From an uncultured Bacteroidales bacterium (GTDB lineage: Bacteria; Bacteroidota; Bacteroidia; Bacteroidales; P3): 64,000 bases of DNA. The notes below the pieces were generated by a model. That model was given only the letters and a program-made list of their open reading frames with translations. It did no database searches and was not told the origin of the DNA. The stretch spans positions 25,577 through 89,576 of the forward strand of contig ONBK01000013.1 of the NCBI GenBank assembly GCA_900316055.1, in the 5' to 3' direction. Position numbers and translations under genes: made by a program. How positions within the stretch are numbered: the first letter of the stretch is position 1; each line of letters starts with the position of its first letter. Below are positions 1 through 64,000 of the stretch, one piece after another.

Positions 1-2162
1 TACTTTTGGCCCAGGGAACCAAAGGCATTGCTGTCACCCTGACCTCCGTCATCCTGCCCTACAACTTCTGCGAATTGTTGGAGAGCAGCATTAAGATACT
101 CAAGGAGGAAGAGTTCGAGATTTATCCCGACTTCCCCACAGGTGGACTTATCGATGTGAGCCGTTACAACGACGCCGCCCTCGGTGGCCGTCTCCGCATC
201 CGCGCCAAGATGCATTATGACGAGAAGCGCAAGGCCGTCGTCATCACCGAGCTCCCCTATACCGTCACCACCGATGTGCTCATCGACAGCATCGTGAAAG
301 CCAACGAGAAAGGCAAGATTAAAATCAAAAAAGTCGACGACAACACCGCCGCCGAGGTCGAGATTGTGGTCTACCTGCCCACCGGTGTCTCGCCCGACCA
401 AACCATCGACGCCCTCTACGCCTTCACCAACTGTCAAATCTCTTTCTCGCCGCAGACCTGCGTCATCGTCGACGACAAGCCCGTCTTCATGACCGCCAGC
501 GACATCCTGCGCCACAACACCCTCCGCACCAAAGACCTCCTGCGGCAGGAACTGGAAATACAACTCTCCGAACTCGAGGACCGTTGGCATTGGGTCTCGT
601 TGGAGAAAATCTTCTTCGAGAAGCGCATCTATAAAATCATGGAGAATGACCGCTCCAAGACTTGGGACGACCAGGTGGCCCAGATGGAACGTGCTTTCGA
701 CCCCTATCGCGACCAGTTCAAGAAGGAAATCTCACGCGACGACGTGCTGAAACTCTGCGAGAAGCCGGTGCGTAAAATCAGCAAGTTCGACATCAAGCGC
801 GCTATGGAAGAATTGGCCAATATTGAAATGACCATCGACGAGGTGCAGAACCATTTGGCCCATCTCACCGACTATGCCGTGCGATATTTCCGCCATATCC
901 TCGATAAATTCGGCAAAGGTCGCGAGCGCAAGACCGAGATTCGCAACTTCGAGGACATCGAGTCCACCACCGTCGCCCTCGCCAACGAAAAACTCTATGT
1001 CAACTACTCCACAGGCTTCGCCGGCTGGGGTCTCAAGCGCGAAGAGGGTGTAGAGGTCGCCTGCGAATGCTCCAAGATGGACGACATCATCGTCTTCCGT
1101 CGCGACGGCACCTTCATGGTCACCAAGATTCAGGAGAAAGGCTTCGTCGGCACTCAGGAGTGCCCCGAGATACTCTTCATCAGTGTGTTCCGCAAGCGCG
1201 ACGAGCGTACCGTCTACAACCTTATCTATCGCGATGGCGGTCCTGATGGCTATGTGATGGTGAAACGCTTCAGCGTTACCTCTGTCACCCGCGATAAGGA
1301 CTACCTCCTCACCAAAGGAACCAAAGGCAGCAAGGTGCTTTATTTCACCGCCAATCCCAATGGCGAGGCCGAGGTGGTTACCGTGCATCATGTTTCGAAG
1401 CCCAAACTGAAGAAGACTTCTTTCGACTTCGATTTCAAGACCCTCGCCATCAAAGGCCGCCAATCTATTGGTAATATCCTCACCCGCAACGCTGTCCGTT
1501 CCATTAATCTCAAGGACTCTGGTGTTTCCACCCTTTCGGCTCGCAAGATTTGGTTTGACGAGAGTGTGAAGCGTCTCAATGTGAATGAAGCTGGTCGTTA
1601 TCTTGGTGAGTTTCATGGGAACGATAAGTTGCTGGCTCTTATGCAGTCGGCCAACTACCGTGTCACGGGTTTCGACCTCGCCAACCACTTCGAGGACGAC
1701 CTCTTCGAACTCCGAAAGTTCAATCCCAAAGCGATTGTCGGATGTGCTGACAATCCCGTATTGACCGTGCTCTATCGTTCTGCCGACGGATACCCTTACC
1801 TCAAGCGTTTTGTTCCCGAACCTTCCGACCGCAAGACTTCCTTCCTCGATGACGACGGCTCTACGCTGATGTCGGTCTCGTTCAACTATTATCCCCGCCT
1901 CGAAGTGGTGTACAATCCTGAGAGCGGAAAGAAGATAGCCTCCGAGATTATCGATGTGGAGGACTTCATCGGAGTGAAGAGCTATAAGGCCAAAGGCAAG
2001 CGTATTACCACCTTCGCTGTCGACCAGTTCAACTGGTTGGAGCCAGTGAAGCCAGATCCCGAACCCTCCGAACCTTCCGATGATTCCGAGTATTCTGAAA
2101 ACTCCGAAATCCCCGACGAGCGTCTCGGTTTTGCCGAAGGTACCCAAACCCAACTTTTTTAA
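1..2162 (+). CDS. parC: DNA topoisomerase IV subunit A, 5' end missing
   Basis: This is the DNA breakage-reunion subunit of a type IIA topoisomerase, which decatenates and relaxes chromosomal DNA with ParE. The frame is open at the first bases of the window, so the N-terminal winged helix with the catalytic tyrosine is outside; about 718 residues remain of the roughly 880 usual in this phylum. The visible part opens with the conserved LAQGTKGIAV segment, runs through the long coiled-coil tower (roughly residues 160-310), and ends in beta-pinwheel repeats plus an acidic Ser/Glu-rich tail and a final GTQTQLF. No GyrA box (QRRGGKG-like) is visible, which favours ParC over GyrA. The TTG at position 6 is an internal codon, not a start. 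Only 2 nt separate its stop from the next gene. Confidence 0.9.
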   Translation, partial: LLAQGTKGIAVTLTSVILPYNFCELLESSIKILKEEEFEIYPDFPTGGLIDVSRYNDAALGGRLRIRAKMHYDEKRKAVVITELPYTVTTDVLIDSIVKANEKGKIKIKKVDDNTAAEVEIVVYLPTGVSPDQTIDALYAFTNCQISFSPQTCVIVDDKPVFMTASDILRHNTLRTKDLLRQELEIQLSELEDRWHWVSLEKIFFEKRIYKIMENDRSKTWDDQVAQMERAFDPYRDQFKKEISRDDVLKLCEKPVRKISKFDIKRAMEELANIEMTIDEVQNHLAHLTDYAVRYFRHILDKFGKGRERKTEIRNFEDIESTTVALANEKLYVNYSTGFAGWGLKREEGVEVACECSKMDDIIVFRRDGTFMVTKIQEKGFVGTQECPEILFISVFRKRDERTVYNLIYRDGGPDGYVMVKRFSVTSVTRDKDYLLTKGTKGSKVLYFTANPNGEAEVVTVHHVSKPKLKKTSFDFDFKTLAIKGRQSIGNILTRNAVRSINLKDSGVSTLSARKIWFDESVKRLNVNEAGRYLGEFHGNDKLLALMQSANYRVTGFDLANHFEDDLFELRKFNPKAIVGCADNPVLTVLYRSADGYPYLKRFVPEPSDRKTSFLDDDGSTLMSVSFNYYPRLEVVYNPESGKKIASEIIDVEDFIGVKSYKAKGKRITTFAVDQFNWLEPVKPDPEPSEPSDDSEYSENSEIPDERLGFAEGTQTQLF

Positions 2163-2164
2163 AT

Positions 2165-3376
2165 ATGAAAATCCTCGTTGTCCTTCCTCGCTTCCCTTGG
2201 CCCCTTGAGAAAGGTGACAAACTCCGCGCCTATCATCAGATAGTGGAGCTCTCCAAGCGGCATGAGATATTCCTTTTCGCGGTCAGCCATTGCCGTGTGG
2301 AACCCGAACAGGTTAAAGCCCTCGAGCCTTTCTGTCGTCAGATACGTGTGGTGCATCTCAATCGTTTTGTCTGTGGCTTCAATATTCTACGCAATTGGTT
2401 GTCTTCAAAATCATTGCAAATGGGCTACTGGAACACCAAACGCTCCAAACGAGCTTGTCGCAGTTTCGCCCGTGAGGTGAGACCCGATGTCGTCTATTCC
2501 CAGATGGTTCGCACCATGCCCCTCGTGGCACGGTTGCCCTACCCCAAGGTGATGGACTTCCAAGACGCCCTCTCTATGAACACAGAAAGGCGTATGGAAC
2601 ATTCCCGTGGCCTGTGGCACTATCTGCTACACTTCGAATTCAAGATGCTGCGGTCGTCCGAATACAAGGCGTTCTCCATCTTCGATGCCCTCACCATCAT
2701 CTCAGAGGTCGACAGCGAAGCCATTCCTCACAAGAAAAACGGCGAAATACATCTCGTGCCTAACGGAGTGGACTTTGAACACTTTAAAATGTCAGACGAA
2801 CTAAAAGTCAAAGCCTCTGAGACTCTCGGCCACTTCTCAATTGTTTTTTGTGGCAATATGTCATACGCTCCCAATGTCGATGCGGCACGCTACCTTGTCG
2901 AAGAGGTGATGCCATTGGTGTGGGAGTATTGCCCCTATGCTACTGTGCTGATTGCCGGTGCCGACCCCAAGCCCGCAGTACGGGCGTTGGCTTCCAAGGC
3001 ACAGAAACCCGAGAAAGTAACGGTTAGTGGACGTATGCCCGACATACGCGAAGCCTATGCTTCTTCGCAGCTCTTCGTGGCTCCTATGCGCATAGGGAGT
3101 GGCTTGCAGAACAAGCTGCTCGAGGCAATGGCTATGCAGAAGCCGTGTGTCACGACAAGTCTGGCCAATGCTGCCCTTGGTGCAACATCGGGCGACCAGC
3201 TGTTTGTCGGCGACAGCGAGGAAGATTTGGCCTACTGGATATGTTTGCTTCTCGGTAGCGAAGATGTGCGTACTCGCATTGCAGAGGAAGGCAATCGTTT
3301 CGTCCATGAACGTTATTCCTGGGCCTCCGCCGTCCAAAAACTCGAAAAAGTATTCTATGCAGTGGTCTCCAAATAA
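2165..3376 (+). CDS. Glycosyltransferase (GT4-like, sugar transferase)
   Basis: A 403-residue GT-B fold glycosyltransferase that probably moves a sugar from a nucleotide donor onto a cell-surface glycan at the inner face of the membrane. It begins MKILVVLPRFPWPLEKGDKLR, the N-terminal signature of the family 4 subgroup often annotated as Stp1/TIGR03087-like transferases. The C-terminal half carries the donor-site region (VFCGNMSYAPNVDA at about residue 222, then APMRIGSGLQNKLLEAMA at about 305-322). Donor and acceptor cannot be told from sequence. The gene follows parC with a 2-nt gap and its last 20 nt overlap the start of hflX, so the three are probably co-transcribed. Confidence 0.85.
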   Translation: MKILVVLPRFPWPLEKGDKLRAYHQIVELSKRHEIFLFAVSHCRVEPEQVKALEPFCRQIRVVHLNRFVCGFNILRNWLSSKSLQMGYWNTKRSKRACRSFAREVRPDVVYSQMVRTMPLVARLPYPKVMDFQDALSMNTERRMEHSRGLWHYLLHFEFKMLRSSEYKAFSIFDALTIISEVDSEAIPHKKNGEIHLVPNGVDFEHFKMSDELKVKASETLGHFSIVFCGNMSYAPNVDAARYLVEEVMPLVWEYCPYATVLIAGADPKPAVRALASKAQKPEKVTVSGRMPDIREAYASSQLFVAPMRIGSGLQNKLLEAMAMQKPCVTTSLANAALGATSGDQLFVGDSEEDLAYWICLLLGSEDVRTRIAEEGNRFVHERYSWASAVQKLEKVFYAVVSK

Positions 3377-4598
3377 ACAAGGCAAGTTCAGAAACTCAAT
3401 TGGAGAGGAGGGAAAACGACTTTCGCCTCAGGAACGGAATACCTTTGTCAATGAGGAAGTTCCAGAGCGGGCCATCCTCGTCTCCGTTTGTCCCAACGGG
3501 CAGACCCTCAAGCGCACCGAGGAATATCTCGACGAACTCGAGTTTCTCCTTCGCACTGCTGGTGGCATCACCGTCAAGAAGGTCGTTCAGAAACTAGAGC
3601 GTCCCGACACCCGCACCTATGTTGGTAGTGGAAAGCTCGACGAAATCCGCGAATACAAGCAGGCTCTTGATGCCGATATCATTGTTATTGATGACGAACT
3701 CTCGCCTGCCCAGCTTCGCAACCTCGAGAAAGAGCTCGAATGCCGCATCCTCGACCGCACCACCCTCATTCTCGACATCTTCGCCCGTCACGCCCGTACT
3801 GCCACTGCCCGCACGCAGGTGGAACTCGCTCAGTTGCAGTATATGTTGCCGCGCCTCACTCGCATGTGGACCCACCTAGAGCGCCAACGCGGCGGCATCG
3901 GAATGCGTGGCCCCGGTGAGACCCAGATTGAGACCGACCGCCGTCTTATCAAGGAGAAGATATCCGCCCTCAAAGTCCAGCTCGCCAAACTCGACACCCA
4001 GAAGACCCTCCAGCGCAAGAACCGGGAGAGCCTCGTGCGTGTCGCCCTCGTGGGCTATACCAACGTCGGCAAGTCTACCATCCTCAATCTCTTGGCTAAG
4101 AGCGACGTCCTCGCCGAAAACAAACTCTTCGCCACCCTCGACACCACCGTCCGCAAGGTCGTCATCGCCAACCTGCCCTTTCTCCTTACCGACACCGTCG
4201 GATTCATCCGCAAGCTCCCCACTCAGTTGGTCGAAAGCTTCAAGAGCACCCTTGACGAAGTTGTCGAAGCCGATCTGCTGCTTCATGTTGTCGATATCTC
4301 CCATCCCGACCATCAGTCCCAGATTGATGCCGTCAACCGTACCCTTGCCGATATCCACGCCGACGACAAGCCCGTCATAATGGTTTACAACAAAATCGAT
4401 GCTCTTCCCCCCGAGGAACCCTCAGAGGATTTTGACGAAGATGACAATGATGATGCCAAGGATTTTCTTTCCTCCGATAGCGCCATCTTCGTCTCTGCCG
4501 CCAAGAAAATTAATATCGACATCCTTCGAGACCATCTCTATCAAGAGGTCTCCCGTATTCATGCCATCCGTTACCCCTACAACAACTTCCTCTATTGA
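3357..4598 (+). CDS. hflX: GTPase HflX
   Basis: Ribosome-associated GTPase of the HflX family, about 413 residues, involved in rescue or splitting of stalled 70S ribosomes under stress. The N-terminal HflX domain includes ERPDTRTYVGSGKLDEI, the linker has the conserved RGGIGMRGPGETQIETDRR, and the G domain shows G1 GYTNVGKSTILN, G3 DTVG and G4 NKID. The frame extends upstream inside the glycosyltransferase gene; I take the ATG at 3357 because it removes most of that overlap and gives a normal length. An acidic insert (about residues 362-378) follows G4. Translational coupling with the upstream gene through the 20-nt overlap is likely. Confidence 0.9.
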   Translation: MQWSPNKQGKFRNSIGEEGKRLSPQERNTFVNEEVPERAILVSVCPNGQTLKRTEEYLDELEFLLRTAGGITVKKVVQKLERPDTRTYVGSGKLDEIREYKQALDADIIVIDDELSPAQLRNLEKELECRILDRTTLILDIFARHARTATARTQVELAQLQYMLPRLTRMWTHLERQRGGIGMRGPGETQIETDRRLIKEKISALKVQLAKLDTQKTLQRKNRESLVRVALVGYTNVGKSTILNLLAKSDVLAENKLFATLDTTVRKVVIANLPFLLTDTVGFIRKLPTQLVESFKSTLDEVVEADLLLHVVDISHPDHQSQIDAVNRTLADIHADDKPVIMVYNKIDALPPEEPSEDFDEDDNDDAKDFLSSDSAIFVSAAKKINIDILRDHLYQEVSRIHAIRYPYNNFLY

Positions 4599-4684
4599 AA
4601 AATTATCTTCAAGTTGACACAATAATACAATGCATCTTCCGTTTAGAAAAAATAGAATATAATTTTTAACAAATACGTAACATA

Positions 4685-5791
4685 ATGAAAACCACACCGT
4701 ACACCGATTTGCACATCAAACTTGGTGCAAAGATGGCCGAATTCGCCGGCTACAACATGCCTATCCAGTACACCGGTCTCGTCGAGGAGCACAACAACGT
4801 CCGCAACAACGTGGGCGTGTTCGACGTGAGCCACATGGGCGAGTTCCGTGCCAAGGGCCCCATCGCCAAGCACTTCATGCAGTATGTCACCACCAACAAC
4901 GTCGAGGACCTCTTCGACGGCAAGGTGCAGTACACCTGCCTCCCCAACGGCCAGGGTGGCGTGGTCGACGACATGCTCGTCTATCGCGTCCATGACGACG
5001 AGTACTTCATGGTGCCCAACGCCGCCAACATCGACAAGGACTGGAACTGGATGAGCCAGATTGCCGACAAGATGGGCATGGAACTCGGTAAGGACTTCGT
5101 CAACGAGAGCGAGCAGTGGGCTCAGCTCGCCGTCCAGGGTCCCAACGCCCTCAAGGCCATGCAGAAACTCACCAGCGAGAATATCGTCGACATGGAGTAC
5201 TACACCTTCAAGATCCTCACCTTCGCTGGCATCCCCAACATCATCCTCTCCACCACCGGTTACACCGGCGCTGGCGGATGCGAGATCTACATCCCGAAGG
5301 AGAAAGCTCTCGAGGTGTGGGACAAGGTCTTCGAGGCTGGCAAGGAGTTCGGCATCATGCCTGCAGGTCTGGGCTGCCGCGACACCCTGCGCCTGGAGAA
5401 GGGCTTCGCCCTCTATGGCCACGAGATGGACGACACCGTCAGCCCCCTCGAGGCTCCGCTGGCCTTCATCGTCAAGCTGAAAGCCGAGAACAACAACTTC
5501 ATCAACAAGGAGCTCCTCCTCGCCCAGAAGGCTGCTGGCTTCAAGCGCAAAGTGGCTGGTTTCGAGATGATCGACCGCGGTATCGCCCGCAACGGCTACG
5601 AAGTCTGCAACGCCGAAGGCAAGAAGATCGGTGAAGTGCGCTCGGGCAGCCCCAGCCCCAGCACCGGAAAGAACATCGGCACCGCCCTCATCTGCGCCGA
5701 ATACGCCAAGACCGGCACCGAGATCTACATCAAGATCCGCGAGAAACTCCTCAAGGCCGTCACCGTCAAGATGCCCTTCTACGAAGGCTAA
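4685..5791 (+). CDS. gcvT: Glycine cleavage system aminomethyltransferase (T protein)
   Basis: T protein of the glycine cleavage system (368 residues). It transfers the methylene group from aminomethyl-lipoyl H protein to tetrahydrofolate and releases ammonia in the cytoplasm. Diagnostic segments are [10 protein letters not shown] near residue 50, the folate-binding [11 protein letters not shown] near 190-200, and [23 protein letters not shown] near 225-250. Length is typical. The codon use is strikingly C-ending and uniform, as in highly expressed genes, which gives long spurious open frames on the opposite strand. An 86-nt AT-rich leader separates it from hflX, and a strong hairpin terminator follows. 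The other gcv genes are not in the window. Confidence 0.95.
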
Positions 5792-5811
5792 TAACGAAGA
5801 CGAAAACGAAA

Positions 5812-5839
5812 AGAGGGGGCGCAATGTCGCCCCCTCTTT
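5812..5839 (+). terminator. Rho-independent terminator of gcvT
   Basis: A perfect 10-bp GC-rich stem (AGAGGGGGCG with CGCCCCCTCT) and a 6-nt loop, followed by a short T run. It lies 20 nt after the gcvT stop and directly before ogt, so ogt is probably transcribed separately or by read-through. Confidence 0.8.
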
Positions 5840-5846
5840 AGTCATT

Positions 5847-6338
5847 ATGGAATACACTGCGCACTATGACTCACCCCTCGGGGGTATTACGCTGGCCAGC
5901 GATGGGGAAGCGCTGACGGGGCTATGGTTTAACGGACAGAAGCACTTCGGAAGTACTCTTGGATCGCTGGCATCCTTGCCGGCACAATTGCCTGTTTTTG
6001 ATGATACCCGCCGTTGGCTCGACATCTATTTCTCCGGCCGCAATCCTGATTTTATGCCGCCGTTATCATTGAAAGGTACACCATTCCAGCAGCGTGTGTG
6101 GAAAGAACTACACACCATCCCTTACGGCCAGACGGTGACCTACGGCGAGTTGGCTCACCAACTCGGATGCCGCTCGGCGCAGGCGGTGGGTGGTGCCGTG
6201 GGGCGCAATCCCATCGCTATCATCGTTCCCTGCCACCGTATTGTAGGCACCAACGGCTCCCTCACTGGCTACGCCGGCGGCCTCGACCGCAAACGAGCAC
6301 TCCTGCAACTGGAGCAAAAGATTTATTTTGCCTTTTAG
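5847..6338 (+). CDS. ogt: Methylated-DNA--protein-cysteine methyltransferase
   Basis: Single-turnover DNA repair protein (163 residues) that moves methyl groups from O6-methylguanine to its own cysteine. The active site is PCHRIV at about residues 129-134, preceded by the DNA-recognition helix with [20 protein letters not shown] and YGELA, and followed by [16 protein letters not shown]. Start: the ATG at 5847 directly follows the gcvT terminator and matches the family N-terminus; the same frame is open further upstream but only as read-through inside gcvT. It lacks an Ada-type N-terminal regulatory domain, so Ogt/MGMT type. Confidence 0.92.
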
Positions 6339-6370
6339 CAAATTAATTTCTCCATGTCGTAAAAAGTTTG

Positions 6371-6378
6371 TATCTTTG
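6371..6378 (+). promoter_or_regulatory. Bacteroidetes-type promoter (-7 box)
   Basis: TATCTTTG fits the TAnnTTTG -7 box of the Bacteroidetes primary sigma factor. It sits about 29 nt before the DUF5674 start. No clear TTG -33 box is seen at the expected distance. Confidence 0.6.
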
Positions 6379-6406
6379 CAGTCTCGAATAGACTTGGTTC
6401 ATTATC

Positions 6407-6745
6407 ATGAAAATACTGTCACATCCAATAAAACACAGCGACTTGAACGCCATGCTGCCGGGCTATTTCGGCGACATGATAAAGGCTGTTGTCGATGTGA
6501 AGCAATGCATTCTCGGTCTTGATGCCGAACTGCATGCCGATATTGAGAAGGAGTTGCTGGCACAAGGGTCTATGCAAGCAGATCTGTGGGGTATCAATTT
6601 GTATCCCGAGATGGAGGACGAGGACTTTATCGAGTTCGACTCCCTCATCAACATCCGTCCCTATCAGGGCAACCGCAGCCGCGATGTGCAGGATCCCGCC
6701 GTGCGGAAACAGATTATTGATGTTGTAAACAGTTTGATTCAATGA
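6407..6745 (+). CDS. DUF5674 family protein
   Basis: A 112-residue cytoplasmic protein with no signal peptide or membrane segment. The layout (MKILSHPIKHSDLNAMLPGYFGD, later a DLWGINLYPE segment, then an EFDSLINIRPYQGNRSRDV segment) matches the DUF5674 family, whose function is unknown. Its TGA overlaps the ATG of the next gene (ATGA), so the two are translationally coupled. It has its own TAnnTTTG promoter box. In other genomes this family often sits beside another small protein like the one here, so the pair may act together; that is inference. Confidence 0.7.
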   Translation: MKILSHPIKHSDLNAMLPGYFGDMIKAVVDVKQCILGLDAELHADIEKELLAQGSMQADLWGINLYPEMEDEDFIEFDSLINIRPYQGNRSRDVQDPAVRKQIIDVVNSLIQ

Positions 6746-7074
6746 GCGAATATCAACATACAGGACTGGCGGACGGCCGTTGGGCGCAGATGTCCTTGGC
6801 GGAGCAGATGCTGAACATCGGCAGCGAGGTGTCGCGTGCCAACCGCTGGAAAAGCAAGGGCAACACAGAGCAATGCCACCGTGCCGCCGACCGCGCGCTG
6901 GAACTTCTTTCGCTCACCATCAACGCACAGCGTGGCAAGCACGATCTTGGCGAGTTCTGCCGACTCTATGAGGTGTTGGCCGACTGCTACTACGGCGACA
7001 ACATCTACCAGACCGACCCCGCCAAGCTGCAACGTAGTTTCGATATTTTTTATACCGATAATAATCATTCATAA
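6742..7074 (+). CDS. Conserved hypothetical protein paired with DUF5674
   Basis: A 110-residue, mostly helical soluble protein that I cannot assign to a named family with certainty. It has a conserved-looking WAQMSLAEQMLNIGSEVSRA region, a basic stretch (RWKSKGN), and RALELLSLTI followed by EFCRLYEVLADCYYGDN. The helical layout is reminiscent of HEPN-like helical bundles, but no RxxxxH active-site motif is evident, so this is only a shape comparison. It overlaps the DUF5674 gene by 4 nt and ends 15 nt before the DUF1015 gene, which may be in the same transcript. Confidence 0.6.
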   Translation: MSEYQHTGLADGRWAQMSLAEQMLNIGSEVSRANRWKSKGNTEQCHRAADRALELLSLTINAQRGKHDLGEFCRLYEVLADCYYGDNIYQTDPAKLQRSFDIFYTDNNHS

Positions 7075-7089
7075 ATAAAAGACAAACCT

Positions 7090-8355
7090 ATGAGTATCAT
7101 CAAACCCTTCAAAGGATTCCGCCCCCCGGTGGACATCGTCGAGAAACTGGCTTCGCGCCCCTACGACGTTCTGAATAGCGAAGAAGCCCGCGTGGAATGC
7201 GAGGGCAACCCCTACAGCCTGCTGCACGTCACCAAGGCTGAGATCGACCTTCCCAAAGGCACCGACGAGCACTCGCCCGAAGTGTACCTCCAGGTGGTGA
7301 AGAACTACAACCTGTTCAAGGACCTCGGTTGGCTGGTCAAGGATGAGGAGGAGAAACTCTACATCTATGCCCAGAGCATGAACCCCAAGGACAAGGACGC
7401 CAAGTGGCAGTACGGCATCGTGGCCTGCGCCTACAGCGAGGACTATGTCAACAAGGTCATCAAGAAACACGAGCTCACCCGCAAGGACAAGGAAGAGGAC
7501 CGCATGAAACACGTCCGCATCACCAACGCCAACGTGGAGCCCGTCTTCTTCGCCTACCCCGCTATCGCCCGCATCGACGAGATCGTGGCCGGCATCACCG
7601 CCAAGAAGCCCATCTATGACTTCATCGCCAAGGAAGACGGCTTCGGCCATCGCTTCTGGGTCATCGACGACAAGAAGACCATCGCCGAGCTCGTCGACAT
7701 CTTCGACAAGCAGGTTCCCGCTATGTACATCGCCGACGGTCACCATCGCAGCGCCGCCGCCGCCCTCGTGGGACAGGAGAAGAAGGAGCAGAACCCCCAC
7801 CACACCGGCAAGGAGGAGTACAACTACTTCATGACCGTCATCTTCCCCGACAACCAGCTCAATGTCATCGACTACAACCGCGTTGTGAAGGACCTCAACG
7901 GCCTCAGCAAGGAGCAGTTCCTCAAAGCCGTCGGCGAGAGCTACGAGCTCACCGACATGGGCACCGACATCTACAAGCCTGCCAAGCTGCATGAGCACAG
8001 CATGTACCTCGATGGCCACTGGTACAAGATGACCGCCAAGCCCGGCACCTACAACGACAACGACCCCATCGGCGTGCTCGATGTCACCATCCTCAGCAAC
8101 CTTGTCCTCGACAAGGTGCTCGGCATCAAGGACCTCCGCACCGACAAGCGCATCGACTTCGTCGGCGGTATCCGCGGCCTCGGCGAACTGAAACGTCGCG
8201 TCGACAACGGCGAAATGAAGGTCGCCTTCGCCCTCTATCCCGTCAGCATGAAGCAGATTATCGACATTGCCGACACCGGCAACATCATGCCTCCGAAGAC
8301 CACCTGGTTTGAGCCCAAGCTGCGCTCCGGCCTCGTGATCCACGAGCTCTGCTAA
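7090..8355 (+). CDS. DUF1015 family protein
   Basis: A 421-residue cytoplasmic protein of the DUF1015 (PF06245) family, recognised by the N-terminal IIKPFKGFRPP and RPYDVLNSEEAR and by the hallmark MYIADGHHRSAAA at about residues 214-226. The family is widespread and has no established biochemical function, though it is often found near serine biosynthesis genes; none of those are adjacent here. Length is complete. Codon bias is as strong as in gcvT, suggesting high expression. A strong terminator follows within 15 nt. Confidence 0.9.
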   Translation: MSIIKPFKGFRPPVDIVEKLASRPYDVLNSEEARVECEGNPYSLLHVTKAEIDLPKGTDEHSPEVYLQVVKNYNLFKDLGWLVKDEEEKLYIYAQSMNPKDKDAKWQYGIVACAYSEDYVNKVIKKHELTRKDKEEDRMKHVRITNANVEPVFFAYPAIARIDEIVAGITAKKPIYDFIAKEDGFGHRFWVIDDKKTIAELVDIFDKQVPAMYIADGHHRSAAAALVGQEKKEQNPHHTGKEEYNYFMTVIFPDNQLNVIDYNRVVKDLNGLSKEQFLKAVGESYELTDMGTDIYKPAKLHEHSMYLDGHWYKMTAKPGTYNDNDPIGVLDVTILSNLVLDKVLGIKDLRTDKRIDFVGGIRGLGELKRRVDNGEMKVAFALYPVSMKQIIDIADTGNIMPPKTTWFEPKLRSGLVIHELC

Positions 8356-8367
8356 GAGTTAAATCAG

Positions 8368-8404
8368 AATAGGGCATACCCTCAACGGTATGCCCTATTT
8401 TTTT
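8368..8404 (+). terminator. Terminator of the DUF1015 gene
   Basis: A 13-bp stem (AATAGGGCATACC pairing with GGTATGCCCTATT), a 6-nt loop CTCAAC and a run of about 7 T. It ends just before the next start codon, so the downstream gene begins almost on the terminator. Confidence 0.9.
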
Positions 8405-8419
8405 ATTTCTGTAACCTTG

Positions 8420-8794
8420 ATGAAGAAATATCTCTACATAGCATTAGGTCTTATGGCCGTGGGATTAGGGACGTTGGGAGTGGTGGTGCCGGGGTTGCCG
8501 ACGACGCCGTTCGTGCTGCTGGCGTCGTGGCTGTTCTACCGTTCGTCGCCTCGACTGCAGCAATGGCTGTTGGCCTCTTGGCTGGGGAAATATATCCGTG
8601 GCTATCAGCGCCGTGGTGGCATGACGGTCGCACAAAAAGCCGGTGCCGTGGGCATCATGGCGACTATGGTGCTACTCTCCGCTTTCGTTTTCATTCCCGC
8701 TGGCTCCATGGCCCGAATCATCGTGCTTGCAGCCGGCGCAGTGGGCGCACTGACAGTAATCTTCCTCGTCCCCAACGCCAAGGGCGAGGATTAG
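8420..8794 (+). CDS. DUF454 (YbaN) family inner membrane protein
   Basis: A 124-residue membrane protein of the DUF454/YbaN family. The N-terminal hydrophobic helix (YIALGLMAVGLGTLGVVVPGLPTTPF) holds the family motif VVPGLPTTPFVLLA, followed by RSSPRLQQWLL and, after a cytoplasmic basic loop, two more hydrophobic segments at about 70-115. Function is unknown. The start is set at 8420 (MKKYLYIAL), downstream of the DUF1015 terminator; an earlier in-frame ATG at 8390 lies inside that terminator stem and is unlikely. Confidence 0.82.
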   Translation: MKKYLYIALGLMAVGLGTLGVVVPGLPTTPFVLLASWLFYRSSPRLQQWLLASWLGKYIRGYQRRGGMTVAQKAGAVGIMATMVLLSAFVFIPAGSMARIIVLAAGAVGALTVIFLVPNAKGED

Positions 8795-8837
8795 GTTGTG
8801 AGACTTTCGGTTTTGCAATTGGGTGTACTTACTTGTC

Positions 8838-9077
8838 CTAATCGGCAAGTGTATAATGAGTGTTACGTCCGCCAGAGGGTGCTTTTACAAGCACTCCTTT
8901 TTCTATCAGCGATGTGATGTCGCGCAATGCCGTATCGGGAGAACAGTGGCATATCTTGGCCCATTTGCTACTGGTCAGAGGTCCTTCAAAGCCGTCATAC
9001 AGGCGGTTAATTATCTTCCGTTGACGCTCGTTGAATTCGGTGTCGGCATGGCTGTTCCTATAAGGCTTTTTTACCAC
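8838..9077 (-). CDS. Orphan winged-helix domain like the C-terminus of Fic proteins
   Basis: A 79-residue protein resembling only the C-terminal DNA-binding domain of Bacteroidetes Fic/DUF4172 proteins: FNERQRKIINRLYDGFEGPLTSSKWAKICHCSPDT is typical, ending in a wing with GGRNTHYTL. No Fic core (HPFxxGNGR) is encoded upstream; the frame is closed before the GTG at 9077. A TAnnTTTG box lies just upstream, so it may be expressed as a stand-alone small regulator. It could equally be the 3' remnant of a deleted fic gene. The neighbouring repeat A also neighbours the intact Fic gene at 51.9 kb. Confidence 0.55.
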   Translation of the reverse strand: MVKKPYRNSHADTEFNERQRKIINRLYDGFEGPLTSSKWAKICHCSPDTALRDITSLIEKGVLVKAPSGGRNTHYTLAD

Positions 9078-9091
9078 TATAATTCATGCGG

Positions 9092-9099
9092 CAAATATA
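9092..9099 (-). promoter_or_regulatory. -7 promoter box for the orphan winged-helix gene
   Basis: On the minus strand this reads TATATTTG, a match to TAnnTTTG, about 15 nt before the GTG start. It would give a very short leader. Confidence 0.45.
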
Positions 9100-9146
9100 C
9101 GAATTATTCTCCACAAAAAAAGAACATGAAGGTATCTATAATATGC

Positions 9147-9300
9147 CTATCGGTTTTGCTCCCCTTTTGCAATCCCTCTGTTCCCCTTTTGCCTCGGTAT
9201 ATGGTAATGCCATGGTTCCGATAGTGTTCCTATATTGATGCTTCGGTGGTCCGTCGGTGATGTTTCAACGAAGGGCCATTATCTAAAAAGGAGCGATTTA
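9147..9300 (+). repeat. Dispersed repeat A, copy 1
   Basis: About 150 bp that align with 52847-52977. Shared blocks include CTATCnGTTTTnCTCCCCTTTT, CTTTTGCCTCGGTA, CTTCGGTG and a well-conserved end containing CATTATCTAAAAAGGAGCG. Copy 1 has an extra segment of about 20 nt in the middle. On the other strand the first part is a run of purine-rich AAAAGGGGAG units. No coding frame is conserved between the copies (copy 1 has a stop where copy 2 is open). Both copies lie next to Fic-family genes. Confidence 0.75.
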
Positions 9301-9350
9301 ATTAGTTGTTCAAATAACTTTTGATATCTTTGTTTTTCATAATAGCATCT

Positions 9351-10367
9351 TTACTTCTGCTTTACATTCAAAATATAAGAGCCCAATTCTTCAGACCATA
9401 CGGTATCAAGATAGTATGTGCCATCGAGTTCAATTACTTCTCCAGTTCTACGGTTTATCATCTGTTTAATTGGCTGGCCTATCTTGCTTTTGATGTCATC
9501 ATCCATCGGTACAATCTGCACGGATAAAACCTCATCCAATGCCGCTTTTAGTCTCGGACAATCCTTTATCTGCACATCAAACCCTACTCTCGGAACTCCT
9601 CGCATTGAGAACCATCCTTGTGACGTTTTGTATGCGACATCAACATAAAAAGAATGAGACAGGCCCTGCATCAAATATCTGTAAGGAATAAGCATCGTTT
9701 TCACACCGCCCTTGACATTTGTAGAATCAACATATACCTCTTCTTCATACAGAACATCCAGTACGTTATTGGTACTGTCAAGGAAAGCAATTCTTACGCT
9801 GTCCATCAGATAATCTTCATAGTTGGTGATGACAAAACTGGCATAAGGTTCATCGTCATCTTTGCCAATAACAAGAATAATATTGGCAAAATGGGTAGGT
9901 GCCTGCCATGAGACAGGTATGATTGTGAAGCACATCAATTCCACATCCTCTGTATTAACGGTTTGCCATTCCACAATACGGCCCAACGCCTCGCCAGAGC
10001 AATCAAATTGAAAGAACCGTTCATCCTTCATTGCATAGCCCCAGAAGTTTGCTGCCGTGGCCCGCATCATCAAGGTAAACTCGAATACCGAATCGTTCTC
10101 TATCACCTCTGCCATACGTTCCATCATTCGGCAAACCTGCTCGGAATACGACTCTGCAGAAAGTGTGGTATCTTCAAAAAAACAATATACAGAGTCAATC
10201 AAATTAATTAGTGACACCCTCTGCGGATCATTGATTTCATAATCTGCTGCCCATTCACGTAAGAAATCTGGCCACCTTTGCTCTTGTTCATTTTCTGTGG
10301 CTTTCTGCGATGGGCCGCAAGACGCCAGAGTTATAATACATAGAGTGATAATTGACAGTCTTTTCAT
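9351..10367 (-). CDS. Hypothetical lipoprotein
   Basis: A 338-residue exported lipoprotein: signal MKRLSIITLCIITLASC with the lipobox LASC at about residue 17, then a Gln/Glu-rich linker. I do not recognise the family. The middle is rich in beta-strand-like segments (ELMCFTIIPVSW, YASFVITNYEDYL) and in Asp/Glu. It is the last gene of a leftward group of six AT-rich genes (12084 to 9351), separated from the preceding one by about 24 nt, so it is probably in the same operon. It sits between repeat A and the small membrane-protein genes. Confidence 0.65.
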   Translation of the reverse strand: MKRLSIITLCIITLASCGPSQKATENEQEQRWPDFLREWAADYEINDPQRVSLINLIDSVYCFFEDTTLSAESYSEQVCRMMERMAEVIENDSVFEFTLMMRATAANFWGYAMKDERFFQFDCSGEALGRIVEWQTVNTEDVELMCFTIIPVSWQAPTHFANIILVIGKDDDEPYASFVITNYEDYLMDSVRIAFLDSTNNVLDVLYEEEVYVDSTNVKGGVKTMLIPYRYLMQGLSHSFYVDVAYKTSQGWFSMRGVPRVGFDVQIKDCPRLKAALDEVLSVQIVPMDDDIKSKIGQPIKQMINRRTGEVIELDGTYYLDTVWSEELGSYILNVKQK

Positions 10368-10391
10368 GTGTTCAATAGTTTTTTATTATAA

Positions 10392-10904
10392 TTATAAGCC
10401 GTCATTTTGCATCCAATCAGCAGGCCATGGATATTGATATTTATCCCATAGTATTTCACAATAGTGTTTAGCACTCTTTTTGTCTGAGAAATCAATATTT
10501 TTAGACAATAGTACATTATTGCCATTCTTTAGATCAACCTCTCGTCTATAGACAACCGTATAAGCATGATCCACATAATGTTTTTTTACTCCTAAATTCA
10601 GTGACTCATACTCAAAACCTCCCCAACTTTTTTCTACACTCCTACCATTTATTGCAAGTTCTAATTTATCAGACATGAAATCTAAAAAAGATTTTTCGTC
10701 GGTTGCACTGTAATACTCAAGATTTACAACCTCTCTCATTGCCCGTAATGCATACTTCTTATATTCATCTTCTTTTTTTGTTTCATATCTACTTGAACTT
10801 AGGTCGAGCCCTACTTGATTTAGCAATTCCTTTTTTGTGTCAGCTTTGCCAAATAGTAGGCCACAAATGGCTAAAACAATAAGCATTAAAACAAACCCGG
10901 CCAT
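10392..10904 (-). CDS. Hypothetical protein with N-terminal membrane anchor
   Basis: 170 residues with one N-terminal hydrophobic helix (about residues 2-19, GFVLMLIVLAICGLLFG) and a polar remainder rich in Lys, Glu and Tyr. No recognised domain. The coding DNA is clearly more AT-rich than the housekeeping genes nearby. It belongs to the leftward group at 9.35-12.08 kb. Single-pass topology with the bulk on one side of the membrane is predicted from the hydrophobicity only. Confidence 0.55.
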   Translation of the reverse strand: MAGFVLMLIVLAICGLLFGKADTKKELLNQVGLDLSSSRYETKKEDEYKKYALRAMREVVNLEYYSATDEKSFLDFMSDKLELAINGRSVEKSWGGFEYESLNLGVKKHYVDHAYTVVYRREVDLKNGNNVLLSKNIDFSDKKSAKHYCEILWDKYQYPWPADWMQNDGL

Positions 10905-10966
10905 ATTATTTAATTATTCTTAACTCATTTGGAGGTATTGCATTATTTTATCCATTGTACTATATT

Positions 10967-11185
10967 TTACAAATATCTGCTGATTGTTCGGATTGCACCC
11001 TCCAAATCATCAACTTTACTTTCTAAATCATTTACGTTATCTTGTAATTCGTAAATATCGTATTCCGCATATTCTAACCGATTGCTTGTTATGATAATTA
11101 TAATAGTCAATATAATACAGGCCAACAAAGTGACTATTGCAATGTACGGAGACCATTCTTTGATTTTTTCAATAACTATTTTCAT
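10967..11185 (-). CDS. Small membrane-anchored coiled-coil protein
   Basis: 72 residues: a short amphipathic start, one membrane helix (SPYIAIVTLLACIILTIIII, about 12-33) and a heptad-like acidic coiled coil (ELQDNVNDLESKVDDLEG). It looks like a shorter paralogue of the neighbouring 120-residue protein: both have SPYI(A/S)IV followed by an Ala/Cys-containing membrane helix, then an Asn-Arg/His-Lys turn and a coiled coil. Unknown function. Confidence 0.5.
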   Translation of the reverse strand: MKIVIEKIKEWSPYIAIVTLLACIILTIIIIITSNRLEYAEYDIYELQDNVNDLESKVDDLEGAIRTISRYL

Positions 11186-11198
11186 ATTTTTATTGTTT

Positions 11199-11561
11199 TT
11201 AGTAATGCCTTTTCATTGGCCAATCGTCATCAAACACTCTTGATGTATTATAGTCATCTAAAAAACTATTAGTTCTGTCAAGGTCTTGTTGGATATATGA
11301 CTGATTATTCCATATTCGTTGTTGTCCATTGTATAAATCATTTATCTGCTTACTATGTTGATTTAGAATATCAAGTAATGTAAACTCTTTGTCATCCGCC
11401 TTGAAGAATGGTTTTGATGCATAATTTGATATAGTGTTCTCTGCCTGCTTAAGTTTGTGATTGGTGGAAACACAAACAAAGGAAAGAGCAATGCATCCTG
11501 CAAGAGAAACAATCGAAATATATGGACTTGCAGTACTTATCCAATTTACATTTTTCTTCAT
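11199..11561 (-). CDS. Small membrane protein, paralogue of the downstream gene
   Basis: 120 residues from the ATG at 11561 (MKKNVNWISTASPYISIV); the frame is open a little further upstream but there it overlaps the previous gene. One membrane helix (about 12-35), then a polar, probably helical region with a QxxxxLDRTNSFLDDYN segment near the end. The shared SPYIxIV membrane helix with the 72-residue protein suggests tandem duplication. No known domain. Confidence 0.5.
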   Translation of the reverse strand: MKKNVNWISTASPYISIVSLAGCIALSFVCVSTNHKLKQAENTISNYASKPFFKADDKEFTLLDILNQHSKQINDLYNGQQRIWNNQSYIQQDLDRTNSFLDDYNTSRVFDDDWPMKRHY

Positions 11562-11569
11562 ATAATTAT

Positions 11570-11884
11570 CTATTTTATTACTCCAATTAATGCTAAAAAG
11601 CAAATAATACCAAAGAAAATTAGCAAACAGCCACACCCTTCATTTTCTTCAAAGAAGTCTTTGATTCCGTCTTTATGGTTTTTGAATAATTGCACAATAA
11701 GCCATATTACAAAGATTGCTGCTGCAAGCATTAACAATCCGAGTAAGCCGGAGCCAAACGATGTGTCATCAGACCTTGTATCACGATAATCGTCATATAC
11801 TTCATCCATTACCCATTGTTGGGCGCGGAGTCTGTTAATGGTAATTAATAAAGAGCCTATGGCGAATGCTAACTTTTTCTTCAT
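11570..11884 (-). CDS. Small two-helix membrane protein with possible signal peptide
   Basis: 104 residues. A signal-like start (MKKKLAFAIGSLLITINRLRAQ) is followed by a charged stretch rich in Asp (VYDDYRDTRSDDT), a Gly-rich first membrane helix (GLLGLLMLAAAIFVIWLIV, about 46-66), a charged loop with GCGC, and a second membrane helix at the C-terminus. It overlaps the previous gene by 4 nt (ATGA), so the two are coupled. Family unknown. Confidence 0.5.
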   Translation of the reverse strand: MKKKLAFAIGSLLITINRLRAQQWVMDEVYDDYRDTRSDDTSFGSGLLGLLMLAAAIFVIWLIVQLFKNHKDGIKDFFEENEGCGCLLIFFGIICFLALIGVIK

Positions 11885-12084
11885 TTCTTGTTATTTTGAT
11901 TGGGGAAAACAACATTTTCCCAGTTAAAGCTGTTACAATTTGTTGCATCTGTCCGCCCATACACTATTCCTCCCTTTTCTTTGCAATAAAATTGTCCGTT
12001 TTCTAAATCGGTACGTTTCTCTTTCTTGGAACAACCTGCACACATTTTGAATAAACCAGGGTATTTACTATCGTCTTTCTTCAT
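11881..12084 (-). CDS. Small cysteine-rich protein (possible zinc ribbon)
   Basis: 67 residues, soluble and basic. It has a CAGC pair near residue 15 and two further cysteines (FYCKEKGG and TNCNSF), a spacing that could bind one zinc ion. First gene of the leftward group of six; the only promoter signature upstream is inside element B about 320 nt away, so B may serve as the leader or be a separate transcript. No family recognised. Confidence 0.5.
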   Translation of the reverse strand: MKKDDSKYPGLFKMCAGCSKKEKRTDLENGQFYCKEKGGIVYGRTDATNCNSFNWENVVFPNQNNKK

Positions 12085-12246
12085 GTTGTTTTTATTTGTG
12101 TTTTATAATCATTCATCACTACCATCAACCGCGGGCATTCTTTGATTGGTTAATTTATAACAATAAGAAAAGGCATGAGGTTATGTGCTCATGTCCGTTG
12201 TTATTGAGGTAACGCCAATCACCTTTGAAGGAACGGGGTATAAGGA

Positions 12247-12440
12247 ACATATCTCACGCCTGAAGATATGCTACAGAGATATAGCATACACAATCAAGCG
12301 AAAGCATAAATGCTCCGTCCTCCTTCACGAAACTTGGCGTATTTCAATAACAGGACAGTATAGCAATGCTTTTCTTGCTTACAGCTTTCGCTCTCGAAAG
12401 CAAGTGCAAAGATACAAACTTAATTTGATATGGCAAAAAA
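12247..12440 (-). repeat. Dispersed element B, copy 1 (candidate structured RNA)
   Basis: About 194 bp that align with 53037-53232. Read on the minus strand it starts with a TATCTTTG box (12407-12414), then hairpin H1 (7-bp perfect stem, 12384-12390 with 12395-12401, loop CTCT), a variable middle, hairpin H2 (TATGCTA/TAGCATA, 12267-12288) and hairpin H3 (7-bp stem, 9-nt loop, 12248-12270). H2 and H3 share 4 nt, so their full stems exclude each other. In copy 2 the H1 stem is kept although one pair is swapped (T-A to A-T). The element lies upstream of the leftward gene group and about 60 nt before the RAYT gene on the other strand. Confidence 0.7.
12407..12414 (-). promoter_or_regulatory. -7 promoter box of element B copy 1
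   Basis: Minus strand TATCTTTG, preceded by GCCATATC about 15 nt upstream, the same layout as in front of both tRNA genes in this window. Confidence 0.65.
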
Positions 12441-12443
12441 AAA

Positions 12444-12474
12444 TTTGGTACATCTTTAAAAAGGTGTATTTTTG
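12444..12474 (+). promoter_or_regulatory. Promoter of the RAYT gene
   Basis: TTTG at 12444-12447 and TATTTTTG at 12467-12474, 19 nt apart: a full -33/-7 Bacteroidetes promoter. It starts at the right edge of element B and reads into the ATG at 12497. Confidence 0.7.
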
Positions 12475-12496
12475 CAATTGGAAAATCATCTATAAT

Positions 12497-13777
12497 ATGG
12501 CACAAAAGAATGACGAAAGACCGAGCGTGTGGAGGCCGGTAGACCCGACTAGGCACCACCGTGAGAACGGATGGGACTACCGCGGGCGTGCCATATATCA
12601 TTTTACCCTTGTGGTGGAAGAGAGGTACCCTCTGTTCGGGACGCTGGAGGGCGACAGCGCCGAGAAGGCGTTCGTCAGGCTCAATAACTTCGGTCACCGC
12701 GTTTATAGGATGCTGGACGAGCTGGCTCAGTTCTATAAGGGGAAAGGATTCGCCCTGAAGGTGCTGGCGCAGAAGGTGATGCCCGACCATATCCACCTTG
12801 TCATCCAGGTGCTGGAGCCGCTGCCGCAGAGCATCGGGGCGGTGGTGCGGGGGTTCAAGAGCGGGTGCACCAAGGTTTACAAGCAGGAGTACTTGGGCGA
12901 CAGGGCTTTTTGCGGCGGCGAGGGTAACGGCGGACTTGGCGGTGGCGAGAACGCCACCGGGGTGCACGGAAGCGGGGAGAACGGAACTAGGGTGCACGGA
13001 AGCGGAGTGCATGAGACCGGAGTGTACGGAAGCGGATGGACTGGACGTAGCGAGGGGCTTGGCGGCGAGAATGGCGAGGAGGCTCTCGTGCAGTTTGCAC
13101 GCATTTTTGCGGGCAGGGGGAGCATCTGGGAACAAAACCCAGCCTACTACCATGAACGTATCCTCCACGCACCGGGACAGCTGCGCCACATGATAGACTA
13201 TGTCAAGGATAACCCGCGCCGACTCTGGCTCAAAAAACACCATCCCAACCTCTTCAAGCTACACCGAAAGACTGAGGTCTGCTGCTTGTCTTTCACCACT
13301 TTGGGCAACCATTTCCTCCTCGATTGGCCCGACCGACAGATGGTGGAGATGTCTCGCAGTGCCACCGACGGGCAGATACAGGAAAGACTTCAGGCGGTGC
13401 TGGCAGCGGCACACAACGGGGCAATTACCTATACAGCCGCTATCAGCAAGGGCGAGAAACTGATAGCCCGCACCCTGCGGGAGCAGAGGTACCCTCTGGT
13501 GGTGCTCCTTAACGACGGTTTCCCCAAGGAGGGGTCTCCCCATGAACGCTACTACAAGCCGGGAGGGCTCTATTTCGAGGCTTGCGCAAAAGGGCAGCTG
13601 CTGTTATTGGAACCGACGGAACAGACAATCCTTGACACCTCCATACAGGCTGCGGTGGAAGAGACGCTGCGCCGGAAGGCGGAGGCGCGCCATTACCGCT
13701 ACACCCCAATCCCTGTGACCACCGACCGCTACCGCTTTGCCGCCCTCAACGAGATGGCACGACGGATGTCAAAATAG
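12497..13777 (+). CDS. RAYT-like Y1 (IS200/REP-associated) transposase with C-terminal extra domain
   Basis: 426 residues. The N-terminal half is a Y1 HUH nuclease: HUH motif MPDHIHLVIQV at about 95-105 and the catalytic tyrosine in MIDYVKDNPRR (Y235). Between them is a Gly-rich degenerate repeat (about 141-185, units like VHGSGE/VYGSGW) that looks like a late insertion. The C-terminal 170 residues contain AISKGEKLIARTLREQ and a later KPGGLYFEACAKGQLLLLEP, resembling a Rossmann DprA/LOG-like fold; that is inference. RAYTs are single-copy domesticated transposases linked to dispersed palindromic repeats. The start at 12497 follows a good promoter; the frame is open upstream only through element B. 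Confidence 0.82.
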   Translation: MAQKNDERPSVWRPVDPTRHHRENGWDYRGRAIYHFTLVVEERYPLFGTLEGDSAEKAFVRLNNFGHRVYRMLDELAQFYKGKGFALKVLAQKVMPDHIHLVIQVLEPLPQSIGAVVRGFKSGCTKVYKQEYLGDRAFCGGEGNGGLGGGENATGVHGSGENGTRVHGSGVHETGVYGSGWTGRSEGLGGENGEEALVQFARIFAGRGSIWEQNPAYYHERILHAPGQLRHMIDYVKDNPRRLWLKKHHPNLFKLHRKTEVCCLSFTTLGNHFLLDWPDRQMVEMSRSATDGQIQERLQAVLAAAHNGAITYTAAISKGEKLIARTLREQRYPLVVLLNDGFPKEGSPHERYYKPGGLYFEACAKGQLLLLEPTEQTILDTSIQAAVEETLRRKAEARHYRYTPIPVTTDRYRFAALNEMARRMSK

Positions 13778-13779
13778 GG

Positions 13780-14358
13780 CTATGCCGGCAGCGAGGCGGC
13801 GATGTCGCGGGCGAGTTCTTCGAAACGGAAGAAGCGGTGGCCGCTGTGGTTTTTCCATATCACTTTCTGATGATGGGGGAACATCTCCAACAATGCGGAG
13901 TGGTCGCCCAACAGCTCGTCATCGGTGCTGAGGGCGAAGTGGAGCGGTGTGTCATCCGGCCATCTTCCCGACTGGTTCAGTGACACTTGACGTTGAAACA
14001 CCTCGCGGTCGAAAGTGCGGTAGATTTCCAGATAGTCCTTCTCCCCCACCTCGTTCTGCATTATCACGCGGCGGATGGTGGTCTCCACGTCGTGGACGGG
14101 GTTGATTGCCCACACGGGACCGTGGAAAAAAGCTGTGGCGCAGAGCGTCTGGTAGCCACCGAAACTGCTGCCAACAATCATCCTTACTGATTCTTTTTCA
14201 ACGGTCTGACATATCTGCTCCTGTATCTGCTGCGGAGCGCGGTGGTCGTAATCGAAGGTGGGCGACACTACCCGATGTTCCGGCAGCATCTTGCGCAGCA
14301 GCTGCCCTTTGGTGGCGTTGCCGGTCGAACCGTAGCCGTGGATGTAGAGAATGGTCAT
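13780..14358 (-). CDS. YqiA/YcfP-type alpha/beta hydrolase
   Basis: 192-residue small esterase of the alpha/beta-hydrolase fold, UPF0227 (YqiA/YcfP) type. The oxyanion-hole region is LYIHGYGSTG at the N-terminus, the nucleophile elbow is GSSFGGYQ near residue 63-70, the acid is probably in STDDELLGDH and the base His in NHSGHRFF near the C-terminus. Cytoplasmic, substrate unknown. It converges with the RAYT gene with only 2 nt between the stops. Confidence 0.8.
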   Translation of the reverse strand: MTILYIHGYGSTGNATKGQLLRKMLPEHRVVSPTFDYDHRAPQQIQEQICQTVEKESVRMIVGSSFGGYQTLCATAFFHGPVWAINPVHDVETTIRRVIMQNEVGEKDYLEIYRTFDREVFQRQVSLNQSGRWPDDTPLHFALSTDDELLGDHSALLEMFPHHQKVIWKNHSGHRFFRFEELARDIAASLPA

Positions 14359-14543
14359 AACAGGTGTTTTTAAGGGTTGAAAAATGTACCGTCAACTTAC
14401 CTTCACCCTATCATCTCCTACTGTGGTAGGACATGGGTAGGAGTTGATACGGTGTTGGGTAGGAGTTGGTAAGGAGATAATACTAAGTATCAGCGGATTA
14501 TACGGTTGTTAAAATATGTTATAGGAGGTAACCAGGAAGAGTT

Positions 14544-15227
14544 TTATGAAATAATTTTAATTAGTTGATTCCGAATTTGTTTTGATGGAAAAATATTCTT
14601 GGAGGCAATGATATGCCGGAGATGGGCGAGGATGCGCTGGAGACTCTCTTCCGGTGTGCGGTCACAAAGACCGTTCTCGCGGCCGAAGAGGTGCTCGGGG
14701 GTGGTGAGGAGGGCCCAGCCCCAACCGTAGCGGTTGCCATGCTTGTCGGTGGGGTAGACGAAATCCTCGGTGACGACGCGGCAGGCCATCTGGAGGCGGG
14801 TGACATAGGAGTCGAAACGACTGCGCATCTTGGGGCCGTCGAAGCCGCAGGCGGAACGGAGGTCGCGGGTAATCATGCTGCCGTTGATACGGAGGATTTC
14901 CAAGATGGTGCCTTCAATGCTGTCCTCGGCAGGCTCGGGATACTTGGCACGGCGGTAGTTGCAGAGGTCGGGCCACCACTCCATACTGACGAAGCCGGCT
15001 TTCCCGTCGAAGAACTTGCCGTAGGCAAAATGACCTTCGGTGACGATGGGACCTTTCCACTGCCAGAGGGGCCACTCCCAGCCGTCGTCGGTCCTCACAT
15101 AGCGGCATTCGGGTGCCACCAGTTCGTCGGCCGAAAAGCCGGGGATGCCGCTGTCCAGCAGCGGCACAAGGCCTATCTCCAGGATGGCTTCCATGAGTTC
15201 GGGACAACTGCCAATCTTGTTTTTCAT
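14544..15227 (-). CDS. AlkZ-related protein (winged-helix)
   Basis: 227 residues, similar to the AlkZ-related family (distant relatives of the YcaQ/AlkZ DNA glycosylases). Recognised by WEWPLWQWKGPIV, the AYGKFFDGKAGFVSMEWWPD region and FDSYVTRLQMACRVV followed by GNRYGWGWALL. No enzymatic role is proven for this branch. The ATG at 15227 directly follows a TATTTTTG promoter box, so the mRNA would have almost no leader; the longer frame upstream would begin before the promoter and is rejected. Divergent from mscS. Confidence 0.72.
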   Translation of the reverse strand: MKNKIGSCPELMEAILEIGLVPLLDSGIPGFSADELVAPECRYVRTDDGWEWPLWQWKGPIVTEGHFAYGKFFDGKAGFVSMEWWPDLCNYRRAKYPEPAEDSIEGTILEILRINGSMITRDLRSACGFDGPKMRSRFDSYVTRLQMACRVVTEDFVYPTDKHGNRYGWGWALLTTPEHLFGRENGLCDRTPEESLQRILAHLRHIIASKNIFPSKQIRNQLIKIIS

Positions 15228-15231
15228 GGTG

Positions 15232-15239
15232 CAAAAATA
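15232..15239 (-). promoter_or_regulatory. -7 box of the AlkZ-related gene, near-leaderless
   Basis: Minus strand TATTTTTG, 4 nt before the ATG at 15227. The transcript would start at or within a few bases of the start codon. Confidence 0.6.
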
Positions 15240-15271
15240 CACTTTTTTTCGAATATGTCGATTGTTTTTTG

Positions 15272-15279
15272 TATTTTTG
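15272..15279 (+). promoter_or_regulatory. -7 box of mscS
   Basis: TATTTTTG about 21 nt before the mscS ATG, divergent from the AlkZ-related gene promoter; the two boxes are about 32 nt apart. Confidence 0.6.
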
Positions 15280-15300
15280 CATTTTAAATTTTGAATATCT

Positions 15301-16377
15301 ATGTTATTATTAGACGACAATAATGCCGCATTGGTGGCCGCTATGACACAAAACAATAATACCGCTGATATCGTGGTTCCGGACCATATTAAAGAGGCTC
15401 ACGATACGTTGGCTGGCATAAAGGATAGTTTGAGTAATATGGGCCTTAGCGACCTGAAGGATGTGGTCACGGGAGAGAATACCCTTATCAAGGACGGCCT
15501 GCATGCGTTGGTGCAGTTGACGGTGGAGTTTGTTCCCAAGCTGCTCATCGCCATTATCATCCTCTGGGTGGGTATGAAACTGAGCAAGATGCTCAAGAGG
15601 GTCATCATTAAAGCGTTGGACAAGAGGGGTGCCGAACCGTCGCTGAAGACCTTCTTGGGTTCGTTGGTGGATGTGCTGATGAAGGCTATGATTGTCATCA
15701 TGGCGATGGATGTCATCGGCATCAAGGCCACCTCGTTCATCGCCCTGTTGGGTGCTATGGGTCTGGCCATCGGTATGGCGATGCAGGGCACACTGCAGAA
15801 CTTTGCCGGCGGCGTGATTATCCTGCTGATGAAGCCCTTCAAGGTGGATGATTATATCGAATGTGGCACGTACAAGGGCTATATTAAGGAGATACGTATC
15901 TTCCACACTATTATGCGTCCGTTCAACGGTCGCACCATCATCATTCCCAATAGTGAGCTGGCCACCAAGAGCCTTATCAACCACACCAAGGAGCCGCTGA
16001 TCCGTCTCGACGTGGTGGCATCGGTGGCTTACGGCACCGACTTGGCGAAGGTCAAGGAGGTGTTGTGGGAGGTCATCAAGGCCGAACCTCTTATCAAGTG
16101 GGAGCCCAAAGCGCCGGTGATTGCCGTCAGCGACCTGAACAACAGCTCGGTGGATCTCTCCGTATGGCTGTGGGTCACGGTGGAGGACTACTGGGAGGTG
16201 TGGAAACATATCCGCGAGGATATCTATATCGCCTTCAACAATGCCGGTGTGGAGATTCCGTTCCCGCAGGTCACTGTGCATCAGGGAAAGGACAATGGCC
16301 CCATCCACATGGAGCACCGCACCGTTGTCGACCGCCCCGCCACTGTTGAAGGAGAGAAGATTGGAACGGGAGATTGA
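15301..16377 (+). CDS. mscS: MscS-family small-conductance mechanosensitive channel
   Basis: 358-residue inner membrane channel that opens on membrane tension and protects against hypo-osmotic shock. An N-terminal region (about 1-70) precedes TM1 (VPKLLIAIIILWVGM), TM2, and the pore helix GAMGLAIGMAMQGTLQNFAGGVIILLM with the typical Gly/Ala packing. The beta domain follows (FKVDDYIECGTYKGYI, PNSELATKSLINHT). Length is normal for the short MscS class. It is divergent from the AlkZ-related gene and followed by a GGTGARA tandem repeat. Confidence 0.9.
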   Translation: MLLLDDNNAALVAAMTQNNNTADIVVPDHIKEAHDTLAGIKDSLSNMGLSDLKDVVTGENTLIKDGLHALVQLTVEFVPKLLIAIIILWVGMKLSKMLKRVIIKALDKRGAEPSLKTFLGSLVDVLMKAMIVIMAMDVIGIKATSFIALLGAMGLAIGMAMQGTLQNFAGGVIILLMKPFKVDDYIECGTYKGYIKEIRIFHTIMRPFNGRTIIIPNSELATKSLINHTKEPLIRLDVVASVAYGTDLAKVKEVLWEVIKAEPLIKWEPKAPVIAVSDLNNSSVDLSVWLWVTVEDYWEVWKHIREDIYIAFNNAGVEIPFPQVTVHQGKDNGPIHMEHRTVVDRPATVEGEKIGTGD

Positions 16378-16432
16378 GAAGGTGAGAGGTGAGAGGTGAA
16401 AGGTGAGAGGTGAAAGGTGAGAGGTGAAAGGT
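16377..16432 (+). repeat. Tandem heptamer repeat (AGGTGAG/AGGTGAA)
   Basis: About seven units of a 7-nt repeat alternating AGGTGAG and AGGTGAA in the 84-nt spacer after mscS. The complement (CACCTTTCACC-like words) recurs inside the neighbouring Lnb-like and glycosyltransferase genes. Confidence 0.85.
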
Positions 16433-16461
16433 ACATAATAGTTTATAAATTAAGAAAATAA

Positions 16462-17598
16462 ATGAGAATAAAACGCTGCATATTGTTGACGGTGATTCTT
16501 TTCACCTTACATTTTACACCTTACACCTTAATAGCGCAGGTGTCGCCGCTGAGTGAGACGGCGAGAGCGAGTGTCATCACCTGCGGCCCTGGTGACGATT
16601 TCTACACCACTTTCGGCCACAGCGCTCTCCGCATCTGCGACACCGCCACAGGTGTCGACAAAGTCTACAACTATGGCACCTTCGACTTCGACACCCCGCA
16701 TTTCTACTGGAAGTTTATGCGCGGTCAGCTCGACTACTGTCTGGGACGTTTCTCGTTCGAGAACTTTATGTTCGAGTATCGGGCCGAAGGACGTGCCGTG
16801 TGGGAGCAGCGGCTGAACTTCACACCGCAGGAAGTGAGCAACCTCTACCTCCTGCTTGAGCAGAACTACCTTCCTGAATACCGCTATTACCGCTACGATT
16901 TCTTCCGCGACAACTGTGCCACGCGAATCCGCGATATGGTCTATCTCGCTTGCGGAAAGAAGAAGGTGGTGAAAGAGGAGATGCGGGAGTCTCTAAGCTA
17001 TCGCGACTATCTGCATTCGGCTATGCGCGACAAGTTGGAATGGTGGGCGATGGGTGTCGACCTCTTGTTGGGTCTTCCGGCCGACCACCGTTGTTCTGCC
17101 GACGACGCGATGTTCTACCCTTTAGTGATGCAGGAGGTGTTTGCTGCCGCCCAGCGGGGCGGTGCATCGTTGGTAGGCCCGTCGACACTTCTTTTGGCCG
17201 AGAACCGCGTTGAGGTTTCCGACAGTTTCCCTCCGTTCGTGGTCTTTACACTGCTGTTTGTAGTGATGGCAGTACTGTGTCGTTGGAGAAGGACTTTCGC
17301 GATTGCTGTAAGAGTATTGTTTGTCGTTGCCGGACTGATAGGTTTGTTCCTGCTCTTTATGTGGTTCGGGACGAACCACTACTGCACCGAGTGGAACCTG
17401 AATATTCTTTGGGCATCGCCGTTGCTGATATGGATGGCCGTCTATCTCCAGCGCACGCCCCGGTGGGCAATGTGGATACAATTAGCAATGTTCGTCGTCG
17501 CCTTAGTATGGGTCGTTTGGTGCCATCTCAGCGTGGCCATTATTCCACTAATCCTCACTCTCGCACTTTGTACGGCACTGATGATGAGACGTGATTAA
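16462..17598 (+). CDS. Lnb-like protein with DUF4105 periplasmic domain
   Basis: 378 residues: signal peptide (about 1-25), an exported DUF4105/Lnb N-terminal domain, and four or five membrane helices at the C-terminus (about 255-375). The domain keeps the likely catalytic Cys-His pair: FGHSALRICD near 52-61 and RDNCATRIRDM near 150-160. In Lnb (lipoprotein intramolecular transacylase) these residues move an acyl chain within a lipoprotein N-terminus. The Lnb role here is inferred from the domain. The signal peptide is encoded by CACCTTACA-type repeat words like those in the spacers. Confidence 0.75.
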   Translation: MRIKRCILLTVILFTLHFTPYTLIAQVSPLSETARASVITCGPGDDFYTTFGHSALRICDTATGVDKVYNYGTFDFDTPHFYWKFMRGQLDYCLGRFSFENFMFEYRAEGRAVWEQRLNFTPQEVSNLYLLLEQNYLPEYRYYRYDFFRDNCATRIRDMVYLACGKKKVVKEEMRESLSYRDYLHSAMRDKLEWWAMGVDLLLGLPADHRCSADDAMFYPLVMQEVFAAAQRGGASLVGPSTLLLAENRVEVSDSFPPFVVFTLLFVVMAVLCRWRRTFAIAVRVLFVVAGLIGLFLLFMWFGTNHYCTEWNLNILWASPLLIWMAVYLQRTPRWAMWIQLAMFVVALVWVVWCHLSVAIIPLILTLALCTALMMRRD

Positions 17599-17609
17599 TA
17601 AAAAAAACG

Positions 17610-17617
17610 TATTTTTG
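17610..17617 (+). promoter_or_regulatory. -7 box of the DUF4254 gene
   Basis: TATTTTTG ending 4 nt before the ATG at 17622. Transcription would begin close to that ATG, so translation is either leaderless or starts at the second ATG (17631). Confidence 0.55.
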
Positions 17618-17621
17618 CATT

Positions 17622-18218
17622 ATGAAAGCAATGGATCTTTATCGGCTTTTTAGCCAACAAATAGTTGAATATCACAAGACCGACTCGGTGGATGGCGCGC
17701 AGCGTAATCCCTATAGGGAAGGCTCCTTTGAGCATCTGCTGTGGGAGAAGTCGTGGGTGGACACGGTGCAGTGGCACCTCGAGGATTTGGTGCGTCCCGA
17801 CGATGTGGACCCTGTGGAGGCGCTGAAGCTGAAGCGCCGCATCGACCGCTCGAACCAGCACCGCACCGACCTTGTGGAGCGTATCGACGATCACTACTAC
17901 ATGCAGTTCAAGGATGTTGAGCCGAAGGCTGATGCCAAGTTGAACACCGAGACGCCCGCTTGGGCCATCGACCGACTTTCCATCCTCGCCCTGAAGATTT
18001 ACCACTTTGAAATCGAGGCCCACCGTGGCGACGACGAGCACCGCGCCAAATGCCAGTCCAAACTCGACACGCTGCTCACGCAGCGCGAGGATCTCACCAC
18101 CGCCATCGACCAACTCCTCGATGACCTCGCTGCCGGACGCCGCCTGATGAAGCTCTACCGCCAGATGAAGATGTACAACGATCCGAGTTTGAACCCGATG
18201 TTGTATAATAAGGAGTAG
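17622..18218 (+). CDS. DUF4254 domain protein
   Basis: 198 residues, soluble, highly helical. It matches the DUF4254 family: N-terminal LYRLFSQQIVEYHKTDS, FEHLLWEKSWVDTVQWHLEDLVR, a central KLKRRIDRSNQHRTDLVERID and a C-terminal AAGRRLMKLYRQMKMYNDPSLNPMLY-type end. In Bacteroidetes this family commonly precedes a family 9 glycosyltransferase, as here (26 nt downstream), so a link to lipopolysaccharide or surface glycan assembly is plausible but unproven. The true start may be the ATG at 17631. Confidence 0.82.
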   Translation: MKAMDLYRLFSQQIVEYHKTDSVDGAQRNPYREGSFEHLLWEKSWVDTVQWHLEDLVRPDDVDPVEALKLKRRIDRSNQHRTDLVERIDDHYYMQFKDVEPKADAKLNTETPAWAIDRLSILALKIYHFEIEAHRGDDEHRAKCQSKLDTLLTQREDLTTAIDQLLDDLAAGRRLMKLYRQMKMYNDPSLNPMLYNKE

Positions 18219-18244
18219 AGGAGGTAAGGAGAAAAGGAGGTAAG

Positions 18245-19291
18245 GTGAAGCATGTATTGGTCATAAGGCTTTCCGCGTTGGGCGATGTGGCAATTATGGT
18301 GCCTGTGCTGCGAGGGTATGCTGCAAGTAACGCCCAGGTGACCTTTACGGTGGCGGGTCCTCCCATGTTGGCTCCGCTGTTTGAGGGAATGGGGAATGTC
18401 CATTTCCTGGGGCTCAAAAAGAAGCAGAGCTTTCTGAAGATTTACAAGGCCCTGGAGGCTGTGGGAGCCGACACTGTGGTGGACCTCCACAAGGTGAACC
18501 GTGTCGGTATGGCGCTTGTGCTGATGCGGCTGCGTCATTTGTTTTTTTCCGGATTCCATATTTATTCGCTCCGTAAAGGGCGCTTCTCGCGCTGGATGTT
18601 CCTGCACCATTGGTGCCGGAGACCGAGGAAACCGCAGTATGTGCGCTATGACGATGTGTTCAGGAGAGCCGGGCTGAATGGAGGTGAAAGGTTAAAGCAG
18701 AAAGGTGAAAAGACTGATGCAAGTACCGACACACACCTTTCACCCTGCACCCCACACCCTACACCTCTTATCGGTGTGGCTCCGTTTTCGCAGCACGAGG
18801 GCAAGGTGTGGCCGTGGGAGAATGTCGAGTTGCTGGTTCAGATGCTTTCGGATAAAGGTTTCCGTGTGCTCCTCTTCGGCAGCAAAAATGAGGCTCCGAA
18901 ACTCGAATCCCTCGCCTCCAAACAAGCAATCGTCTCCTCTGTTGCGGGGAAACAATCCTTTGCCGAGGAGTTGCAGATTATTAAGGGATTGTCGCTGATG
19001 GTCTCGATGGACTCGGCCAATATGCATTTCGCCAGTGCGCTGGGCATTCCTGTGGTTTCCATTTGGGGGGCCACACATCCCGACTTCGGTTTTTATGGCT
19101 ATGGGCAGAATCGTGACGACGCCCTCTGTGCCAATCTCCCTTGCCAGCCTTGTTCGGCTTATGGTCAGAAGGCGTGCCGTTATGGCGACTACCGCTGTCT
19201 GAAGGCCATCACGCCGGAAATGGTTCTCGAACTAATACTCAAGAAATTAGGCATTCAAGCATTCAAGCATTCAAGCAATCAAGCATTCTAG
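18245..19291 (+). CDS. Glycosyltransferase family 9 (heptosyltransferase-like)
   Basis: 348 residues, GTG start at 18245. GT9 enzymes transfer heptose or related sugars to the lipopolysaccharide core at the cytoplasmic face. N-terminal VLVIRLSALGDVAIMVPVL and the C-terminal donor-site VSMDSANMHFASALGIPVVSIWG are diagnostic, with a Cys-rich LPCQPCSAYGQKACRYGDYRCL near the end. Two oddities: residues about 143-175 are low-complexity and encoded by spacer-type words (GGTGAAAGG and CACCCTACACC), and the last 15 residues (QAFKHSSNQAF) are translated from a CATTCAAG tandem repeat. It converges with the patatin gene with a 4-nt overlap. Confidence 0.85.
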   Translation: MKHVLVIRLSALGDVAIMVPVLRGYAASNAQVTFTVAGPPMLAPLFEGMGNVHFLGLKKKQSFLKIYKALEAVGADTVVDLHKVNRVGMALVLMRLRHLFFSGFHIYSLRKGRFSRWMFLHHWCRRPRKPQYVRYDDVFRRAGLNGGERLKQKGEKTDASTDTHLSPCTPHPTPLIGVAPFSQHEGKVWPWENVELLVQMLSDKGFRVLLFGSKNEAPKLESLASKQAIVSSVAGKQSFAEELQIIKGLSLMVSMDSANMHFASALGIPVVSIWGATHPDFGFYGYGQNRDDALCANLPCQPCSAYGQKACRYGDYRCLKAITPEMVLELILKKLGIQAFKHSSNQAF

Positions 19292-21579
19292 AACCTATGC
19301 CCTATATTGAAGTAGAAGTTCAGTCCCGGAGCCAGCGACGAATAGCCCAGTACTCCCTCTATGGGTCCCAGGATGGTGTAGTAGCAATAACCCAAAGAGA
19401 CTCCGTAGAGATTGGGGAGGTCGTCGACAATCTCGTTGAGGTTCAGTGTATGGCGGGCCGCCCCCACATTCATTAGCAGGTAATGGTTGCCCGTAATGGC
19501 GAATTGCATACGCATTTGCAGCGAGATGAGGTTCCGCTCGACATATTCCAAACTGCGCGCTCCGGGAAAGAATATCTGTTGGTCTACAATCTGTTGCTGG
19601 CTCCCCACGGCATTCGAGAGGGTCATGGGGATGTCGCCGGTATGCAGTAGCAGTCGGCCATACAGTGCCGGTCGGAAGGTGAGCTTCGGGTTGGGGGAGA
19701 AGGCTATGCTCCACAACGCCTTGATTTCGCTGATGCCATTGGTGCCGTCATACCCCCATAGGTTGTCTGTATGGTAGGTGTACGAACTGACCAGGTGGAC
19801 CCCCGTGGTGGGCAGATAGGGATGGTTCTCGGTGTTGATTTCCGACTGGAAGAAATAGGAAATCAGTTGGTAGTCCTCCAGTAGGATAGGCTCGGTGGCG
19901 GTCGAAAGCACTGGTGAGTAGAAGTTGTAGTAGTCAAACCGTGCCCCCGCTTGCAGCCTGTAGCGTCGGAATGTCGAGTTCAGCGGCACCGCCTCCAGGG
20001 TATGCCGGTAATACTTGATATTGTAGGTCCGCACTCCTTCGGAGTAGATGTCCAGATTGTCTTTACGGAACGAATAGCTCATTGTTGGCGAGGTGATGCC
20101 GCGCGGGAAAAATCGGTTCTCTGCCAGCACCTGTATGCGGTCGCCCAGCCGCAGGTGGCTATAGAGCGCCATGGGCATTCTCATAAAGCGGTAGGGGAGG
20201 AGCATCCCCACCTGGATGGCCTCGGTCTCTTCGTTGTCGAAGCGGAAGGTCACTCCCACGATGGGCGAGTTGTAGAGCGAGCTGCTCGGTGTGCCTTGCA
20301 TTCGGGAGCGCTCCTCACGTTTCTGGCGTCGGCTACCGGGAGCGGGTATCGAATCGATGCCGTGCTCGCGGCGCAAGGCCAGAAGCTCCTCCCAGTGTCG
20401 TTCTGCCTCTTCGGCTCCTCGCTGCAGCAGGGTGTCTATCGACTGCGACGTGAAGCTTGCCGCGCTATAGCCCGTCACGTCCACCTTCATGAAAAGGTCG
20501 CTTTTTTTGACGTTCTCCACAAATTTCTCTTTCCCTTTCGCATCCATCACCTGCAAAATGATGTCCAAAGCACTGCTGAATTCGTCGGCGGTCAACGTGT
20601 CGTTCTGCACCGAAACGCCGATAACAATGTCGGCACCCATCTTCCGCACAACGTCGGCGGGATAGTTGTTCATCACACCTCCGTCAACCAGCACTTTGTT
20701 GCCTATCCTCACCGGCGAGAACACCCCGGGAATCGACATCGAGGCCCGCAGGGCCTCTTTCAGGTGGCCGCTGTGGAAGACCACCTCTGTGTTTGTCACC
20801 ACGTCGGTGGCTACACAGGCAAAGGGGATGGGCAGCGTGTCGAACGACAGGGAATCGAGGTAACCCACGAGTAGCTGGTCGAACAGCTGGTCGAGGTTCA
20901 GACCTCGGATGAATCCTGCGCTCTCATTGTGTTTCCCTCCGGTGAAGGCATACCAGAGGGGATAGGTCGTCAGCAAGTGACGGGTGTTCATGTCCAGATT
21001 GTCCGGTTTGGGGCGGTCGGTGAGGAGAAACGTCCAGTCCTGGTGGCGTACCAGCGAGTCGAGTTCATCGACCGACCAGCCCACTGCATACAGCCCCCCA
21101 ATCAGCGAACCCATCGAGGTGCCCGCGATATAATCGATGGGGATGCCAGCCTCTTCGATGGCCCTCAAGGCCGAGATATGGGCCACACCTTTAGCCCCGC
21201 CTCCGCTCAACACCACACCCACTTTGGGACGATCCTTTTGCGATGCGGCGGTCAAGCGGTGAAGACTGACAAAGGTGGGGGCATAGGTGAAGGTGTCGGA
21301 GCAGTAGCCGGGATGGGATATGACGACGCGGAAGTCGCTCTCGTTCTCGTAATAGCGCACAGTGAAGCGACCTTTCGAATCGGCATGCCCACCCATGGCG
21401 TGGGTCACTTTCGCACCTGCCAAAGGTTTCCCCGTGGCGGCATCGACCACCCTGCCTTGGTGGTCGGTATAGTTGGTATTCTGTGCCGTCGCAAAATTGA
21501 AAAATGAGAAATGAAATAGGAAAATGAGTCCAACGCACAGTGAAAAACTTCTTTTAACTCCTTTAACTACCATAAACAT
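19288..21579 (-). CDS. Patatin-like phospholipase with C-terminal outer-membrane barrel
   Basis: 763 residues, exported (signal about 1-32). After a carboxypeptidase-regulatory-like segment (GRVVDAATGKPLAGAKV) comes a patatin domain (about 115-320) with GGGAKGVAHI, the serine elbow GTSMGS and the catalytic Asp in VDGGVMNNYP. The remainder is a BamA/surface-antigen type beta barrel ending in F (NFYFNIGHRF), so this is an outer-membrane esterase or autotransporter-like phospholipase. It overlaps the MATE gene by 1 nt and is probably co-transcribed. The signal peptide (FLFHFSFFNFA) is encoded by CATTTCTCATTTTTCA-like simple sequence. Confidence 0.88.
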   Translation of the reverse strand: MFMVVKGVKRSFSLCVGLIFLFHFSFFNFATAQNTNYTDHQGRVVDAATGKPLAGAKVTHAMGGHADSKGRFTVRYYENESDFRVVISHPGYCSDTFTYAPTFVSLHRLTAASQKDRPKVGVVLSGGGAKGVAHISALRAIEEAGIPIDYIAGTSMGSLIGGLYAVGWSVDELDSLVRHQDWTFLLTDRPKPDNLDMNTRHLLTTYPLWYAFTGGKHNESAGFIRGLNLDQLFDQLLVGYLDSLSFDTLPIPFACVATDVVTNTEVVFHSGHLKEALRASMSIPGVFSPVRIGNKVLVDGGVMNNYPADVVRKMGADIVIGVSVQNDTLTADEFSSALDIILQVMDAKGKEKFVENVKKSDLFMKVDVTGYSAASFTSQSIDTLLQRGAEEAERHWEELLALRREHGIDSIPAPGSRRQKREERSRMQGTPSSSLYNSPIVGVTFRFDNEETEAIQVGMLLPYRFMRMPMALYSHLRLGDRIQVLAENRFFPRGITSPTMSYSFRKDNLDIYSEGVRTYNIKYYRHTLEAVPLNSTFRRYRLQAGARFDYYNFYSPVLSTATEPILLEDYQLISYFFQSEINTENHPYLPTTGVHLVSSYTYHTDNLWGYDGTNGISEIKALWSIAFSPNPKLTFRPALYGRLLLHTGDIPMTLSNAVGSQQQIVDQQIFFPGARSLEYVERNLISLQMRMQFAITGNHYLLMNVGAARHTLNLNEIVDDLPNLYGVSLGYCYYTILGPIEGVLGYSSLAPGLNFYFNIGHRF

Positions 21580-22967
21580 TAACCGTTAACTTGTCCATAG
21601 ATGTCTTTTCTCACCCGCAGAGCCTGTATTAGGCCTCGCAACGACAGGAACGTTACGAAGGCGGTCCAGAGGATGTCGTTCCATGTGCGTTCGGAGAGGG
21701 TGGGACTGTCGGTATGGGCTCCGGCATACCATTTCAGGCCGTAGTAGAGTCCAAAGAAGGCGGCGGTGGCCACGAACATGGCATTGCGCATGGTGCGGGT
21801 GGCGGTGGCGCCGATGAAGATGCCGTCGAAGAGGAATGCCGCGAAGCCACAGATGGGAATCACCAGCACCCAGGTCATGTATTCGCCGGCGGTGGCGATG
21901 ACCTCCTGCTTGTCGGTGAAGAGGTGCAGGAATTCGTTCCCGAAGGCGGCATAGAGGCCGGTGAAAAGCACCGTCAGAGCGAGACCCCAAATGATGAGCA
22001 GCCGCACGGCGAGTTTCAGGTGGCGCAGTTGTCGGGCACCGATATGGCGCCCCACGAGGCTTTCGCCGGCATAGGCAAAGCCGTCCATAATGTAGCTGAA
22101 GAGGGTGAAGAACATCATCAGTATGCCGTCGACAGCACGTATATTCTCGCTGATGCGGCCGCTGGCTGCGGTGATGAATGTGAACACCGCAGAGAGGCAT
22201 ACCGTTCGGAGGAACACGTCGCCGTTCACCTTGAAGAAGCGGCGCATGTCTTTCCAGTGCAGTGCGTTGGAAAGAGTGGAAAGATTAAAGTGGAAAGAGG
22301 AAAGGTTGTGGTCGCGATGAAGTTTACGGTGAAGGAAGAAGAGGCCGAGGGCGAGACCCGTGTAGTTGGCAATCACTGTGCCGAGGGCCACGCCGAAGAT
22401 GTCCCAATGGAACACCATCACGAAGAGCAGCGACGCCAGGATGTTCACGCAGTTCAGCGCAATGGCTATCCACATGGGCGTTTTGGAGTCCTGCATGCCG
22501 ATGAACCAGCCCTTGATGGCATAGAGTCCCAAGGTGGCGGGAGCCGCCCACACGCGCACAAAGAAATAAGTCAGCGCCAAGTCCATCACCCCGGGCCCGT
22601 TCGATGGGTCGCTACGGAAGATTACCTTCGAGGCTTCTGCCAATGGCCATTGTAGCACAATAATCAGCAGCGCAATGGCCAACGCGATGGTGCAGGCTTG
22701 TATCAGTGTCTTCAGGCTCTCATTCCACCTTTCGGCACCGAAGGCCTGTGCGGTGAGTCCCGAGGTACCCATGCGGAGAAATCCGAAGTTCCAGTAGATG
22801 AGGTTGAAGATGGAACTGCCCACCACGATGGCACTCACGTGCGCTCCCGAGAGGTGCCCCACAATGGCCATGTCCACCATGCCGAGTAGCGGCACAGTGA
22901 TGTTGGTCACGATATTGGGCAATGCCAGCCCCAATATCCTCCCGTTCATCCCCCTTTCAATCTTCAT
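21579..22967 (-). CDS. MATE family efflux transporter
   Basis: 462-residue, 12-helix cation antiporter of the MATE (NorM/DinF) family, exporting drugs or metabolites. Family features: IVTNITVPLLGMVDMAIVGHL near the N-terminus, MGTSGLTAQAFGA, and GFAYAGESLVGRHIGA opening the second half. The loop near residue 220-236 (DHNLSSFHFNLSTLSNALHWK) is encoded by CTTTCCACT-type simple sequence and looks like an inserted token. Upstream lies a 46-nt gap, then the Omp28 gene on the same strand. Confidence 0.88.
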   Translation of the reverse strand: MKIERGMNGRILGLALPNIVTNITVPLLGMVDMAIVGHLSGAHVSAIVVGSSIFNLIYWNFGFLRMGTSGLTAQAFGAERWNESLKTLIQACTIALAIALLIIVLQWPLAEASKVIFRSDPSNGPGVMDLALTYFFVRVWAAPATLGLYAIKGWFIGMQDSKTPMWIAIALNCVNILASLLFVMVFHWDIFGVALGTVIANYTGLALGLFFLHRKLHRDHNLSSFHFNLSTLSNALHWKDMRRFFKVNGDVFLRTVCLSAVFTFITAASGRISENIRAVDGILMMFFTLFSYIMDGFAYAGESLVGRHIGARQLRHLKLAVRLLIIWGLALTVLFTGLYAAFGNEFLHLFTDKQEVIATAGEYMTWVLVIPICGFAAFLFDGIFIGATATRTMRNAMFVATAAFFGLYYGLKWYAGAHTDSPTLSERTWNDILWTAFVTFLSLRGLIQALRVRKDIYGQVNG

Positions 22968-23013
22968 AACTCAAATATCTCGTATCTCTTATCTATGAAC
23001 TTTAAACCTTAAA

Positions 23014-23838
23014 TCATTCAATTTCGCAGTTGACGCAGTTCAGCACTTTGCGCGTGCCCTTGTCGCTGATGAAAGCCACGATGTGGCTGTTCGCCAGGAC
23101 GATGTCGTCGTCAGGCGTAAAACTCAAAGAACCTGTCAGTGCCTCTCCTTCGGCACCTATGGCCTCCACGTCGCGGCCCCAGAAGCCGGTGATGACTTTG
23201 CGTAGCATGTGGTTGTGTACGTAGTTTTCGTCGTAGGAACCGTCGGGGAGCAGCTGCTTGTAGCACAGCGAGTCCTCCACGAGGGCTACCGTTAGGGTCA
23301 CCTTCCCCGGGTATGCTTTCACAAACTTCAGGTCCACCGTGATATTCACCTTGTCCCCTGCCTTGTGGGCTTCTGCCTCCATGGCCACCGTGGGATTGAT
23401 GGTCAGTGCCTCGTTGATGTCGTTCACGATGTTGCTCATGCTGCCTTGATACTGTGTGCTGCGGTTGCGGTTGAGGTAGGCTGCGGGGATGGCGTTGATG
23501 CCGAACCAGGCATCCCAGGCGTTGCCGCCGTCGGTGCGTAGGTCGGGCTGGTCTGGGTAGGGCATTCCCTGTCCCGTGGGGTGGTTGATGGAGACCATCA
23601 CCACATTGTCATTGTGGATGCCCGCCAGAGTGACGTCGGCGTTGGGGCAGTTGCTGCAGCGTGGGCCGGTGTATTTTTCTACATAGGCGCGCTGTACCGG
23701 CATGATGGATTTTTCACTGATCTGCCAGGTTACCACGGCACCGTCGAAGACCGTATACTCCGATTCTTCAATCTTGTCGCATCCCATAAACTCCATTAAG
23801 CCCATCAACCCCACTAAACCCAATACTATCTTTTTCAT
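23014..23838 (-). CDS. Omp28-related outer-membrane lipoprotein
   Basis: 274 residues. A Gly/Leu/Met-rich signal (LGLVGLMGLMEFMGC) with the lipidated Cys at about residue 20, then a thioredoxin-like domain with VEKYTGPRCSNCPNAD; the CSNC pair sits where thioredoxins have CxxC. The Omp28-related family was named from a Porphyromonas outer-membrane lipoprotein and has no settled function. The signal peptide is encoded by a near-tandem GGGCTTAATGGAG pattern. Followed at its 5' side by a 110-nt spacer with a 44-nt exact dispersed repeat. Confidence 0.85.
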   Translation of the reverse strand: MKKIVLGLVGLMGLMEFMGCDKIEESEYTVFDGAVVTWQISEKSIMPVQRAYVEKYTGPRCSNCPNADVTLAGIHNDNVVMVSINHPTGQGMPYPDQPDLRTDGGNAWDAWFGINAIPAAYLNRNRSTQYQGSMSNIVNDINEALTINPTVAMEAEAHKAGDKVNITVDLKFVKAYPGKVTLTVALVEDSLCYKQLLPDGSYDENYVHNHMLRKVITGFWGRDVEAIGAEGEALTGSLSFTPDDDIVLANSHIVAFISDKGTRKVLNCVNCEIE

Positions 23839-23888
23839 AACAATATTTTAAACTTTATACTTTAAGCTTTCAATAACCAATAACCACT

Positions 23889-23932
23889 CTGCCTGACCTT
23901 TGGTCACGGCCTGCGACCTTGTGGAGCAAACC
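23889..23932 (+). repeat. Exact 44-nt dispersed spacer repeat, copy 1
   Basis: Starts CTGCCTGACCTTTGGTCAC and ends GTGGAGCAAACC; identical to 28014-28057. It contains an imperfect hairpin, GGTC..GACC. Both copies are flanked by AATAACC words. Confidence 0.9.
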
Positions 23933-23949
23933 TATAACCTTTCACTCAT

Positions 23950-25641
23950 CTAAAAACTTGTTGTCAAACTGAAGGTCAGTCCGTTACTTGCCGGCACCGT
24001 GCGGCATACCCCGCCAATGCAGAGCATACCCTCGCGCTGCTTGCCGTAGCCTACCTGCAGGCGGGTGGCACCGGAGGTGTAGCCCACAGAAAGGTTGTAG
24101 TAGTTGCCCACACCGTCGTTGTAGGCCCACTGGTCGCTGGCTGAGACAAACCAATGAGAGCCCATGTTCCACTCCACTAGTCCCATCAGCCAGTCGCCAG
24201 CGCGGCGATCGTTGTGTTCGGGGTCGCCAGCATCATAATGGCTGTCGCTCCCCAACCATTCAGCTTCGAAGCGTAGTGCATGGTTCTTGTTCACTTTCCA
24301 CAGCAGGTCTGCCACCACGATGTGGTTGTGGTGCAGACTGCCTGGCTCGTTCTCTACCACCGGGTTGAACACCTGATAGGCATAGGTGGTGGTCAGTTTC
24401 ACCGCCTTGGAGAGTTTTTTTGCCACTTCCACCGATATGTCGCCATACAGTGTCTGCCCCAACCCGCTGTTCACCGTGTAGCCTTCCGTACCTGCTCCGC
24501 CCGTCACCGTGGTGTCGAGCCCGTAGACCATCGAACTGTTGAGGTGGATGTCCGTGCCGTATTCGCCGCCCAACAGGGTGCCTTTCTTGAATTTGTACAT
24601 CACATCGGCCTGCAGACCCTGTTCGCCGTTCACCTGGGTGGCATAGGGGTACATCGCCATGAAAGCGTAGGTATGGTTCTTCGTGATGGCCGGCAGGTAG
24701 TTGATATACAGCATTTCGCCACTCTGCGAACGCACACTCTTGAATCCCATGTTGTCAATTCTTTTCGCTTGCAGGCTCGCACTGAATCCTCGCTGCGAAT
24801 ACACCAGATTCACCAGCAACGCTTGTCCCGGACGGTAGATATATCCGTTCACCGCGCTCGGATCTTGTCCCTTGCGGACATATTCCGCTTGCAGGCTCCA
24901 GTTGCCATATCCCAAGTCGGCACGCAGACTTCCGGCTCCCACGTTCAGCGGCAGATTGAGTCTGTATTCAGCATTCAAGGCCGAGGAGATGACCTCGTCC
25001 TCCTCGTATTTGCTCACAAACCCCGCCCCCAGCCTTGCGCGGAATTTCGATTCCCGCAATGCCTCGATGACGCTCCCCAGGTCCACCTCTCCGTCCACTC
25101 CGCGCACCAATCCTTCGCCATACACCCAGTAGAGCCTTTGTCTTCCCGCAACGGCTTTCAGGGTCACACCCTCCACCGGTCGCAACTGCACGTCGATACC
25201 CATCAGCGAGTTGTCAAGCCCCAAGTAACGGTCCTCGTATGTGCGCAGTATCATTCCCGAGCCGAACTGCTCGTAGAAGTTGCCCGCCGTTATGCTCAGT
25301 TTTTCACTGTTATAGGATACGAAATAATGGGCTAATCCTTCCCCCTCCCATTGTGCATCGAAACCCAACAGCGGCTTCTGATACATCTCCAACCGTAGTC
25401 CGGCACTGAAATCCCCGTTGGTGTACAGCACGTCCGCTCGCGCATTCAGCAACAGTTTTTCGGGCACATCCTGAGCCCCTATCACACTGTCGGCACTCGA
25501 CATCTGACCGTCCAACTGCACATTCCCCGTCACATGGCCTCCCATAATCCCCTGAGCCTCGGCGCTATTGAAGAATGCACCTTGGAAATTGAATATCAGG
25601 CTCGTGCAGATAATCAGTTTTATCCCTTTTCTGGCTCTCAT
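23950..25641 (-). CDS. DUF6029 family outer-membrane beta-barrel protein
   Basis: 563 residues with a signal peptide ending near AEAQ (residue 30). The rest alternates polar and aromatic residues as in a beta barrel and ends in F (TFSLTTSF). The N-terminal part (GGHVTGNVQLDGQMSSAD, RADVLYTNGDFSAGLRLEMYQ, YEQFGSGMILRTYEDR) matches DUF6029, a Bacteroidetes outer-membrane family usually next to a TlpA thioredoxin and an Omp28 protein, exactly as here. Its job is unknown; the neighbours suggest a role with exported disulfide-containing proteins. Confidence 0.82.
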   Translation of the reverse strand: MRARKGIKLIICTSLIFNFQGAFFNSAEAQGIMGGHVTGNVQLDGQMSSADSVIGAQDVPEKLLLNARADVLYTNGDFSAGLRLEMYQKPLLGFDAQWEGEGLAHYFVSYNSEKLSITAGNFYEQFGSGMILRTYEDRYLGLDNSLMGIDVQLRPVEGVTLKAVAGRQRLYWVYGEGLVRGVDGEVDLGSVIEALRESKFRARLGAGFVSKYEEDEVISSALNAEYRLNLPLNVGAGSLRADLGYGNWSLQAEYVRKGQDPSAVNGYIYRPGQALLVNLVYSQRGFSASLQAKRIDNMGFKSVRSQSGEMLYINYLPAITKNHTYAFMAMYPYATQVNGEQGLQADVMYKFKKGTLLGGEYGTDIHLNSSMVYGLDTTVTGGAGTEGYTVNSGLGQTLYGDISVEVAKKLSKAVKLTTTYAYQVFNPVVENEPGSLHHNHIVVADLLWKVNKNHALRFEAEWLGSDSHYDAGDPEHNDRRAGDWLMGLVEWNMGSHWFVSASDQWAYNDGVGNYYNLSVGYTSGATRLQVGYGKQREGMLCIGGVCRTVPASNGLTFSLTTSF

Positions 25642-25681
25642 AAACCTTTAACCTTTAAACTTTATATTTAACCTTTATCTC

Positions 25682-26200
25682 TTATTTTCCCTTTGTTATT
25701 TCACGGACTTTCTCGATAACCTCCTCTTCCCCGCCGGCTTGGTAGCCAGTGTGCTGCCATACTATCTCCCCTTCGCCGTTGATGATAAAGGTGTGTGGCA
25801 CGTTCACAACGCCCATCGCTCGTTTCAGGTCGCTGTTCTGGTCCAGGAACACCTCGTAGGGCCAGTCGTTGCCTTCTACGTGGGGTTTCACTCGCGCCGC
25901 GCTACGAGCATCGTCGATCGAGACGGCCACAATCTTCACGCCCGTCTCCTCCTGCCACTCCTCATAGAGCTCTTTGATGGTGTTCAACTCCAGATTGCAG
26001 GGCTTGCACCAGGTGGCCCAGAAACTGATAATGATAGGTTTGCCGTCGTTCTGGATAACGGACGACAGCACACTCTGGCCGCTCAAGTCCTTCAGCGTGA
26101 TGTTCTGGGGCATTTTGGCATTCTGTGCCCCCACCTCGGTGGAGAAGGGAGAAAGTTGACAACTGAAAAGCAGCAAAGCTGCAAAAAGAATCTTTTTCAT
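25682..26200 (-). CDS. TlpA-family thiol:disulfide oxidoreductase
   Basis: 172-residue periplasmic thioredoxin. Signal about 1-25, then the redox centre WATWCKPCNLELN (Cys64/Cys67), VNVPHTFIINGEGEIVWQHTGY with the cis-proline of the fold. It sits 40 nt before DUF6029 and two genes from the Omp28 protein, which itself has a CxxC, so these three may form an extracytoplasmic redox set (inference). The end of the signal peptide (QLSPFSTEVGAQ) is encoded by pyrimidine-rich simple sequence. Confidence 0.9.
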   Translation of the reverse strand: MKKILFAALLLFSCQLSPFSTEVGAQNAKMPQNITLKDLSGQSVLSSVIQNDGKPIIISFWATWCKPCNLELNTIKELYEEWQEETGVKIVAVSIDDARSAARVKPHVEGNDWPYEVFLDQNSDLKRAMGVVNVPHTFIINGEGEIVWQHTGYQAGGEEEVIEKVREITKGK

Positions 26201-26242
26201 AATTATTTCATGTATTAAATTATTATCGATAACCTTTAACCT

Positions 26243-26974
26243 TTAACCATTAACATTAAGTACTTCCAGCGATTTTTTTATTGTGGCGAGAGCATCCTTC
26301 TCCCGAATGATGAGAGCCTTCGTGTATTCGTTGGCTTCTCCGTCGGCAAGGTCGTCCTCCAACTGGAACAAACGTCCGTAGTGGAGGCCAAAGTCTTCGT
26401 ATTCAGGATTCCCCAATGCACAGGCAGTGGAGAAAAGACGGGCGGTCTTGCCGTCGATTATTTTCAGGTAGGAACTTTCTGATAGCTCGGAACTCTGAGC
26501 TCTGAGCTCTGAGGTGCCTCCCACTTCCTGTTGGAGGAGTTCCGATTCTACCATAGCCTCAACGGTCTTGTAGACGCGCTGGGTGGTCTCCGCTTCGTTC
26601 ACTTCGTGGAGGATACGCATCACCTGTGCCAGAAGGAAGTCCCCTACCAGTACGGCCACAGAGTTGTTCCACCGTGCACCCACCGAAGGAAGGCCGCGCC
26701 GCGTGTCCGAGTGGTCGATAATGTCGTCGTGAATCAGCGAGGCGTTGTGCAGCATCTCCACAGCGGTGGCAAGGAGAATGGTGCGCCGCGACGAGGCTTG
26801 CCCAAGGGTGTCGGCTGCAAGGAGTGTCAGCTGCGGTCGCAGCATCTTGCCCATTCGCGAGGTAACGAATGTCTCCACCTCTCGCAGGAGATGGACATCG
26901 CCACGTGTCATTCGCCACAAAAACTCGCGCCGCACCTGTGGCAGCAAATCCTCTATAATCTTTTCATTTTTCAC
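26243..26974 (-). CDS. Polyprenyl diphosphate synthase family protein, short
   Basis: 243 residues, against about 320 for typical members. First aspartate motif: HNASLIHDDIIDHSDTRRG near 92-110, with the flanking GKMLRPQL. The second region is LFQLEDDLADGEANEY near 200-215, an altered DDxxD. The roughly 60 residues that normally follow are absent, and the protein stops soon after a short helical tail (LATIKKSLEVLN). Around residue 150-166 there is a Ser/Glu insert (TSELRAQSSELSESS) encoded by near-tandem AGCTCTGAG words. Activity is uncertain. It overlaps dapA by 4 nt. Confidence 0.7.
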   Translation of the reverse strand: MKNEKIIEDLLPQVRREFLWRMTRGDVHLLREVETFVTSRMGKMLRPQLTLLAADTLGQASSRRTILLATAVEMLHNASLIHDDIIDHSDTRRGLPSVGARWNNSVAVLVGDFLLAQVMRILHEVNEAETTQRVYKTVEAMVESELLQQEVGGTSELRAQSSELSESSYLKIIDGKTARLFSTACALGNPEYEDFGLHYGRLFQLEDDLADGEANEYTKALIIREKDALATIKKSLEVLNVNG

Positions 26975-27861
26975 TTTTTCACTTCATTATACAGCGTGGA
27001 GAGTTTGTTAGTGAGTTGTTTCGAGGCTTTCACCAACGGTAGGCGGAGCACATTGCCGATGAGTCCTTCGATTTCAAGGAGCGCCTTCACACCAGTGGGA
27101 TTGCCTTCCTCGAAGATGGCATTCATCAGAGGTAGTAGCCTGTTGTGCAGTGGGAGCGCTTTCTTGAAGTCCCCTTTCAGACCAAAACGCACCATCTCCG
27201 AGGTCTCTTTCGGCAAGGCATTGGCAATGACCGAGATGACGCCGTCGGCGCCAAGGGCAATCATAGGGTAGGTGAGGGCGTCGTCGCCACTGATCACGCG
27301 GAATCCCGCGGGTCGCCGCCGCAGAATCTCCATCACCTGTTGCATATTGCCCGAAGCCTCTTTGATGCCGATAATATTGGGGCATTCGTTGGCGAGCGTC
27401 AGAGTGGTGTCGGCCGAGATGTTGATGCCCGTGCGCCCTGGAACATTGTAGAGAATGACCGGAACGGGCGAGGCTTCTGCTATGCTCTGGAAGTGCTGCA
27501 GAAGACCGCGCTGGTTGGGCTTGTTATAGTAGGGCGCCACAGTGAGAATGCCCGAGATGCCTTCGAAATTGGTCCGGGCAATGGTGTCGGTGACGTTCAG
27601 AGTGTTGTTGCCTCCCAGTCCCAGCATAATGGGGCAGCGCCCCGCAACGGTCTCGACAATGAATTCCTGCACGGCCGAACGTTCGTTCTCGGTCATTGTC
27701 GCGGCCTCGCTCGTGGTCCCCAAGGCCACAATATAGTCAACACCCGAGGTCACGATATGCTCAATGAGGTGCTCCAGCTTGGTGAAGTCAACTGTTTCCT
27801 GTTGTTTACGGAAAGGCGTAATAAGAGCAACACCCGTCCCTGTGAATATCGGAATTTTCAT
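26971..27861 (-). CDS. dapA: 4-hydroxy-tetrahydrodipicolinate synthase
   Basis: 296 residues. Condenses pyruvate with aspartate semialdehyde in the lysine/diaminopimelate pathway. Seen: GTGVALITPF, GTTSEAATMTENER, the tyrosine in VPVILYNVPGRTGI (about 136-149), the Schiff-base lysine in IIGIKEASGNM (about 163) and ISGDDALTYP. Length is normal. It is followed by the short polyprenyl synthase with an ATGA overlap. The leader region upstream (27862-28080) is full of spacer repeats. Confidence 0.95.
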   Translation of the reverse strand: MKIPIFTGTGVALITPFRKQQETVDFTKLEHLIEHIVTSGVDYIVALGTTSEAATMTENERSAVQEFIVETVAGRCPIMLGLGGNNTLNVTDTIARTNFEGISGILTVAPYYNKPNQRGLLQHFQSIAEASPVPVILYNVPGRTGINISADTTLTLANECPNIIGIKEASGNMQQVMEILRRRPAGFRVISGDDALTYPMIALGADGVISVIANALPKETSEMVRFGLKGDFKKALPLHNRLLPLMNAIFEEGNPTGVKALLEIEGLIGNVLRLPLVKASKQLTNKLSTLYNEVKK

Positions 27862-28080
27862 ATATTATTTTTTAATTATTAAAATCTATATAATAATCAC
27901 TAACCCTTCAATAACCACTCTGCCTGGTAACGTTTAACGTTTAAAGAGGCTGCTGCAGTTCCACCAACTACCCCAACTACCCCATTCAACCCATTAACCA
28001 TTCAATAACCAATCTGCCTGACCTTTGGTCACGGCCTGCGACCTTGTGGAGCAAACCAATAACCGTTACTTTAAACCTTA
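27862..28080 (-). other. Repeat-rich spacer
   Basis: No gene seen. It holds an AT-rich stretch next to dapA, a partial copy of the 44-nt repeat (AACCACTCTGCCTGG at about 27912), runs of CCAACTACCCC and AACCATTCAATAACC, and a full 44-nt copy at 28014-28057. Confidence 0.7.
28014..28057 (+). repeat. Exact 44-nt dispersed spacer repeat, copy 2
   Basis: Identical over 44 nt to 23889-23932, again flanked by AATAACC words. Confidence 0.9.
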
Positions 28081-28620
28081 CTACTTCCTCACCATCCCCA
28101 AATACTCAATAATATTATTGAAGAAACTCTTGAGTTCGACATGGCCGTCGCCGCGGATGATGAGGTCGAAGACCTCGGTGGGATCCTCTGCTGGGGTGGC
28201 ATAGACGATTTTCAGGCTGGCATCGGTACGTAGGGCGATATATTGCGAGAAGAAATTCTCGTCACCAATGGTGTCGATCAGTAGGTCGTAGTGTTGGGCC
28301 GTGAACTCTCTGATAGAATCGTTGGAGGGGAGTCCCCAGAAGTTGATGTCGGTCTTGGCGCGGCAGATATAGGTCGCCTGATGGGTCACCACGAAGCTGA
28401 TACCCTCGTCCTGAAGGGCGATAATATGCACTCTCTTGCCCTGGTTTTCCATCACTTTGGCGAAGTGGTAGAGGATGTTCCAGTTCTGCTCGGTGTCGAG
28501 CTGGCAGATGACACCGATAGATCGCACTTCCTGGATGTTGTCGATGCGTTTGTCGCGCGGAGCGTTCTTGAGGTCGCGAATGATGCGCTTGCGGCGGAAG
28601 TTTTTAATGAATTCGAGCAT
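28081..28620 (-). CDS. DUF6913 family protein
   Basis: 179 residues, soluble, with a basic N-terminus (FIKNFRRKRIIRDLKNA). The Rossmann-like pattern (SIGVICQLDTEQNW, RVHIIALQDEG, YDLLIDTIGDENFFSQYIALRT) matches the Bacteroidetes-specific DUF6913 family of unknown function, often found near dapA and other housekeeping genes as here. No catalytic motif is evident. Confidence 0.7.
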   Translation of the reverse strand: MLEFIKNFRRKRIIRDLKNAPRDKRIDNIQEVRSIGVICQLDTEQNWNILYHFAKVMENQGKRVHIIALQDEGISFVVTHQATYICRAKTDINFWGLPSNDSIREFTAQHYDLLIDTIGDENFFSQYIALRTDASLKIVYATPAEDPTEVFDLIIRGDGHVELKSFFNNIIEYLGMVRK

Positions 28621-28673
28621 ATATTAGGGTTTAAAGGGTTAATAACTCTTATCTTTTATCTGTTAACTATTAT

Positions 28674-29270
28674 CTATTCAAATAGCGAGTGTTGTCTATA
28701 TAGTGTGAACGAGCGTCGGTGGTAAGGGGTGGGGCCGTACTGTTCGATAGCGTTATAGTGTTGAAGGGTGGGGTAGCCTTTGTTTCGGTCCCAGCCGTAA
28801 TGGGGGTATTGTTGGTGCAGGCGTAGCATCATCTCGTCGCGGTGGGTCTTGGCAAGGATACTGGCGGCAGCGATAGACATATATTTTGCATCGCCCTTCA
28901 CAATGCATTCGTAAGGTATGTCGGTCTCGTTGTAGAAGCGGTTGCCGTCGATAAGCAGAAACTGGGGCTTGAACGCAAGTTGCCCGACCGCCAGGCACAT
29001 GGCATGTGTCGAGGCGTGGAGGATATTGAGGCGGTCAATCTCCTGGGGGGGTACCGCCGCCACCGCCCATGCCGCCGCCTCGCGCTCTATCTCCTGCCTC
29101 AGCTGCTCACGCTGCCGTTCGCTGAGCTGCTTCGAATCGTTCAGCAGGGCGTTGCTGTAGCCCTCTGGCAGAACCACGGCGGCAGCCACGACGGGACCCG
29201 CCAGCGGCCCTCGCCCCGCCTCGTCGCATCCCGCCTCTCGGCGCCCTTTTATTTTCCACGCTTTTAACAT
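28674..29270 (-). CDS. rnhB: Ribonuclease HII
   Basis: 198 residues. Cuts the RNA strand of RNA-DNA hybrids and starts removal of misincorporated ribonucleotides. Catalytic set: [22 protein letters not shown] (Asp-Glu near 18-19), a LLIDGNRF aspartate near 107, and the late Asp in AKTHRDEMM. The C-terminal [23 protein letters not shown] is typical. It overlaps the upstream DUF6427 gene by 7 nt, so the two are coupled. Confidence 0.95.
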
Positions 29271-30256
29271 ATTACGGCTGCGGCAATAACGATAAGGAAA
29301 AGGAGGTCTTTAAGGTAGGTCCTCCACTGCCTGTGATGGCGCGAGGCACTATAGTGTCGTGTGGTGGAGCTGAAACGCAAACTGGCACAGAGGGCAAAAG
29401 GGACGGCGAAGAATTGTAGATTCACAGAGATGACAGGTGAATAGAGAGCCGCAACAATAGCCGCTACGGCGGGCATCACCACTGCAAGAGTGTTTTTCTG
29501 CCATAGTGTCGTCTTCTCCTTGAAACGACTCAGTAGGACGAAGAGCGACACAGCGAAAAAGAGCAAAAGCACAGCGTGGGCCGCGACAGCGATGTCGAAG
29601 GACGGCAGCTGCCAATGGGCTGAGGGAGTCAGGGTGGCCTTCAGAGCCATGAAGCTCTCCTCAAGGCCGCCCGTCATATAGAGTATCGTCCACAATAGCA
29701 GGTAGGGCGCCAGCAGCCCTAACAGAAGTACCATCCAGTCACGCCAGTTGTACAGTCGGTAGCCCATAGCCACCAATAGGTAACTCACCAGTAGTGACAG
29801 AGACGGGAGGTAGAAGAGCGAGCAGATGCCGATAAGAGCTGTGGCTCCAAATACTTTGTCTCTTGAAATGGTTAGTAACGTACTGTGGAGCAGTAGTAAA
29901 CGGACAAAAGCAATAATCAGCAGTCCCACGATAAGTGTCGCCGAGAGGGTCTCCGCAGTGGCACTCATAAAGAGTATGTAGAAGAGTGTCGGTAAGAGGC
30001 TATTTTGAGAGATAAGTCCAGCATTGGCCAGAAGCAGATTGAGCATCACGCCGCCGGCAATGACCAGCACAATGGCAATCACAACGGCCAGCATTGGGGA
30101 GAAGGCACAATTGTAAAGTACTTCGTAGAGCGGTGCAAATCCCACGGGTGCAGCCATTGGTTGAGGGTCGACCATCTGGGGAAACCACAGCAGCATCGTC
30201 ACCACAAGGATGACGACCACTTGGAAGACCGTACTTTGCTCAAACAACTTCAGCAT
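29264..30256 (-). CDS. DUF6427 family integral membrane protein
   Basis: 330 residues, about nine hydrophobic helices, no signal peptide. The N-terminal [26 protein letters not shown] and the [22 protein letters not shown] region fit DUF6427, an uncharacterised Bacteroidetes family usually encoded next to housekeeping genes. A basic Ser/His/Arg-rich loop ([16 protein letters not shown]) precedes the last helix. Overlaps rnhB by 7 nt. Confidence 0.7.
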
Positions 30257-30289
30257 ATTTGGAAATTGAAAAGTGATGAAAGAGTGTCT

Positions 30290-32428
30290 TTACTTGACAA
30301 TCAGTTTTTCAGTTCGGCTGCCGATACGAAGGATGTAGATTCCTTGGTTCCATGAGCTTACATCTAATGTGATGTCGGTGGTGACGGGAGTCTGAAGGAC
30401 AAGACGTCCGTCAATATTGTAGACCGAGAGGGTTTGTTGTTCACCGCAGCCGGTGTGGATGGAGACCATTCCGGTAGTGGGGTTGGGAAATACCTTCAGT
30501 GGGGTGCGAGAGGATTCTACTTCGTTGATGCTTACTCTCCGCACACACTCGTTTACGGCCTTCAGCGCGTCCACCTTACCCCAGCCCCAATGCACATCCA
30601 TCCTGCCTTCGGCCACGAGGGGACCGGTGAGACTGTCGTTGCGTGCAGTGCTGAAGAGTATCTCGCGCACTTGGTCGACACTCAGGGCGGGGTTGGCTTG
30701 GAGCATGAGTGCGACGACGCCCGTCACCGCCGGACATGACATTGAAGTGCCGCTCATGTTCGACCAGATGTATTTCCTTCCACCGAGGAAGGTAGAGAGG
30801 TAAGTGGTGTAGGTCCCCGTGGTCCAGTAGCTTATCGACGACACGATGTCGACCCCCGGGGCAGAAATCTCGGGTTTCATCACACCGTTGATGAGCGGGC
30901 CGGCGCTGCTGAAGTCGGCAATGTTCCCGAGGTGGTAGATGCCCGACGACTGGCTGTAGCGGTCGGGTCTGTGGGCGGCCACGCTGATGCATTTTGCGGC
31001 GCAGGCAGGCTCGCCCACGCCGTAGAGGGCGTCGCCGGCCGAGAAGCCGTCGCGCCCGCCGGTGGAGAAGCTGCACCCTTCGTTGCCGGCATGGTTTTCC
31101 TTGTTGGCCAGGTTCCATGCGTGCACCGTGCCCTCGGTGGCGGTGATGAACAACTGGGTCTGCAGGCTCGTCTTGTCGATGTCGATTTGGATATGGGGTC
31201 GGTTATTGAAGGGGTTGCTGCGTTCCACCAGCAGGCGGTAGGCGGTGCTGTCGCCATCGTGAAGGATGACACCATAGATGATGGTGTCGCCTGCCGCCGT
31301 GGAGAACATGGGGGTGCTCCATATCGTGCTGTCGTTTTTCCGCAGCCGGATGCAGGTGCCGAAATCGTGATGCTCCTCGCCCCACATAACCAGCACTTGG
31401 CCAGTCTCGTGGATGCTGTAGATGTCGCTAGCGCGCACCACCACCGTCTTCAGGGTGTCCAGGGTGTCGGCGCGGAAGGTGCGGCTGATGTGGAAGGGTA
31501 TCGAGGTGCGCCCGTTGTTGCCTCCGCTGGTGCAGAAGACGATGCCTTCGTCGCTCCAGGCGTTGATGGCCTGACTGAGCAGCGAGGAGCCGTCGATGGT
31601 GCTGAAGGAGTACATCCCCCAGCTGCTGTTGACCACCAGCCGCCGCGAGCTGTCCTGCGCCACCTGTTTCATCCAAGCCACGGCGTCCATCCAGGGCTTC
31701 TCTCCCAGTGCGAACGAGCAAAAGAGCAGTCTGGCCCCCGGAGCCTGTCCCATCTGGTCGCCGTCGACACCGCGTCCCGCGCAGATGCCCGCCACATGTG
31801 TGCCGTGAGTACCGTAGCCGTACAGGTTCGAGGTGTCGCCTTTTGCCGCCCTCAGACCCGACGTGGTCAGGGTGCCGTAGTCGAAGCCACCCTCGTAGCC
31901 CAAGTCGGCGGGCGACGGTCCCGACAGCTTGAAATGGTCCCAAGCCATCTCCAACCGCAGATTTCCCGTGCCGGCATTGTAGTTCGGGTGCGAATAGTCG
32001 AACCCCCAGTCGGTCACTCCGATATACACCCCCTCGCCGTCGTAGGGCACACCGTCCGTCACACCCAGTCCCGCATGCACGCTGTCTGTGCGCGTGTCGA
32101 AGCGGTCCTGATTACACTCCGGTGCCGCAATCCGGTGCGAGATGCTATACTGCAACACCTCCTTTCGCTCCTCCAACAGCGCCAGCGCTGACACAGGAAC
32201 CCGCATGGTCACAATCTGACCCGCCTGCGCGCCAAAGACGATTCCCGCCTTTTCGAAAGGCAGGCGGTCGAATCCCCGCGACATTTTTGCCAGCATATCG
32301 ATGCTGGTGGCTCCGGCGGCGATTTGTTCGGCAACCAGTGCCTTCGTGTCAATGCCGCATTTCTTGTTTTGTGCCGTAGCACCCACTAAGACGCTCATTG
32401 CGAAGAGGGTAAACAATATCTTTTTCAT
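30290..32428 (-). CDS. Secreted S8 (subtilisin-like) protease with T9SS sorting domain
   Basis: 712 residues, signal 1-19. Catalytic triad: Asp140 in VTDWGFDYSHPN, His208 in GTHGTHVAG and Ser562 in NMSGTSMSCPAV. Between His and Ser lies a long insert (about 300-450) as in Bacteroidetes subtilases. The last 75 residues are a type A T9SS C-terminal domain (LKVFPNPTTGMVSIHTG to GIYILRIGSRTEKLIVK), which directs the protein through the outer membrane to the cell surface. The organism must therefore have a type IX secretion system elsewhere. A TATTTTTG promoter box lies 25 nt upstream. Confidence 0.93.
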   Translation of the reverse strand: MKKILFTLFAMSVLVGATAQNKKCGIDTKALVAEQIAAGATSIDMLAKMSRGFDRLPFEKAGIVFGAQAGQIVTMRVPVSALALLEERKEVLQYSISHRIAAPECNQDRFDTRTDSVHAGLGVTDGVPYDGEGVYIGVTDWGFDYSHPNYNAGTGNLRLEMAWDHFKLSGPSPADLGYEGGFDYGTLTTSGLRAAKGDTSNLYGYGTHGTHVAGICAGRGVDGDQMGQAPGARLLFCSFALGEKPWMDAVAWMKQVAQDSSRRLVVNSSWGMYSFSTIDGSSLLSQAINAWSDEGIVFCTSGGNNGRTSIPFHISRTFRADTLDTLKTVVVRASDIYSIHETGQVLVMWGEEHHDFGTCIRLRKNDSTIWSTPMFSTAAGDTIIYGVILHDGDSTAYRLLVERSNPFNNRPHIQIDIDKTSLQTQLFITATEGTVHAWNLANKENHAGNEGCSFSTGGRDGFSAGDALYGVGEPACAAKCISVAAHRPDRYSQSSGIYHLGNIADFSSAGPLINGVMKPEISAPGVDIVSSISYWTTGTYTTYLSTFLGGRKYIWSNMSGTSMSCPAVTGVVALMLQANPALSVDQVREILFSTARNDSLTGPLVAEGRMDVHWGWGKVDALKAVNECVRRVSINEVESSRTPLKVFPNPTTGMVSIHTGCGEQQTLSVYNIDGRLVLQTPVTTDITLDVSSWNQGIYILRIGSRTEKLIVK

Positions 32429-32452
32429 CGGTCGCTATATATATAATAAATG

Positions 32453-32460
32453 CAAAAATA
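32453..32460 (-). promoter_or_regulatory. -7 box of the S8 protease gene
   Basis: Minus strand TATTTTTG followed by CATTTATTATATATAT; about 25 nt before the start codon and just downstream of the korB terminator. Confidence 0.6.
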
Positions 32461-32489
32461 CAAAAAAGCTTCGAATTGGCAAAATTTTT

Positions 32490-32530
32490 TAATAAAAAAC
32501 AGGGGCTGCCGCACGGCAGCCCCTGTTTTT
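32490..32530 (-). terminator. Terminator of korB
   Basis: Stem of at least 14 bp (ACAGGGGCTGCCG pairing with its complement across a short GCAC-type loop), flanked by A runs on one side and T runs on the other. It is symmetric, but on the minus strand it ends the korA-korB transcript. Confidence 0.88.
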
Positions 32531-32548
32531 GTCAAGCAACAGTGGGGG

Positions 32549-33577
32549 TCAGACTTCCCAGGTGTCGCCACTATTGAGGAGGTCGTCCATGGTTTTGTAT
32601 TTGCCGTTGGCCATCTGGTCGTCCATCTGCTCTTCGTAGAGCTGGGTGTAACTCACTTTTTTGACGTTGCGGATGACGCCGAGGGCGACGGGGAGGTCGC
32701 CGCCCATGTGGGCGAGCATCATGTGGATGCCGGTGTCTTCTGTGGTTTCGTCGTGGACCATAATGTCGTCGATGGAGATGCCGTTCTGGCCGAGGGTGAC
32801 GACCTCGAGTTGGCGGCCGTTGAAGCGGAGGCCTTTCTCCTTGTTTTTGCCGAAGAGCATGGGCTTGCCGTGCTCGAGGACGATGGTGCGGTCGTCGCGG
32901 ACAGAGCGGTCGGTGATGGCGGCATGGGTTTTGTCGTTGAAGATGACGCAGTTCTGCAATACCTCGACAACAGAGCAGCCGTCGTGCTTGGCGGCGCGCG
33001 TCATGCAGTCGGTAGAGAGTTGGGGTACGCAGTCGAGGGTACGAGCGAAGAAGGTGCCCTGAGCGCCCATGACCAACTCGCCGGGGTTGAAGGGGTAGTC
33101 GATGGTGCCGAAGGGGGAGGTTTTGGTGACTTGCCCGAACTTGGTGGTGGGGCTGTACTGGCCTTTGGTGAGGCCGTAGATTTCGTTGTTGAAGATGGTG
33201 ATGTTGAGGTCCTGGTTGCGGCGCACTGCGTGGATGAGGTGGTTGCCGCCGATGGCCATGGAGTCGCCGTCGCCCATGTTGACCCAGACGCTGAGAGCGG
33301 GGTTGGCGAGTTTGACTCCGGTAGCAATGGCGCAGGCGCGGCCGTGGATGCTGTGGAAGCCATAGGTGTCGACATAGTAGGGGATGCGGCTGGAACAGCC
33401 GATGCCGGAGACCATGCAGACGTTCTCTTTCTTGTAGCCGGTCTTGGGGAAGGTGGCCAGGAGGGCGGCGAGGATGGCGTGGTCTCCACAACCGGGGCAC
33501 CACTTGACCATCTGGTCGCTCTGGAAATCGGCCTTGGTATATTCTTTATCCGCTTTGGGAACAAAATGTTTTTCCAT
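32549..33577 (-). CDS. korB: 2-oxoacid:ferredoxin oxidoreductase, beta subunit
   Basis: 342 residues. Thiamine-diphosphate-binding beta subunit that decarboxylates a 2-oxoacid (2-oxoglutarate or a similar acid) and passes electrons to ferredoxin. VKWCPGCGDHAIL and SGIGCSSRIPYY hold conserved cysteines; NMGDGDSMAIGGNHLIHAVRRN is the TPP-binding GDG motif. The gene is 100 nt downstream of the alpha subunit in the same direction. The exact substrate is not certain from sequence; the pair is most like KorAB. Confidence 0.9.
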   Translation of the reverse strand: MEKHFVPKADKEYTKADFQSDQMVKWCPGCGDHAILAALLATFPKTGYKKENVCMVSGIGCSSRIPYYVDTYGFHSIHGRACAIATGVKLANPALSVWVNMGDGDSMAIGGNHLIHAVRRNQDLNITIFNNEIYGLTKGQYSPTTKFGQVTKTSPFGTIDYPFNPGELVMGAQGTFFARTLDCVPQLSTDCMTRAAKHDGCSVVEVLQNCVIFNDKTHAAITDRSVRDDRTIVLEHGKPMLFGKNKEKGLRFNGRQLEVVTLGQNGISIDDIMVHDETTEDTGIHMMLAHMGGDLPVALGVIRNVKKVSYTQLYEEQMDDQMANGKYKTMDDLLNSGDTWEV

Positions 33578-33587
33578 TTCTATGATT

Positions 33588-33692
33588 GTTTGATTGTTTA
33601 ATTGTTTGATTGTTTGAATGAAAGTTGGCTTGTCTGTTTAAATGCGTTAGCATTCAAGCATTCAGGCATTCAGGCATTCAAGCATTCAGTAA
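33588..33692 (-). repeat. Simple repeats between korA and korB
   Basis: About five GATTGTTT octamers (33588-33620) followed by GCATTCAAG/GCATTCAGG decamer units (33650-33688), reaching the last codons of korA. No terminator is seen here. Confidence 0.85.
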
Positions 33693-35519
33693 TCTGTTAA
33701 ACTCAGCTTTCAGCTCGCCAACCTCGAAGGGCAGGCCCATCACCTTGTTGTACTGGGTCATGGGGCACTCCGGGAACTGGGTGCGCAGGTAGCCGGCGAA
33801 CTGGCCGTTGTTGAGCTCGCAGACCACAATCTTTTTGTACTTGCGCAGGATGTCGCCGGTGTTCTTCGGCAGCGGGCAGATGTAGTTGAAGTGGGTGTAG
33901 GCCACCTTCTTGCCTTCGTTGTTCATCTCCTCGACGGCGAGGGTGAGAGCACCACTGGTGCCGCCCCAGCCCACCACGAGCAGGTCGGCGTCTTTGGCGC
34001 CGGTCACCTCCTGGTCGGGGATGTAGTTGGCCACGCGGTTCACCTTCTCCTGACGGTTCTTGGTCATCAGGGCGTGGTTCTCGGGATCGGTGCTGAGAGG
34101 TCCGTCGGGGCACTTCTCAAGACCGCCCACGCGGTGGCTCAGGCCTTCCATGCCGGGGAGAGCCCATTCGCGGGCAAACTTCTCCTCGTCGCGGCGGAAC
34201 GGACGGTAGTTCGGGTCGTTCTCCTTGGCCAGACGCGGCTTGATTTCGGGCATGTCTTTCATGCTGGGAATCTTGAACAGCTGGCTGCCGTTGCCCAGAT
34301 AGCCGTCGGTGAGCAGGATGACGGGGGTCATGTGCTCGAGGGCAATCTTGGCGGCGTTGAAGGCCCAGTAGAAGCAGTTGGCTGAGCTCGAGGCGGCAAC
34401 GACCACCAGGGGAGCCTCGCCATTGCGGCCGTAGAGGGCCTGGTTGAGGTCGCTCTGCTCAGTCTTGGTGGGCAGACCCGTGGAGGGACCGCCGCGCTGC
34501 ACGTCGACGACGACCAAGGGCAGCTCGGTCATCACGGCCAATCCCAGCGCTTCGCTCTTCAGCGAGAGACCGGGACCGGAAGTGCTGGTGCAAGCCAGAG
34601 CACCGGCATAACTGGCGCCGATGGCGGAGCAGATACCGGCAATCTCGTCTTCGGCCTGGAACACACGGGCACCAAGGCTCTTGTGCTTGGCCAGCTCGAC
34701 CATGACGTCGGTAGCAGGGGTGATAGGATAACTGCCGAGGAAGAGACGGCGGCCGCTCTTCTCAGAGGCGGCGAGCAGACCCCAAGCGGTGGCCACGTTA
34801 CCGGTGATGTTGCGGTAGCGGCCCTTCTCCATCTTGTCGGCATGGGCAACCTCGAAGATGTGCGAGTGCATCACCTCCAGCTTGTCGGCATATTCGTAAC
34901 CCTCAGTCAGCACGGCCTTGTTCAGCTCGATGACGGCGGGTTTCTTGGCGAACTTGCGCTCCAGATAGGCAAAGGTATGGTCGAGGGTCTTGTGGGTCGA
35001 GTAGAAGATGATGCCGAGGGCGAACATATTACGGCTCTTGTCGGCGGTCTTCTTGTCCACACCCTGGGCCTCACCGATCTTCTCGGTAAACGAGGTGATG
35101 GGGGCCTTGATGATGGTGTAGGCGCGCTCGAGTTCATCGGTGAAGGGGTTCTCCTTGTAACCGGCCTTCTCCATAGCCTCGTCGGTGAAGGTGTCGATGT
35201 CGACGATGACGGTGGCACCCTTCTTGGCCCACTTCAGCTGCGACTTGAAGGCGGCGGGGTTCATAGCCACCAGAATGTCGCACTTGTCGCCGCTCGAATA
35301 GATGTGGTTACCCACATGCACCTGGTAACCGGAGACACCGGCGATGGTGTTGTGCGGAGCACGGATTTCGGCGGGATAATCGGGGAAGGTGGCGATGTCG
35401 TTACCGGTCAGGGCCGATGCGTCGCTGAACAGTGTGCCGCTAAGCTGCATGCCGTCACCCGAGTCGCCAGCAAATCGGACCACAAGGTCCTCTTTATTAA
35501 CTATCTGATTTTCTGACAT
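33678..35519 (-). CDS. korA: 2-oxoacid:ferredoxin oxidoreductase, fused gamma-alpha subunit
   Basis: 613 residues. The N-terminal 190 residues are the gamma domain (VRFAGDSGDGMQLSGTLFSDA, PAEIRAPHNTIAGVSGYQVHVG) and the rest the alpha domain (GSYPITPATDVMVELAKHK, FQAEDEIAGICSAIGASYAGA, TSTSGPGLSLKSEALGLAVMTELP). Fusion of gamma and alpha is usual for KorA in Bacteroidetes. It forms a complex with KorB. A TATATTTG promoter box lies 45 nt upstream. The codon bias indicates high expression. Confidence 0.92.
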   Translation of the reverse strand: MSENQIVNKEDLVVRFAGDSGDGMQLSGTLFSDASALTGNDIATFPDYPAEIRAPHNTIAGVSGYQVHVGNHIYSSGDKCDILVAMNPAAFKSQLKWAKKGATVIVDIDTFTDEAMEKAGYKENPFTDELERAYTIIKAPITSFTEKIGEAQGVDKKTADKSRNMFALGIIFYSTHKTLDHTFAYLERKFAKKPAVIELNKAVLTEGYEYADKLEVMHSHIFEVAHADKMEKGRYRNITGNVATAWGLLAASEKSGRRLFLGSYPITPATDVMVELAKHKSLGARVFQAEDEIAGICSAIGASYAGALACTSTSGPGLSLKSEALGLAVMTELPLVVVDVQRGGPSTGLPTKTEQSDLNQALYGRNGEAPLVVVAASSSANCFYWAFNAAKIALEHMTPVILLTDGYLGNGSQLFKIPSMKDMPEIKPRLAKENDPNYRPFRRDEEKFAREWALPGMEGLSHRVGGLEKCPDGPLSTDPENHALMTKNRQEKVNRVANYIPDQEVTGAKDADLLVVGWGGTSGALTLAVEEMNNEGKKVAYTHFNYICPLPKNTGDILRKYKKIVVCELNNGQFAGYLRTQFPECPMTQYNKVMGLPFEVGELKAEFNRLLNA

Positions 35520-35563
35520 GTTATTTATGTGTTTTTGTTAATTTTATTATAAAGTTGAAAGTG

Positions 35564-35571
35564 CAAATATA
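35564..35571 (-). promoter_or_regulatory. -7 box of korAB
   Basis: Minus strand TATATTTG, about 45 nt before the korA start, preceded by a T-rich stretch. Confidence 0.6.
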
Positions 35572-35603
35572 CAAAAAAAAAATTACCCTGCAAAAATAAT
35601 TTG

Positions 35604-35681
35604 AGGTTATTGGTTATTGAATGGTTATTGGTTATTGGTTATTGAAGGACTGCCGCGGTCGTGTTGCGCAAGCGTCAATAA
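35604..35681 (+). repeat. GGTTATTG repeats and 32-nt dispersed spacer repeat, copy 1
   Basis: Five GGTTATTG-type units (35605-35645) run into a 32-nt sequence (35650-35681, begins CTGCCGCGGTCGTGTTGCGC, ends GTCAATAA) that is identical to 37729-37760. It contains two short palindromes, CCGCGG and TTGCGCAA. Confidence 0.88.
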
Positions 35682-35692
35682 GCGACAAACCT

Positions 35693-36433
35693 TCACTCTC
35701 CCAGCAACTCTCTATAGATTTCGTAATCGATTTCTTTGAATACATTGAATATCACCCGCAAGCGAGCTCCTTTGCACGCCTCGATGGCTATCTCGGCGGC
35801 ACGGCGGTGGGGGAAGTGGTATTCACCCGTGGAAATGCAACAGAAAGCTATCGAGCGGCATCCCTGTTCTTTGGCTTGATAGAGGCAACTGCGGTAGCAG
35901 GCCGCCAATTGCTCTTCCTGCCCTCTTGTCGGCTCTCCTGCCAGAACGATGGGTCCGACAGTATGTAACACGTATTTGGCCGGCAGATTGTATCCCGGCG
36001 TGATGATGGCGCCTCCAGTGGCTATCTCGCGACCCTGCAGTATGCGGTTGCACTCGAGCCTCAACTGCAGTCCTGCTGCCGAATGGATGGCGTTGTCTAT
36101 ACAGGGGTGGAGCGGATGCCAGCATCCGAGCCCTAATTTGTTGGCGGCATTGACGATTGCGTCGACCTTCAGCCGCGTGATGTCTCCCTGCCAGAGTGGG
36201 GACGAGGGCCTCACGCAACCTTTCTCTTTTCGCTGTGCCGCCAATTCGGCATCCTGAGCCTGCAGGAACTCCTGGCTCAGTGGCTGGGGTTTCCAAATAT
36301 TCATCAGTGCCTGTAGTAGCCGCCGTTTGTCGGCAAGATATCCTGGTATCTCTGCCTGGGCACGGTTCTGTTCCAGCAGGTAGCGTATGCAGAAGTCGAG
36401 GTTCTCTTCTCTTGTTTTTTCGTGTCCCGTCAT
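35693..36433 (-). CDS. Macrodomain protein-ADP-ribose hydrolase
   Basis: 246 residues. N-terminal helical region (LDFCIRYLLEQN, about 13-24) and a macrodomain (about 80-246): GDITRLKVDAIVNAANKLGLGC, the zinc-type CWHPLHPCIDNAIHSAAG and ISTGEYHFPHRRAAEIA. This fits the zinc-dependent macrodomains that remove ADP-ribose from proteins. Such enzymes in other bacteria are linked to a SirTM ADP-ribosyltransferase and lipoyl carrier; none is visible here. Start ATG at 36433; a TTG two codons earlier is possible. A decayed relative of its N-terminus occurs at 60.4 kb. Confidence 0.85.
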   Translation of the reverse strand: MTGHEKTREENLDFCIRYLLEQNRAQAEIPGYLADKRRLLQALMNIWKPQPLSQEFLQAQDAELAAQRKEKGCVRPSSPLWQGDITRLKVDAIVNAANKLGLGCWHPLHPCIDNAIHSAAGLQLRLECNRILQGREIATGGAIITPGYNLPAKYVLHTVGPIVLAGEPTRGQEEQLAACYRSCLYQAKEQGCRSIAFCCISTGEYHFPHRRAAEIAIEACKGARLRVIFNVFKEIDYEIYRELLGE

Positions 36434-36440
36434 TACCAAG

Positions 36441-36650
36441 GGGGTTTAAAGGGTTTAAAGGGTTTAAAAGGTTTAAAGGGTTTAAAGGGTTTAAAGGGTT
36501 TCAAGGGTTTAAAAGGTTTAAAGGGTTTAAAGGGTTTAAAGGGTTTAAAAGGTTTAAAGGGTTTAAAGGGTTTAAAAGGTTTAAAGGGTTTAAAGGGTTT
36601 ATTTAAAGGGTTTAAAAGGTTTAAAGGGTTTAAAGGGTTTAAAGGGTTTA
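36441..36650 (+). repeat. Tandem array of GGGTTTAAA(A)
   Basis: About 210 bp of 9-10 nt units (GGGTTTAAA, sometimes GGTTTAAAA or with one change) between the macrodomain gene and tcdA. It makes long open frames on both strands (Gly-Leu-Lys and Pro-Phe-Lys repeats) that are not genes. A related array follows at 37528-37634. Confidence 0.93.
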
Positions 36651-36656
36651 GTTCAA

Positions 36657-36711
36657 TACCTCCTCTCAAACCTCTCAAACCTCTTTAACCTCTTTAACCT
36701 CTTTAACCTCA
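36657..36711 (+). repeat. Short tandem CCTCTCAAA / CCTCTTTAA
   Basis: Three CCTCTCAAA units and four CCTCTTTAA units, directly abutting the tcdA stop codon. Confidence 0.85.
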
Positions 36712-37524
36712 TCTTTTCTGATACAAGTCTTTCATTATCAATCCGGCAATGGTGAATCCGAAGATGGCGGTGATGTGGGAGGTTGTGCCGTTGATTTGAG
36801 CTTTTGCGCTACACCACTCATGGTTGAGGAGGTCGGCGCGACCTTCGCCCATTTGAGCTTTGGGACACATGCAGGCTGAGGTGCCGCAGGTGCGGGCTTC
36901 CCCCTGGTTGGACAGCAGCTCGGGACTCCACACACACTGGAACTTACGCCCTGGGAAGCGTTTCCGATGCCGCATACGTCGACGCAGCATCGCCGCCAGC
37001 GGACAGCCGTCGACCTTCCAGAACTCGCTGACGCGCACCTTGGTGGGATCCATCTTCAGTGCTGCGCCCATGGAGCTGTAGAATTTTGGTCGCACCAGGC
37101 CTTTGTCGGTGGCTCGAACGATGAGTTCCAGTTTGTCCTTCAAACTGTCAATGGCATCGACGATGAAATCGTATTCTTCAAGGTGAAACTTCTCGGCAGT
37201 GTCGGCACAAAAAATCTCTTGCACGGCCTGAATCTCAGCGGCAGGGTTTATCTCTAACAGACGCTCTCTCAGCGCTTCTACCTTGACACGACCGACGGTG
37301 CGCGTGGTGGCCATTGCTTGACGATTGACATTGGTGATGCAGACGCGGTCGGAGTCGACGAGGGTGAGTCTACGTATTCCGCTGCGTACGAGACTCTCGG
37401 CGCACCACGAACCTACTCCCCCGACACCGAAGATAATGACGCGCGAGGCGGCTATGGCGTTCATCACATTGTCGCCCACCAGCAGGGCTGTGCGGTTCAG
37501 GATGGCTTTTTCGATGGTTTTCAT
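36709..37524 (-). CDS. tcdA: tRNA threonylcarbamoyladenosine dehydratase
   Basis: 271 residues, E1/ThiF-like. Converts t6A37 to cyclic t6A in tRNAs using ATP. ATP-binding ASRVIIFGVGGVGSWCAESLVRSG, then LTLVDSDRVCITNVNRQ and YDFIVDAIDSLKDKLELI. The C-terminus ends in a membrane-like FGFTIAGLIMKDLYQ helix. It is bracketed on both sides by tandem repeat arrays, which begin immediately after the stop and before the start codon. Confidence 0.9.
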   Translation of the reverse strand: MKTIEKAILNRTALLVGDNVMNAIAASRVIIFGVGGVGSWCAESLVRSGIRRLTLVDSDRVCITNVNRQAMATTRTVGRVKVEALRERLLEINPAAEIQAVQEIFCADTAEKFHLEEYDFIVDAIDSLKDKLELIVRATDKGLVRPKFYSSMGAALKMDPTKVRVSEFWKVDGCPLAAMLRRRMRHRKRFPGRKFQCVWSPELLSNQGEARTCGTSACMCPKAQMGEGRADLLNHEWCSAKAQINGTTSHITAIFGFTIAGLIMKDLYQKR

Positions 37525-37527
37525 TTA

Positions 37528-37634
37528 AGGGGTTTAAAAGGTTTAAAGGGTTTAAGGGGTTTAAAAGGTTTAAGGGGTTTAAGGGGTTTAAAAGGTTTAA
37601 GGGGTTTAAGGGGTTTAAAAGGTTTAAGGGGTTG
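37528..37634 (+). repeat. Tandem array of GGGGTTTAAAAGGTTTAA
   Basis: About 107 bp of units alternating GGGGTTTAA and AAGGTTTAA, forming a higher-order 27-28 nt period. It abuts the tcdA start codon and runs into GGTAGTGGG and GGGGTTAAT repeats. Confidence 0.92.
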
Positions 37635-37637
37635 AAT

Positions 37638-37765
37638 GGGGTTAATGGGTAGTGGGTAGTGGGGAGTGGGGAGTGGGGAGTGGGGTTAATGGGGTTAATG
37701 GGTTGAATGGGTAGTGGGTAGTGAAAGGCTGCCGCGGTCGTGTTGCGCAAGCGTCAATAACCTAT
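37638..37765 (+). repeat. GTAGTGGG / GGGGTTAAT repeats and 32-nt dispersed repeat, copy 2
   Basis: Short units GTAGTGG, GGGAGTGG and GGGGTTAAT (37638-37726) lead into the 32-nt repeat (37729-37760) identical to 35650-35681. The rest of this 385-nt intergenic region is AT-rich up to the SMR promoter. Confidence 0.88.
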
Positions 37766-37881
37766 AACCCATAACCTATAACCTTTTTAAACTTTAAAGT
37801 TTACCTGGTAAAATCAAACGTGAAGAATGCTGATTTATTGTACACAAGATAAAAAGATTATCTGTTATGGGAAAAAAGTTG

Positions 37882-37889
37882 TACCTTTG
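37882..37889 (+). promoter_or_regulatory. -7 box of the SMR transporter gene
   Basis: TACCTTTG, 20 nt before the start codon. Confidence 0.65.
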
Positions 37890-37909
37890 CATTCAAAAAT
37901 GAATAAACT

Positions 37910-38233
37910 ATGAACTGGATAATACTGATTGTCGCGGGCTTTTGCGAGGCGGGTTTCACCTTCTGCTTGGGGAAGGCGAAGGATGTTGTTGGCACTGAGT
38001 GGTGGCTGTGGATGGGAGGGTTTCTACTCTTCACCATTGTGAGCATGGGCCTTTTGGCTAAAGCCACCCAAACGATTCCCATCGGCACTGCCTACCCTGT
38101 TTGGACGGGCATTGGCGCGGTGGGTACGGTGTTGCTGGGCATCTTCGTCTTCGATGAACCGACGACCTTCTGGCGCCTCTTCTTTATCTTTACACTGATA
38201 GCCTCCATTGTAGGCCTGAAAGCGGTATCATAA
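37910..38233 (+). CDS. Small multidrug resistance (SugE/Gdx-type) transporter
   Basis: 107 residues, four membrane helices. Proton-coupled exporter of the SMR family. The membrane-embedded glutamate is in AGFCEAGFTF (Glu13). GTAYPVWTGIGAVGTVLLGIFVFDEP is the family signature; the GIGAVG form is closer to SugE/Gdx guanidinium exporters than to EmrE, although the first helix motif is divergent. It ends 9 nt before the next gene, so the two are probably one operon. Confidence 0.85.
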   Translation: MNWIILIVAGFCEAGFTFCLGKAKDVVGTEWWLWMGGFLLFTIVSMGLLAKATQTIPIGTAYPVWTGIGAVGTVLLGIFVFDEPTTFWRLFFIFTLIASIVGLKAVS

Positions 38234-38242
38234 ACTAATGCT

Positions 38243-39631
38243 ATGACGTTGGCGTTTCATCCTTTGACAGTCGCCGACCGGGAGGCGGTGCAGACGGTGA
38301 CGCTCCACGCGGGGCGTCGCAACTGCAACTACACTTTCGCCAACCTGGTGGGATGGCAGTTCTGGTTCCACACGGAGGTGTGTGTGTTTGCCGATGCCGT
38401 GGTGCTGCGCTTCAACCTTGAGGGGAAGAGGGCTTATATGGTATGTACGGCAGGAAATCTGTCGGACACACTCATAGAGGGGTTGTTGTCGGATAGCGGT
38501 GGAGAGATGACACTCCTCGGCCTCGAAGACTCGCAGGTGGCATCGCTTTCACCGTTTTCCTCACATCTTTCATTTCTCGTAGAGTCGCGTCGCAACCAAT
38601 ACGACTACATCTATCGTCGAGCGGACCTCGCCGCACTGCGGGGTGGTTTGCTGAAAGCGAAGCGCAATCATGTCAATCGTTTTCTGACGGAACATCCAGA
38701 CTTCGAATACCGCCAGCTCACACCTGAGCTCTTTGACAAATGCCGCCAACTCACAGCGATATGGCAGGAGAGGAAGGAGGAGAGCGTGACCATCGATGCC
38801 GAGCGGCGTGTGATGGAGACGGTCTTCGCGCACTGGGAGGCATTGGGAATGATTGGCGGTAGCATTTTCGTCGACGGCCGTATGGTGGCATTCACATACG
38901 GTGCCGCTGTCAGCACGGACACCTTCGATGTCTGTGTCGAGAAGGCCGACCGTGGTGTCGAGGGTGCTTTTGCCATCGTCAACCAGCAGTTCGCTGAGCA
39001 TCTGCCGGACCAATACATCTACCTGAACCGCGAAGAGGATATGGGCATCCCGGGACTCCGCAAAGCCAAGCTGTCGTATCATCCAGAGATACTCTTAAGT
39101 TACAACATGGTGAAACTCTCACCTGTGGGGGCAAATCGTCATTTGTCCCTATACCTAACAAGGATGACCGAGGAGGATGCACCACTGACGGTCGAATGGA
39201 TGGTGCGTGAGTATGGCTTTGACTGTGCCGAAGTGGAAGACTGGGTGCAGAACCTCCATTTCAACTGGCCGATGAGCGTCAAGGCCACAGATGGGAAGGG
39301 GAATATGATAGGCTTGCTTAACATGAGCGACTACCGCATCGAGGAGGAGACGCCTCGAATCCTCGTGGATGCGCCCCAACTCCTTGCAGACCTCAATGCT
39401 CGGCGTTATATTGCCGTTTTTTCATTCATCGTTGCCGAGCCCTGGCGTGGCACCCGGCTGAACTATGACATGCTGATGTCTATCATGCCCGAACTGAGGG
39501 CCCGCTACGACTTTGTCTTCATCCCGGTGATGCACCGCCTCAAAACACACCGATACTGGCAGCGTTGGGGTGCGACAGAGTTTTACCGCGACCCCGAGAG
39601 TGTGTACTACAAATTGGAGTTGTCGCGTTAA
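38243..39631 (+). CDS. DUF2156 domain fused to a GNAT-like acetyltransferase domain
   Basis: 462 residues, soluble. The N-terminal 290 residues resemble DUF2156 (the acyl-transfer fold of phosphatidylglycerol lysyltransferases): FHPLTVADREAV, NCNYTFANLVGW, YIYRRADLAALRGGLLKAKRNHVNRF and YIYLNREEDMGIPGLRKAKLSYHP. The C-terminal 160 residues look like a GNAT domain (SLYLTRMTEEDAPL, then VAEPWRGTRLNYDMLMSIMPEL as the acetyl-CoA loop, and HRLKTHRYWQRWGATEFY). Substrate unknown. It converges with pyrG with a 4-nt overlap of the stops. Confidence 0.72.
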   Translation: MTLAFHPLTVADREAVQTVTLHAGRRNCNYTFANLVGWQFWFHTEVCVFADAVVLRFNLEGKRAYMVCTAGNLSDTLIEGLLSDSGGEMTLLGLEDSQVASLSPFSSHLSFLVESRRNQYDYIYRRADLAALRGGLLKAKRNHVNRFLTEHPDFEYRQLTPELFDKCRQLTAIWQERKEESVTIDAERRVMETVFAHWEALGMIGGSIFVDGRMVAFTYGAAVSTDTFDVCVEKADRGVEGAFAIVNQQFAEHLPDQYIYLNREEDMGIPGLRKAKLSYHPEILLSYNMVKLSPVGANRHLSLYLTRMTEEDAPLTVEWMVREYGFDCAEVEDWVQNLHFNWPMSVKATDGKGNMIGLLNMSDYRIEEETPRILVDAPQLLADLNARRYIAVFSFIVAEPWRGTRLNYDMLMSIMPELRARYDFVFIPVMHRLKTHRYWQRWGATEFYRDPESVYYKLELSR

Positions 39632-41253
39632 GACAGGCAGGCCTTCACGAAGGAGAGGAAGAGGGGATGGGGGTTGAGCACGGAGGAGCTGTACTCTGGA
39701 TGGAACTGAGTACCGATGTACCAGCGCTTCTCGGGTATTTCGACAATTTCGACGAGGTTGGCGGCGGGATTGATACCCACGCACTTCATGCCTTTCGATT
39801 CGTACTCGTTGGTGAAGGCATTGTTGAACTCGTAACGATGTCTGTGTCTCTCGCTGATGGTGGGCTTTCCCCCCTTCAGTTTTCCCTTTTCGCCTCCAAA
39901 ATAGGCCTGGTAGACTCTGCTGCCTTCTTTCAGCTCGCAGTCGTAGGCACCCAAGCGCATGGTGCCGCCCATCTGGGTGATGCTCTTCTGCTCCTCCATA
40001 ATGTCGATGACGTTGTGCGGAGTCTTCTCGTCCATCTCACGGCTATTGGCATCCTTGTAACCCAGCACGTTGCGGGCAAACTCGATGACCATCATCTGCA
40101 TACCGAGACAGATGCCGAGGGTGGGGATGTCGTGAGTGCGGGTGTATTCGGCGGCGATAATCTTGCCTTCGATGCCGCGGGAGCCGAAACCGGGGCAGAT
40201 GACGACGCCTGCCAAGCCCTCGAGCTTCTCGGCTACGTTTTCTCGGGTGATTTCCTCGCTGTTGACAAAGTGGAGTTTGGCTTTCACATCGTTGTAAATA
40301 CCGGCGAGGATGAGGCTTTCACGGATACTCTTGTAGGCGTCCTGCAGGTCGTACTTGCCCACGAGGCCGATATGTATTTCGCGTTTGGCGTTGCGCTGTT
40401 TGTTGAGGAAGTCGTGCCACGATTTCATGGCTGGCGTTTCACCGACGGGGATGCCTATTTTGCGAAGGATGGCGGCGTCCAATCCCTGCTTCTGCATGTT
40501 TACCGGCACTTCGTAGATGCTGGGCATATCTTCGCTCTGCACCACGCACTCGAGGTCGACGTTGCAGAAGGAGGCTACTTTCATTCGCATGTGGTCGTCG
40601 AGGTGGCGCTCGGTGCGCAGCACGAGTATGTCGGGCTGGATGCCCATTCCTTGCAATTCCTTCACACTGTGCTGAGTGGGTTTTGTTTTCAGTTCGTCGG
40701 CGGCCTTGAGGTAGGGCACGTAGGTGAGGTGTACACAGACGGCACTGCGACCTAACTGCCAGCGCAGTTGTCGGATGGCCTCCATGAAGGGGGCGCTCTC
40801 GATGTCACCGATGGTGCCGCCGACTTCGGTGATGACGAAATCGAGTTGTTCCTCTTTTTCGTCCTCACGCAGCATGCGGCGCTTGATTTCGTCAGTAATA
40901 TGTGGCACCACCTGAATGGTCTTGCCCAGATAGTCGCCGCGACGCTCACGGTCGATAACAGTCTTGTAGATGCGTCCGGTGGTGATGCTGTTGTTGCGAG
41001 TGGTGTGGATGCCGGTGAATCGCTCGTAGTGTCCGAGGTCGAGGTCGGTTTCAAAACCATCCTCCGTTACATAGCACTCGCCGTGCTCGTAAGGGTTTAG
41101 GGTTCCTGGGTCGATATTGATGTAAGGGTCGAATTTTTGAATAGTGACCTTATAGCCGCGAGCCTGCAGCAAACGGCCAATGCTGGCGGAGATGATTCCC
41201 TTGCCCAAGGAAGAGACTACACCGCCGGTGACAAAAATGTACTTTGTTTCCAT
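39628..41253 (-). CDS. pyrG: CTP synthase
   Basis: 541 residues. Makes CTP from UTP, ATP and glutamine. The N-terminal synthase domain starts KYIFVTGGVVSSLGKGIISASIGRLLQARGY, and the C-terminal glutamine amidotransferase domain has GICLGMQ with the catalytic Cys (about residue 380) and the terminal His-Glu in GTQFHPEYSS. Full length. The 130-nt region before its start contains a GGTTTGA repeat run and no clear promoter box. Confidence 0.97.
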   Translation of the reverse strand: METKYIFVTGGVVSSLGKGIISASIGRLLQARGYKVTIQKFDPYINIDPGTLNPYEHGECYVTEDGFETDLDLGHYERFTGIHTTRNNSITTGRIYKTVIDRERRGDYLGKTIQVVPHITDEIKRRMLREDEKEEQLDFVITEVGGTIGDIESAPFMEAIRQLRWQLGRSAVCVHLTYVPYLKAADELKTKPTQHSVKELQGMGIQPDILVLRTERHLDDHMRMKVASFCNVDLECVVQSEDMPSIYEVPVNMQKQGLDAAILRKIGIPVGETPAMKSWHDFLNKQRNAKREIHIGLVGKYDLQDAYKSIRESLILAGIYNDVKAKLHFVNSEEITRENVAEKLEGLAGVVICPGFGSRGIEGKIIAAEYTRTHDIPTLGICLGMQMMVIEFARNVLGYKDANSREMDEKTPHNVIDIMEEQKSITQMGGTMRLGAYDCELKEGSRVYQAYFGGEKGKLKGGKPTISERHRHRYEFNNAFTNEYESKGMKCVGINPAANLVEIVEIPEKRWYIGTQFHPEYSSSVLNPHPLFLSFVKACLS

Positions 41254-41283
41254 AAATAATAATAATGATAATCTATATATTTA

Positions 41284-41350
41284 TATGAGGGGTTGAAAAG
41301 GTTTGAAAGGTTTGAAGGGTTTGAGGGGTTTGAGGGGTTTGAGAGGGGAT
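41284..41350 (+). repeat. Tandem GGTTTGA-type repeat
   Basis: About seven units of 9-10 nt (GGTTTGAAA, GGGTTTGAG) between pyrG and the SDR gene. It has the same period and purine/T pattern as the GGGTTTAAA arrays. Confidence 0.85.
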
Positions 41351-41382
41351 TAAACTTTAAACTTTAACCGTTACAAAAGCTC

Positions 41383-42090
41383 TTAACTCTCCTTAACGAT
41401 GGGATAGAGTTCAATGAATTCGCCTTGATGGCTTTGGCCGTCATTGATAAGTTCAGCCATCTTGCGGCCTACGGTGTCGATGTCGTGGAAGCCTGGCAGC
41501 GCCATATTGCCGTTGAGGTCGGTGGTGGTGGGGCCAGGGTGGACGGAAAAAATTTCCAGAGGGGTGCCGGCTTGCTGGAACTCGATGGCCATCACGCCCA
41601 TCATGGCGTTCTGGGCGGCCTTGCTGGCCACGTAGGCCAACGGATGCCAGTAAGGGCTGATTTCCGAAGGAACGGTTACGTTGACGATACGACCTGTGTT
41701 TTGGGTCAGCAAGGGCATTAGTGCCTTGGTGAGGGCGAAGGTTCCTATGAAGTTCACGTTGAGGGTTTCTTGGATGTCGTTGAGCACTGTGTGCTGGCTG
41801 TCCACACTCATGTCGCCCGGGATGCCGGCGTTGTTGACGAGCAGCGAGAGTTCGGGATATTTCTCGCCTATCTCCTGGGTGGCCTGTTCGAGGGATGCGA
41901 GGTTGCGCAACTCGATATTTACCCATCCCAGCACGTCGATGCCTGCCGACTTCAGTTCAGTGACAACTTTCTCTGCACGCTGAGCGTCGCGTGCACCAAT
42001 AATTACTTGCCAGCCGCTCATTCCGAGGTACTTGGCAATTCCGTATCCGATGCCTTTATTGGCACCTGTTACCAATGCAATCTTCTTCAT
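41383..42090 (-). CDS. Short-chain dehydrogenase/reductase
   Basis: 235-residue NAD(P)-dependent oxidoreductase. Cofactor motif ALVTGANKGIGYGIA, structural NNAG (LLVNNAGIPGD) and the catalytic YxxxK in LAYVASKAAQN (Tyr-Lys at about 158-162). HPGPTTTDL follows. It resembles carbonyl reductase-like SDRs. Substrate unknown. Appears monocistronic. Confidence 0.88.
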   Translation of the reverse strand: MKKIALVTGANKGIGYGIAKYLGMSGWQVIIGARDAQRAEKVVTELKSAGIDVLGWVNIELRNLASLEQATQEIGEKYPELSLLVNNAGIPGDMSVDSQHTVLNDIQETLNVNFIGTFALTKALMPLLTQNTGRIVNVTVPSEISPYWHPLAYVASKAAQNAMMGVMAIEFQQAGTPLEIFSVHPGPTTTDLNGNMALPGFHDIDTVGRKMAELINDGQSHQGEFIELYPIVKES

Positions 42091-42181
42091 AAGCCCATGA
42101 AACGTATAATGTCGTGTTTTATTGTTCTCTTATCTCAATTTTTGACTTTTTTTTCTTGCGCCTGCGGTGCAGGCGGGGGGG

Positions 42182-42826
42182 TCAAATGGGTAATATTACA
42201 AAAACCATTGCATCCCATACGGCGTGACTCACCACGAGGGCGGGGAGCAGTTGCGGGCTTTGCCGGTAGAGGAACCCCCATACGACACCGGCTACCCATG
42301 CCGCCATCACCAGCATGAAGTTCATGGACCAAATATGTATCAGTGCATAGAAGAGGGCTGTTGCGACAAAAGCGAGGTCTGCAGCCCGCTTCCCGCTCAT
42401 CTCGCGTGCCAGCGTCCGCTGCACATACCCGCGCCAGAATAGCTCTTCGGCAGGCCCGATGAGCAGCAACAACAACAGTGCTATCTGGCCGGCGGGTAGG
42501 CCGTTTCGGATGGCGTATACCGCCTCTACCTGCCCTTGCGCGAAATCGAACATCATCGTCGAAAGCCTGTCGCCCAGCCAAAACACTCCCCATAGCGCCA
42601 CGGCGATCCCCACTCCGCCCAGCAGCTGCTTTACGGGCTTCTCTATCTGGAACAGCGCCTTGCGGTCGGGTGTGAGACTCACCGTCAGCACCGTAAGCAC
42701 GATGGCGGCGCCCGACATTGCCCACCAGAAGTTCACATACCCTCTCGTCCACGGACTGAAGATAAAAAACCACAGCACCGCAGCTACCCCGATGGCTATT
42801 GCGGGCTTCATCAATCTCTTTCTCAT
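42182..42826 (-). CDS. CPBP-family intramembrane glutamic protease
   Basis: 214 residues from the ATG at 42826, with about seven membrane helices. CPBP (CaaX/Rce1-like) motif: IGPAEELFWRGYVQRTL (Glu-Glu and Arg), later an ALIHIWSMNFMLV and a VVSHAVWD His. Members process prenylated or bacteriocin-like peptides or act in immunity; the substrate here is unknown. The upstream frame would overlap menA by 20 nt; the chosen start leaves a 7-nt gap. Confidence 0.82.
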   Translation of the reverse strand: MRKRLMKPAIAIGVAAVLWFFIFSPWTRGYVNFWWAMSGAAIVLTVLTVSLTPDRKALFQIEKPVKQLLGGVGIAVALWGVFWLGDRLSTMMFDFAQGQVEAVYAIRNGLPAGQIALLLLLLIGPAEELFWRGYVQRTLAREMSGKRAADLAFVATALFYALIHIWSMNFMLVMAAWVAGVVWGFLYRQSPQLLPALVVSHAVWDAMVFVILPI

Positions 42827-42833
42827 CTTTGTT

Positions 42834-43733
42834 CTAAATCCAGTGTGAAACAATCAGTCCGGCGGCCAGCAGCAGGGAGAACTGGAGTTGCAGTTGGGCC
42901 GAGCCTAAATCCAGCCCCTTCAAGCCCTCGCGCCCGGTGTTTTTATAACTTGCGGCCTGCCTCATGTTGCGAAAGGCTTTGTGTGCGGCCAGCAGACACA
43001 GCAACGTCGTCGGCGGCAGCAACCCTGCGATGACGGCTGCCAGCACACTCGCGAAGGGCAGCACCATATACCAGCTGTAGAGATGGACGGAGCGCGTCTC
43101 CCCCAGTAGCATGGCCACGGTTTTGATGCCTGCCGCACGGTCAGTGGGAATGTCTATCGTGTTGTTGGCATGAAGCACCGACACGGTGATGATGCCCATG
43201 GGTAAAGATAGCACCAGGGCCTCCGAACACCAACTCCCCGTAACGGCGTAAGCAAGTCCTATGACCGTCAACACTCCAAAGATGACGAAGATGTCGGCAT
43301 CGCCCAGGGCATGGTATTTCAAAAAGGAGTAGAGTGCAGTGAGGAGGAGGGCGATGGCACCGACAAGCAGCACCCCCACGCCGCTCAGTGCGACGACGGC
43401 CAGTCCCAGCACCGACCCCAGCACGAAGAGTGCCACGCTCAGTATAAGGTATTCGTTGGGCTTGAACATGCCGAACACAAGATTGCGAACCGCGAAGGCC
43501 TCTGCGTTGTCTACCCCGCTACGATAGTCGAACCAGTCGCTCAGCAGGTTACCCGCCGAATGCAGCAGCACCACTCCCAGCAGCGAAAGTGCCAGAATCG
43601 CCCATGGCGCTCCTCCCGCGGGTAGCTTCCCTTCAGCGAACAGATAGGCAAATGTGACGACAATCGGCATCGTGGATACCGGGAAAGACCAATAGCGTGT
43701 GGTTGCAACCCATTCTTTTAGTGTGTGCTTCAT
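42834..43733 (-). CDS. menA: 1,4-dihydroxy-2-naphthoate polyprenyltransferase
   Basis: 299 residues, UbiA-family membrane prenyltransferase for menaquinone synthesis. First Asp-rich motif NLLSDWFDYRSGVDN (about 64-78), second DIPTDRAAGIKTVAMLLGE (about 194-212); eight or nine helices. Other men genes are not in the window. The CPBP protease follows by 7 nt, so they are likely one transcript. Confidence 0.88.
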   Translation of the reverse strand: MKHTLKEWVATTRYWSFPVSTMPIVVTFAYLFAEGKLPAGGAPWAILALSLLGVVLLHSAGNLLSDWFDYRSGVDNAEAFAVRNLVFGMFKPNEYLILSVALFVLGSVLGLAVVALSGVGVLLVGAIALLLTALYSFLKYHALGDADIFVIFGVLTVIGLAYAVTGSWCSEALVLSLPMGIITVSVLHANNTIDIPTDRAAGIKTVAMLLGETRSVHLYSWYMVLPFASVLAAVIAGLLPPTTLLCLLAAHKAFRNMRQAASYKNTGREGLKGLDLGSAQLQLQFSLLLAAGLIVSHWI

Positions 43734-43837
43734 TGCGTTGTGAGGTTAATGTTAAACGGCTCGTAATTTAACACAACGCCACCCGGGGGCAGTTTATTGT
43801 CCCACGACGAAAAGAATTTCTCTTCCCCTCCAGACAC

Positions 43838-45454
43838 CTATCTCAGTACGATGCGGAATCCTACGGTGGCGTTGCGACCGTTGTGCTCAATCTCGCGGCC
43901 GTGGTAGGAGGCTCGGCAGGTGTACGACTCGCTGTCGTAGCCGCCGCCGCAGCCTACAATCACCTGCCCCGTCGCGGGACCCGCATAGTTGCTGCCCTGC
44001 GAGGCGGGAAGGTCGGCCAAATCGGCATACCAGTCGTTGCAGTATTCCCAGACGTTACCGCTGAGGTCGTAGAGCCCCAGCTCGTTGGGCAGCTTCGAGG
44101 CCACGAAGTGTGAGGCTCCACCGCCGTTGTCGGCATACCAGGCCACATCGCTCAGACTGTTCGAGCCGGCGTAAATGTAGGACTCCGACTTGCGCCCCCC
44201 GGTAGCGGCATAGTGCCACTCGGCTTCGGTGGCCAGGGCAAAATGCATTCCGGCTGGCAGCTGGTCGGCGCACATCGCGTTCAGCCTGTCGAGGAATCCC
44301 CCGCTCTTGGTGATATCCTCATAGTTGACCATCGTAACGGGATAAAGTCCTTCGCTTTCGCTCTGCCCTTGAGGTTTCGACCCCATCACCGTTTCCCAGA
44401 TGTAGTTCATTGTTTCGGTTTGGCACATAAAGAAATCGGAAAGTGTCCCGCTGACGCTTTTCTCTTCGCCGTCACGCTCGTACACGAGTTCGTAGCTGCC
44501 ACCCTTCACTTCAACCATCGGGAGGTAGTAGCCGACTGTGCCGTTGCTCACGGCGATGGAAAGGACATTGTCGGGCTGGGGGGGGACCACAACTACTTCC
44601 TCCTCGAAGTCGTCCACAAGAACGAGCCGCAGGCCACGGTTTATATAGGTCTGATGCATTCCCAGCCATGTGTGGTAGGCGGTTTCGAGACCCATCTGTT
44701 TGGTGCCGTAGCTGCCGCCGCGGTTGACGCGGTAGTTGTTGTTGTCGGTGCAGACGTAGTTGAGGCCTTGGTTGAGCGTGAGTTTGTCGAAGTACACAAA
44801 GTGGTCGCGCGTCCATTCCCAAACGTTTCCGGTCATGTCGTAGAGACCCAGTTCATTGGGCCGCTTCAGACCGACGGGATGGGTTGTGCCCTCCGAGTTG
44901 TCGGCATACCAGGCCACTTCCTCTAACAGGTCTGAGCCGGCATATACGTAGCCCATCGACTCTTGTCCGCCCCGGGCGGCATATTCCCACTGGGCTTCGC
45001 TGGGTAGCGCAAAGCGCTTCCCGGCAGGCAACTGGTCGGCGCACATCGCGTTCAGCCTGTCGAGGAAGCCTCCATCCTTGACGATGTCGTAGTAGTTCAC
45101 ATTGCTGACGGGATATGAGTCGCCATTGTTTGACTGACCTTCGGGTCTCCAGCCCATAACATCGTTCCAAAGCTTGTTGGTTACCTCGACGGGACAGATG
45201 TAAAAGTCGGAGAGCATCCCCCTCACAGTCGCCACCTGGCTTTCGTAGATATACTCCATCGTGTAATCTCCACCTTCCACCTTTTTCATTATAAACTCGT
45301 TGGAGGAATTATTCACCTTGAAGGAGAGCGTCTCAGCCCCCCACTGGTTGTCGGCCGGATTGTCGACGCTTTCCTTATCCTTCGAGCAGGAGGAGAGCAG
45401 GCTGGCGCCGCAGATGAGGATGGCGGCGAGCACCGTATACAGATTCTTCATCAT
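43838..45454 (-). CDS. Lipoprotein with two SUMF1 (formylglycine-generating-like) domains
   Basis: 538 residues. Lipobox LLSSC at about residue 23. Two tandem SUMF1/FGE-sulfatase folds (about 55-285 and 305-538), each with the same blocks: VEGGDYTMEY/VKGGSYELVY, FYICPVEVTNKLWNDVMG/FFMCQTETMNYIWETVMG, FLDRLNAMCADQLPAG, LPSEAQWEYAARGG/LATEAEWHYAATGG and GLYDMTGNVWEW/GLYDLSGNVWEY. It is an internal duplication. The catalytic cysteine pair of true formylglycine enzymes is not evident, so a binding or structural role is more likely. Last gene of an operon interrupted upstream by an IS. Confidence 0.85.
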   Translation of the reverse strand: MMKNLYTVLAAILICGASLLSSCSKDKESVDNPADNQWGAETLSFKVNNSSNEFIMKKVEGGDYTMEYIYESQVATVRGMLSDFYICPVEVTNKLWNDVMGWRPEGQSNNGDSYPVSNVNYYDIVKDGGFLDRLNAMCADQLPAGKRFALPSEAQWEYAARGGQESMGYVYAGSDLLEEVAWYADNSEGTTHPVGLKRPNELGLYDMTGNVWEWTRDHFVYFDKLTLNQGLNYVCTDNNNYRVNRGGSYGTKQMGLETAYHTWLGMHQTYINRGLRLVLVDDFEEEVVVVPPQPDNVLSIAVSNGTVGYYLPMVEVKGGSYELVYERDGEEKSVSGTLSDFFMCQTETMNYIWETVMGSKPQGQSESEGLYPVTMVNYEDITKSGGFLDRLNAMCADQLPAGMHFALATEAEWHYAATGGRKSESYIYAGSNSLSDVAWYADNGGGASHFVASKLPNELGLYDLSGNVWEYCNDWYADLADLPASQGSNYAGPATGQVIVGCGGGYDSESYTCRASYHGREIEHNGRNATVGFRIVLR

Positions 45455-45463
45455 TGTTGTGTT

Positions 45464-46588
45464 TTATTGATTGTTAATGTTATTGCTTCTCTTTTTTAAC
45501 TGGAAAGCAGCTGAATTTTTAGAAGTGGAGACACAAAATGTCCTGATTCGTTCCAGCATGGCGGCATTCCAGGCAGCATCGCCGGGCAGTTGGTAGCGGA
45601 TGTTGCCAGCTGGCGAGGGGGAGAAGAGGGTGCCGCCCCCGTTGGTGAAGGTCACGGTGCCCCGCGGCGAGAGCGCAAAGAGACTGTCGCCCTCCACGGC
45701 ATTGATTACCAACAGAGGGTCCCACATTTTCTGGCCGGTTCGGCAGTTGTAGGTCATATAAATCTGCTTGATGGGGTCTACGTCGGTCCAGTCGATGTCG
45801 TTGATGACCTGCTCGGGCGTGTATTCAATCTCCTGACCCACCTCCATGGGCGAGAAAACAATGTCCACATCCCGTGGCCAGAGTTGGAAGAAGGTCTTGG
45901 CAAAGCCGATACCCTGCGAGAGGTTGAAGTCGGGTTCCTCCGACTCGCCGAACACACCGCCCATTAAATAAAGGCACTTCACCTTGCGGCGCACCAGTTC
46001 CACACCGTCGAGCGACGAATAGCAGTCCGGGAGCGACTGTAGCAACTGCGCCAGGCAGGTGACGAAGCCGATAGAGACGATGCTCACACTATGGTCAGGC
46101 TGGGCGGCCAGCAGCCGACGATAGAGTTGCCACCCGTTGGGCAGCGTCGAATAGTCGGCCACCGAGCGTTGGAACATCAGATTGCCATTACTGTCACAAT
46201 GAGAGGGCAACCCCCTGTAGTCAATCCACACTTTCGGATTCTTGATACCGTCGCGAACCAGGCCGATGGGTACGTCGCCATAACCATAATACGAATCCAT
46301 CACATCGGCGCAAGCGGCGCAGTCCACCCCCTCGCGGTCCACCACCACGCCCAGGAGGCGACATTTGTTAAGGCTCTCATAGCCGTAGAGCATCATCAGG
46401 GAGAATAGGTCATCGGTCGACGAGCCGATGTCGGTGTCCAGGATGATGAGAGGCACACCCGTATATTCATGTCGCTGCTGGCTCTCGGCTTCGGAACAGG
46501 AAGTCAATGAGGCCAGGGCACCACAGAAGACCGTGGAGAGCAACAAGGGACGGAGGGCGACAGAGGCCCACTGAATCATATTTTTCAT
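45464..46588 (-). CDS. Nucleoside hydrolase-like lipoprotein
   Basis: 374 residues from the ATG at 46588, lipobox LTSC near residue 31. The domain starts VPLIILDTDIGSSTDDLFSLMMLYGY, the Ca-binding Asp cluster of inosine-uridine nucleoside hydrolases in the variant DTDIGSSTDD form, followed by YLMGGVFGESEEPDFNLSQG with the usual Asn region. Probably splits the N-glycosidic bond of ribonucleosides outside the inner membrane. The start codon overlaps the stop of the upstream gene (ATGA), and the SUMF1 lipoprotein follows after 9 nt. Confidence 0.82.
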   Translation of the reverse strand: MKNMIQWASVALRPLLLSTVFCGALASLTSCSEAESQQRHEYTGVPLIILDTDIGSSTDDLFSLMMLYGYESLNKCRLLGVVVDREGVDCAACADVMDSYYGYGDVPIGLVRDGIKNPKVWIDYRGLPSHCDSNGNLMFQRSVADYSTLPNGWQLYRRLLAAQPDHSVSIVSIGFVTCLAQLLQSLPDCYSSLDGVELVRRKVKCLYLMGGVFGESEEPDFNLSQGIGFAKTFFQLWPRDVDIVFSPMEVGQEIEYTPEQVINDIDWTDVDPIKQIYMTYNCRTGQKMWDPLLVINAVEGDSLFALSPRGTVTFTNGGGTLFSPSPAGNIRYQLPGDAAWNAAMLERIRTFCVSTSKNSAAFQLKKRSNNINNQ

Positions 46589-47139
46589 TCTAATTCTTTT
46601 ACAAAACAAGCTACCAGCCCGTAGGTGATGGTGGGACGAATCCATATCTCGGTGAGCAGATAGTCGGTATATTCATTGATGGGTTCCAGACAGATATCGA
46701 TATTGTAGAGCACGGCAATAACCATATCGACGATACAGATCATCCACAGGTTGCGCTTGGTGTAGCGTTGCCAGTTCTTGCGGGCGTAGAAGAAAGTGAG
46801 TGTGCAGAGCAGTAGCACCGATAACGAAAGACAGACCAGATGTAAAGCGTAAAAGGCCAAGGGTGGCACGAAGAGGATGTCGCGCAGTAGCACCGTGATA
46901 CCCACCAAGATGGAGCACCAGTAGTTGAAACGATGGCTGTCGAGCCGGTTGAAGAAGTACATCCATATCATCGCCAGACAGGCGATATAGCATAGGTTGA
47001 GCACCAGTTCGGGCCACACCTCGCTCAGTCCGAAATGGAAAACGGCATAAAGCATGACCCCCACCGACAATGTGCCGCCAATGGCGGTAATCACAATGTC
47101 GAAAACCTTGCCTTTATTCACGAATCGTGTTTGCATATC

Positions 47140-48450
47140 ACTAGTGTCTCTTAAAAAATTTAACATATAAAATTTAATTTCAATTGGCCATCATCAATAT
47201 CATCACCGGAATGTCGCGAAAACAGCTCCTGGATGTTGTCTTTGACCAGCAGGGAGCTGCCCAGAACACGCATGACCTCGAAGACTCGCCTGTCGAGTTT
47301 GAGGTCGTGCTCGATAATGGCAATGAGGCAATATGTGATGATGGCAACATGGATTTGTATTCTGACGGCGTTCTCAGATTCGCCCCAAAAGGTTTTGACT
47401 TTGAGGTGCTGTTTAATTCATTTGAAAAACAGTTCCACCTGCCAGCGATAACGATAAAGCAGGGCGATGTTCTCAGCCGAGAGGTAGAAATTGTTGGTAT
47501 AATAGACGAAAGGCCTTCCGAAGTCGGGAGCGTAATAGACAATCCTTCGGAGGTCGGACGGGTAGTTTCCTTTGTTCCTGTCGGTAGAGAAGCGGATTGT
47601 CTGGTCGAGCATGACATTGCTTTCCGTATTGACGGATTCGTCACCATCGACAATCTCGAATACAGGATGTCCTTTTTCCCTGATGACGAAGAAAGCCCCG
47701 AGTGTGTGAATAGTGAAGAGCCTTGCAAGGTCAAAGTATCCGCGGTCAAAGACATAGCAGGCATTGGGCTCGTATGTGAGCCAATCCATAGCCTTGTAGT
47801 CGCTGACATTGGCGTTTGTGATTCTGTAGAATACCGGTATCTCGGTGACGATGTCAATCTGAGTGTGAATCTTGATTCCCGACTTTGTGCTGCGGAAATG
47901 AGCCCATCGGAACACGGACAAACAGAGGTCAATCGTAGTGGAATCAATGGCATAGAAACGCCCATGAAGTTCAAACTCTTTGGTGATTCTTCGCTGCTGG
48001 GCAAGAGACACCATGTAGAATGCATACTCCTCGAAAATCCGAGGGTCGCGGAGCATGTTTGCCTTTGCGAGGGTGTTTCTGACGACAGGCGCTGCCCCAA
48101 ACCCAAGATTGTAAGACCGTTTAGCATGAGCTGTGGTGATATCTGTGAGTTCTCGGAGACTTCCACACCCGATGAGTTGTCCGAACATGAGCACAAGCAG
48201 TTGGTTCCAGTGAGAAAGACCCCAGTTTTCTGTTCTGTCGTGGAACTTCGAGACAATTCTCCGGAACTGTCGTTGCGGAAGAAACATGGTGATTTGTGCG
48301 AAGACATATTGTCCGATATGCATAATGGCTCCTTTTTTTGTGAAGAAGTCCAATATACGCATTTCAAATGTCGGACACAAGTTTTATCGAACAAATCTTT
48401 GTGCATGAATATTTTATAAAATAATTTAACAATAATTAAGAGACACTAGT
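47140..48450. mobile_element. IS4-family insertion sequence with 6-bp target duplication
   Basis: An element of about 1299 bp (47146-48444) bounded by inverted ends GTCTCTTAA and flanked by ACTAGT on both sides (47140-47145 and 48445-48450). Because CACTAGTG is a palindrome, the perfect inverted match extends outwards to 19 bp (TATCACTAGTGTCTCTTAA), so the exact boundary is ambiguous by sequence alone; the restored host frame supports a 6-bp duplication. It carries one transposase gene on the minus strand. Two other frames across the element are also open over almost its full length but are shadows. Confidence 0.85.
47160..48323 (-). pseudogene. IS4-family DDE transposase with in-frame stop
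   Basis: Starts MHIGQYVFAQITMFLPQRQF at 48323, typical for Bacteroidetes IS4 transposases. First Asp in FYAIDSTTIDLCL, second in YVFDRGYFDLARL, and the YREK signature in LLYRYRWQVELFFK. Directly after FFK there is a TGA (47418-47420) where the family has Trp (TGG). The frame then continues open for about 85 codons (IKQHLKVKTFWGESENAVRI and onwards) to a TAA at 47160. So this is a recent nonsense mutation, a sequencing error, or a read-through site. The intact product would be about 387 residues. Confidence 0.85.
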
Positions 48451-48504
48451 GATAATATGCTGTATTTTCTTCATATAGTCTGTTCGATAAAGCAAAATCG
48501 ATTG

Positions 48505-48512
48505 CAAAGATA
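48505..48512 (-). promoter_or_regulatory. -7 box of the interrupted operon
   Basis: Minus strand TATCTTTG preceded by a T run, about 30 nt before the original start at 48474. It now drives a 12-codon truncated frame into the IS. Confidence 0.65.
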
Positions 48513-48594
48513 CAAAAAATTCTTGAAAAATACAGACGCATGAAAAATTTAGTAAAAAAATATCCTCCCCAAGGGGTATATTAAAGGCTAATAA

Positions 48595-48622
48595 AAAATA
48601 AAGCGCTTGTTATAGCGCTTTA
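48595..48622 (-). terminator. Terminator of tRNA-Leu
   Basis: Perfect 8-bp stem (TAAAGCGC/GCGCTTTA) with an 8-nt loop, followed on the minus strand by TTTTTTATT. Immediately downstream of the tRNA 3' end. Confidence 0.85.
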
Positions 48623-48623
48623 G

Positions 48624-48706
48624 TACCCCGGGAGGGACTTGAACCCTCACGCCCTTGCGAGCAGCAGATTTTGAGTCTACCGTGTCTACCATTCCACCAC
48701 CAGGGC
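48624..48706 (-). tRNA. tRNA-Leu (anticodon CAA)
   Basis: 83 nt on the minus strand. Acceptor stem GCCCTGG with CCGGGGT, D arm with GGTGG..GGTAGAC, anticodon stem-loop GTAGA-CTCAAAA-TCTGC giving anticodon CAA, a long variable arm (type II, as expected for Leu) and the T arm GAGGG-TTCAAGT-CCCTC. CCA is not encoded. Reads UUG codons. It has its own promoter and terminator. Confidence 0.93.
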
Positions 48707-48789
48707 CTTTCTCTGAGGCAGGAGGTTTGAAGTACGAGGTATGATTTTCGACCTCCGACTTCCAACTTCCGACCTATCGAAATCGGGTG

Positions 48790-48797
48790 CAAAAGTA
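48790..48797 (-). promoter_or_regulatory. -7 box of tRNA-Leu
   Basis: Minus strand TACTTTTGCACCCG, with CCCATATC about 20 nt further upstream; the same layout occurs before tRNA-Ser and in element B copy 2. Confidence 0.7.
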
Positions 48798-48850
48798 CAC
48801 ACTTTTTTTGATATGGGAAAATATTTTTTTGTCAGACCAATTTTTTTGTG

Positions 48851-48858
48851 TATTTTTG
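48851..48858 (+). promoter_or_regulatory. -7 box of prs
   Basis: TATTTTTG about 65 nt before prs, divergent from the tRNA-Leu promoter. Confidence 0.65.
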
Positions 48859-48923
48859 CACTCGTTTTCAGTCAGTAAGATTGAACAAAAAAGTAAACGA
48901 TACAATTAAAAATCAGTACAGTA

Positions 48924-49910
48924 ATGAGCGATATGCGTTCTGACAAGGTGTTCATTTTTGCCGGTCGCGCCACCGAGAACTTGGCACGCCGCGTGGCGGA
49001 GATTTATGGCATCCCGCTGGGCAATTCTACCGTTTTTCAGTATGCCGACGGCGAATTTCAGCCCTCATACGAGGAGACCATTCGCGGAGGTATCGTGTTC
49101 ATCATCCAGAGCACCATCCCGCCGACGGACAACCTCTTTGAGCTTCTGATGATGATTGACGCCGCCAAGCGCGCCTCCGCCCAGAAGATTGTGGCCGTGA
49201 TTCCCTATTACGGCTTTGCCCGTCAGGATCGCAAAGATAAGCCCCATGTGCCTATCGCCTCCCGCCTCATTGCCGACATGATTACCACCGCTGGCGTCGA
49301 CCGCGTCATCACGATGGATCTCCACGCCGACCAGATTCAGGGCTTCTTCACTCTCCCCGTCGACCACCTCTACGGTTCGAGCCTCTTCATGCCCTATATC
49401 CGTGAGAAATTCGACATCGAGGATGTGATGTTCGCCAGCCCCGATATGGGAGGCAGCAAGCGTGCCGGCATGTATGCCAAGACACTGAACAACAGTTTTG
49501 TTATCTGCTATAAGCACCGTAACAAGCCCAACGAGATTGGCGAAATGCGCCTCATCGGCGACGTGAAGGACAAGCACGTCATCCTGCTTGACGACATCAT
49601 CGACACCGGTTCGACCATCTGCAAGGCTGCCGGCATCATCAAGCAGAGCGGTGCCAAGAGTGTCCGCGCCATGATTACCCACCCCGTGCTCAGCGGCAAC
49701 GCCATCGAGAAGGTGGAGGCCTCGGAGCTTGAGGAGCTGGTGGTCACCGACACTATCCCGCTGAAGCGCGAGAGCAGCAAAATTCACGTCTTGAGTTGTG
49801 ACTGGCTGCTGGCTGAAGCCATCCGTCGCGTGGTCAACTATGAGAGCCTTGACAACCTCTACGAGACCACTTTGCACCACAAAGGTGTGATTAAGAAATT
49901 GAATGAATAG
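48924..49910 (+). CDS. prs: Ribose-phosphate pyrophosphokinase
   Basis: 328 residues. Makes PRPP from ribose 5-phosphate and ATP, the precursor of nucleotides, His and Trp. Typical blocks: FIFAGRATENLARRVAEIYG, FADGEFQ-like YADGEFQPSYEETIRG, the flexible loop PYYGFARQDRKDKPHVPI, MDLHADQIQGFF and the PRPP site HVILLDDIIDTGSTICKAA. Length is normal for Bacteroidetes. rplY follows after 62 nt. Confidence 0.96.
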   Translation: MSDMRSDKVFIFAGRATENLARRVAEIYGIPLGNSTVFQYADGEFQPSYEETIRGGIVFIIQSTIPPTDNLFELLMMIDAAKRASAQKIVAVIPYYGFARQDRKDKPHVPIASRLIADMITTAGVDRVITMDLHADQIQGFFTLPVDHLYGSSLFMPYIREKFDIEDVMFASPDMGGSKRAGMYAKTLNNSFVICYKHRNKPNEIGEMRLIGDVKDKHVILLDDIIDTGSTICKAAGIIKQSGAKSVRAMITHPVLSGNAIEKVEASELEELVVTDTIPLKRESSKIHVLSCDWLLAEAIRRVVNYESLDNLYETTLHHKGVIKKLNE

Positions 49911-49972
49911 AATAACGTTATAGCGTAATTACGTAATAACGAGAAATAAGTATTAACAAAAAAACAAACACA

Positions 49973-50566
49973 ATGAGAGTAGTATCAATGAGCGGTTCTC
50001 TCCGTGAGAACGTAGGGAAAAAGGATGCTAAGGCTCTGCGTCGCGACGCCAAAGTGCCTTGTGTCATGTACGGTAAAGGCGAACAGATTCTGTTCAGTGT
50101 CGACCAGACCTCCTTCCAGCGTATTCTGTTCAACCCCGAGCCCTGCTTCCAGAAAATCACCATCAATGGTGTAGAGCACATGGCCATGCTGAAAGACATC
50201 GATTTCCACCCCGTGACCGAGATCGTCTATCACGCTGACTTCTATGAGCTGACCGATGACAAACCCGTCGTGATGTCCATCCCCGTCCACACCACCGGCA
50301 CCAGCAAGGGTGTCATGAAGGGCGGTAAGCTGGCTTACAAGCAGAAACGCCTCAACTGCAAGGCTCTGCCCGCCAACATGCCCAGTGAGGTTCTTCTCGA
50401 CATCACCAACCTCGATGTCAACCAGCGCATCCGTGTGCAGGACATCAACTGTGAGAACTATACCATCCTCAACCCGAAGAGTGCTGAGGTGGTCAACGTC
50501 GTCAGCACCCGCGCCAGCGCCACCGCCGGTGAAGGTGAGGGCGAAGGCGAAGCTGCTGCCGAGTAA
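49973..50566 (+). CDS. rplY: 50S ribosomal protein L25 (Ctc form)
   Basis: 197 residues: L25 domain binding 5S rRNA (SGSLRENVGKKDAKALRRDAKVPCVMYG, HADFYEL) plus the longer C-terminal TL5/Ctc beta domain (about 95-180), and a Gly/Glu/Ala tail (GEGEGEGEAAAE). The prs-rplY order is common in bacteria. A terminator follows. Confidence 0.93.
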   Translation: MRVVSMSGSLRENVGKKDAKALRRDAKVPCVMYGKGEQILFSVDQTSFQRILFNPEPCFQKITINGVEHMAMLKDIDFHPVTEIVYHADFYELTDDKPVVMSIPVHTTGTSKGVMKGGKLAYKQKRLNCKALPANMPSEVLLDITNLDVNQRIRVQDINCENYTILNPKSAEVVNVVSTRASATAGEGEGEGEAAAE

Positions 50567-50589
50567 TCCATTCGACAATTCAAAAAACC

Positions 50590-50615
50590 AAGGGCGGGCC
50601 AAGGTCCGCCCTTTA
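50590..50615 (+). terminator. Terminator of rplY
   Basis: Stem AAGGGCGG with CCGCCCTT around GCCAAGGT, then TTA. It lies 24 nt after the rplY stop and 11 nt before sdaA. Confidence 0.75.
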
Positions 50616-50625
50616 CTATATAGAT

Positions 50626-51831
50626 ATGGAAACCATCAAGAAGATATACAAGATAGGCTACGGTCCAAGCAGCAGCCACACCATGGGTCCCAACCGCGCG
50701 GCCGAGATATTCGCCAAGCGCACCAAACAGGCGACCCGCTACCGCGTCACCCTCTACGGCTCCCTCGCCGCCACAGGCAAAGGACACCACACCGATATGG
50801 CCGTCACCCGCGGCCTGGCGCCCAAGGATACCGAAATAGTATGGCGTCCTGATATCGTCAAGCCGTTCCACCCCAACGGGATGCTCTTCGAAGCGCTGGA
50901 TGCCGACGGCGTAACAGTTGATTCTTGGCTCGTCTATAGCATCGGCGGCGGATATCTGGCCACCGAGGAGGGCGAGGTGCCGCTCGGCATCACCCCCGAG
51001 GGCGAGGTCTATCCGCACAACACCATGAAGGAAATCATGGAGTATATCGACAAGGAGGGTCTCTCGTTCTGGGAGTATGTGGAGCAGTGCGAGGACGGCA
51101 GCCTGTGGTTCTATCTCGAGGAGATGTGGCAGCAGATGCAGCAGACCATCGAGGAAGGCCTGCAGGACGACCGCGTCATTGCCGGCGGCCTGCACTTGCG
51201 CAGCAAGGCGCACCAATACCACGTGCGCGCCAGCGGCTTCAAGCCGTCGCTGCAGAGCCGCGCCCTCGTCATCGCCTACGCGCTGGCCACCAGCGAGCAG
51301 AACGCCTGTGGCGCACGCATCGTCACCGCCCCAACCTGTGGCAGTAGCGGCGTGTTGCCGGCTGTATTGTATCATTTAAAGAAGAACCATGGCTTCAGCG
51401 ACCGCGAGATACTGCGGGCCATGGCCACGGCGGGTCTCTTCGCCAACGTCATCAAGCACAACGCCAGCATCAGCGGTGCCGAGGTGGGCTGCCAGGGCGA
51501 GGTGGGCAGCGCCTGCGTGATGGCTGCCGTGGCCAGCAACCAGCTGTTCGGCGGAAGCCCCAAGCAGATAGAATACGCCGCCGAGATGGCCATGGAGCAT
51601 AACCTCGGCCTCACCTGCGACCCCCTCTGCGGCCTTGTGCAGATACCCTGCATCGAGCGCAACGCCATGGCCGCCCTCCGCGCCTTGGATATCAACATCT
51701 ACGCCATGATGAGCGACGGCCGCCATATTATCAGCTTCGACAAGGTAGTCCGCACCATGAAGCTCACCGGCAAGGATCTGCCAAGCCTCTATAAAGAGAC
51801 CTCCCTCGGCGGTTTGGCCCTCGACGATTAA
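50626..51831 (+). CDS. sdaA: L-serine ammonia-lyase, iron-sulfur type, single chain
   Basis: 401 residues. Converts L-serine to pyruvate and ammonia with a [4Fe-4S] cluster. The N-terminal beta domain has IGYGPSSSHTMGPNRAAEIF and GKGHHTDMAV, and the alpha domain has APTCGSSGVLPAVLYHL, VGCQGEVGSACVMA and the cluster region LTCDPLCGLVQIPCIERNAMAA. Both domains are in one polypeptide, as in the one-chain type. It is followed by the Fic gene after 82 nt. Confidence 0.93.
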   Translation: METIKKIYKIGYGPSSSHTMGPNRAAEIFAKRTKQATRYRVTLYGSLAATGKGHHTDMAVTRGLAPKDTEIVWRPDIVKPFHPNGMLFEALDADGVTVDSWLVYSIGGGYLATEEGEVPLGITPEGEVYPHNTMKEIMEYIDKEGLSFWEYVEQCEDGSLWFYLEEMWQQMQQTIEEGLQDDRVIAGGLHLRSKAHQYHVRASGFKPSLQSRALVIAYALATSEQNACGARIVTAPTCGSSGVLPAVLYHLKKNHGFSDREILRAMATAGLFANVIKHNASISGAEVGCQGEVGSACVMAAVASNQLFGGSPKQIEYAAEMAMEHNLGLTCDPLCGLVQIPCIERNAMAALRALDINIYAMMSDGRHIISFDKVVRTMKLTGKDLPSLYKETSLGGLALDD

Positions 51832-51838
51832 TGCATTG

Positions 51839-51914
51839 TATTGTTCCGAAAATTGCAAAATCGGAACAATATAATGTGCTTTTTGACGTTATAATGGGCA
51901 ATATCGGAATAATA
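51839..51914 (+). promoter_or_regulatory. Candidate operator: inverted repeat and third half-site before the Fic gene
   Basis: A perfect 11-bp inverted repeat, TATTGTTCCGA (51839-51849) and TCGGAACAATA (51861-51871), with an 11-nt spacer, and a third half-site TCGGAATAATA at 51904-51914 that overlaps the Fic start codon. There is no T run, so it does not look like a terminator for sdaA. The downstream protein begins with a DNA-binding HTH domain, so autoregulation is a reasonable guess. Confidence 0.6.
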
Positions 51915-52837
51915 TGGAGTACATGAAGGTAAGTGAGGCTGCTGCCAAGTGGGGCATCAGCGACAGAAGAGTAAGAATGCTGTGTGCTGAAGGACGCATT
52001 GCGGGTGTGGTGCGCAAGGGGAACTTGTATATGATTCCATCCGATGCCGTGCAACCTGATGATGCCCGCCATAGCCGTAGGACAAAACCTTCCTACTATG
52101 AGTTGCTTGTGCAGATAGACCAACTCAAAGCACGCCTGTCGCATCGTCGCCCATTCTCGCCTGCCGAGGTGGACGCCTTGCGTGAGATGTTCATCGTGGA
52201 GCATACCTACAACAGCAACGCCATCGAGGGCAACACCCTCACCTTGCAGGAGACAGGACTTGTGCTGCAAGGCATCACTATCGACCGTAAGCCTTTAAAA
52301 GATCATCTTGAGGTCGTGGGTTACAAAGAGGCGTTTGAATATGTGGAACAGTTGTCCAAGGAGCAGAAGCCGCTGACGGAATACGAGATACGTGCCATAC
52401 ACTCGCTAGTGTTGGCCGACCGCAAGGAAGACCGAGGCCAGTGGCGTCGTGTGCCGGTGCGCATTGCCGGTGCGGCAACAACGCCAGTGCAACCCTATCA
52501 GATTGAGCCGATGGTTGGTGCCCTGCTGGCCAACATGAATACCATTTACAGCAAACTGCACGTCGTCGAACAGGCGGCATTGTTCCACCTGCGCTTTGAG
52601 AGCATACACCCCTTCATCGACGGCAACGGCCGCACAGGCCGCCTGTTGATGAACCTGCAGCTTATCCAGGCCGGTTATCCGCCCATCAATGTCAAGTTCA
52701 CCGACCGTCGTCGCTACTACGAAGCCTTCAACCATTACACCTGCACCGGCTCGCCCGAGGCGATGGTCACCCTCATTGCAGAGTATCTGACAGAACGGCT
52801 GCAATCCATGCTTGACATACTTGAAAAGACTATATAG
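51914..52837 (+). CDS. Fic family protein with N-terminal HTH domain
   Basis: 307 residues. Residues 1-45 are a MerR/excisionase-like HTH (VSEAAAKWGISDRRVRMLCAEGRI, then KGNLYMIP). An inhibitory helix follows with SNAIEGN at about 101-107, matching (S/T)xxxE(G/N), then the Fic core with HPFIDGNGRTGR (232-243). Fic enzymes usually attach AMP to protein hydroxyls; the intact active motif and the autoinhibitory Glu suggest a regulated AMPylator. Unlike many relatives it has no C-terminal winged helix; a separate one is at 8.8-9.1 kb. The start could also be the ATG at 51923. Confidence 0.88.
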   Translation: MEYMKVSEAAAKWGISDRRVRMLCAEGRIAGVVRKGNLYMIPSDAVQPDDARHSRRTKPSYYELLVQIDQLKARLSHRRPFSPAEVDALREMFIVEHTYNSNAIEGNTLTLQETGLVLQGITIDRKPLKDHLEVVGYKEAFEYVEQLSKEQKPLTEYEIRAIHSLVLADRKEDRGQWRRVPVRIAGAATTPVQPYQIEPMVGALLANMNTIYSKLHVVEQAALFHLRFESIHPFIDGNGRTGRLLMNLQLIQAGYPPINVKFTDRRRYYEAFNHYTCTGSPEAMVTLIAEYLTERLQSMLDILEKTI

Positions 52838-52846
52838 AATACCTGT

Positions 52847-52977
52847 CTATCAGTTTTACTCCCCTTTTACTCAAGTTTTACTCATCTTTTGCCTCGGTAG
52901 CCTCTCCCTTCGGTGTGGCTTCGGTGATTCGTCGGCGATGGTTCAACAATGGGACATTATCTAAAAAGGAGCGATTT
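52847..52977 (+). repeat. Dispersed repeat A, copy 2
   Basis: Aligns with 9147-9300. It starts 9 nt after the Fic stop and ends in the conserved CATTATCTAAAAAGGAGCG block. Here A and B are contiguous (60 nt apart), whereas at the first locus they are separated by about 2.9 kb of genes. Confidence 0.75.
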
Positions 52978-52999
52978 GATTTGTGGTTTGCTGATTTAG

Positions 53000-53025
53000 G
53001 TTGTCACTTTTGTGTCAACTTTTTT
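53000..53025 (+). terminator. Hairpin terminator between repeats A and B
   Basis: GTTGTCAC-TTTT-GTGTCAAC stem with one T-T mismatch followed by six T on the plus strand; plausible end for the Fic transcript. Confidence 0.6.
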
Positions 53026-53036
53026 CAGCGCAAGAC

Positions 53037-53232
53037 ACATATCTCACGCCTGAAGATATGCTACAGGAATATAGCATACACAATCAAGCGAAAGCAGAAT
53101 GCTCGACCTTCCCACTGTTAATTTGCCGAATTTACAAGTAAGGACAGTATCGCAATGCTTTTCTTACTTACTGCTTACAATAACTCTCGTAAGCGACTGC
53201 AAAAGTACGAACTTTTCCTGATATGGCAAAAT
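53037..53232 (-). repeat. Dispersed element B, copy 2 (candidate structured RNA)
   Basis: Aligns with 12247-12440. On the minus strand: TACTTTTG box at 53200-53207 preceded by GCCATATC, H1 (GCTTAC with GTAAGC, 53173-53178 and 53189-53194, 10-nt loop), H2 (TATGCTA/TAGCATA) and H3 (53038-53060, identical to copy 1). Relative to copy 1, one pair of the H1 stem changed from T-A to A-T on both arms. The element lies between the era terminator and repeat A and does not lead into any gene, which favours a free-standing small RNA. Confidence 0.7.
53200..53207 (-). promoter_or_regulatory. -7 promoter box of element B copy 2
   Basis: Minus strand TACTTTTGCA. GCCATATC, AAAAGTT and TACTTTTGCA appear in the same order as in front of tRNA-Ser at 57.5 kb. 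Confidence 0.65.
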
Positions 53233-53265
53233 AAAAAATGCCTCCGCAGGTTTTCCTGCGGAGGC
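53233..53265 (-). terminator. Terminator of era
   Basis: Perfect 11-bp stem (GCCTCCGCAGG/CCTGCGGAGGC), loop TTTT, and a T-rich tail (TTTTTTATTTT) on the minus strand, 26 nt after the era stop. Confidence 0.9.
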
Positions 53266-53290
53266 GAATGGCTCTATCGGTAGGATATAC

Positions 53291-54172
53291 TTAGTCTTCC
53301 AGCGAGTAGCCAAAGGACTTGAGGGCGCGGTCGCTGTTGCGCCAGTCTTTGAGGACTTTGATGTGGAGGGAGAGGAAACACTTCTTGCCTGTGAACTCTT
53401 CGATGTCCTTGCGGGCTTCGGTGCCGAGCTTCTTGATGGCTTTGCCCTGATGGCCGATAAGGATGGCTTTCTGGCTTTCACGTTCCACGTAGATGAGGCA
53501 CGAGATGTTGTCGATGCCGTCCTTCTCCTCATAGGCCTCGACGGCAACCTCGCAGCTGTAGGGTATCTCTTTCTGGTAATAGAGCAGTATTTTCTCGCGC
53601 ACTATCTCGCTGACGAAGAAGCGCATGGTGCGGTCGGTAAGCTCGTCCTTGGGGAAGTAGGCGGGATGCTCGGGGAGCCGCTCGAGGATGAGGTCGAAGA
53701 TTTTGTCGACATTGAATCCTTCGGTGGCGGAGCAGGGGACGATGATGGCGCGCGGTATCTGTTCCTGCCAGTAGGCCATCTTTTCGCGAATGGTCTCCTG
53801 GTTGGAGAGGTCTATCTTATTGATGATGAGGATGACGGGGGTGCTGCTGTCGATGACTTTCTGCAGTACATGGCGGTTCTTGAATGTCTCACCCACCTCG
53901 GTGACGAGGAGGAAGAGGTCGGCATCCTGTAGGGCGGTGCCGATGAATCCCATCATCTGTTCGTGGAGTTTGTTGGCGGGGTTGACGATGCCGGGGGTAT
54001 CTGTATAAACGATTTGGAAGTCATCACCATTTACGATGCCCATCACACGCTTGCGGGTGGTTTGTGCTTTCGAGGTAATGATGCTTAAACGCTCTCCAAC
54101 GAGAGCGTTCATGAGTGTCGACTTGCCCACATTGGGGTTGCCGATAATATTAACGAATCCCGCTTTGTGCAT
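53291..54172 (-). CDS. era: GTPase Era
   Basis: 293 residues. Essential GTPase for 16S rRNA maturation and 30S assembly. G1 GNPNVGKSTLMNAL, G3 DTPGIV, G4 NKID; C-terminal KH domain with GHQGKAIKKLGTEARKDIEEF, which binds the 16S 3' end. It overlaps nothing and is preceded by a secreted-protein gene that ends 3 nt upstream. Confidence 0.95.
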   Translation of the reverse strand: MHKAGFVNIIGNPNVGKSTLMNALVGERLSIITSKAQTTRKRVMGIVNGDDFQIVYTDTPGIVNPANKLHEQMMGFIGTALQDADLFLLVTEVGETFKNRHVLQKVIDSSTPVILIINKIDLSNQETIREKMAYWQEQIPRAIIVPCSATEGFNVDKIFDLILERLPEHPAYFPKDELTDRTMRFFVSEIVREKILLYYQKEIPYSCEVAVEAYEEKDGIDNISCLIYVERESQKAILIGHQGKAIKKLGTEARKDIEEFTGKKCFLSLHIKVLKDWRNSDRALKSFGYSLED

Positions 54173-54175
54173 CTG

Positions 54176-54955
54176 TTAGAAGTATTCGATGGTGCGGACG
54201 GTAGTGTACAGGGGCAGTTTGCGGTCGCCAAGGACTTCGTATTCGGTGCAGCGAATCCAGTTGCCGTGGGCATCGTATTCGCGTTCGTATATGGTGACGA
54301 ACATCTCCACCTCTTCTTCGGTGTAGTCGTAGAGGGTGTAGCTTGTGGCATCGCCTTCTTCGTTATACTCCCAACGCTTTTCCTGGATCTTCTGTTTTGA
54401 GCGGTCATAAACCACCGCTTTGTTGATGGTTTCGTCGGGGTTGTAGGTGTATTTCTCGCGTTTGAAGATGTCGTTGAATTGGTCGTTGTAGCTGCGTTGC
54501 TCGATACGGCCCATGTTGTCGTGTTTCAGGCGCATGCGGCTTTCCACCTGACGTTCGGCATCTTCCACATAAACCTCGATGAGGGTGTGGTCTTCATCAT
54601 AGACGTAATAGGTGCGGCCGATGACGCGGTCTTGGTTGTCGACCACATGTTCGAGGGTCGTCAGGCCAAAGCCGTCGTGTTTGTAGCGAGTGCGGAAGAT
54701 GACATCCTCGGCCACAGAGAGATAGGTCTGGCTGCGACGCTGTCCTTTGGCGTTGTATTCGGTAATCAGGTGCTCCATCTGGTCGCCACGCTCGAGGTTG
54801 TCGTCAAAGTTGTAGCGAGCCTCATACATCACCGCGTCCACACGCTTCACCGGTCCGCGAAGTTCGTCGTCCTTCAGGTCGTGACCACTCTGTGCAGAGA
54901 CAGTGGCACCCAGTGCCAAAAACAGGATTGCCGCGAATATCTTGTTAATCTTCAT
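54176..54955 (-). CDS. Secreted RHS/YD-like repeat protein
   Basis: 259 residues with a signal peptide (about 1-21, ending VSAQ). The mature part is a chain of YD-like strands (ITEYNAKGQRRSQTY, RTRYKHDGFGLTTLEHV, YYVYDEDHTLIEVYVE, KHDNMGRIEQRSYND, WEYNEEGDATSYTLYDY, REYDAHGNWIRC), i.e. an RHS/YD-type beta repeat as in many Bacteroidetes periplasmic proteins. No toxin domain. Function unknown. Adjacent to era in the same direction with a 3-nt gap. Confidence 0.65.
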   Translation of the reverse strand: MKINKIFAAILFLALGATVSAQSGHDLKDDELRGPVKRVDAVMYEARYNFDDNLERGDQMEHLITEYNAKGQRRSQTYLSVAEDVIFRTRYKHDGFGLTTLEHVVDNQDRVIGRTYYVYDEDHTLIEVYVEDAERQVESRMRLKHDNMGRIEQRSYNDQFNDIFKREKYTYNPDETINKAVVYDRSKQKIQEKRWEYNEEGDATSYTLYDYTEEEVEMFVTIYEREYDAHGNWIRCTEYEVLGDRKLPLYTTVRTIEYF

Positions 54956-55041
54956 TCTTCTCCTTTTTATTAATTATTTTTGATAACGCACCTATACAAC
55001 ATTTATTGTATGCTTTAAAAAAATATTTCGCATACTTTTTG

Positions 55042-55049
55042 TATCTTTG
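55042..55049 (+). promoter_or_regulatory. -7 box of the symporter gene
   Basis: TATCTTTG, 27 nt before the start codon. Confidence 0.65.
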
Positions 55050-55075
55050 CAAATGGTTTGTTATATTGAAAAGAG

Positions 55076-56560
55076 ATGGAATCAACTATATTAGTGTGCT
55101 TTGCGTCCTATACGCTGCTGCTCTTCCTAGTCATGTGGCTCACCGGGCGGCGCGGTGCCAAGGGCAACGAAGCCTTCTTCCGCGCCGGTCGCAAGTCCCC
55201 TTGGCCCGTGGTGGCCTACGGCATGATTGGCGCCTCGCTTTCGGGAGTCACCTTCATGTCCGTCCCCGGCGGGGTGCAGAGCGGACAATGGACATACATG
55301 CCGCTGGTTTTTGGCTATGTGCTTGGATATGCAGCCATTGCATTGGTACTTCTTCCATTGTACTATAAACTGAACCTCACCTCCATCTACACCTATCTGG
55401 AGCAGCGTTTTGGTGTTCGAAGTGAGAAGACGGGGGCCCTCTTCTTCATCATTTCGCGTCTGCTGGGCTCCGCTCTCCGCATGTATCTTGTTGTTTTCGT
55501 GCTCTATGAGTTCGTTTTTCGAGCCTGGGGCATCCCGTTCTGGGTGCCGGCAGTGGTTTTCATCGCCATCATCCTGCTCTACACTTTTCGTGGTGGCATC
55601 AAGACAGTCGTTTGGACCGATACCCTGCAGACAACCTTTTTGTTGGCGGCGGCTGTTGCTACTGTGGTGGCTATCCTTAACAACTTGGATATTAGCCTCG
55701 GAGATTTGATGAAGAGTTCCTCTGATCAAGGCTATACCCGCATGTTCGAGACCGACCCCACAGCACCCAAGTTTTGGCTGAAACAGGTGCTTTCCGGTAT
55801 GTTCATCACCATTACAATGACGGGACTCGACCAGGATATGATGCAGAAGAATCTCACCTGCAAGACCCTTCGCGACGCGCAGAAGAACGTGATGACCTCC
55901 AGCTTCCTCTTCATTATCGTCAACATCCTCTTCCTCTGCCTCGGAGCCGCCTTGCTGGCTTATGCGCAGCAGACAGGATTCGACCTTCCTACGGCAGTCA
56001 ACAGCAAGGGCGAGGTATATGTGGTTGCCGATAAGATATTCCCCTCCATAGCTTTCTCGCTCAGTGGCTTTACCGCTGTGGTGTTTATCCTCGGCATGGT
56101 GGCGGCAGGCTACAGTTCAGCCGATGGCACCCTCACCGCACTCACCACCACCTTCTGTTACAATTTTCTGGGCTTTGGACAAAACGGGAAATCCAATCCT
56201 GCCAAGGAACTCCGTGTGCGTAGATGGGTTCACGTCTCTTTCGCTGTGGTTTATCTATTGATAATTGTCCTCTTCCAGCCCTTCCACCGGGATTCGCTTA
56301 TTGACACCCTCTTCTTTATCGCAGGTTTCACTTATGGCCCGTTATTGGGACTCTATGCCTTCGGCCTCTTCACGAAATATCGTGCCCGTGACAGCTGGAT
56401 TCCGGTAATTGCTGTGATTTCTCCGGTAGCCACCTATTTCCTTCATCGCTATTGCATAGACACGTGGGATTTCGATTTCGGTTTCGTAATCCTTCTTATC
56501 AACGGCCTCGTTACCTTCCTGCTCCTCTGGCTCTCAAAGCCGGTAACCGGTAGCAAATAA
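55076..56560 (+). CDS. Sodium:solute symporter
   Basis: 494 residues, about 13 membrane helices, SSS family (Na+-coupled uptake). Blocks: FFRAGRKSPWPVVAYGMIGASLSGVTFMSVPGG-like start of the LeuT-fold core, YTFRGGIKTVVWTDTLQ, TGLDQDMMQKNLTCKTL and GMVAAGYSSADGTLTALTT. The order GLDQD..SADG is typical of the Bacteroidetes subfamily annotated as sodium/solute (sialic acid or sugar-like) symporters; the substrate is not determinable. rnz follows after 66 nt in the same direction. Confidence 0.88.
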   Translation: MESTILVCFASYTLLLFLVMWLTGRRGAKGNEAFFRAGRKSPWPVVAYGMIGASLSGVTFMSVPGGVQSGQWTYMPLVFGYVLGYAAIALVLLPLYYKLNLTSIYTYLEQRFGVRSEKTGALFFIISRLLGSALRMYLVVFVLYEFVFRAWGIPFWVPAVVFIAIILLYTFRGGIKTVVWTDTLQTTFLLAAAVATVVAILNNLDISLGDLMKSSSDQGYTRMFETDPTAPKFWLKQVLSGMFITITMTGLDQDMMQKNLTCKTLRDAQKNVMTSSFLFIIVNILFLCLGAALLAYAQQTGFDLPTAVNSKGEVYVVADKIFPSIAFSLSGFTAVVFILGMVAAGYSSADGTLTALTTTFCYNFLGFGQNGKSNPAKELRVRRWVHVSFAVVYLLIIVLFQPFHRDSLIDTLFFIAGFTYGPLLGLYAFGLFTKYRARDSWIPVIAVISPVATYFLHRYCIDTWDFDFGFVILLINGLVTFLLLWLSKPVTGSK

Positions 56561-56626
56561 TGTGTATATTCTTTCACTCCCTTTAAACTTTTTAATTCTT
56601 TAACCTTTTTAAACTCTTAACTCAGA

Positions 56627-57418
56627 ATGAATGTCTTCCTCTCTATCCTCGGAAGCGGTGCTGCACTGCCCATCGGGGCGCGACGCTGTTCGGCGCAGGT
56701 GCTCAATATCGCGGGCTTTAAATTGCTTATCGACTGTGCTGAGGCCACACAGGACCGTATCCGCTACAATCACCTCAAACTGCAGAGCCTGAACACTATC
56801 ATCATCTCGCACCTGCATGGTGACCACTTCTTCGGGCTGCCTGGGTTACTGAGCACCATGCACCTCTGTGGCCGCACGGAGCCCGTCTTCGTTGTCGCCC
56901 CCCAAGGAGCCCGGCAGGTGATTGAGACCACCTTCGAACTCACCGGAAACCATGTGGGATTCCCCATCGAATGGCAGGAGATGGACTTCACCGAGGGTGA
57001 GCAGCGAGTCTTCGAGAACAATCGTTGCTTCATCGACGCTTTCCCTCTTGACCATTCGGTGCCCGACTACGGTTTCCGCATCACCGAGAAACCGCGTTCA
57101 CCCCGGGAACCGATTGTCTATGCCTATTGCTGCGACACCGCTTACGATGAACACCTCGCAGAGCATTTCCGTGGGGTCGATTTGCTCTGTCTCGAATGTA
57201 CCTTCGCCAACGATATGGAACGGTTGGCCGCTGAGCGCAAACATCTCACCGCCGGACAGGCGGGTCGCTTGGCACAGCTGGCGGGAGCCAAGCAGCTCCT
57301 CCTCACGCATATCAGTGCCCGCTACCGCGAGGATGAACCTCTCATCAGTCAGGCTCGCGCCGAGTTTCCAAATTCTATTTTGGCTGCCGACAATATGCGT
57401 ATAGAAATCAAGAAATAA
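56627..57418 (+). CDS. rnz: Ribonuclease Z, short form
   Basis: 263 residues, against about 305 in the family. Zinc endonuclease that trims tRNA 3' trailers. Metal motif SHLHGDHFFGLPGLL (about 62-76), later YCCDTAYDE, ECTF and LLLTHISARY. Compared with usual RNase Z, the roughly 40 residues between the GFRxxEKPRP segment and YxYCxDTAY (the region that holds the second half of the central insert) are missing: here GFRITEKPRSPREPIVYAYCCDT. All metal ligands seem present, so it is probably active. Confidence 0.87.
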   Translation: MNVFLSILGSGAALPIGARRCSAQVLNIAGFKLLIDCAEATQDRIRYNHLKLQSLNTIIISHLHGDHFFGLPGLLSTMHLCGRTEPVFVVAPQGARQVIETTFELTGNHVGFPIEWQEMDFTEGEQRVFENNRCFIDAFPLDHSVPDYGFRITEKPRSPREPIVYAYCCDTAYDEHLAEHFRGVDLLCLECTFANDMERLAAERKHLTAGQAGRLAQLAGAKQLLLTHISARYREDEPLISQARAEFPNSILAADNMRIEIKK

Positions 57419-57454
57419 GACTCCTGAGTCAAGAATTTTTGCGCAACAAATACA

Positions 57455-57500
57455 CTGACAATCAACTTTAAACTTTAAACTTTAAACTTTAAACTAAAAA
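57455..57500 (+). repeat. Tandem CTTTAAA repeat
   Basis: Four to five ACTTTAA units in the spacer after rnz, just before the tRNA-Ser promoter. Confidence 0.8.
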
Positions 57501-57528
57501 ATTGTTTTGCCATATCGCGAAAAGTTAG

Positions 57529-57536
57529 TACTTTTG
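57529..57536 (+). promoter_or_regulatory. -7 box of tRNA-Ser
   Basis: TACTTTTGCACCCG with GCCATATC upstream, matching the tRNA-Leu promoter and element B. About 100 nt of GGTTATGGG/AATAACC repeats lie between it and the tRNA. Confidence 0.65.
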
Positions 57537-57638
57537 CACCCGCTTTCGAAGATAGGTTATGGGTTAGAGGTTATGGGTTATCGACGGCTGACGCACCCAT
57601 TTCAATAACCAACATGCAATAACCAATAACCTTTAGAA

Positions 57639-57726
57639 GGAGAGATGCCGGAGTGGTCGATCGGGGCGGTCTCGAAAACCGTTGACCAGCTTGTCTGGTC
57701 CCAGGGTTCGAATCCCTGTCTCTCCG
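57639..57726 (+). tRNA. tRNA-Ser (anticodon CGA)
   Basis: 88 nt. Acceptor GGAGAGA/TCTCTCC, D arm TGCCGGAGTGGTCGATCGGGGC, anticodon loop CTCGAAA giving CGA, a long variable arm (type II) GTTGACCAGCTTGTCTGGTCC and the T arm CAGGG-TTCGAAT-CCCTG. CCA not encoded. Reads UCG. An integrase fragment lies downstream, so its 3' end was probably used as an integration site. Confidence 0.94.
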
Positions 57727-57730
57727 CTGA

Positions 57731-57776
57731 AAAAGTCTCATAAGTTATTGTAAAATAAACTTGTGAGACTTTTATT
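57731..57776 (+). terminator. Terminator of tRNA-Ser
   Basis: A stem of about 15 bp, AAAGTCTCATAAGTT with AACTTGTGAGACTTT (one G-T pair), then TTATT. Confidence 0.85.
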
Positions 57777-57833
57777 ATGTCGAAAAAATGCACCAAAATT
57801 GCACAGAACTCACTATTGCCAAGTTTATTACAC

Positions 57834-57868
57834 AAAAAAAAGGAGACTGCATAGCAATCTCCTTTTCC
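57834..57868 (-). terminator. Terminator after the integrase fragment
   Basis: AAAGGAGA...TCTCCTTT stem; on the minus strand a run of seven T follows. It lies just downstream of the integrase remnant stop. Confidence 0.7.
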
Positions 57869-57884
57869 TATAAACATAATACTG

Positions 57885-57998
57885 TTAGAAGTTCGTCTCC
57901 ATCATATTCTTTCTCGTCTTGTCAGTCAGTGCAATGTATGGTCTCATTGTGTCGTAATTCTCGTGACCGGTATATGTCATAACCAATTGAGGCGACCA
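57885..57998 (-). pseudogene. C-terminal remnant of a tyrosine recombinase (integrase)
   Basis: 37 codons read SPQLVMTYTGHENYDTMRPY and then IALTDKTRKNMMETNF before a stop. This is the C-terminal end of SAM_5-type Bacteroidetes integrases, including the GHxxYxTMxPYI block with the catalytic tyrosine. The frame is closed by a TGA just upstream, so the rest of the gene is lost. Its place about 160 nt from tRNA-Ser(CGA), with the reading direction towards the tRNA, fits the relic of a genomic island. Confidence 0.72.
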
Positions 57999-58066
57999 TC
58001 ATCAGTGCCGCGGCTGCGAGGAGTATTGGTTTCTCCATCGTTTTTTTTAAGGTATGATATATTCAT

Positions 58067-58657
58067 TTAACGTGAATGTCTGCAATTTATTTTGCCATCT
58101 TTCGGAGAGGTCTTCTTGATAATCTTTGCGGGGTTTCCGGCAACGACCACATCGTCGGGTATGTCGTGCGTCACCACGCTGCCGGCGCCTACAATCACGC
58201 GGTTGCCGATAGTCACTCCCGGACAGACTATTACGCCACCGCCCAGCCAGCAGTCGTCGCCGATGCGGATGGGCAGCCCCGTCTCGATGGTCTTGCGTCG
58301 CTCCAAGTAGTCGTGCGGGTGGTCAGGGGTAAGCAGCTGGCAGTTGGGGCCTATCAGCGTGTGGTTGCCTATGGTTATGCCGCCGCCGTCGAGGAAGACG
58401 CCGTTGAAATTGATGACCACCCCTTCGCCGAGGGTGATGCGTTCGCCGTGGTCGCAGTGGAACGGCGGGATGACCAGCGCCGACGGGTGTGCGTTGGGCA
58501 GCAAGTCGTGTATGCAGCGGCGAAACTCCTCCTTGTCCCATGCACCGCATTGGTTCAGGGCACGCATCGCCTCGTAGGTGTGCACGATGCGGGCCTGTAT
58601 CTCCTCGTCGGTATAGTCGTACGGCAGGTTGCCGAGCATTTTCTCGTATTCTGTCAT
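58067..58657 (-). CDS. Maltose/galactoside O-acetyltransferase-like
   Basis: 196 residues, left-handed beta-helix of hexapeptide repeats. Maa/LacA-type: N-terminal KMLGNLPYDYTDEEI, then FHCDHGERITLGEGVVINFNGVFLDGGGITIGNHTLIGPN, the catalytic His in LTPDHPHDY and DDCWLGGGVIVCPGVTIGNRVIVGAGSVV. Acetyl-CoA dependent; acceptor sugar unknown. A second enzyme of the same fold is 25 nt upstream; they share little sequence outside the repeats. Confidence 0.85.
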   Translation of the reverse strand: MTEYEKMLGNLPYDYTDEEIQARIVHTYEAMRALNQCGAWDKEEFRRCIHDLLPNAHPSALVIPPFHCDHGERITLGEGVVINFNGVFLDGGGITIGNHTLIGPNCQLLTPDHPHDYLERRKTIETGLPIRIGDDCWLGGGVIVCPGVTIGNRVIVGAGSVVTHDIPDDVVVAGNPAKIIKKTSPKDGKINCRHSR

Positions 58658-58682
58658 GGCAATATGTCTTCGGTTATTTTGT

Positions 58683-59219
58683 CTATTGTTTAATGGGCCT
58701 AATCACTTTTGCCGGTGTACCGGCCACCACCATATTGACGGGCACGTCCTTGGTGACCACTGAGCCTGCGGCGACGATGGCGTTCTCGCCGACGGTCACT
58801 CCAGCCAGCACCTTGACGTCGGCACCCAGCCAGGCGTTGCGACCGATGACGATGGGCTTGGTGAGCAGCGTGTGGCGCGCGGCGGGGTCTTCGGGGTGGT
58901 ATTCGGTGGCCAGCACGCAGTTGGGACCAATAAAGGCGCCGTCGCCAATGGTAATGCCGCCGATAGCGAGTAGCGTGCAGCCGAAATTAAGGAAACAGTC
59001 GTCGCCGAAGCGCACGCCGGGGCCGTAGTTGATGTTAAGCGGCGTGAAGACGCGCACGGTGTCTGGCACCTCGCTGCGGGTAATCTCGCGCAAGCATTCA
59101 CGTACCTCGGCCTCAGTATGGTAGCCGCTGTTCATCTCGGCGCAGAGCCGCATGGTGCGCTGCACGTCGGCGTATAGATCGTCACTTCCGACGTAGGTTT
59201 TTCCTGTAGGTGTGTTCAA
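58683..59219 (-). CDS. Hexapeptide-repeat sugar O-acetyltransferase
   Basis: 178 residues, same fold as the neighbour. FTPLNINYGPGVRFGDDCFLNFGCTLLAIGGITIGDGAFIGPN, catalytic His in TEYHPEDPAARH, and NAWLGADVKVLAGVTVGENAIVAAGSVVTKDV. Acetylates an unknown sugar or thiogalactoside-like acceptor. Its start codon overlaps the stop of the YjbR gene by 4 nt, so the three genes 59584-58067 form one operon. Confidence 0.83.
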   Translation of the reverse strand: MNTPTGKTYVGSDDLYADVQRTMRLCAEMNSGYHTEAEVRECLREITRSEVPDTVRVFTPLNINYGPGVRFGDDCFLNFGCTLLAIGGITIGDGAFIGPNCVLATEYHPEDPAARHTLLTKPIVIGRNAWLGADVKVLAGVTVGENAIVAAGSVVTKDVPVNMVVAGTPAKVIRPIKQ

Positions 59220-59584
59220 TGTCTTAAGGTTCTTGATTTATATTTTCGATGGTACTTCTCACGGACGAGGTTGTATGAGTTCAGCGTCAGCTCTCTCAAC
59301 AGGACATCGGAGGCGATTGCAGGGTCGACGCCAATCCAGTACCGGGGCGACTCGTTGAATGGTTTGCCAACGCAGGAGTGCTGTTCCTTTAATTCTTCAA
59401 TGCGGTCGGGCTGGCACTTGAGTGTGACAACGCAGAAATTGTTGCAGTCGAAGAAAGAAAACATATGGCCACAGACATAGAAGACCAGCACCTCGCTGGC
59501 GTAGCGGAAAGCCTTGAAAGGCATCCGCTCCTCCACGTCGTCGCCCAGCGAAAGGCAGTAGTTGCGATAGTCCTCGATGTTCAT
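59216..59584 (-). CDS. MmcQ/YjbR family protein
   Basis: 122 residues with the CyaY-like YjbR fold: MNIEDYRNYCLSLGDDVEERMPF, YVCGHMFSFFDCNNF, VTLKCQPDRIEELKEQH and ESPRYWIGVDPAIASDVLLRELTLNSYNLV. Family members are small DNA-binding-like proteins of unclear function, often next to regulators or acetyltransferases. Overlaps the acetyltransferase gene (4 nt). Confidence 0.85.
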   Translation of the reverse strand: MNIEDYRNYCLSLGDDVEERMPFKAFRYASEVLVFYVCGHMFSFFDCNNFCVVTLKCQPDRIEELKEQHSCVGKPFNESPRYWIGVDPAIASDVLLRELTLNSYNLVREKYHRKYKSRTLRH

Positions 59585-59666
59585 AAGTCAATCACAATTA
59601 AAAAACGCCGCCCGACGGTTTTTATTGCCTATAGGGTGGCGTTTCTCAGTTGTAAGGCCTCGCGGA

Positions 59667-60242
59667 TTATTTCGCTTTGGCCAGTGCGGCACCAGCGTTC
59701 CAGGCACGGCCAACCTGCTCGCCAGTGACGTAGTAGCCGTTCTGGAACTGGTCGAAGATAAGGGCATTGAGCTTCATTGGGTCCACCTTGCCGTTCTCGC
59801 TGAGGACGTTTTCTTCGGCAGCAACATTGACAATCTTGCCCACGATGCAGTACATCGTCTCTGTCTCCACCACCTCGGCCAGTTCGCACTCCATGGCCAC
59901 TGGGAATTCGTCGATGACGGGGGCGTTGACACGGTTGCTGCGGACAGCGTGGTAACCAGTTCGTTCGAACTTGTCGGGGGTCTTATTTCCGGTGGCGATG
60001 CCGAAGTAATCGGCCACATCCATGTGGTCGCGATCGGCGATGCTGACGGTGAAGGCTTTTGTCTTTAGGATATTCTGCGTGGTCTTGTGGCCTTCGCCGA
60101 TGAAGAGGGCTATCTTGTCCATGTCGCAAATCATGCCCCAGGCGGCATTCATCACGTTCACGCGGCCATGCTCGTCGTAAGCGGCCACCATCAAAACCGG
60201 CATCGGGTATACAGCCGGTACAACTCCAAGGTCTTTTTTCAT
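59667..60242 (-). CDS. Flavin reductase-like FMN-binding protein
   Basis: 191 residues, flavoredoxin/flavin reductase domain: PMPVLMVAAYDEHGRVNVMNAAWGMICD, ALFIGEGHKTTQNILKTKAFTVSI and the FERTGYHAVRSNRVNAPVIDE substrate loop. Binds FMN; probably moves electrons between NAD(P)H or a partner and small acceptors. No signal peptide. Upstream (60243-60629) are only gene remnants. Confidence 0.85.
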   Translation of the reverse strand: MKKDLGVVPAVYPMPVLMVAAYDEHGRVNVMNAAWGMICDMDKIALFIGEGHKTTQNILKTKAFTVSIADRDHMDVADYFGIATGNKTPDKFERTGYHAVRSNRVNAPVIDEFPVAMECELAEVVETETMYCIVGKIVNVAAEENVLSENGKVDPMKLNALIFDQFQNGYYVTGEQVGRAWNAGAALAKAK

Positions 60243-60335
60243 TGTTTTATCTTTTTTATTGTGTTACAAATGATTGTTATTTCCGAAGAAACGCCAATCC
60301 TGCGAAAATATTATTTGATCCTGTTTACGTCAGGT

Positions 60336-60461
60336 TTAGAATCGACGCAATGTCTTCTGTAATTGTTGTTTCCCCGCCAAATCGGCCGGGAGGTCGGCCT
60401 GTGTGTGGTTCTGCTCCAGCAGGTAGCGTATGCAGAAGTCGATGTTTTCAATCCTGTCCAT
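60336..60461 (-). pseudogene. N-terminal fragment of a macrodomain hydrolase
   Basis: 41 codons starting MDRIENIDFCIRYLLEQN and ending LQKTLRRF before a stop. The first part is nearly identical to the N-terminal helix of the intact macrodomain gene at 36.4 kb (ENLDFCIRYLLEQN); the macrodomain itself is missing. It overlaps the stop of the HxlR fragment (ATGGACAGGATTGA), so the pair was once a translationally coupled operon. Confidence 0.65.
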
Positions 60462-60606
60462 AGTATTTCTCGCGGTCGGTTACGATGTCGTGGAGGTTGT
60501 TGTAGGCCCAGTCAAGCAGTTGTTGCATGACGGGCATGAAGCTGCGACCACGGTCGGTGAGGGCGTACTCCACGCGCGGCGGCGTTTGTTTTAAGGACTT
60601 GGCTTT
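60448..60606 (-). pseudogene. C-terminal fragment of an HxlR-family regulator
   Basis: About 52 codons, KSLKQTPPRVEYALTDRGRS, then FMPVMQQLLDWAYNNLHDI and DREKYYGQD to a stop. PPRVEYALTxRGRS is the winged-helix wing of HxlR regulators. The frame is cut by a TGA upstream and no N-terminal HTH is left. It ends overlapping the macrodomain fragment. Confidence 0.68.
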
Positions 60607-60629
60607 TCATGCGGAAGGTGGGGACAAGC

Positions 60630-61235
60630 CTATACCTTTCTGTAGCCTTTCTCATCCTTAACCACAAGCCCTTCGTCCAACATTTCCGAGAGCACTCGGC
60701 TGAGTGAGGGCCTTGTCACGCCAAGCTCTTGTGCAGCAGCGGCCACTGTCGTGATGGCACCATGTGCTTCGAGGTATTCGACGACGCGGTTGCGCAGGCC
60801 TTTCACGGCGAAGGAGCGCATCTTGCCGCTCAGGAAACGGCCCTTGTTGGAAAGCACCTCCAAGAACCCCTTCAACACGCTCGGCTCGGTCTGCATGAGG
60901 CGGAAAAACGCCTCGCGGTTGATATGCCACATGGCGCAGTCGGTCACAGCGGTGACCTCCACAGGCACTGAATTTTCGGCGGCGAAAAGGAAAGCCGGAG
61001 CCAGCAGCATCGGGGCTTTCAGCTTGTCGACCAGCACCTCGCGGCCTTCCTCGCCCATCATCTTCGCTTCGGCCTCGCCCTCGACGAGCACCATCAGCGA
61101 GCGGCAAGGGTCGCCAGCACGAAGTATCAGTTTGCCTGCGGCATACTGCTGTCTTCGGCAAGGCTGGGCGAGCAGCCATTCCAAGGATTCGTCGCTGCAA
61201 TTGGCTATGAGTTTCAGTTTTTTGAGTTCTTCCAT
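60630..61235 (-). CDS. Crp/Fnr-family transcriptional regulator
   Basis: 201 residues: N-terminal cyclic-nucleotide-binding-like beta roll (CRRQQYAAGKLILRAGDPCRSLMVLVEGEAEAKMM) and a C-terminal winged helix (KGLRNRVVEYLEAHGAITTVAAAAQELGVTRPSLSRVLSEM). Its effector is unknown; N-terminal cysteines (Cys13, Cys26, Cys44) are present but not in an FNR iron-sulfur spacing. It is divergent from hcp, and a palindrome GTAAC-N4-GTTAC lies between, so it likely controls hcp in response to nitrosative or redox stress, and perhaps itself. Confidence 0.87.
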   Translation of the reverse strand: MEELKKLKLIANCSDESLEWLLAQPCRRQQYAAGKLILRAGDPCRSLMVLVEGEAEAKMMGEEGREVLVDKLKAPMLLAPAFLFAAENSVPVEVTAVTDCAMWHINREAFFRLMQTEPSVLKGFLEVLSNKGRFLSGKMRSFAVKGLRNRVVEYLEAHGAITTVAAAAQELGVTRPSLSRVLSEMLDEGLVVKDEKGYRKV

Positions 61236-61253
61236 GAAAATCTATTTTTTTTG

Positions 61254-61261
61254 CAAAAGTA
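61254..61261 (-). promoter_or_regulatory. -7 box of the Crp/Fnr regulator
   Basis: Minus strand TACTTTTG about 19 nt before the start codon; its upstream region overlaps the palindrome. Confidence 0.6.
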
Positions 61262-61279
61262 CTGAAAAAATTCGTTGTT

Positions 61280-61293
61280 GTAACATTTGTTAC
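61280..61293 (+). promoter_or_regulatory. Candidate Crp/Fnr operator
   Basis: GTAACATTTGTTAC: perfect 5-bp inverted arms around ATTT in the divergent hcp/regulator region. It resembles known Crp/Fnr-family half-sites (TGTnAC-like). It covers the -33 region of the regulator gene and is upstream of the hcp -7 box. Confidence 0.65.
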
Positions 61294-61315
61294 GCTCTAC
61301 CTCGTTCAGCGGCTG

Positions 61316-61323
61316 TAATTTTG
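61316..61323 (+). promoter_or_regulatory. -7 box of hcp
   Basis: TAATTTTG, 37 nt before the hcp start codon and 22 nt after the palindrome. Confidence 0.6.
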
Positions 61324-61360
61324 CAGCCAGAATTCATCACTAACTCAATAGCAAAAGACA

Positions 61361-63022
61361 ATGAACGAGAAAATGTTTTGTTTCCAATGTCAGGAAACTG
61401 CCGGATGCGTCGGCTGCAAAATTTCAGGAGTATGCGGAAAGACTCCGCAAGTGGCCCACGCACAAGACCTTTTGATTTATGTCCTTAAAGGACTTGGTGT
61501 TATCGCCAACCATCACCAACACGGCTGCGGACATGACTACTGCGACTTCCGCAAGAGCATCCATGCCTTCGTGAACGATGCGCTGTTCTGCACTATCACC
61601 AACGCCAACTTCGATGTGGAGAGCATCTACGCCCGCATTGACAAGAGCTTGGAGTTGCGCGATATGTTCAAAGACCGCGTGACCAACAAGCAAGGCATTG
61701 AACTGCCGAAACTCGATGTGCTGGAATGGAACGGCACCCGTGAACAATACGACGAGAAAGCCCAAACCGTTGGCGTGCTGGCCGAAACCAACGAGGACAT
61801 TCGCTCGCTGAAAGAGTTGACTATGTATGGACTCAAAGGCATGGCCGCCTACCTGGAGCACGCCGCACGCCTCGGTCAGGTGGACGGCGACATCAACGAG
61901 TTCATCCTTCAAACCCTCGGTCAATTGGTAACCTGCAACGATGCCAATGAACTCACCGCCTTGGTGCTGAAAACCGGCGAATGGGGCGTGAAGGCGATGG
62001 CCTTGTTGGACAAAGCCAATACGACAGCTTACGGCAATCCCGAAATAACGGAGGTGAACATCGGCGTGGGCAGCCGTCCGGGTATTTTGGTCAGCGGACA
62101 CGACCTCAGCGACATCGAGCAACTCCTTGAGCAGAGCAAGGACGCGGGCGTCGACATCTACACCCACAGCGAGATGCTACCTGCACATTATTATCCGAAA
62201 CTCAAGCAATACAGCCACTTGAAGGGCAACTATGGCAACGCCTGGTGGAAGCAACGCGAGGAGTTCGAAGCCTTCAACGGCCCTGTACTTTTCACCACCA
62301 ACTGCATTGTGCCGCCGACTGCCAATGCGACTTACAAAGACCGCGTATTCACTACCAACAGCACGGGTTTCCCGGGTTGGAAGCACATCCCCGTCGATGC
62401 CAACGGCAAGAAGGATTTCAGCGAAATCATCGCCTTGGCCAAGACTTGCCCAGCCCCGAAGGAGATCGAGACGGGCAAGATTGTGGGCGGATTCGCCCAC
62501 GAGCAGGTGTTTGCCCTCGCCGACAAGGTGGTGGAGGCCGTCAAGGGCGGTGCCATCCGCAAGTTCGTGGTGATGGCGGGCTGCGACGGTCGCATGAAGA
62601 GCCGCGAATACTACACCGAATTTGCCAAAGCCCTGCCCAAGGATTGCGTCATTCTCACGGCAGGTTGCGCCAAGTACAAATACAACAAACTCAACTTGGG
62701 AGACATCGGAGGTATTCCCCGTGTGCTGGATGCAGGCCAGTGCAACGACAGCTATTCCTTGGCCCTCATAGCCTTGAAGCTCAAAGAGGTGTTCGGTTTG
62801 GACGATGTGAACCAACTGCCCATCGCCTACAACATCGCGTGGTACGAGCAGAAGGCCGTCATCGTGCTGTTAGCATTGCTCAGTCTCGGTGTGAAGAACA
62901 TCCATCTCGGTCCCACCTTGCCCGCGTTCCTCTCGCCCAACGTGGCCAAAGTGCTCGTTGAGAACTTCGGCATTGGCGAGATTAGCACGGTGGAAGAGGA
63001 CATGAAGTTGTTTGGAATCTAA
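61361..63022 (+). CDS. hcp: Hydroxylamine reductase / hybrid cluster protein
   Basis: 553 residues. N-terminal cysteines [22 protein letters not shown] bind a cubane cluster; the hybrid [Fe-S-O] cluster ligands are spread further ([35 protein letters not shown]). Hcp reduces hydroxylamine and is also described as an NO reductase in other bacteria. No hcr reductase gene is adjacent. Controlled probably by the divergent Crp/Fnr regulator. The next gene is 111 nt downstream. Confidence 0.94.
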
Positions 63023-63133
63023 GGTTCATGTAACCTTTTCCATCTTTGATCCGTAAACCTTTGTCCAGCACATCCGGTTTCACGGATGATGCTGGCAAGG
63101 TTTTCAGATTGAAAAAACAGTAAAAACAACTAT

Positions 63134-63649
63134 ATGAGAAAAGCAAGCCGCCAAATGGATGCTGCCTTCGCATTTGAGGTGTTGGACAAGGCTCCATACG
63201 TGACAGTCAGTTTCACCCGTCCCGATGGGACACCCTACGGATTGCCCCTGTCATTGGCGCGTACCGACGAGAGAACGTTCTATTTCCACGGTGCCTTGGA
63301 AGACGAAAAACTTGATTGTATAGCACACTGTCCGACGGTCTTCCTGTCGGCCGTCACCAAATGCACGCCCACCGTTGGCCCGAAGGACGGCAACTTCACG
63401 TTGCAGTACAAGTCTGCCACTGCCGTTGGAAAGGCAGAGATTGTGACCGACCGTGAAGAGATGATCGAGGGTTTGCGGGTCATCTGCCAACGTTTCCTCC
63501 CCAAACACATGGATGCTTTCGATGCTGCCATTGCCCGCAGCCTCGAACGGACGGCCGTGGTGCGCATCACCCTCACGGAAACACCTGTCGGCAAGCGCAA
63601 GCAGTACGACAATGAAGGGGAAGAGATGAAGTGGGGGCGGATGGAATGA
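63134..63649 (+). CDS. Pyridoxamine 5'-phosphate oxidase-like FMN protein (NimA-like)
   Basis: 171 residues of the split-barrel FMN fold: MRKASRQMDAAFAFEVLDKAPYVTVSFTRPDGTPYGLPLSLA, FYFHGALEDEKLDCIAHCPTVFLSAV and YKSATAVGKAEIVTDREEMIEGLRVICQRFLP. The GxxxxK..D..HCPxVxLSAV pattern is like NimA-type nitroimidazole reductases and heme-binding relatives. Substrate uncertain. It is in the same direction as hcp and may join its redox-stress response. Confidence 0.85.
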   Translation: MRKASRQMDAAFAFEVLDKAPYVTVSFTRPDGTPYGLPLSLARTDERTFYFHGALEDEKLDCIAHCPTVFLSAVTKCTPTVGPKDGNFTLQYKSATAVGKAEIVTDREEMIEGLRVICQRFLPKHMDAFDAAIARSLERTAVVRITLTETPVGKRKQYDNEGEEMKWGRME

Positions 63650-63683
63650 CCGCCGCAAAGGTTTCGTGCTTTTGCGGCGGTGT
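63649..63683 (+). terminator. Terminator of the PNPOx-like gene
   Basis: Perfect 11-bp stem (ACCGCCGCAAA/TTTGCGGCGGT) with an 11-nt loop, overlapping the stop codon by one base. The T tail is weak (GTTCATT). Confidence 0.7.
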
Positions 63684-63705
63684 TCATTAATGCAGAAGAA
63701 TTTTG

Positions 63706-63713
63706 TATTTTTG
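63706..63713 (+). promoter_or_regulatory. Orphan promoter box
   Basis: TATTTTTG reading towards a hairpin (63753-63794, an 8-bp GCAGTCCT/AGGACTGC stem extended by TAAT/ATTA) with no gene after it on this strand. It could start a small RNA or be a remnant. Confidence 0.45.
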
Positions 63714-63833
63714 CAGCCGTTTTTGAGCCTTGGTAAAGGCGAGGGGCAGTCCTATAATATTCCACTGATTATTAAAAAATTACAGGACTGCTTTATGGAA
63801 AAGTCTAAACTTCGTTCCTACATTTTCCGAATT

Positions 63834-64000
63834 TTAAATTAATTTGTAACGATAATTAATTCTGACTTTTTCGTTCAATGTGTGGCTATGTCCGGCTATA
63901 TTCAGTATACCATGTTCTTCTACTAACCTTTCGAAGTTTTTCAGACCGACTTTATTCAGATTGTACACATGAGCGAGTTCTATGCTAGAAAACACAATCC
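63834..64000 (-). CDS. C-terminal end of an unrecognised gene (cut by window edge)
   Basis: The last 55 codons of a leftward frame: SSIELAHVYNLNKVGLKNF, then LVEEHGILNIAGHSHTLNE and INYRYKLI before a TAA at 63834. It is AT-rich. No family recognised; the start lies beyond the window. Confidence 0.5.
   Translation of the reverse strand, partial: IVFSSIELAHVYNLNKVGLKNFERLVEEHGILNIAGHSHTLNEKVRINYRYKLI

Follow-up and report, generated by a model that had tools for sequence, protein, structure and literature searches.

The c-di-GMP (GEMM) riboswitches combine a compact pseudoknot core with mutually exclusive terminator and antiterminator helices, and several copies per genome stand before unrelated genes, often genes of the envelope. 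Other leader RNAs, such as EAR (epsC, RF01735), JUMPstart/ops and put, let RNA polymerase pass terminators. EAR acts on distant terminators, and antitermination systems (LoaP/UpxY) are known for polysaccharide operons. Three structured RNAs of the same phylum as the bacterium studied here, Bacteroidales-1 (RF01693), Bacteroides-1 (RF01694) and 6S-Flavo (RF01685), are listed in PMC2864571.

Here we describe an element from an uncultured Bacteroidales bacterium (GCA_900316055.1, contig ONBK01000013.1), found in a stretch of 64,000 nucleotides that we call the window and to which all positions refer. We searched Rfam 15 with the window and eight named relatives at gathering and permissive thresholds (E up to 5 or 1) and obtained no match on the element. 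Only tRNAs scored above gathering, none of them on the element, and the other matches lay below gathering; Bacteroidales-1, Bacteroides-1 and 6S-Flavo were absent from the element's matches at E up to 5 or 1. The first-pass annotation, which was made from the sequence of the window alone, had likewise recognized no known RNA family. We found no description of this RNA in the literature listings covered or in passages of PMC7366714, PMC8040213, PMC2864571 and PMC10994844, and the papers listed by a literature search with a sequence string deal with unrelated genes.

Copy 1 lies on the minus strand of the window and consists of a promoter (about 12438-12405), an RNA of about 240 nt and a terminator-like hairpin with a U-run that ends near 12162 (Table 1). 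The promoter motifs are GCCATATC, followed by TATCTTTGCA at 12405-12414 in copy 1 and by TACTTTTGCA at 53198-53207 in copy 2, also on the minus strand. We take the promoter of copy 1 to be of the Bacteroidales -33/-7 type, and transcription is predicted to start near 12400 on the minus strand. Two similar copies with shared promoter motifs had been described in the first-pass annotation, and both the sequence and a whole-genome search bear this out: copies 1 and 2 are 80% identical over query positions 3-199 (E = 1.3e-42). The interval then given for copy 1, 12247-12440, leaves out the 3' end of the element, which lies 85 nt past that limit; homology with other full copies reaches about 12162 and takes in the hairpin and the U-run. 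The compensatory change reported in the 5' hairpin (H1) is real, GCTTTC..GAAAGC in copy 1 being GCTTAC..GTAAGC in copy 2 (T-A to A-T). Two further copies occur on other contigs of the same genome, which makes four in total, with covariance-model (R1) scores of 241, 229, 215 and 96 bits. The weakest is copy 2, in which everything 3' of X3 is gone; because this copy is truncated, with its 3' third missing, no gene stands behind it.

Table 1. Features of the element and its neighbors in the window
Feature	Position	Strand	Basis or remark
Promoter, TTTTGCC (12432-12438) and TATCTTTG(CA) (12405-12414)	12405..12438	-	sequence; similar motifs in aligned copies
5' hairpin GCTTTC-GAGAGC-GAAAGC (H1)	12384..12401	-	own-genome copies vary in sequence, pairing kept
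Segment X1, GAAAAGCAT, inside small hairpin GCAA..TTGC	12363..12378	-	pairing comparison
Strand a (TGTCC) and variable N8 (TGTTATTG), 5' side of long-range helix P3	12345..12357	-	pairing comparison
ACGCCAA, 5' partner of the pseudoknot	12334..12340	-	pairing comparison
Strand b (GAAGGAGGACGG), 5' side of P4, alternative partner of a	12315..12326	-	pairing comparison
Hairpin P5: X2 (12295-12307), apical stem (12266-12289), X3 CAGGCGTGAG (12253-12262)	12253..12307	-	
Strand c (CCGTTCCTTC), 3' side of P4	12227..12236	-	pairing comparison
P6 hairpin AGGTGATTGGCGTTACCT; loop TTGGCGT (12212-12218) pairs back to CGCCAA	12207..12224	-	pairing comparison
N8' (CAATAACA) and strand d (AACGGAC), 3' side of P3	12193..12206	-	pairing comparison
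Terminator-like end: GGACATGAG (12188-12196), CTCATGCC = X4 (12172-12179), then TTTTCTTATT	12162..12196	-	
First ORF downstream of the copy 1 leader, 67 aa	11881..12084	-	ORF reading
Y1_Tnp (IS200-like/RAYT-like) transposase gene	12497-13777	+	divergent neighbor of copy 1
Copy 2, keeping promoter, 5' hairpin, X1, a, N8, b, X2 and X3	53043..53231	-	sequence comparison
Losses of copy 2: c, P6, N8', d, X4 and U-run	divergence past 53043	-	sequence comparison

Short matches in the same genome (L005-L017) were tried as further copies and discarded, as by eye they shared promoters instead. The promoters at L005, L006, L008, L015 and L016 are unrelated, yet each is followed directly by a hairpin that resembles the 5' hairpin of the element and has a loop of the GAGAG type; the L016 promoter precedes a tRNA-like gene (by eye). 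Such a hairpin may be a general feature of transcript starts. No IS was recognized as the source of the copies in the sequence comparisons made here.

We also looked for the element in other Bacteroidales genomes and found many further copies. Within the genus, a DNA search gave matches in 113 of 120 genomes (E <= 0.001); some are short and promoter-like only, and among the matches listed are many full-length copies of 72-90% identity. A profile search of 100 fetched regions and the earlier loci brought the number of genus copies to 134, including the four of the window's own genome. The covariance model R1, built from 61 genus copies, matched 60 of 393 genomes of the order, in 37 of 206 genera. 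The core pattern GGYGTTTGGCGATRCC was present in 74 of these 393 genomes, and its reversed control in 1. The paired pattern recovered at least 120 stretches from named genomes, and in these pattern-found loci the core letters are invariant by construction, except at the free Y and R positions. Among the matches listed are Bacteroides fragilis Q1F2, B. timonensis, B. cutis, Barnesiella sp. An55, Coprobacter secundus, Xylanibacter rodentium, Duncaniella muris, Butyricimonas synergistica, Odoribacter lunatus and MAGs labelled Alistipes and Parabacteroides. On viral contigs, the core was found in 33 stretches of 32 contigs (L371-L403), 13 of them distinct by a 60-nt identity rule; two of the ORF clusters behind the core hold 10 and 7 viral members. 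BLAST gave no match of the window element to plasmid records and none of the B. fragilis copy to phage records.

In 247 genomes of the class, R1 matched five, all of the same order. In a phylum sample of 395 genomes, the pattern gave 10 matches outside the order, and the reversed control matched in 2 genomes. Eight of these 10 have no upstream partner and were taken as chance; the other two have one and are relatives, with the pattern in 8 of 54 genomes of their family. This same-core relative (L412, L413, L423-L430) was seen in one family outside Bacteroidales. Copies also occur in MAGs labelled Lachnoclostridium and Lentisphaerae (L272, L291), which likely represent misbinned Bacteroidales sequence.

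Along the RNA, the segments follow the order X1-a-(N8, CGCCAA)-b-X2, X3-c-(P6 hairpin, loop UUGGCG)-N8'-d-X4-U-run. N8, the 8 nt after GUCC, changes completely between copies, and the distant N8' changes in step with it, as in GUUAUUG/CAAUAAC, UUACUUGU/ACAAGUAA, UUGAUAG/CUAUCAA and UUUUGCU/AGCAAAA. The mean uninterrupted run of N8:N8' was 7.9 bp for cognate partners against 4.6 bp for shuffled ones (102 of 134 copies parsed). A pseudoknot arises where the P6 loop (GGYGU-UUGGCG-AURCC) pairs with CGCCAA, and one of its pairs is C-G in 35 of the 61 genus copies and G-C in 24; in the divergent set, a Y:R pair of the P6 stem is U-A in 39, C-G in 34 and U-G in 1 of 74 copies. In L021, L022, L037 and L126, N8 and N8' are mismatched and the copies look like mosaics of two leader types, which suggests recombination inside the leader.

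RNAalifold on MAFFT alignments gave a partial fold only, in our opinion because the variable helix misaligns, and structures were instead projected from single copies. Over 54 pairs in 61 genus copies, 93.0% of the cells could pair, compared with 83.6% after shuffling and 27-43% in slid controls, and every shuffle and every slid control fell below the observed value. Cells compensatory on both sides numbered 310, against 106 +/- 8 in the shuffles, which leave phylogenetic relatedness in place. The covariation expected of a structured RNA is thus seen in a wider alignment and, together with the E-value of copy 2, excludes chance similarity. Some stretches are nearly invariant among genus copies. 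The element has the conserved, structured core with covarying helices that is looked for in a riboswitch, and the earlier reading of a structured RNA rather than a protein stands, given the compensatory changes, the promoter and the lack of an Rfam match.

The transposase gene beside copy 1 raises two other readings. In the first, the plus strand of copy 1 would code for an N-terminal extension of the Y1 transposase, and the frame 12185-13777 is indeed open. However, the changes between copies follow RNA pairing, and stops occur in all three plus-strand frames across the element in the transposase-bearing loci L028, L029 and L039 (L091 is unreadable there), so that we rejected this reading as having a negligible chance of being right. 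In the second, the element would act at the DNA level, as a REP/RAYT-type or recombination hairpin spread by the adjoining transposase, whose gene is found in divergent orientation next to copy 1 and to four more genus copies (L028, L029, L039 and L091). These are the only 5 of the 134 genus copies with Y1_Tnp near them in the flanks examined, fewer than such an association would demand, and the promoter, the U-run and the gene orientation are kept. REPs are also short, unlike these copies of about 240 nt with long-range pairing. We therefore rejected this reading too, as very improbable.

The segments of the RNA can form two incompatible folds. Fold I is nested and pairs a:d together with N8:N8', b:c and X2:X3, and in divergent copies also X1:X4. 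Fold II consists of two successive hairpins, X1:X2/a:b and X3:X4/c:d, the second followed directly by the U-run, so that it looks like an intrinsic terminator. In divergent copies X1:X2, X3:X4, X1:X4 and X2:X3 can all form, and likewise a:b, c:d, a:d and b:c. Set A3 was built from 100 chosen loci that gave 98 matches, of which five were dropped (four of genus type by score and one duplicate); set A5 holds 74 divergent copies, of which one half (37) was taken from genomes outside the window's family and the other half (37) from pattern-found records regardless of family. In A5, the four X helices were paired in 91.9, 88.7, 90.3 and 84.9% of the cells, c:d in 76.5 and 83.4%, a:d with N8 in 70.1% and b:c in 60-82%; X2:X3 was paired in 99.3% in the 61-copy genus set. 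Because the whole-structure counts share the apical stem of P5, we counted again using only helices that belong to one fold and not to the other. In the 74 divergent copies, those of fold I were paired in 75.2% of the cells against 68.0% in shuffles, with a covariation score of 0.298 against 0.207, and those of fold II in 76.2% against 73.0%, with 0.254 against 0.206. Neither covariation score was reached by 500 shuffles or by any slide. The weak points of fold II are a:b (projected from one copy), paired in 58.7%, and one slide that gave 127 both-side cells against 129.

We also performed an alignment-free arm-swap test, for which 77 of 93 divergent and 108 of 134 genus copies were parsed and thinned to 67 and 36. 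In the divergent copies, cognate arms beat swapped arms at rates of 0.94 and 0.96 for fold I and 0.81 and 0.73 for fold II, with controls at 0.46 and 0.46. Both incompatible folds are supported, fold I more strongly. In the window's own genus, fold II had 96.4% compatible cells and 3 compensatory ones, its scores were reached by 22-142 of 500 shuffles, and its arm-swap values were 0.48 and 0.51; covariation cannot test fold II there because the strands are nearly invariant. A local hairpin of the genus, GGACAUGAG:CUCAUGCC, competes for X4, shares GGAC with P3 and is kept in 99.2%. The first-pass annotation had proposed a switch between two hairpins, H2 (GTATGCTA..TAGCATAT) and H3 (ATATC..GATAT). 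H2 is paired in 89.3% of the cells in 61 copies. H3 can be drawn in both window copies but is not a conserved helix, with 76.9% of the cells paired, 0 compensatory changes in 61 copies and a result no better than shuffles. The switch between these two hairpins therefore has to be given up, whereas a switch between mutually exclusive helices survives in outline.

At least six T occur in the 10 nt past X4 in all 131 genus copies in which X4 was found (of 134) and in 75 of the 80 divergent copies parsed (of 93, 92 distinct). The 3' hairpin of fold II was more stable than dinucleotide shuffles (z < -2) in 45 of 45 copies tested, with a mean z of -4.5. When the RNA is folded as a whole, its minimum energy lies about 12 kcal/mol below that of the separately folded halves (46 copies), and the minimum-energy structures inspected were nested; taken alone, this preference would leave the leader mostly ON. 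In the relatives outside the order, L412, L413, L423 and L428 show by eye a separate terminator-like hairpin, which shares part of its 5' arm with the 3' strand of P3; L427 and L430 of the same family show no such hairpin. An expression platform with exclusive helices, such as riboswitches carry, is thus found by comparison, and outside the order by eye. Read from the sequence, the layout is that of a putative intrinsic terminator with a competing antiterminator.

Next, we examined the genes behind the element. An ATG ORF of at least 100 aa begins within 80 nt on the same strand at 186 of 278 places, compared with 236 of 1390 random positions (17%) and 21 of 243 places on the divergent side under the same strict rule. 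A loose rule (an ORF of 45 aa within 220 nt) was satisfied at 330 of 353 places but also at 1111 of 1390 random positions (80%) and is uninformative; the 353 places include duplicates, 292 being distinct by the 60-nt identity rule. Given the enrichment under the strict rule, the element is best read as a 5' leader, on the strand of the gene and with the promoter upstream in aligned copies, as in a riboswitch. This displaces the earlier label of a candidate small RNA family. A trans-acting small RNA would have its function in the terminated product of about 240 nt, its position before genes being secondary; the element has its own promoter and a terminator-like end, a terminated transcript would be discrete, and the near-invariant stretches in genus copies are what a target-binding site could look like. 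Nevertheless, the strong enrichment of ORFs directly behind the element speaks against this proposal, and its two-fold design and the complementarity between X4 and the start hairpin described below are easiest to understand in cis. We consider a trans-acting function quite improbable.

Immediately ahead of the start codon lies a purine-rich hairpin to which the 5' part of X4 is complementary, and both change together. Among the 134 genus copies, 57 combine CCUC with GAGG(G)U and 29 combine GUCUC with GAGAC; at least 5 are discordant and about 30 of the 134 were not parsed. Cognate pairs beat swaps at rates of 0.72 (75 copies) and 0.75 (60 copies), whereas reversed-arm controls gave 0.53 and 0.51. 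A second motif (approximately GTTGYGCMCGRCAC) lies between leader and start codon at L024, L025, L027, L030, L037, L043, L044 and L049.

The genes themselves are very diverse. The 270 ORFs behind the 292 distinct places (loose rule) fall into 161 clusters, 122 of them singletons, and these numbers are upper bounds because chance ORFs are included. The largest cluster, with 44 of 330 ORFs in an earlier clustering that kept duplicates, is a BspA-type leucine-rich repeat family. A Pfam search of set A4 (136 of 167 cluster representatives) gave, among the matches listed (25 of 83 families), outer-membrane barrels, CsgG, PD-(D/E)XK nucleases, TerB, dynamin-like GTPases and a DNA methylase. A crude hydrophobicity rule would class 126 of the 270 ORFs as signal-peptide-like. 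The 67-aa ORF behind copy 1 has a near-identical version behind the same leader in another genome (L134). The ORFs share no common pathway, which sets the element apart from most metabolite riboswitches. On the sequence evidence, members of this RNA family in gut Bacteroidales stand at the predicted 5' ends of transcripts from many accessory genes that are unrelated to one another.

In Bacteroides fragilis, B. timonensis and B. cutis, the element precedes a polysaccharide-export lipoprotein gene (label by eye), which we take to be Wza-like. This gene, the large pseudoknotted leader and its terminator-like end would also fit a loading site for a dedicated antiterminator, either a protein or a NusG paralogue (as with EAR and LoaP/UpxY), in place of a ligand switch. 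Since the arms of the terminator belong to the conserved RNA itself, we regard such a loading site as unlikely.

It is practically certain that the element is a conserved, promoter-borne, structured leader RNA before genes. We further propose, with a probability of roughly 0.6, that it is a transcription-attenuating 5' leader of the kind described above, widespread in Bacteroidales. The leader probably controls whether polymerase reads the gene behind it, and it is possibly an orphan riboswitch; we infer the regulation, its direction and its signal. The CGCCAA:UUGGCG pairing joins both halves of the RNA into a pseudoknot core, which in the proposed mechanism would sense a metabolite, a second messenger or a protein. 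As long as the RNA stays in the nested fold, neither X4 nor the U-run would be available for the terminator and RNA polymerase would continue into the accessory gene; otherwise, transcription would stop after about 240 nt. Pairing of X4 with the start-codon hairpin may add translational control. More tentatively, and with less confidence than in attenuation itself, the element could represent a new riboswitch class of Bacteroidota. Its aptamer would be a kissing-loop pseudoknot and its terminator would work by doubled strand exchange, in answer to a broad signal, either a second messenger or a stress metabolite. Accessory genes and surface genes with no relation to one another would have joined one regulon by acquiring the leader.

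If this proposal is true, it adds a common regulatory RNA to a dominant order of gut bacteria. Orphan genes, surface genes and mobile genes would make up most of the regulon; many of them have no known function, and an input signal common to all would be a first clue to the conditions of their use. Given that the core stands before a polysaccharide-export gene and also occurs in viral contigs, the leader may place both changes of the envelope and the cargo of prophages under a single signal. The two covarying folds would also offer a clean model of co-transcriptional strand exchange.

Compared with known systems, the element resembles EAR, JUMPstart/ops and put in that one of its targets is a polysaccharide-export gene, but it has no Rfam match and its terminator is built from the element itself. 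It resembles trp-type attenuators in that segments pair 1:2 and 3:4 (the terminator) or 2:3; however, it has two sets of exchanging segments (X1-X4 and a-d), linked to a pseudoknot, and the targets are not biosynthetic. For a single RNA that stands before many unrelated envelope genes, the nearest precedent is that of the c-di-GMP (GEMM) riboswitches. Although these have a different fold and the element gave no Rfam 15 covariance match, the two share the type of core, the exclusive helices, the presence of several copies per genome and unrelated, often envelope, targets.
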